From an uncultured Lachnospiraceae bacterium (GTDB taxonomy: Bacteria; Bacillota_A; Clostridia; Lachnospirales; Lachnospiraceae): DNA of 9,445 nt. Shown here in pieces: positions 1 through 9,445 of this stretch (within the stretch, counting starts at the first letter, position 1; every line of letters begins with the position of its first letter). The notes under the pieces are model-generated. The model had not been told where the DNA came from. It saw only the letters and a list, made by a program, of their open reading frames with translations, and did no database searches. A program made the position numbers and the translations under genes. The stretch lies in the NCBI GenBank assembly GCA_905200565.1, contig CAJKKX010000058.1:1-9445 (forward strand), written 5' to 3'.

Positions 1-767
1 TTGATCTGAACCCAGATAGTCCCGTCCCATGCTTTTGTTACACTTTTAATCTCTACTACTGTCCCTTTTTTCAGCTTCGCTTTGTTCCCGGCGATGCGCT
101 TGCACTTCTTTTTTGCCGATGCAGAAAGCTCCGTGTATTTGACATATCCTGCCTGCTGGAACTTCGTAGACACGCCGTCACGGATGGCGATATCCTGTTT
201 CAGCTTCACTCTCATTCCGGCTTTGAGTTCCGGTTTCTTTTCGGCGTTATAATACTCCTCCGCCCGCTTTTTGAACTCCGTCCACGTCCAGCTTGTCCGG
301 TACTTGTTGTTATGCACATAAGGAGCAGGACAGGTCTTATTTACAATGTCGTAATGTCTGAGCACATTTCCGGACGGAATGCCAAGTTCCCGCCTGAGTC
401 TGGCTACCAGCCATGCACATGCTTCCTGTGTCTCTGTGGTGAAATACCATCTCTTATCTTCTGCACTGGTGGAATCCCCATCACAGCCGCAGCACATTTC
501 GATACTGACCGTATTGCTGTTTCTGGCGTATGGGTGTTTCTGCCTGTAGTAGCCTGCCGTCCCTACTGCCCACGGCACCGCATCCAGGCTGCAACGCTGG
601 TAAATGGTTCCATCCCGGAAGATGTAGAAGTGTGCGCCGCATCCATCCGGGGCCAGGTCATAGCCCTGCCCGGTCGTCCCCAGATAGTGGACAGCAATGT
701 ATTTCTTCTGGTTGCCCCAGCACGGGACATTTCTGTTGCTGATTACATTTGTGATTTTATGTGTCAT
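1..767 (-). CDS. N-acetylmuramoyl-L-alanine amidase (phage endolysin), 3' end missing
   Basis: This is probably the phage endolysin, which cuts the amide bond between MurNAc and L-Ala of peptidoglycan after the holin opens the membrane. The frame is open from an ATG at 767 to the window edge, giving 255 visible codons. Residues about 20-150 match Amidase_2 (PF01510, T7 lysozyme/PGRP fold). Likely zinc ligands are H27 in 'IAVHYLG', H138 in 'RHYDIV' and C146 in 'KTCPAP'; E90 in 'VSIEMC' is a candidate catalytic or structural acid. 'GAHFYIFRDG' (44-53) is the usual core strand. From about residue 180 a lysine-rich region ends in 'GTVVEIKSVTKAWDGTIW', which resembles a bacterial SH3 wall-binding domain cut by the window edge. 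An AAAGGAG SD lies just upstream, directly after a hairpin at 784-799. It is last in the visible lysis cassette. There is no signal peptide, so export should depend on the holin. The family call is secure; the C-terminal domain is less so. Confidence 0.93.
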   Translation of the reverse strand, partial: MTHKITNVISNRNVPCWGNQKKYIAVHYLGTTGQGYDLAPDGCGAHFYIFRDGTIYQRCSLDAVPWAVGTAGYYRQKHPYARNSNTVSIEMCCGCDGDSTSAEDKRWYFTTETQEACAWLVARLRRELGIPSGNVLRHYDIVNKTCPAPYVHNNKYRTSWTWTEFKKRAEEYYNAEKKPELKAGMRVKLKQDIAIRDGVSTKFQQAGYVKYTELSASAKKKCKRIAGNKAKLKKGTVVEIKSVTKAWDGTIWVQI

Positions 768-783
768 ATGTTTCTCCTTTTCT

Positions 784-799
784 GCTGCATTTTTGCAGC
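784..799 (-). promoter_or_regulatory. Hairpin immediately upstream of the amidase SD
   Basis: A perfect 6-bp inverted repeat (GCTGCA / TGCAGC) has a 4-base loop, AAAA on the minus strand. It ends a few bases before the AAAGGAG SD of the amidase gene. Nearly the same element precedes the distal tail protein gene (6135-6152), and a related one lies upstream of the Tad2-type gene (1589-1608). No T-run follows on the minus strand, so it is not a simple terminator. A role in mRNA stability, processing or translation control is inferred. Confidence 0.5.
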
Positions 800-834
800 G
801 CCTTCTTTGATTATTTCAGAAATAGGCTACTCTT

Positions 835-999
835 CTAATCCGGCGCCTTTACAGGGAAAGCCATTTCTCCTCTAACAAGCTCCACTCTATCCTGCTGGAT
901 AATTACTTTGTCATACGGGCATCCATGTTTCTGTAACCACTCTACCGCCGGTCTCATTGTTTTTTCAAAATCTTTTAAATCTTCTTCTGAATATTTCAA
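835..999 (-). CDS. Small hypothetical phage protein (54 aa), TTG start
   Basis: I do not recognise a named function for this short, acidic, soluble protein. It begins 'MKYSEEDLKDFEKT', runs through an amphipathic helix ('AVEWLQKHGCPYDKVI'), and ends with a short predicted beta segment ('RVELVRGEMAFPVKAPD'). No membrane segment or signal peptide is visible. I place the start at the TTG at 999 because a strong SD (GGAGGAA at 1006-1012 on the minus strand) sits six bases before it; the frame extends to another TTG at 1020, but that start would place this SD inside the gene. Small proteins of this general shape (helix, 'VEWL', then a short strand) are familiar in Gram-positive gut phages, but I cannot name a family with confidence. 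It lies between the Tad2-type gene and the amidase, so it is probably co-transcribed with lysis and accessory functions. Confidence 0.72.
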   Translation of the reverse strand: MKYSEEDLKDFEKTMRPAVEWLQKHGCPYDKVIIQQDRVELVRGEMAFPVKAPD

Positions 1000-1005
1000 T
1001 TTATC

Positions 1006-1012
1006 TTCCTCC
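1006..1012 (-). promoter_or_regulatory. Ribosome binding site that sets the TTG start of the 54-aa gene
   Basis: GGAGGAA on the minus strand lies 6 bases upstream of the TTG at 999. This spacing favours the TTG at 999 over the in-frame TTG at 1020, for which no comparable site is visible. Confidence 0.65.
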
Positions 1013-1045
1013 AATCTCAAACTTCGCTATCGGTGTATAAGTAGT

Positions 1046-1546
1046 TTACTCCACGATTTCCCAATCGTCAGCCAGGCAGTCACGGATTGACGGAACCCAC
1101 ATAGCATGAGAGCCGTCCACGGTGCTGATCTGCAAATACGGCTCACACTTGAACAAATCACCCTCATTCATGCCCCACGCTTCGGCAGTCTGCTTGTTAC
1201 ACGAAATCCCCTGCGGGTAACCTTTCTGATAAACTACGGACAACCCCTTGCCGTTCCAGCCTTTACGTGTCATTCTTTTTCCCTGCTTCAAAAGCCGTAA
1301 CGCTTCGCCGAATCTGACTGTATGGATGTTCAAATCAATGTCGCACTCGCCGACAACTTCCCATTCATCAGAAGCGATATTTGTAAGTGTGTAAAACACG
1401 TCCTCTGTTTCTCTGATGTCAAGCACCCTGCCGTCCTTGCAGTACATTTTTACGGTATCGCCGTCTTTCTCCCAATATCCTGCCCATGATGGTAACTTTA
1501 CTTTATGTCCTGTCTTTAATGCTTCTATTGCATTTGCAAAATTCAT
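1046..1546 (-). CDS. Tandem two-domain DUF2829 / Thoeris anti-defence Tad2-type protein
   Basis: This 166-aa protein contains two head-to-tail DUF2829-like units. The C-terminal unit (about 77-166) is canonical for DUF2829, the family of phage Tad2: 'FGEALRLLKQGK', then 'TRKGWNGKG' (93-101), 'VDGS' and W150 near 'WVPS', and a 'DCLADDWEIVE' ending. The N-terminal unit (about 1-66) has the same plan, 'FANAIEALKTGHKV', W21/W25, 'KDGRVLDIRETEDV' and 'IASDEWEVV', but lacks the GWNGKG motif. Known Tad2 proteins are single-domain sponges of about 90 residues that assemble into oligomers and sequester gcADPR-type signals from Thoeris; some also bind cyclic dinucleotides from CBASS. Acting as a cytoplasmic sponge is therefore the likely role, but ligand specificity is inference. 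The start has a clear AGGAGGG SD (1557-1563). The gene sits between the holin and the orphan/amidase genes, in a position typical of late-operon accessory genes. The symbol is left blank because the two-domain form may not be functionally equivalent to Tad2. Confidence 0.85.
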   Translation of the reverse strand: MNFANAIEALKTGHKVKLPSWAGYWEKDGDTVKMYCKDGRVLDIRETEDVFYTLTNIASDEWEVVGECDIDLNIHTVRFGEALRLLKQGKRMTRKGWNGKGLSVVYQKGYPQGISCNKQTAEAWGMNEGDLFKCEPYLQISTVDGSHAMWVPSIRDCLADDWEIVE

Positions 1547-1588
1547 GATTTTATTTCCCTCCTATTTCAAATCTTGATATTCATATAC

Positions 1589-1608
1589 ATGCTGCAAAAA
1601 CGCAGCAT
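1589..1608 (-). promoter_or_regulatory. Hairpin upstream of the Tad2-type gene
   Basis: A perfect 7-bp inverted repeat, ATGCTGC / GCAGCAT, with loop GTTTTT on the minus strand. The stem matches the hairpins at 784-799 and 6135-6152. Here it lies about 25 bases upstream of the AGGAGGG SD rather than against it, and the loop is T-rich rather than A-rich on the transcribed sense strand. Function is inferred, possibly mRNA stability or pausing. Confidence 0.45.
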
Positions 1609-1613
1609 ACGGT

Positions 1614-1633
1614 GAGGGCGGATAGCCGCCCTC
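1614..1633 (-). terminator. Strong GC-rich hairpin after the holin gene, possible weak terminator
   Basis: A perfect 8-bp stem, GAGGGCGG / CCGCCCTC, with a 4-base loop (CTAT on the minus strand), begins about 30 bases after the holin stop codon. It is not followed directly by a T-run; the nearest Ts are in the loop of the next hairpin at 1589-1608. It could pause polymerase, protect the 3' end of the upstream message, or act as a processing site. Calling it a terminator is tentative. Confidence 0.4.
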
Positions 1634-1664
1634 TGATTGATTTAAAACTCCGTATCTCCCATGT

Positions 1665-2147
1665 CTACTCGCCTTCTCTGTCTTTCTCTTCAATATTCCC
1701 TGCCTGCTGCTCCCCCATCGACTCCACCTGCGATTTGATGTTCTTAATCAGTGGTTCAAGAAATGCAGGGATTGGAACCCCCATATCCTTGATATTCTCA
1801 AGAATACTGATGATCTCATTGCAGATAATCCATAGTGCTACAATACACGCCACCAGGAAGGTGAACGGAAGCTCTACCCCAACTGTGGCCGAAGCATACA
1901 GCAGGAGCTGGTCAATGATGGCTCCTACAACAACTAAGAGCCACATACACACTTTCTTTCGGATGCCCCGAAGCCCTTTATAAGATGTAATTTCCTGTCC
2001 CCGTCGGTCCGATGCCATAAGACCTGTGATATAGTCAATCACGTTGCAGGACACCATAAGCACGACAGGCAATGCGAGAATCCCAAGAAGGGACGTCAAA
2101 AAACCGAATACCGCTGAAAAAACGGCCTTGATATGATTTGCATTCAT
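1665..2147 (-). CDS. Phage holin, TcdE/Phage_holin_4_1 family
   Basis: This is a small membrane protein that probably assembles lethal lesions in the cytoplasmic membrane, letting the amidase reach the cell wall. At 160 aa it fits the Phage_holin_4_1 (PF05105, toxin secretion/phage lysis holin) family. Hydrophobic segments lie at about residues 10-45, 66-88 and 94-115. Family-like features are 'IDYITGL' (37-43), the loop 'SYKGLRGIRKK' (55-65), 'NEIISILENI' (110-119) and the following 'MGVPIPAFLEPLI'. The C-terminus (about 140-160) is hydrophilic and acidic. The ATG at 2147 has an AGGAA SD six bases upstream, and a small CCGG-GAAA-CCGG hairpin separates it from the DUF6275 stop codon. Its placement upstream of the amidase gene supports the lysis role. 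No separate antiholin is evident. Confidence 0.9.
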   Translation of the reverse strand: MNANHIKAVFSAVFGFLTSLLGILALPVVLMVSCNVIDYITGLMASDRRGQEITSYKGLRGIRKKVCMWLLVVVGAIIDQLLLYASATVGVELPFTFLVACIVALWIICNEIISILENIKDMGVPIPAFLEPLIKNIKSQVESMGEQQAGNIEEKDREGE

Positions 2148-2168
2148 TTTCTTTTCCTGTTCCTTTCT

Positions 2169-2180
2169 CCGGTTTCCCGG
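2169..2180 (-). promoter_or_regulatory. CCGG-GAAA-CCGG tetraloop hairpin before the holin SD
   Basis: On the minus strand, CCGGGAAACCGG forms a 4-bp GC stem closed by a GAAA (GNRA) tetraloop. It directly abuts the DUF6275 stop codon (TAA at 2183-2181) and is followed by the purine-rich SD region of the holin. It is short but GNRA-stabilised, and it repeats the hairpin-then-SD layout seen elsewhere in the window. Function is inferred. Confidence 0.4.
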
Positions 2181-2450
2181 TTATTCCTCTGTATGGCAAG
2201 CATTTGTAAGCTTGCCGTACACATCCTCGTACAACTCCTGTTTATCACCGTTATAAGTGTATTCTGCATAGATACCATCACCACTGATCGTAGTTGATGC
2301 AAGACACTTGTAATTCTGGAGAGTTTTGCAAGACCAGACGATAAATATATTACTCAAGTCAATTTCTACTTCTGGCCTATTTTTGTGATACCACTCAACG
2401 AGCTTTCTTTTGCACACGCTCTCATAATGAGCCATTCCTGTAATAATCAT
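2181..2450 (-). CDS. DUF6275 family phage protein
   Basis: This 89-aa soluble protein of unknown function has the features I associate with the DUF6275 family of Firmicutes phages: 'IFIVWSCKTLQNYKCL' in the middle, followed by 'EYTYNGDKQELYEDVYGK' near the C-terminus. No catalytic motif, membrane segment or signal peptide is visible. I chose the ATG at 2450 because GAAAGGA at 2460-2466 is correctly spaced from it. The more upstream in-frame ATG at 2474 lies inside a hairpin and has no SD. It is the first gene after the terminator at 2486-2513, so its transcription needs read-through or a promoter I cannot identify. Members are commonly seen beside holin genes, which matches the layout here, but no role in lysis has been shown to my knowledge. 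Confidence 0.78.
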   Translation of the reverse strand: MIITGMAHYESVCKRKLVEWYHKNRPEVEIDLSNIFIVWSCKTLQNYKCLASTTISGDGIYAEYTYNGDKQELYEDVYGKLTNACHTEE

Positions 2451-2459
2451 ATTTTCTTT

Positions 2460-2466
2460 TCCTTTC
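2460..2466 (-). promoter_or_regulatory. Ribosome binding site that sets the DUF6275 start
   Basis: GAAAGGA on the minus strand lies 9 bases upstream of the ATG at 2450. It follows directly after a hairpin at 2468-2482, so the SD stays exposed while the upstream in-frame ATG (2474) is buried in the stem-loop. Confidence 0.55.
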
Positions 2467-2467
2467 C

Positions 2468-2482
2468 CCGGCATTTCGCCGG
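2468..2482 (-). promoter_or_regulatory. Hairpin directly upstream of the DUF6275 SD
   Basis: A perfect 5-bp stem, CCGGC / GCCGG, with loop GAAAT on the minus strand, extendable by wobble pairs. It abuts the GAAAGGA SD. It lies only a few bases downstream of the T-run of the terminator at 2486-2513, so this gap holds two consecutive hairpins, like the gaps at 6135-6181 and 1589-1633. Confidence 0.45.
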
Positions 2483-2485
2483 AAT

Positions 2486-2513
2486 AAAAAATAACGCCCG
2501 GAAATGAGCGTTA
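2486..2513 (-). terminator. Intrinsic terminator between tail-fibre and lysis blocks
   Basis: On the minus strand, TAACGCTC pairs with GGGCGTTA (8 bp, including one U-G wobble) around a 6-base loop ATTTCC. TTTTTT follows at 2491-2486. This is a canonical Rho-independent terminator. It lies about 70 bases after the stop of the 254-aa fibre gene and separates the structural genes from the lysis/accessory genes. Partial read-through could tune lysis gene expression. Confidence 0.8.
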
Positions 2514-2548
2514 CGATACGTTTTGTAAATAACTAATCTGTTTTAATT

Positions 2549-2572
2549 TTATGGTCCGTCCCTGATCCTCAT
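2549..2572 (-). other. Seven-codon mini-ORF with a strong SD; possible decayed gene
   Basis: On the minus strand, an AGGAGG SD (2583-2578, overlapping the stop codon of the preceding fibre gene) sits five bases before an ATG at 2572. The frame encodes only MRIRDGP before TAA. A different frame through the same region stays open for 18 further codons ('DQGRTIKLKQISYLQNVS') and stops at 2511, inside the terminator stem. This may be a leader peptide, a frameshifted remnant of a small gene, or an SD kept by chance. In many Gram-positive phages a tiny XkdX-like gene occupies this position, but the sequence here is too short to claim that. Confidence 0.35.
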
Positions 2573-2582
2573 ATGTTCCTCC

Positions 2583-3347
2583 TTATGTATTTCTCACAAG
2601 CCCCTCCACGGACAGCACCCGCAGGCTGGCAAAGCCCCAGCCTGCCTTGTTGCTCACATAAATGCCTACTCTGTTGTTTGTGAAATCACACATTACACGC
2701 ATCACTCCATTATAGGCTGCGCTGGCATAGCCGCTTGCGCATATCTCATTATGGCTCCTATTGAAGATGCAATAGCCCCGCATGCCGTCCCCGACTTCTA
2801 TCCACATCCGGACTTCCTTCCAGTCTGAAAGCCCGGATATTGTCGTGTAAGCCCACGTCGTGAGCGCATCAGCATATATGCCCGTCGCGGAAGTGTACAG
2901 GGATACGGGACTGGTAAGCGTGTCTGTCAAATACCCTGTCAAATCCCCCACGACGTACCAGTAGCTTCCGCTGTAGACCAATTCCAGTACCGTCCCCGTT
3001 TTTATGCCGTCCTTTGGAATGTAAGTACTTTTATAGTAAATGTATTTCGCCCCGGTGCTGTTCACATTCAGCGTTGGGTGGTTCGCTGTGTTCGCATTCG
3101 CAAAGCGCACCATCACCCTCGCCCCTGTCACCAGTGAAAAACCGGTGATGCTGCACGTTTTCGCCGCCGTGCTCCCTGATGTACTGCACGCCGCATAATG
3201 GCTGATGTTTGCCGTGCCGTTAAAAGCAACGCCGTCGATCGCCCTTGCGGTCGTAAGTTTATCCGCCGTTCCGAGTTTGTAGTCTACGTAGGATTTCATA
3301 TAACTCCAGACCCTCCGCAGGCCGACTTCATCCAGATACTTCGCCAT
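2583..3347 (-). CDS. Putative tail fibre / receptor-binding-type protein (254 aa)
   Basis: This probably forms part of the host-contacting tail tip. Residues 1-26 ('YLDEVGLRRVWSYMKSYVD') resemble the N-terminus of the adjacent 210-aa protein and may anchor both to the baseplate. Residues about 28-48 carry a fibre-type motif ('KLTTARAIDGVAFNGTANI'). Residues about 50-135 form a Gly/Thr/Asn-rich beta domain containing 'LNVNSTGAKYIYY' and ending in 'YSGSYWYVVGDL'. The C-terminal 110 residues are rich in aromatic and Gly residues and contain scattered cysteines; these could form the receptor-binding head, but I recognise no enzyme or lectin family. The ATG at 3347 has an AAGGGGTGG SD overlapping the stop of the upstream gene, showing tight coupling. 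It is the last structural gene before the terminator. The fibre assignment is good; binding specificity is unknown. Confidence 0.75.
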   Translation of the reverse strand: MAKYLDEVGLRRVWSYMKSYVDYKLGTADKLTTARAIDGVAFNGTANISHYAACSTSGSTAAKTCSITGFSLVTGARVMVRFANANTANHPTLNVNSTGAKYIYYKSTYIPKDGIKTGTVLELVYSGSYWYVVGDLTGYLTDTLTSPVSLYTSATGIYADALTTWAYTTISGLSDWKEVRMWIEVGDGMRGYCIFNRSHNEICASGYASAAYNGVMRVMCDFTNNRVGIYVSNKAGWGFASLRVLSVEGLVRNT

Positions 3348-3359
3348 GTTTCCACCCCT

Positions 3360-3992
3360 TTACACGCAGATACTGTCAATGTCCGCATTCGTCATCGCTT
3401 CCACGGAAAACATACCTCCAAGCGAATCCCACTTCTCACCGTCCCAGGCGACATTTGTCCCCGCCGCCCCGTAAGTGGAAGCTGCTTCAATATTGTAGAC
3501 GTCCCCTTTTTCCTGTCCGCTGGACGGCAGGTCTGATGAGGTTCCTACTGTCCCTTTGTACTTATATACGCCCGTGATGTCGGTTTTCAGGGCGTATTTT
3601 GATGCTTCCTGGAAAGCGTCGAGCTTTATTTTGTCCGCCGCGGACATCGCTCCATCATTTGACTGCGTAGCCGTGTCTGCACTGATTACCACTTCATTAT
3701 CTCCCATTGCGTACACTTGCACGGCATTATTATACATCCCTCGCAGGATCAGAGTGGCTTCCGGCGCAGCGGCTTCCAGTACAGCGCTTCCTATCCCCGT
3801 CCCCAGTTGTATACGTGCGTACGCCGCCTGGTTTTTCTGCGCCCCGGTCTCTATCCCGGCCAGCTTATTTTTTTCCGCTGTCGTATAGTCATTCGTGCTC
3901 AGCCCTTTGCCTGTCTCCTTTGGCACGAACTTTGATTTGATCTTCTCCCAGAAATGGGATACTCCGTTGCTGTCTAAATATGTGTTTGCCAT
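3360..3992 (-). CDS. Putative tail fibre / baseplate protein (210 aa)
   Basis: This is likely a trimeric fibre or baseplate accessory protein. The N-terminus 'YLDSNGVSHFWEKIKSKF' parallels that of the neighbouring 254-aa protein. Residues 34-48 ('NDYTTAEKNKLAGIE') and 112-126 ('NDGAMSAADKIKLDA') are two copies of a motif common in Gram-positive phage fibres, where such segments mark boundaries of repeated units. Residues about 142-193 ('YKYKGTVGTSSDLP', 'GDVYNI', 'VAWDGEKWDSLGG') match a module frequent in phage tail proteins. The last residues, 'MTNADIDSICV', resemble the end of the upstream Tal-type protein. I chose the ATG at 3992 because AGGAGG at 4001-4006 is well placed; the longer in-frame ATG at 4016 overlaps the upstream gene and has no matching SD. 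No enzymatic residues are evident. Confidence 0.78.
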   Translation of the reverse strand: MANTYLDSNGVSHFWEKIKSKFVPKETGKGLSTNDYTTAEKNKLAGIETGAQKNQAAYARIQLGTGIGSAVLEAAAPEATLILRGMYNNAVQVYAMGDNEVVISADTATQSNDGAMSAADKIKLDAFQEASKYALKTDITGVYKYKGTVGTSSDLPSSGQEKGDVYNIEAASTYGAAGTNVAWDGEKWDSLGGMFSVEAMTNADIDSICV

Positions 3993-4000
3993 TCTTTTTT

Positions 4001-4006
4001 CCTCCT
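4001..4006 (-). promoter_or_regulatory. Ribosome binding site that sets the 210-aa fibre gene start
   Basis: AGGAGG on the minus strand directly follows the TAG stop (4009-4007) of the Tal-type gene, 8 bases before the ATG at 3992. This favours 3992 over the upstream ATG at 4016 and suggests translational coupling between the two genes. Confidence 0.65.
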
Positions 4007-5143
4007 CTATTTGCATATATCATCTATTTCCAGATTTGTGATTGCCCCTGTATAGTAGATTTCCAGCCCTCCCACCTGCTGCGCCGTTAGCCCCTCTACT
4101 TTGCTTCCTATGATAAATTTCCCATTTGACGTGTTCCCCACGCTCTCAGCGGCGGCCATGAGCTTTTTCTGCATGTCGGAAAAGCTGGTGCTTCGGTTTG
4201 CGAGCTGCACCGTGTTTTTCTCCGGGTGGTCGGGATAGCGTGTGATGCTGACGATCCGCTCCCTGGCCTTTACTTCCAAATCCGGCTCAATGACGTCCGC
4301 TTCATCCCCCAGACCGAAACGGAAGTCCTCATATCCGTCCTGGATATTTGCTGCGTCCAGCACCTGCGCCGTGTAAGTGGTCTTTGGGACGGACAGCTCT
4401 TCGAGCTTCTTCTGCGCCGCACGTTTTAGCCCTTCGGCATCCGTATAATTGGTATCCTCCCAGATGATTCCCCGGATGATACCGGAATACTTTGTGTTGT
4501 CCAGGTAATCCTTATTTCCGTTTACTGCTCCAATCCGTATCCCGTCTTTCCCGATCGGATAGATGCGCGTATAGAAATCGTGCGTATCCGTTTTGACCTC
4601 CAGGGATTTCAGGTTAAACCCTTTTATAAAGCGTGCCGGACTGTCCCGGTTCCCTGCCCTGCTATACAAGCGCACAGTCTTTGATGCGGTGAGGAAAGCC
4701 ATCTCTACCCAGAAGATTTCTGCAATCCTTTCCAGTACCTTCATACTGTCCGTATTATTTTCCGTGATGTTCCGTGTCTCCAGATTGTCCGCTGAAAAGT
4801 TCCTGTACGTCCATCCGGTTCCCTCCAGAGCCGCCCCGACACACGCTTCCAGTGTCATCCCCGATGCGGCGAAATTCTCAATGCAATGTCCTGACAATGC
4901 GTCCGTGTCCTGTGCGGCCACGACAGAGCCGTACCGCCCCTTGACAGGGGCTTCTTTTACGCGGTAACGCTCCCCCTCGTATGTAATCAGTTCCTCACAG
5001 AAGATGCGCCCGTCCTCCAGCGGATACGTGAAGCTAAGCTGTCTTTTTATCATGCCGTTATCCAGCTTTTCCTCTACTTTGAAGTCTTTCCTCTGGAATG
5101 CAAAGCGTTTGAAAATGTTTCCTGTCTGATCATAAACCTTCAT
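4007..5143 (-). CDS. Tail-associated (Tal) hub protein, prophage tail endopeptidase-like N-domain
   Basis: This 378-aa protein fits the Tal/gp44-like hub that closes the siphovirus tail tube beneath Dit (Prophage_tail, PF06605, or phage minor structural protein family). Supporting segments are an N-terminal strand region with 'FTYPLEDGR' (38-46), 'YTRIYPIGKDGIRI' (191-204), 'TDAEGLKRAAQKKLEEL' (234-250), and the 'RERIVSITRYPDHPEKNTVQL' region (about 294-314), all typical of this fold. The C-terminus, after about residue 325, is a short helix and linker ending 'GAITNLEIDDICK'. It is the size of the hub domain alone: no lysozyme, NlpC/P60 or long fibre domain is fused, unlike many longer Tal proteins, so host recognition is probably left to the two fibre genes that follow. 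The start has a GAAGGAGGG SD overlapping the TAG stop of the Dit gene. I am confident of the hub role but less so of the exact subfamily. Confidence 0.82.
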   Translation of the reverse strand: MKVYDQTGNIFKRFAFQRKDFKVEEKLDNGMIKRQLSFTYPLEDGRIFCEELITYEGERYRVKEAPVKGRYGSVVAAQDTDALSGHCIENFAASGMTLEACVGAALEGTGWTYRNFSADNLETRNITENNTDSMKVLERIAEIFWVEMAFLTASKTVRLYSRAGNRDSPARFIKGFNLKSLEVKTDTHDFYTRIYPIGKDGIRIGAVNGNKDYLDNTKYSGIIRGIIWEDTNYTDAEGLKRAAQKKLEELSVPKTTYTAQVLDAANIQDGYEDFRFGLGDEADVIEPDLEVKARERIVSITRYPDHPEKNTVQLANRSTSFSDMQKKLMAAAESVGNTSNGKFIIGSKVEGLTAQQVGGLEIYYTGAITNLEIDDICK

Positions 5144-5156
5144 GGCGTCCCTCCTT

Positions 5157-6116
5157 CTACAGATAAACGGGTGTAAGCCCTAAGACAACATAAATATCCT
5201 GCTGCCTGTAGATCGTGGTCTTATCCGGGTTGTCGATCTCTACCCGGATTTTCTGCCCCGGAAATCCTGCTTTTAACTGTGACGGCATACTGTATTCCAG
5301 CCTCCCCCAGTTCCCTTCTGCATTTGCCGTATTCTCTTTTAGCTTTCCGGTTTTCCCCTCGATTTCTATATGCGTAATTCCTCTCCCTGCATAATTCCCG
5401 TCCGGCTCCATGTGCTCCCTGACGTCTATCGTCATGTCCCCAGCGTCTTTTCCGGCGGAATTCCTGCAAAGCCCTGAGATGCGGATGTTTGCGTGCAGGG
5501 CGTAATTCTTTCCCTGTACCTCAGGAGCTACGCCCGCTTCCTCCGCATCACTGCACATTTTCCCCTGGTTGATGATTACATCTACAAGTACTGGGGCCGT
5601 TGCCATCTGCGTCTGCCCTGCATGAAATTCGTTTGTCATATTTTCTATATAATCTTCGTACAGGATTCCCCCGTTCCCGCTTTTATTCAGTTGGAGGCAC
5701 GGGCTCCACAGGTAAGCCTTCCGCCCATACTCGTACCCCGTGCATGACAGGGTCAGGGCGTCCCACCTTCCCTTTCTGGGGCCGTATTCCTCCTGGCTTA
5801 CCTTTGTGAGCGAGAGTTTAAAGAAACGCTGGTTCCCGTTATCTGAAAAGCCGCTGATGCTTACGTCTACGACTTCCGAAAACAACTGTAACAGCCTGCT
5901 TACGTTTTCCCATATCTCTTTCCTTCCTTCTCCGTAAACATTTAATTTCAGCGTGTATTCTTTCGTCCCGAATGCCGGTGGCATCATAACGGGCATGGAC
6001 GCGCCGTCCAGTATTTCCGTCGCATTTGTCACTGTCCGTGCCGCTGGCGTGATACTCCAAAATTTTGCATTGCACGTTGAAATATTTACGCCGTTTACAA
6101 GCATCTCTGTAGCCAT
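5157..6116 (-). CDS. Distal tail protein (Dit-like), siphovirus tail component
   Basis: Dit forms the hexameric ring linking the tail tube to the Tal hub and fibres. This 319-aa protein follows the tape measure gene and precedes the hub gene, the standard Dit position. The N-terminal ~140 residues resemble a Dit belt domain: 'LVNGVNISTCNAKFW', 'MMPPAFGTKEYTLKLNVYG', then 'RFFKLSLTKVSQEEYGPRKG' and 'WDALTLSCTGYEYGRK', which reads like the usual strand that ends the belt. The remaining ~170 residues are beta-rich and could form the galectin-like C-terminal domain, ending in 'IYVVLGLTPVYL'. It is longer than minimal Dit proteins of about 250 residues. The ATG at 6116 has an AAAGGAGAGG SD, directly preceded by a hairpin at 6135-6152. 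The call rests mainly on gene order plus general strand pattern, as Dit sequences diverge quickly. Confidence 0.78.
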   Translation of the reverse strand: MATEMLVNGVNISTCNAKFWSITPAARTVTNATEILDGASMPVMMPPAFGTKEYTLKLNVYGEGRKEIWENVSRLLQLFSEVVDVSISGFSDNGNQRFFKLSLTKVSQEEYGPRKGRWDALTLSCTGYEYGRKAYLWSPCLQLNKSGNGGILYEDYIENMTNEFHAGQTQMATAPVLVDVIINQGKMCSDAEEAGVAPEVQGKNYALHANIRISGLCRNSAGKDAGDMTIDVREHMEPDGNYAGRGITHIEIEGKTGKLKENTANAEGNWGRLEYSMPSQLKAGFPGQKIRVEIDNPDKTTIYRQQDIYVVLGLTPVYL

Positions 6117-6134
6117 GTGTATCCTCTCCTTTCC

Positions 6135-6152
6135 TGCTGCATTTTTGCAGCA
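6135..6152 (-). promoter_or_regulatory. Hairpin directly upstream of the Dit gene SD
   Basis: A perfect 7-bp inverted repeat (TGCTGCA / TGCAGCA) with loop AAAA on the minus strand, followed immediately by the purine-rich AGGAAAGGAGAGG SD region. Over the stem and SD it is nearly identical to the element before the amidase gene (784-799). The repetition of one element before two unrelated genes suggests a deliberate 5'-leader signal. Confidence 0.5.
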
Positions 6153-6155
6153 TAC

Positions 6156-6181
6156 AAAACACCGCCCATTTCTGAGCGGTG
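6156..6181 (-). terminator. Terminator-like GNRA hairpin after the tape measure gene
   Basis: On the minus strand, CACCGCTCA pairs with TGGGCGGTG (9 bp, one U-G wobble) around a GAAA tetraloop, followed by TTTT and GTAT. It begins about 13 bases after the tape measure stop codon. The fold is a good intrinsic-terminator shape with a short T-tract. Since the essential Dit and Tal genes lie downstream, it probably terminates only partially, lowering downstream expression relative to upstream genes or protecting the upstream 3' end. Confidence 0.65.
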
Positions 6182-6194
6182 CAATCTCACCCGG

Positions 6195-9100
6195 CTAAAA
6201 CCGCATCGTCTGTCTCGCCAGCTCATCCCCCATCGCCGGGGCGACCGCACCGACAAACTCCCCGGTATCCAGCACGACTTTCATGTACCGGATTTCCTCA
6301 CGCATTGCCCGCATTTCCGCCATCAATCCGCCGAGCATTTCCGCCACGCCGGAGTTATTGACCGTGACATTCGGCGTCTGCGGGACTGGTGCGGCGGTCA
6401 GCTTATTCAGGGCGTGAATCCCTGCGCTGGTGTTCAGGTTCGCTGTATATTCCGATAAAGCGTCCTGCTGCCGTCTGGTCTGTTCTGCTGCCTGTTCCAG
6501 CATCGTGCCTACCATGTCTGCCCCGGCGTCCGCCGCTTCTTTCGTCCCGTCCTTGATTCCCTGCGCCACGCCAGCCGGAATCTGTTTCCCTACCACGTCC
6601 CGGAACCTTCTGGACGGGGAAGCGATGCCCGCTTCTTTCTTTATGGCCTCCTCCAGCTCCTCTACAAAGGATTTTGCGCCTTTCTTGATCTCCAGCTTGT
6701 TTGACAGCCCCTTTAAGATTCCCGAAAGCGTGTCCTTTCCTATGGCCTTTCCCTTTGCCGGGAGGTCTCCTATGCCGTCCGCTATGGTGGACTGGATTCC
6801 TTTCAGCTCTGTCTTTGTCTTTTTTGATTCTGCCTGCTTCTTAAATCCCTGGATGAGCTTGGCCGTTGCGTCCTCCCCAAGCGTTGTGGCCTTCTTTGCA
6901 AGTTCCTGTAATGGTTCTGAAATGGCGGCGGAAAGCTCCGCAGATGCTTTTTGGTATTCCGTCTTATATGCGTCAAGCTGTTTCTGCGCCTCCTCCGTGA
7001 TTTCCTTTATCCTCTTTTCCGTTTCCGCCCGGAGGGCTTCTGTCTCTTTCGCCGCCTGCGCCTCTGCCAGCCTGTCCTTTTCCTCGTACAGTCTGTTCAT
7101 GGCCTTTAGCTCTTCCTCTGTCGCTGTATTCAGGGAGAGGATCGTTGCCGCCGCTGCCGGTCCCATTTCCCGCAGCTCTTCCAGGAAAGAATCATTCAGG
7201 ATATGTTTCCCCTCCAGCTCTTCCAACTGTTCCATCCAGAGGGCGTACCCGGTCACCTGTGACTGCATGTTGGCCAGAATGACTTCCGGCGCGTCCGCCT
7301 CGCTCTTGAACCCGTCAAACAGCCCGAAAGCGGATTTGATTGCCGATTTTCTCTCTTCGAAAGCGTTCTCGTATTCATCCGTGAGGTCTTTGATGTCGTC
7401 TTTGAGCTTATCGTTTACTTCCTGGCATTTTTCATAATATTCGTCCTCCAGTGCTTTCCGCTGCTCGTTATAGCTCTCCTGCGCTTCGAAGATCTTCTTT
7501 TCGACCTCCAGCTTCTGGGACACCGTAAGGCCGCCGCTCTTCTTCACCTGCTGCCAGTATTCTATTTCCGCTTTGGCTGAGACTTTGTAAAACGATTTAT
7601 ACAGGTCAAGCCCGGAGCCTGAAACGCCGTATTCCACCGTGTCGCCGCTGTTTTTTATTTCTTTTTTGATGGCCTTGTTGATTTCCTTGATCTTTTTTGC
7701 CGCATCCGCATAGGTCTGTGTGCCTTTCTTGACGCTCTTTTTTAGCTGCTGCCAGACGTATTTCTGCTGCCGGAGCGTTATATTGTCTACCGCCGCCTTA
7801 TTTTCAACGTATTTCTTTGCCGCTTTGGTAAGGTCGCTGTAATAAGCGTCTGCGCTCTTTTTTACCGTCTGCTTTCCTTTTTTGGTGTATTCCGACACGC
7901 CAAAGGACTTTTTAATTTTTTGCCTGACTTCCTTCATGAACTTGTCGTTCACTGCCGCATTCTTCAGGGCTTCTTTGTAAGACGCCGAATCTTTTTTTAC
8001 GACCTTCGCCAGCTCTTTCCAGAGTTTCTTTTCCTGCTCGATCGCGACGTTATGGCTTTTTAAGTATCTTGCAATCCATTCTTCCGACGTCTTATAAACT
8101 TCGGACGCCATATTTTTCGCTGCCTGCACGGGGTATCCTTTACTGTTCTTTATCCCGATTCCCAGACCCTTTGCAACGTAATCACCCAGCTTTTTGAACG
8201 CCCCGCTTGGAGAATGGATGTCAAGCTCTTCCTGCGTCCCTTGCAACGCGCTTCTGGCCAGTCCTACGGAAGCGGACACGACGTCCTTTTCTCCGTCCAG
8301 GATTCCGAGCGCAAGTCCCTGGGACATGTAAGCGCCTACCTGGTTTCTCCATACACGGGACGGGCTTCGTGACTCTGTGGTTTTGTTTGCCCTTCTCTTT
8401 GCCTCCGTCAGAACTCTCTCCACCGCCCTGTAGACCAGGTTGGAATTGCTGTGCATCCCTGCCGCCACGCCCGCCATCATGTTTTCTCCTACCTCCCGGA
8501 ACTGCATGTAGTGGCTGCCTGCCGCCTCCGCCGCCTGGTCCATAACGGCGTCTGACTTGCTGACGACTTCTGATTTCGCCTCTTCGGTTCCGGCTCCTAC
8601 GGCTTTTGTATTTTTCTTTCCGCTCTCTTTGAACTCCTTTTCTGATTTCCCCTGTTCTTTCAGTATCATGTCCTGGAGCTTTGCGACTGCACGCACGGCT
8701 TCTTCGCCGCCGTTTAAGATTCCATTCCGGATATCTTCCGGGATCTCGATTCCCACTTCCCCGGCAAGCTCCGTCAGGAAGTCAAGCTGTGCCGCCATAC
8801 TCCCTTTCATCTGGGCGATCGCCTCTTCAATAGATACCTCCCCGGATGCGATCTTATCTGCGAGTCCTTCCGGGATCTCTGCGCCGAACTGCTTCGCCGC
8901 CTCTACCGTCTGGAGAAAAGCATCTTTTATCTCATCCGAGATCATCTGCCCGCCGTCTGCTGCTGCTGACGCCGCGCCCTCAAGGGATTTCTCCAGGTTG
9001 GAATAGTCAAGCTCTGTAGAATTTGACATCTCGCCCATAGCGGTTTTAAACAGGGACTGGAGATTTGCAAGATTTTCTGCATAGGTTTCCCTGTCAGACA

Positions 9101-9445
9101 GTGCCCCCGCCCATTGGTCTGCCAGCCTTTTCAGTTCTTCCCCGCCTTCGTTGTTCAGGTTATCTACTAACTGCTGGACGAAGTTCGCCGCCTGGTCCGG
9201 CCCCATTTCCAGAAGCTCATCGAAAAACTGTGTGTTCATGTTCCCGCCGATCTCCCCGGCCAGCGTCCGCATGTTCTCTTCCCAGTTTTCCATCGCTTTC
9301 CTTCGCCCTTCAAGGTTGTCGCTCAGGGTATCTAAATCGTACGTTTCCCCGCCGTTGAATTTTTCGAACATGTTGACGTCCATGCTCTGTTCGATGGAGG
9401 ATTTGACTTCCTCGAATTTTCCGCGCAGGGATTCCAGGGCTTTCT
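6195..9445 (-). CDS. Tail tape measure protein, 5' end missing
   Basis: The tape measure protein spans the tail tube lumen during assembly and sets tail length. The frame is open to the window edge, with 1,082 visible codons ending at 6195. The ATG at 9383 is internal, because coding sequence ('GKFEEVKSSIEQS') continues upstream in the same frame. The sequence is mostly helical and rich in Ala, Lys and Glu. It carries three SPS-type modules ('SPSRVWRNQVGAYMSQGL' at about 8355, 'SPSGAFKKLGDYVAKGLGI' at about 8202, 'SPSRRFRDVVGKQIPAGVA' at about 6609), a hallmark of Gram-positive phage tape measure proteins. A lysine-rich central region (about 7480-8060) contains repeated 'W-x-x-(L/V)-x-K' units. 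Long charged stretches at about 7030-7480 and 6830-7050 are probable coiled coils. No transmembrane segment is visible here; it may lie in the missing N-terminal part. Gene order before Dit and Tal supports the call. Confidence 0.93.
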   Translation of the reverse strand, partial: KALESLRGKFEEVKSSIEQSMDVNMFEKFNGGETYDLDTLSDNLEGRRKAMENWEENMRTLAGEIGGNMNTQFFDELLEMGPDQAANFVQQLVDNLNNEGGEELKRLADQWAGALSDRETYAENLANLQSLFKTAMGEMSNSTELDYSNLEKSLEGAASAAADGGQMISDEIKDAFLQTVEAAKQFGAEIPEGLADKIASGEVSIEEAIAQMKGSMAAQLDFLTELAGEVGIEIPEDIRNGILNGGEEAVRAVAKLQDMILKEQGKSEKEFKESGKKNTKAVGAGTEEAKSEVVSKSDAVMDQAAEAAGSHYMQFREVGENMMAGVAAGMHSNSNLVYRAVERVLTEAKRRANKTTESRSPSRVWRNQVGAYMSQGLALGILDGEKDVVSASVGLARSALQGTQEELDIHSPSGAFKKLGDYVAKGLGIGIKNSKGYPVQAAKNMASEVYKTSEEWIARYLKSHNVAIEQEKKLWKELAKVVKKDSASYKEALKNAAVNDKFMKEVRQKIKKSFGVSEYTKKGKQTVKKSADAYYSDLTKAAKKYVENKAAVDNITLRQQKYVWQQLKKSVKKGTQTYADAAKKIKEINKAIKKEIKNSGDTVEYGVSGSGLDLYKSFYKVSAKAEIEYWQQVKKSGGLTVSQKLEVEKKIFEAQESYNEQRKALEDEYYEKCQEVNDKLKDDIKDLTDEYENAFEERKSAIKSAFGLFDGFKSEADAPEVILANMQSQVTGYALWMEQLEELEGKHILNDSFLEELREMGPAAAATILSLNTATEEELKAMNRLYEEKDRLAEAQAAKETEALRAETEKRIKEITEEAQKQLDAYKTEYQKASAELSAAISEPLQELAKKATTLGEDATAKLIQGFKKQAESKKTKTELKGIQSTIADGIGDLPAKGKAIGKDTLSGILKGLSNKLEIKKGAKSFVEELEEAIKKEAGIASPSRRFRDVVGKQIPAGVAQGIKDGTKEAADAGADMVGTMLEQAAEQTRRQQDALSEYTANLNTSAGIHALNKLTAAPVPQTPNVTVNNSGVAEMLGGLMAEMRAMREEIRYMKVVLDTGEFVGAVAPAMGDELARQTMRF
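6600..8370 (-). repeat. Three dispersed SPS(R/G) protein repeats within the tape measure gene
   Basis: The codons for SPSR, SPSG and SPSR begin near 8366, 8213 and 6620 on the minus strand. Each is followed by an aromatic residue or hydrophobic pair and then a G...(Q/K)G(L/I/V)..GI block, as in 'MSQGLALGI', 'VAKGLGIGI' and 'PAGVAQGI'. They are divergent at the DNA level, so they are old protein-level repeats and not a recent tandem duplication. This type of module is characteristic of tape measure proteins. Confidence 0.7.

What the first reader, a model, noticed from the sequence alone, without database searches (positions are those of the whole stretch)
1046..1546. Two DUF2829/Tad2 units fused head to tail in one phage gene
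The C-terminal half has the canonical Tad2 layout (FGEALRLLKQGK, RKGWNGKG, DG, WVPS, LADDWEIVE). The N-terminal half repeats the same order (FANAIEALKTGHKV, a W pair, KDG, ASDEWEVV). The Tad2 proteins I know of are single-domain oligomers. A fusion could change the oligomer geometry, make a hetero-pocket, or allow two ligands to be captured by one polypeptide.
Basis: partly seen in the sequence, partly recalled or inferred. Interest (0 to 1): 0.72.

Follow-up and report, generated by a model that had tools for sequence, protein, structure and literature searches.

The report
Two-domain phage immune-signal sponge gene
A phage gene joins a normal Tad2 protein, a kind that soaks up bacterial alarm molecules, to a second, smaller Tad2-like unit; the joined form recurs in many phages, but what the extra unit does is untested.

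Summary

The N unit is a distinct Tad2-like subfamily, not a recent duplicate. It also occurs as stand-alone proteins of about 66 aa. It lacks the beta2-beta5 insertion, which a review gives as the cyclic-dinucleotide site, and the WxPS motif. The fusion recurs in many contigs and, with a diverged C half, in cultured Dorea and Ruminococcus phages. One prophage encodes the units as adjacent genes in the same order.

Most likely it is an anti-Thoeris-type signal sponge; the C half's nearest solved relative is ModTad2, solved with His-ADPR. Whether the N unit binds a ligand, completes a pocket or only shapes the oligomer is unknown. Binding, oligomeric state and activity were not testable. New variant of a known kind. 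A 2025 preprint on sponge diversity, not available to me, may already cover such fusions.

The parts
1046..1546 (-). fused Tad2-like/Tad2 gene, 166 aa
1349..1546 (-). N unit, residues 1-66: compact Tad2-like domain (helix 3-11, strands 24-28, 31-35, 41-43, helix 50-57), no insertion, no WxPS
1325..1348 (-). short linker, residues 67-74
   Evidence: boundaries are mine, from the model; alignment shows length variation here
1049..1324 (-). C unit, residues 75-166: canonical Tad2 domain, nearest solved relative ModTad2
1142..1225 (-). insertion of the C unit (about residues 108-135, YQKGYPxGI..NKQTAEAWGMNEGDLF), conserved among fused relatives, absent from the N unit
1558..1563 (-). AGGAGG ribosome-binding-like site, about 11 nt before the ATG
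   Evidence: read from the sequence
1665..2147 (-). holin gene upstream (Phage_holin_4_1)
3..767 (-). endolysin gene downstream (Amidase_2), runs off the window

Best explanation
The gene encodes a phage counter-defence sponge. Its C domain is a full Tad2 that most likely sequesters an ADP-ribose-type immune signal (gcADPR class or His-ADPR), as its nearest solved relative ModTad2 is reported to do. Its N domain is a compact Tad2-fold partner from a separate subfamily without the insertion; fusion fixes the two units at 1:1, so that two chains could form a Tad2-like assembly with unlike subunits. Shown here by computation: the gene, both folds (predicted), family membership of the C half, the recurrent fusion. 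Inferred: sponge function, ligand class, the mixed assembly. Within this reading I put about 0.4 on the N unit forming or sharing a ligand pocket, the rest on a mainly architectural role.
Against: No binding or phage assay; sequence cannot name the ligand. The N half has no WxPS and its own score in this protein is under the Pfam cutoff; Foldseek alone gave the N unit no PDB hit at E 0.001 or better (best 3.5e-3). The full-length model has pTM 0.70, so the placement of the two halves is uncertain. Pairing is not obligatory: N alone (25) and C alone (47) are both frequent among 208 unique proteins. Of 11 viral loci with a relative of the split N gene, only the same prophage (L318) had a canonical C gene beside it; L325 had a weak Tad2-like gene upstream, L328 ends inside the N gene, and the other eight had none although 267 bases or more follow the N gene. 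N-unit carriers and TIR domains do not visibly co-occur (3 of 7 carriers, 76 of 299 overall), and many TIR hits lie in ~1000-aa frames that need not be Thoeris.
Confidence: 0.6

Rival explanations
1. Bispecific sponge (a bolder form of the best reading): the compact N unit has its own pocket and binds a different signal from the C unit, so one chain defeats two defence signals.
For: The N subfamily keeps its own conserved set (W21, G23, W25, G39, T53, W62 invariant; Y24, I44 nearly) across the 57 rows that I chose for alignment A3, and exists alone, so it seems useful without a C unit. It is joined to at least two different C types.
Against: No ligand is known to me for any N unit; conservation may be structural; the insertion that carries the cyclic-dinucleotide site in Tad2 (review) is missing.
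Confidence: 0.25
2. The N unit is only an assembly module: it stands in for part of the Tad2 tetramer and alters size or stability, all binding being by C.
For: N lacks WxPS and the insertion; N is less conserved than C in 17 of 19 fused relatives (reversed in L051 and L053); N is found with different C types.
Against: Stand-alone N proteins without a detectable neighbouring C gene are frequent, which a pure helper would not explain.
Confidence: 0.35
3. Not a signal sponge: a Cas9 inhibitor (the AcrIIA7 name is attached to a Tad2 homologue) or a regulator of lysis, given its place between holin and endolysin.
For: PDB entries call a Tad2 homologue AcrIIA7 / inhibitor of type II CRISPR-Cas. The gene lies between holin and endolysin here, in a R. 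gnavus phage and in L010.
Against: The C half is nearest to ModTad2 (2e-18); AcrIIA7 (8e-10) scores about like SPO1 Tad2 (3e-10). The lysis position is not fixed: in the Dorea phage the gene lies between a Mu F-like head gene and a scaffold gene, and the split pair follows a minor capsid gene.
Confidence: 0.1

Closest known systems
ModTad2 (Myroides odoratus prophage Tad2; PDB 9eib, 8v3e), solved with hisADPR
   Different: single domain of 88-89 residues; different insertion sequence; no N unit
SPO1 Tad2 (gp34.65; PDB 8sme, 8smf, 8smg), gcADPR sponge, tetramer
   Same: fold of both halves; WVPS and DWxIV in the C half
   Different: single-domain homotetramer according to a review
HgmTad2/AcrIIA7 (PDB 8kbi-8kbm) and SptTad2 (8wjd); 8kbk and 8wjd are solved with cGG
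   Same: fold
   Different: longer chains (101-104 residues) with another insertion; single domain; the N unit here has no insertion at all
PHROG phrog_1048 (unknown function)
   Same: profile positions 31-195 of 211 cover residues 1-166, so the two-unit architecture already forms one family there
   Different: no difference seen; the family carries no name or function
Stand-alone 65-68 aa 'Thoeris anti-defense Tad2 family protein' of Phascolarctobacterium faecium (P0140) and Clostridium perfringens (P0196)
   Same: the N unit as a whole protein, 60% and 52% identical, PF11195 over the cutoff
   Different: not fused to a canonical Tad2

Membership tests
Tad2 (PF11195), C half 75-166 | sequence profile over Pfam's curated cutoff | tested here: met
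   82.6 bits, cutoff 25
Tad2 (PF11195), C half 75-166 | Tad2 fold | tested here: met
Tad2 (PF11195), N half 1-66 | sequence profile over Pfam's curated cutoff | tested here: inconclusive
   21.2 bits, under 25, for this half; stand-alone members of the same subfamily 34.1 and 29.3 bits, L205 N gene 17.1 and L059 14.4
Tad2 (PF11195), N half 1-66 | Tad2 fold | tested here: met
Tad2 (PF11195), N half 1-66 | WxPS motif and beta2-beta5 insertion of the solved Tad2 proteins | tested here: not met
   absent in sequence and model; I therefore call the N half Tad2-like, not Tad2
Tad2 sponge function | binds gcADPR, His-ADPR or cyclic dinucleotides | not testable with these tools
   needs protein
Tad2 sponge function | tetramer of V-shaped dimers | not testable with these tools
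   only single chains could be predicted
Tad2 sponge function | rescues phage from Thoeris | not testable with these tools
   needs phage assay

The most novel reading that the evidence does not exclude
The compact N subfamily is a separate class of minimal (about 66 aa) signal-binding protein, and phages build multi-signal sponges by joining it, as gene fusions or neighbouring genes, to different canonical Tad2 domains; the fused protein here then has two unlike pockets or a composite N/C pocket not present in any solved Tad2.
Probability: 0.3. Interest if true: 0.65.

Novelty: new variant of a known kind. Interest (0 to 1): 0.42.

Why it matters
The Tad2 proteins solved so far are single-domain and a review describes them as homotetramers. 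A natural family that fuses a canonical Tad2 to a compact, insertion-less one would show how phages evolve sponge specificity and stoichiometry. The stand-alone units of about 66 aa are a cheap, directly testable set of minimal candidates. The fusion recurs in phages and prophages of clostridia, where TIR domains of the ThsB kind are also found.

Tried and rejected
Recent internal duplication: rejected. The N half is 23% identical to its own C half but a median 48% to 18 stand-alone N units, and the C half a median 68% to 37 stand-alone C units, with cross medians 29-31%.

Assembly artefact or frame join: rejected. The same architecture is in many contigs and, with a diverged C half, in cultured phages DO134P1 and phiRg507T2_3.

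NCBIfam: no model hit. PADLOC: no hit for the target. BLASTP of halves: uninformative. hhalign of halves drawn from the fused proteins alone: 90.9% over 23 columns; repeated with proteins that carry no N unit and with controls.

Tree of 95 N units: 67 columns, most forks unresolved, bootstrap not settled. Fused and stand-alone labels are interleaved; starred branches force at least 5 changes for type A fusions, 4 for type B, 7 for stand-alone. I take this only as more than one joining or splitting event. Two long-branch rows meet there, one of them the split N gene.

DUF6275 association: left as an aside; not corrected for phage relatedness, the loci came from different queries, loci with under 1.5 kb on either side were dropped, and none of 14 type A fused loci showed it.

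Papers: searches are listings (with starts of abstracts). Passages only were read of PMC12043709, PMC13299392, PMC12948488, PMC11722364 and PMC13232231. No passage that I saw describes tandem Tad2. The primary Tad2 papers and Hadary et al. 2025 (doi 10.1101/2025.08.24.671296, known only from a reference list) were not held, so I do not claim that tandem Tad2 is unpublished.

Full report
What is there. The window is a stretch of phage late genes, all on the minus strand: a 1062-aa ORF of tape-measure size with no Pfam hit (6195-9383), a Prophage_tail gene (4007-5143), two ORFs with weak tail-fibre PHROG hits (2583-3347, 3360-4016), DUF6275 (2181-2474), holin (1665-2147), the target gene (1046-1546), a 61-aa ORF (835-1020) and an amidase endolysin (3-767, runs off the window). 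There is no near DNA match among 50,697 phage records. Close protein relatives are in viral contigs and in clostridial genomes.

How the halves differ. In the models the N unit runs helix 3-11, strands 24-28, 31-35, 41-43, helix 50-57; the C unit has the same order with added strands and a helix between about 108 and 135. A review of sponges (PMC12043709, passages) places the gcADPR pocket of Tad2 at loop beta1-beta2, loop beta3-beta4, strand beta4, loop beta4-alpha3 and alpha3 of paired protomers, and the cyclic-dinucleotide site in the insertion between beta2 and beta5. By that description the N unit keeps the elements of the first site with different residues (no N at the WNG position, no WxPS, a longer last helix) and has nothing of the second. 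The C unit keeps the motif residues of the first site and has an insertion a few residues longer than ModTad2's whose sequence is conserved among its relatives. Its length is nearer to ModTad2 and SPO1 Tad2 than to the cyclic-dinucleotide binders HgmTad2 and SptTad2 (chain lengths). A paper on Acb4 found that SPO1 Tad2 does not bind 3'3'-cGAMP (PMC11722364, passage).

How common. The search with the whole protein found 3200 relatives at E 1e-3 or better; of the 120 listed, 115 cover at least 94% of the query. The search with 22 N halves, which can only return short proteins, found 332; of the 120 listed, 83 have 85 aa or fewer. Some of the 120 are cut ends of fused genes. In the 328 loci held, a script classified 208 unique proteins with an N or C unit. 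Of these, 117 have an N unit, and in 81 of the 117 a second Tad2-like half follows: 18 of type A as here, 55 of type B with a diverged C, 5 with a further N-terminal piece, 3 with another tail that I assigned by its ending and by eye; 25 are N alone. The numbers are biased by the queries, and ORFs start at the first start codon, so N-terminal extras may be overcalled. Fused relatives with a diverged C half occur in cultured phages of Dorea and Ruminococcus gnavus, 38-40% identical over the whole length. In 299 genomes of the family of G006, the genome of a Blautia locus, 7 carry an N unit.

Place in the genome. The gene lies between holin and endolysin here, in the R. gnavus phage and in L010. 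In the Dorea phage it lies between a Mu F-like gene and a scaffold gene.

Separate genes. In a Halalkalibacterium ligniniphilum prophage the N unit (76 aa) and the C unit (90 aa) are two genes 5 bases apart, in the same order as in the fusion, after a minor capsid gene. Of the nine neighbouring-gene rows, two are this same pair; two others have an N unit beside a Tad2 gene (L116, L266), two more a weak or third-type unit beside C or N (L158, L325), and three are pairs of other Tad2-like units (L031, L184, L186). Against a strict pairing, eight of eleven loci found with this N gene show no C gene beside it although 267 bases or more follow; the other three are the same prophage, L325 and a contig that ends inside the gene.

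Age and selection. The N half is 23% identical to its own C half but a median 48% to stand-alone N units; the C half is a median 68% to stand-alone C units. So two diverged lineages were joined. A tree of N units interleaves fused and stand-alone rows but is poorly resolved. dN/dS is 0.06-0.34 in N (11 of 19 relatives) and 0.01-0.13 in C (8 of 19); the rest gave no usable dS. N is less conserved than C in 17 of the 19.

Mechanism. Most likely a sponge for an ADP-ribose-type signal through the C domain. The N domain either shapes a mixed assembly or adds a pocket; this cannot be decided here. Expression with late genes would suit a defence that senses late proteins: the review says ThsB1 recognises the major head protein (inference). 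TIR domains of the ThsB kind are present in 76 of 299 genomes of that host family, but carriers of the N unit are too few (3 of 7 with TIR) to test association.

Verdict. Real, recurrent, a new variant of a known kind; function untested. The architecture is implicit in databases: phrog_1048 spans both halves, and the BFVD search lists viral proteins of 150-270 aa named Tad2-like, whose domain make-up I did not check.

Noticed in passing
window 2181-2474 (-); e.g. L062, L072, L090, L101, L106: DUF6275 (unknown function) lies within 1 kb upstream here; a homologue is within 1 kb in 15 of 55 N-unit loci and 0 of 71 loci with only a C unit. Candidate counter-defence partner; not corrected for phage relatedness; no paper in the library names it.
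   Followed up: partly
L013, L014, L015, L016, L208, L217: Tad2 C unit behind a DUF4406-like domain, six unique proteins by a motif rule. Of three scanned, L016 passes Pfam's DUF4406 cutoff (23.2 bits), L014 does not (18.7), L217 has no DUF4406 hit.
   Followed up: partly
L018, L021, L148, L149, L155-L157 and others: Tad2 fused behind a unit of about 65 aa with IGTKxIxAEPM...SWSP; 29 unique proteins by a motif rule. The one scanned (L148) has no Pfam hit in that part.
   Followed up: partly
L103:3496-4200: Triple protein: N-like unit, N unit and C unit in one 234-aa ORF; Pfam finds three Tad2-like stretches.
   Followed up: partly
L118:3770-4519: Helix-turn-helix domain (HTH_3, 38 bits) fused in front of an N and a type B C unit.
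   Followed up: partly
L083:3679-4206: N unit fused behind a Prp cysteine protease domain.
   Followed up: no
L100, L112, L186, L325: A further Tad2-like type (in L100, L112 and L186 with GMRLPxW...PDEHSKMTAPYLYVESRFGRVPW) as the second half or as a neighbouring gene.
   Followed up: no
window 835-1020 (-): 61-aa ORF of phrog_4621, unknown function, between the target gene and the endolysin.
   Followed up: no
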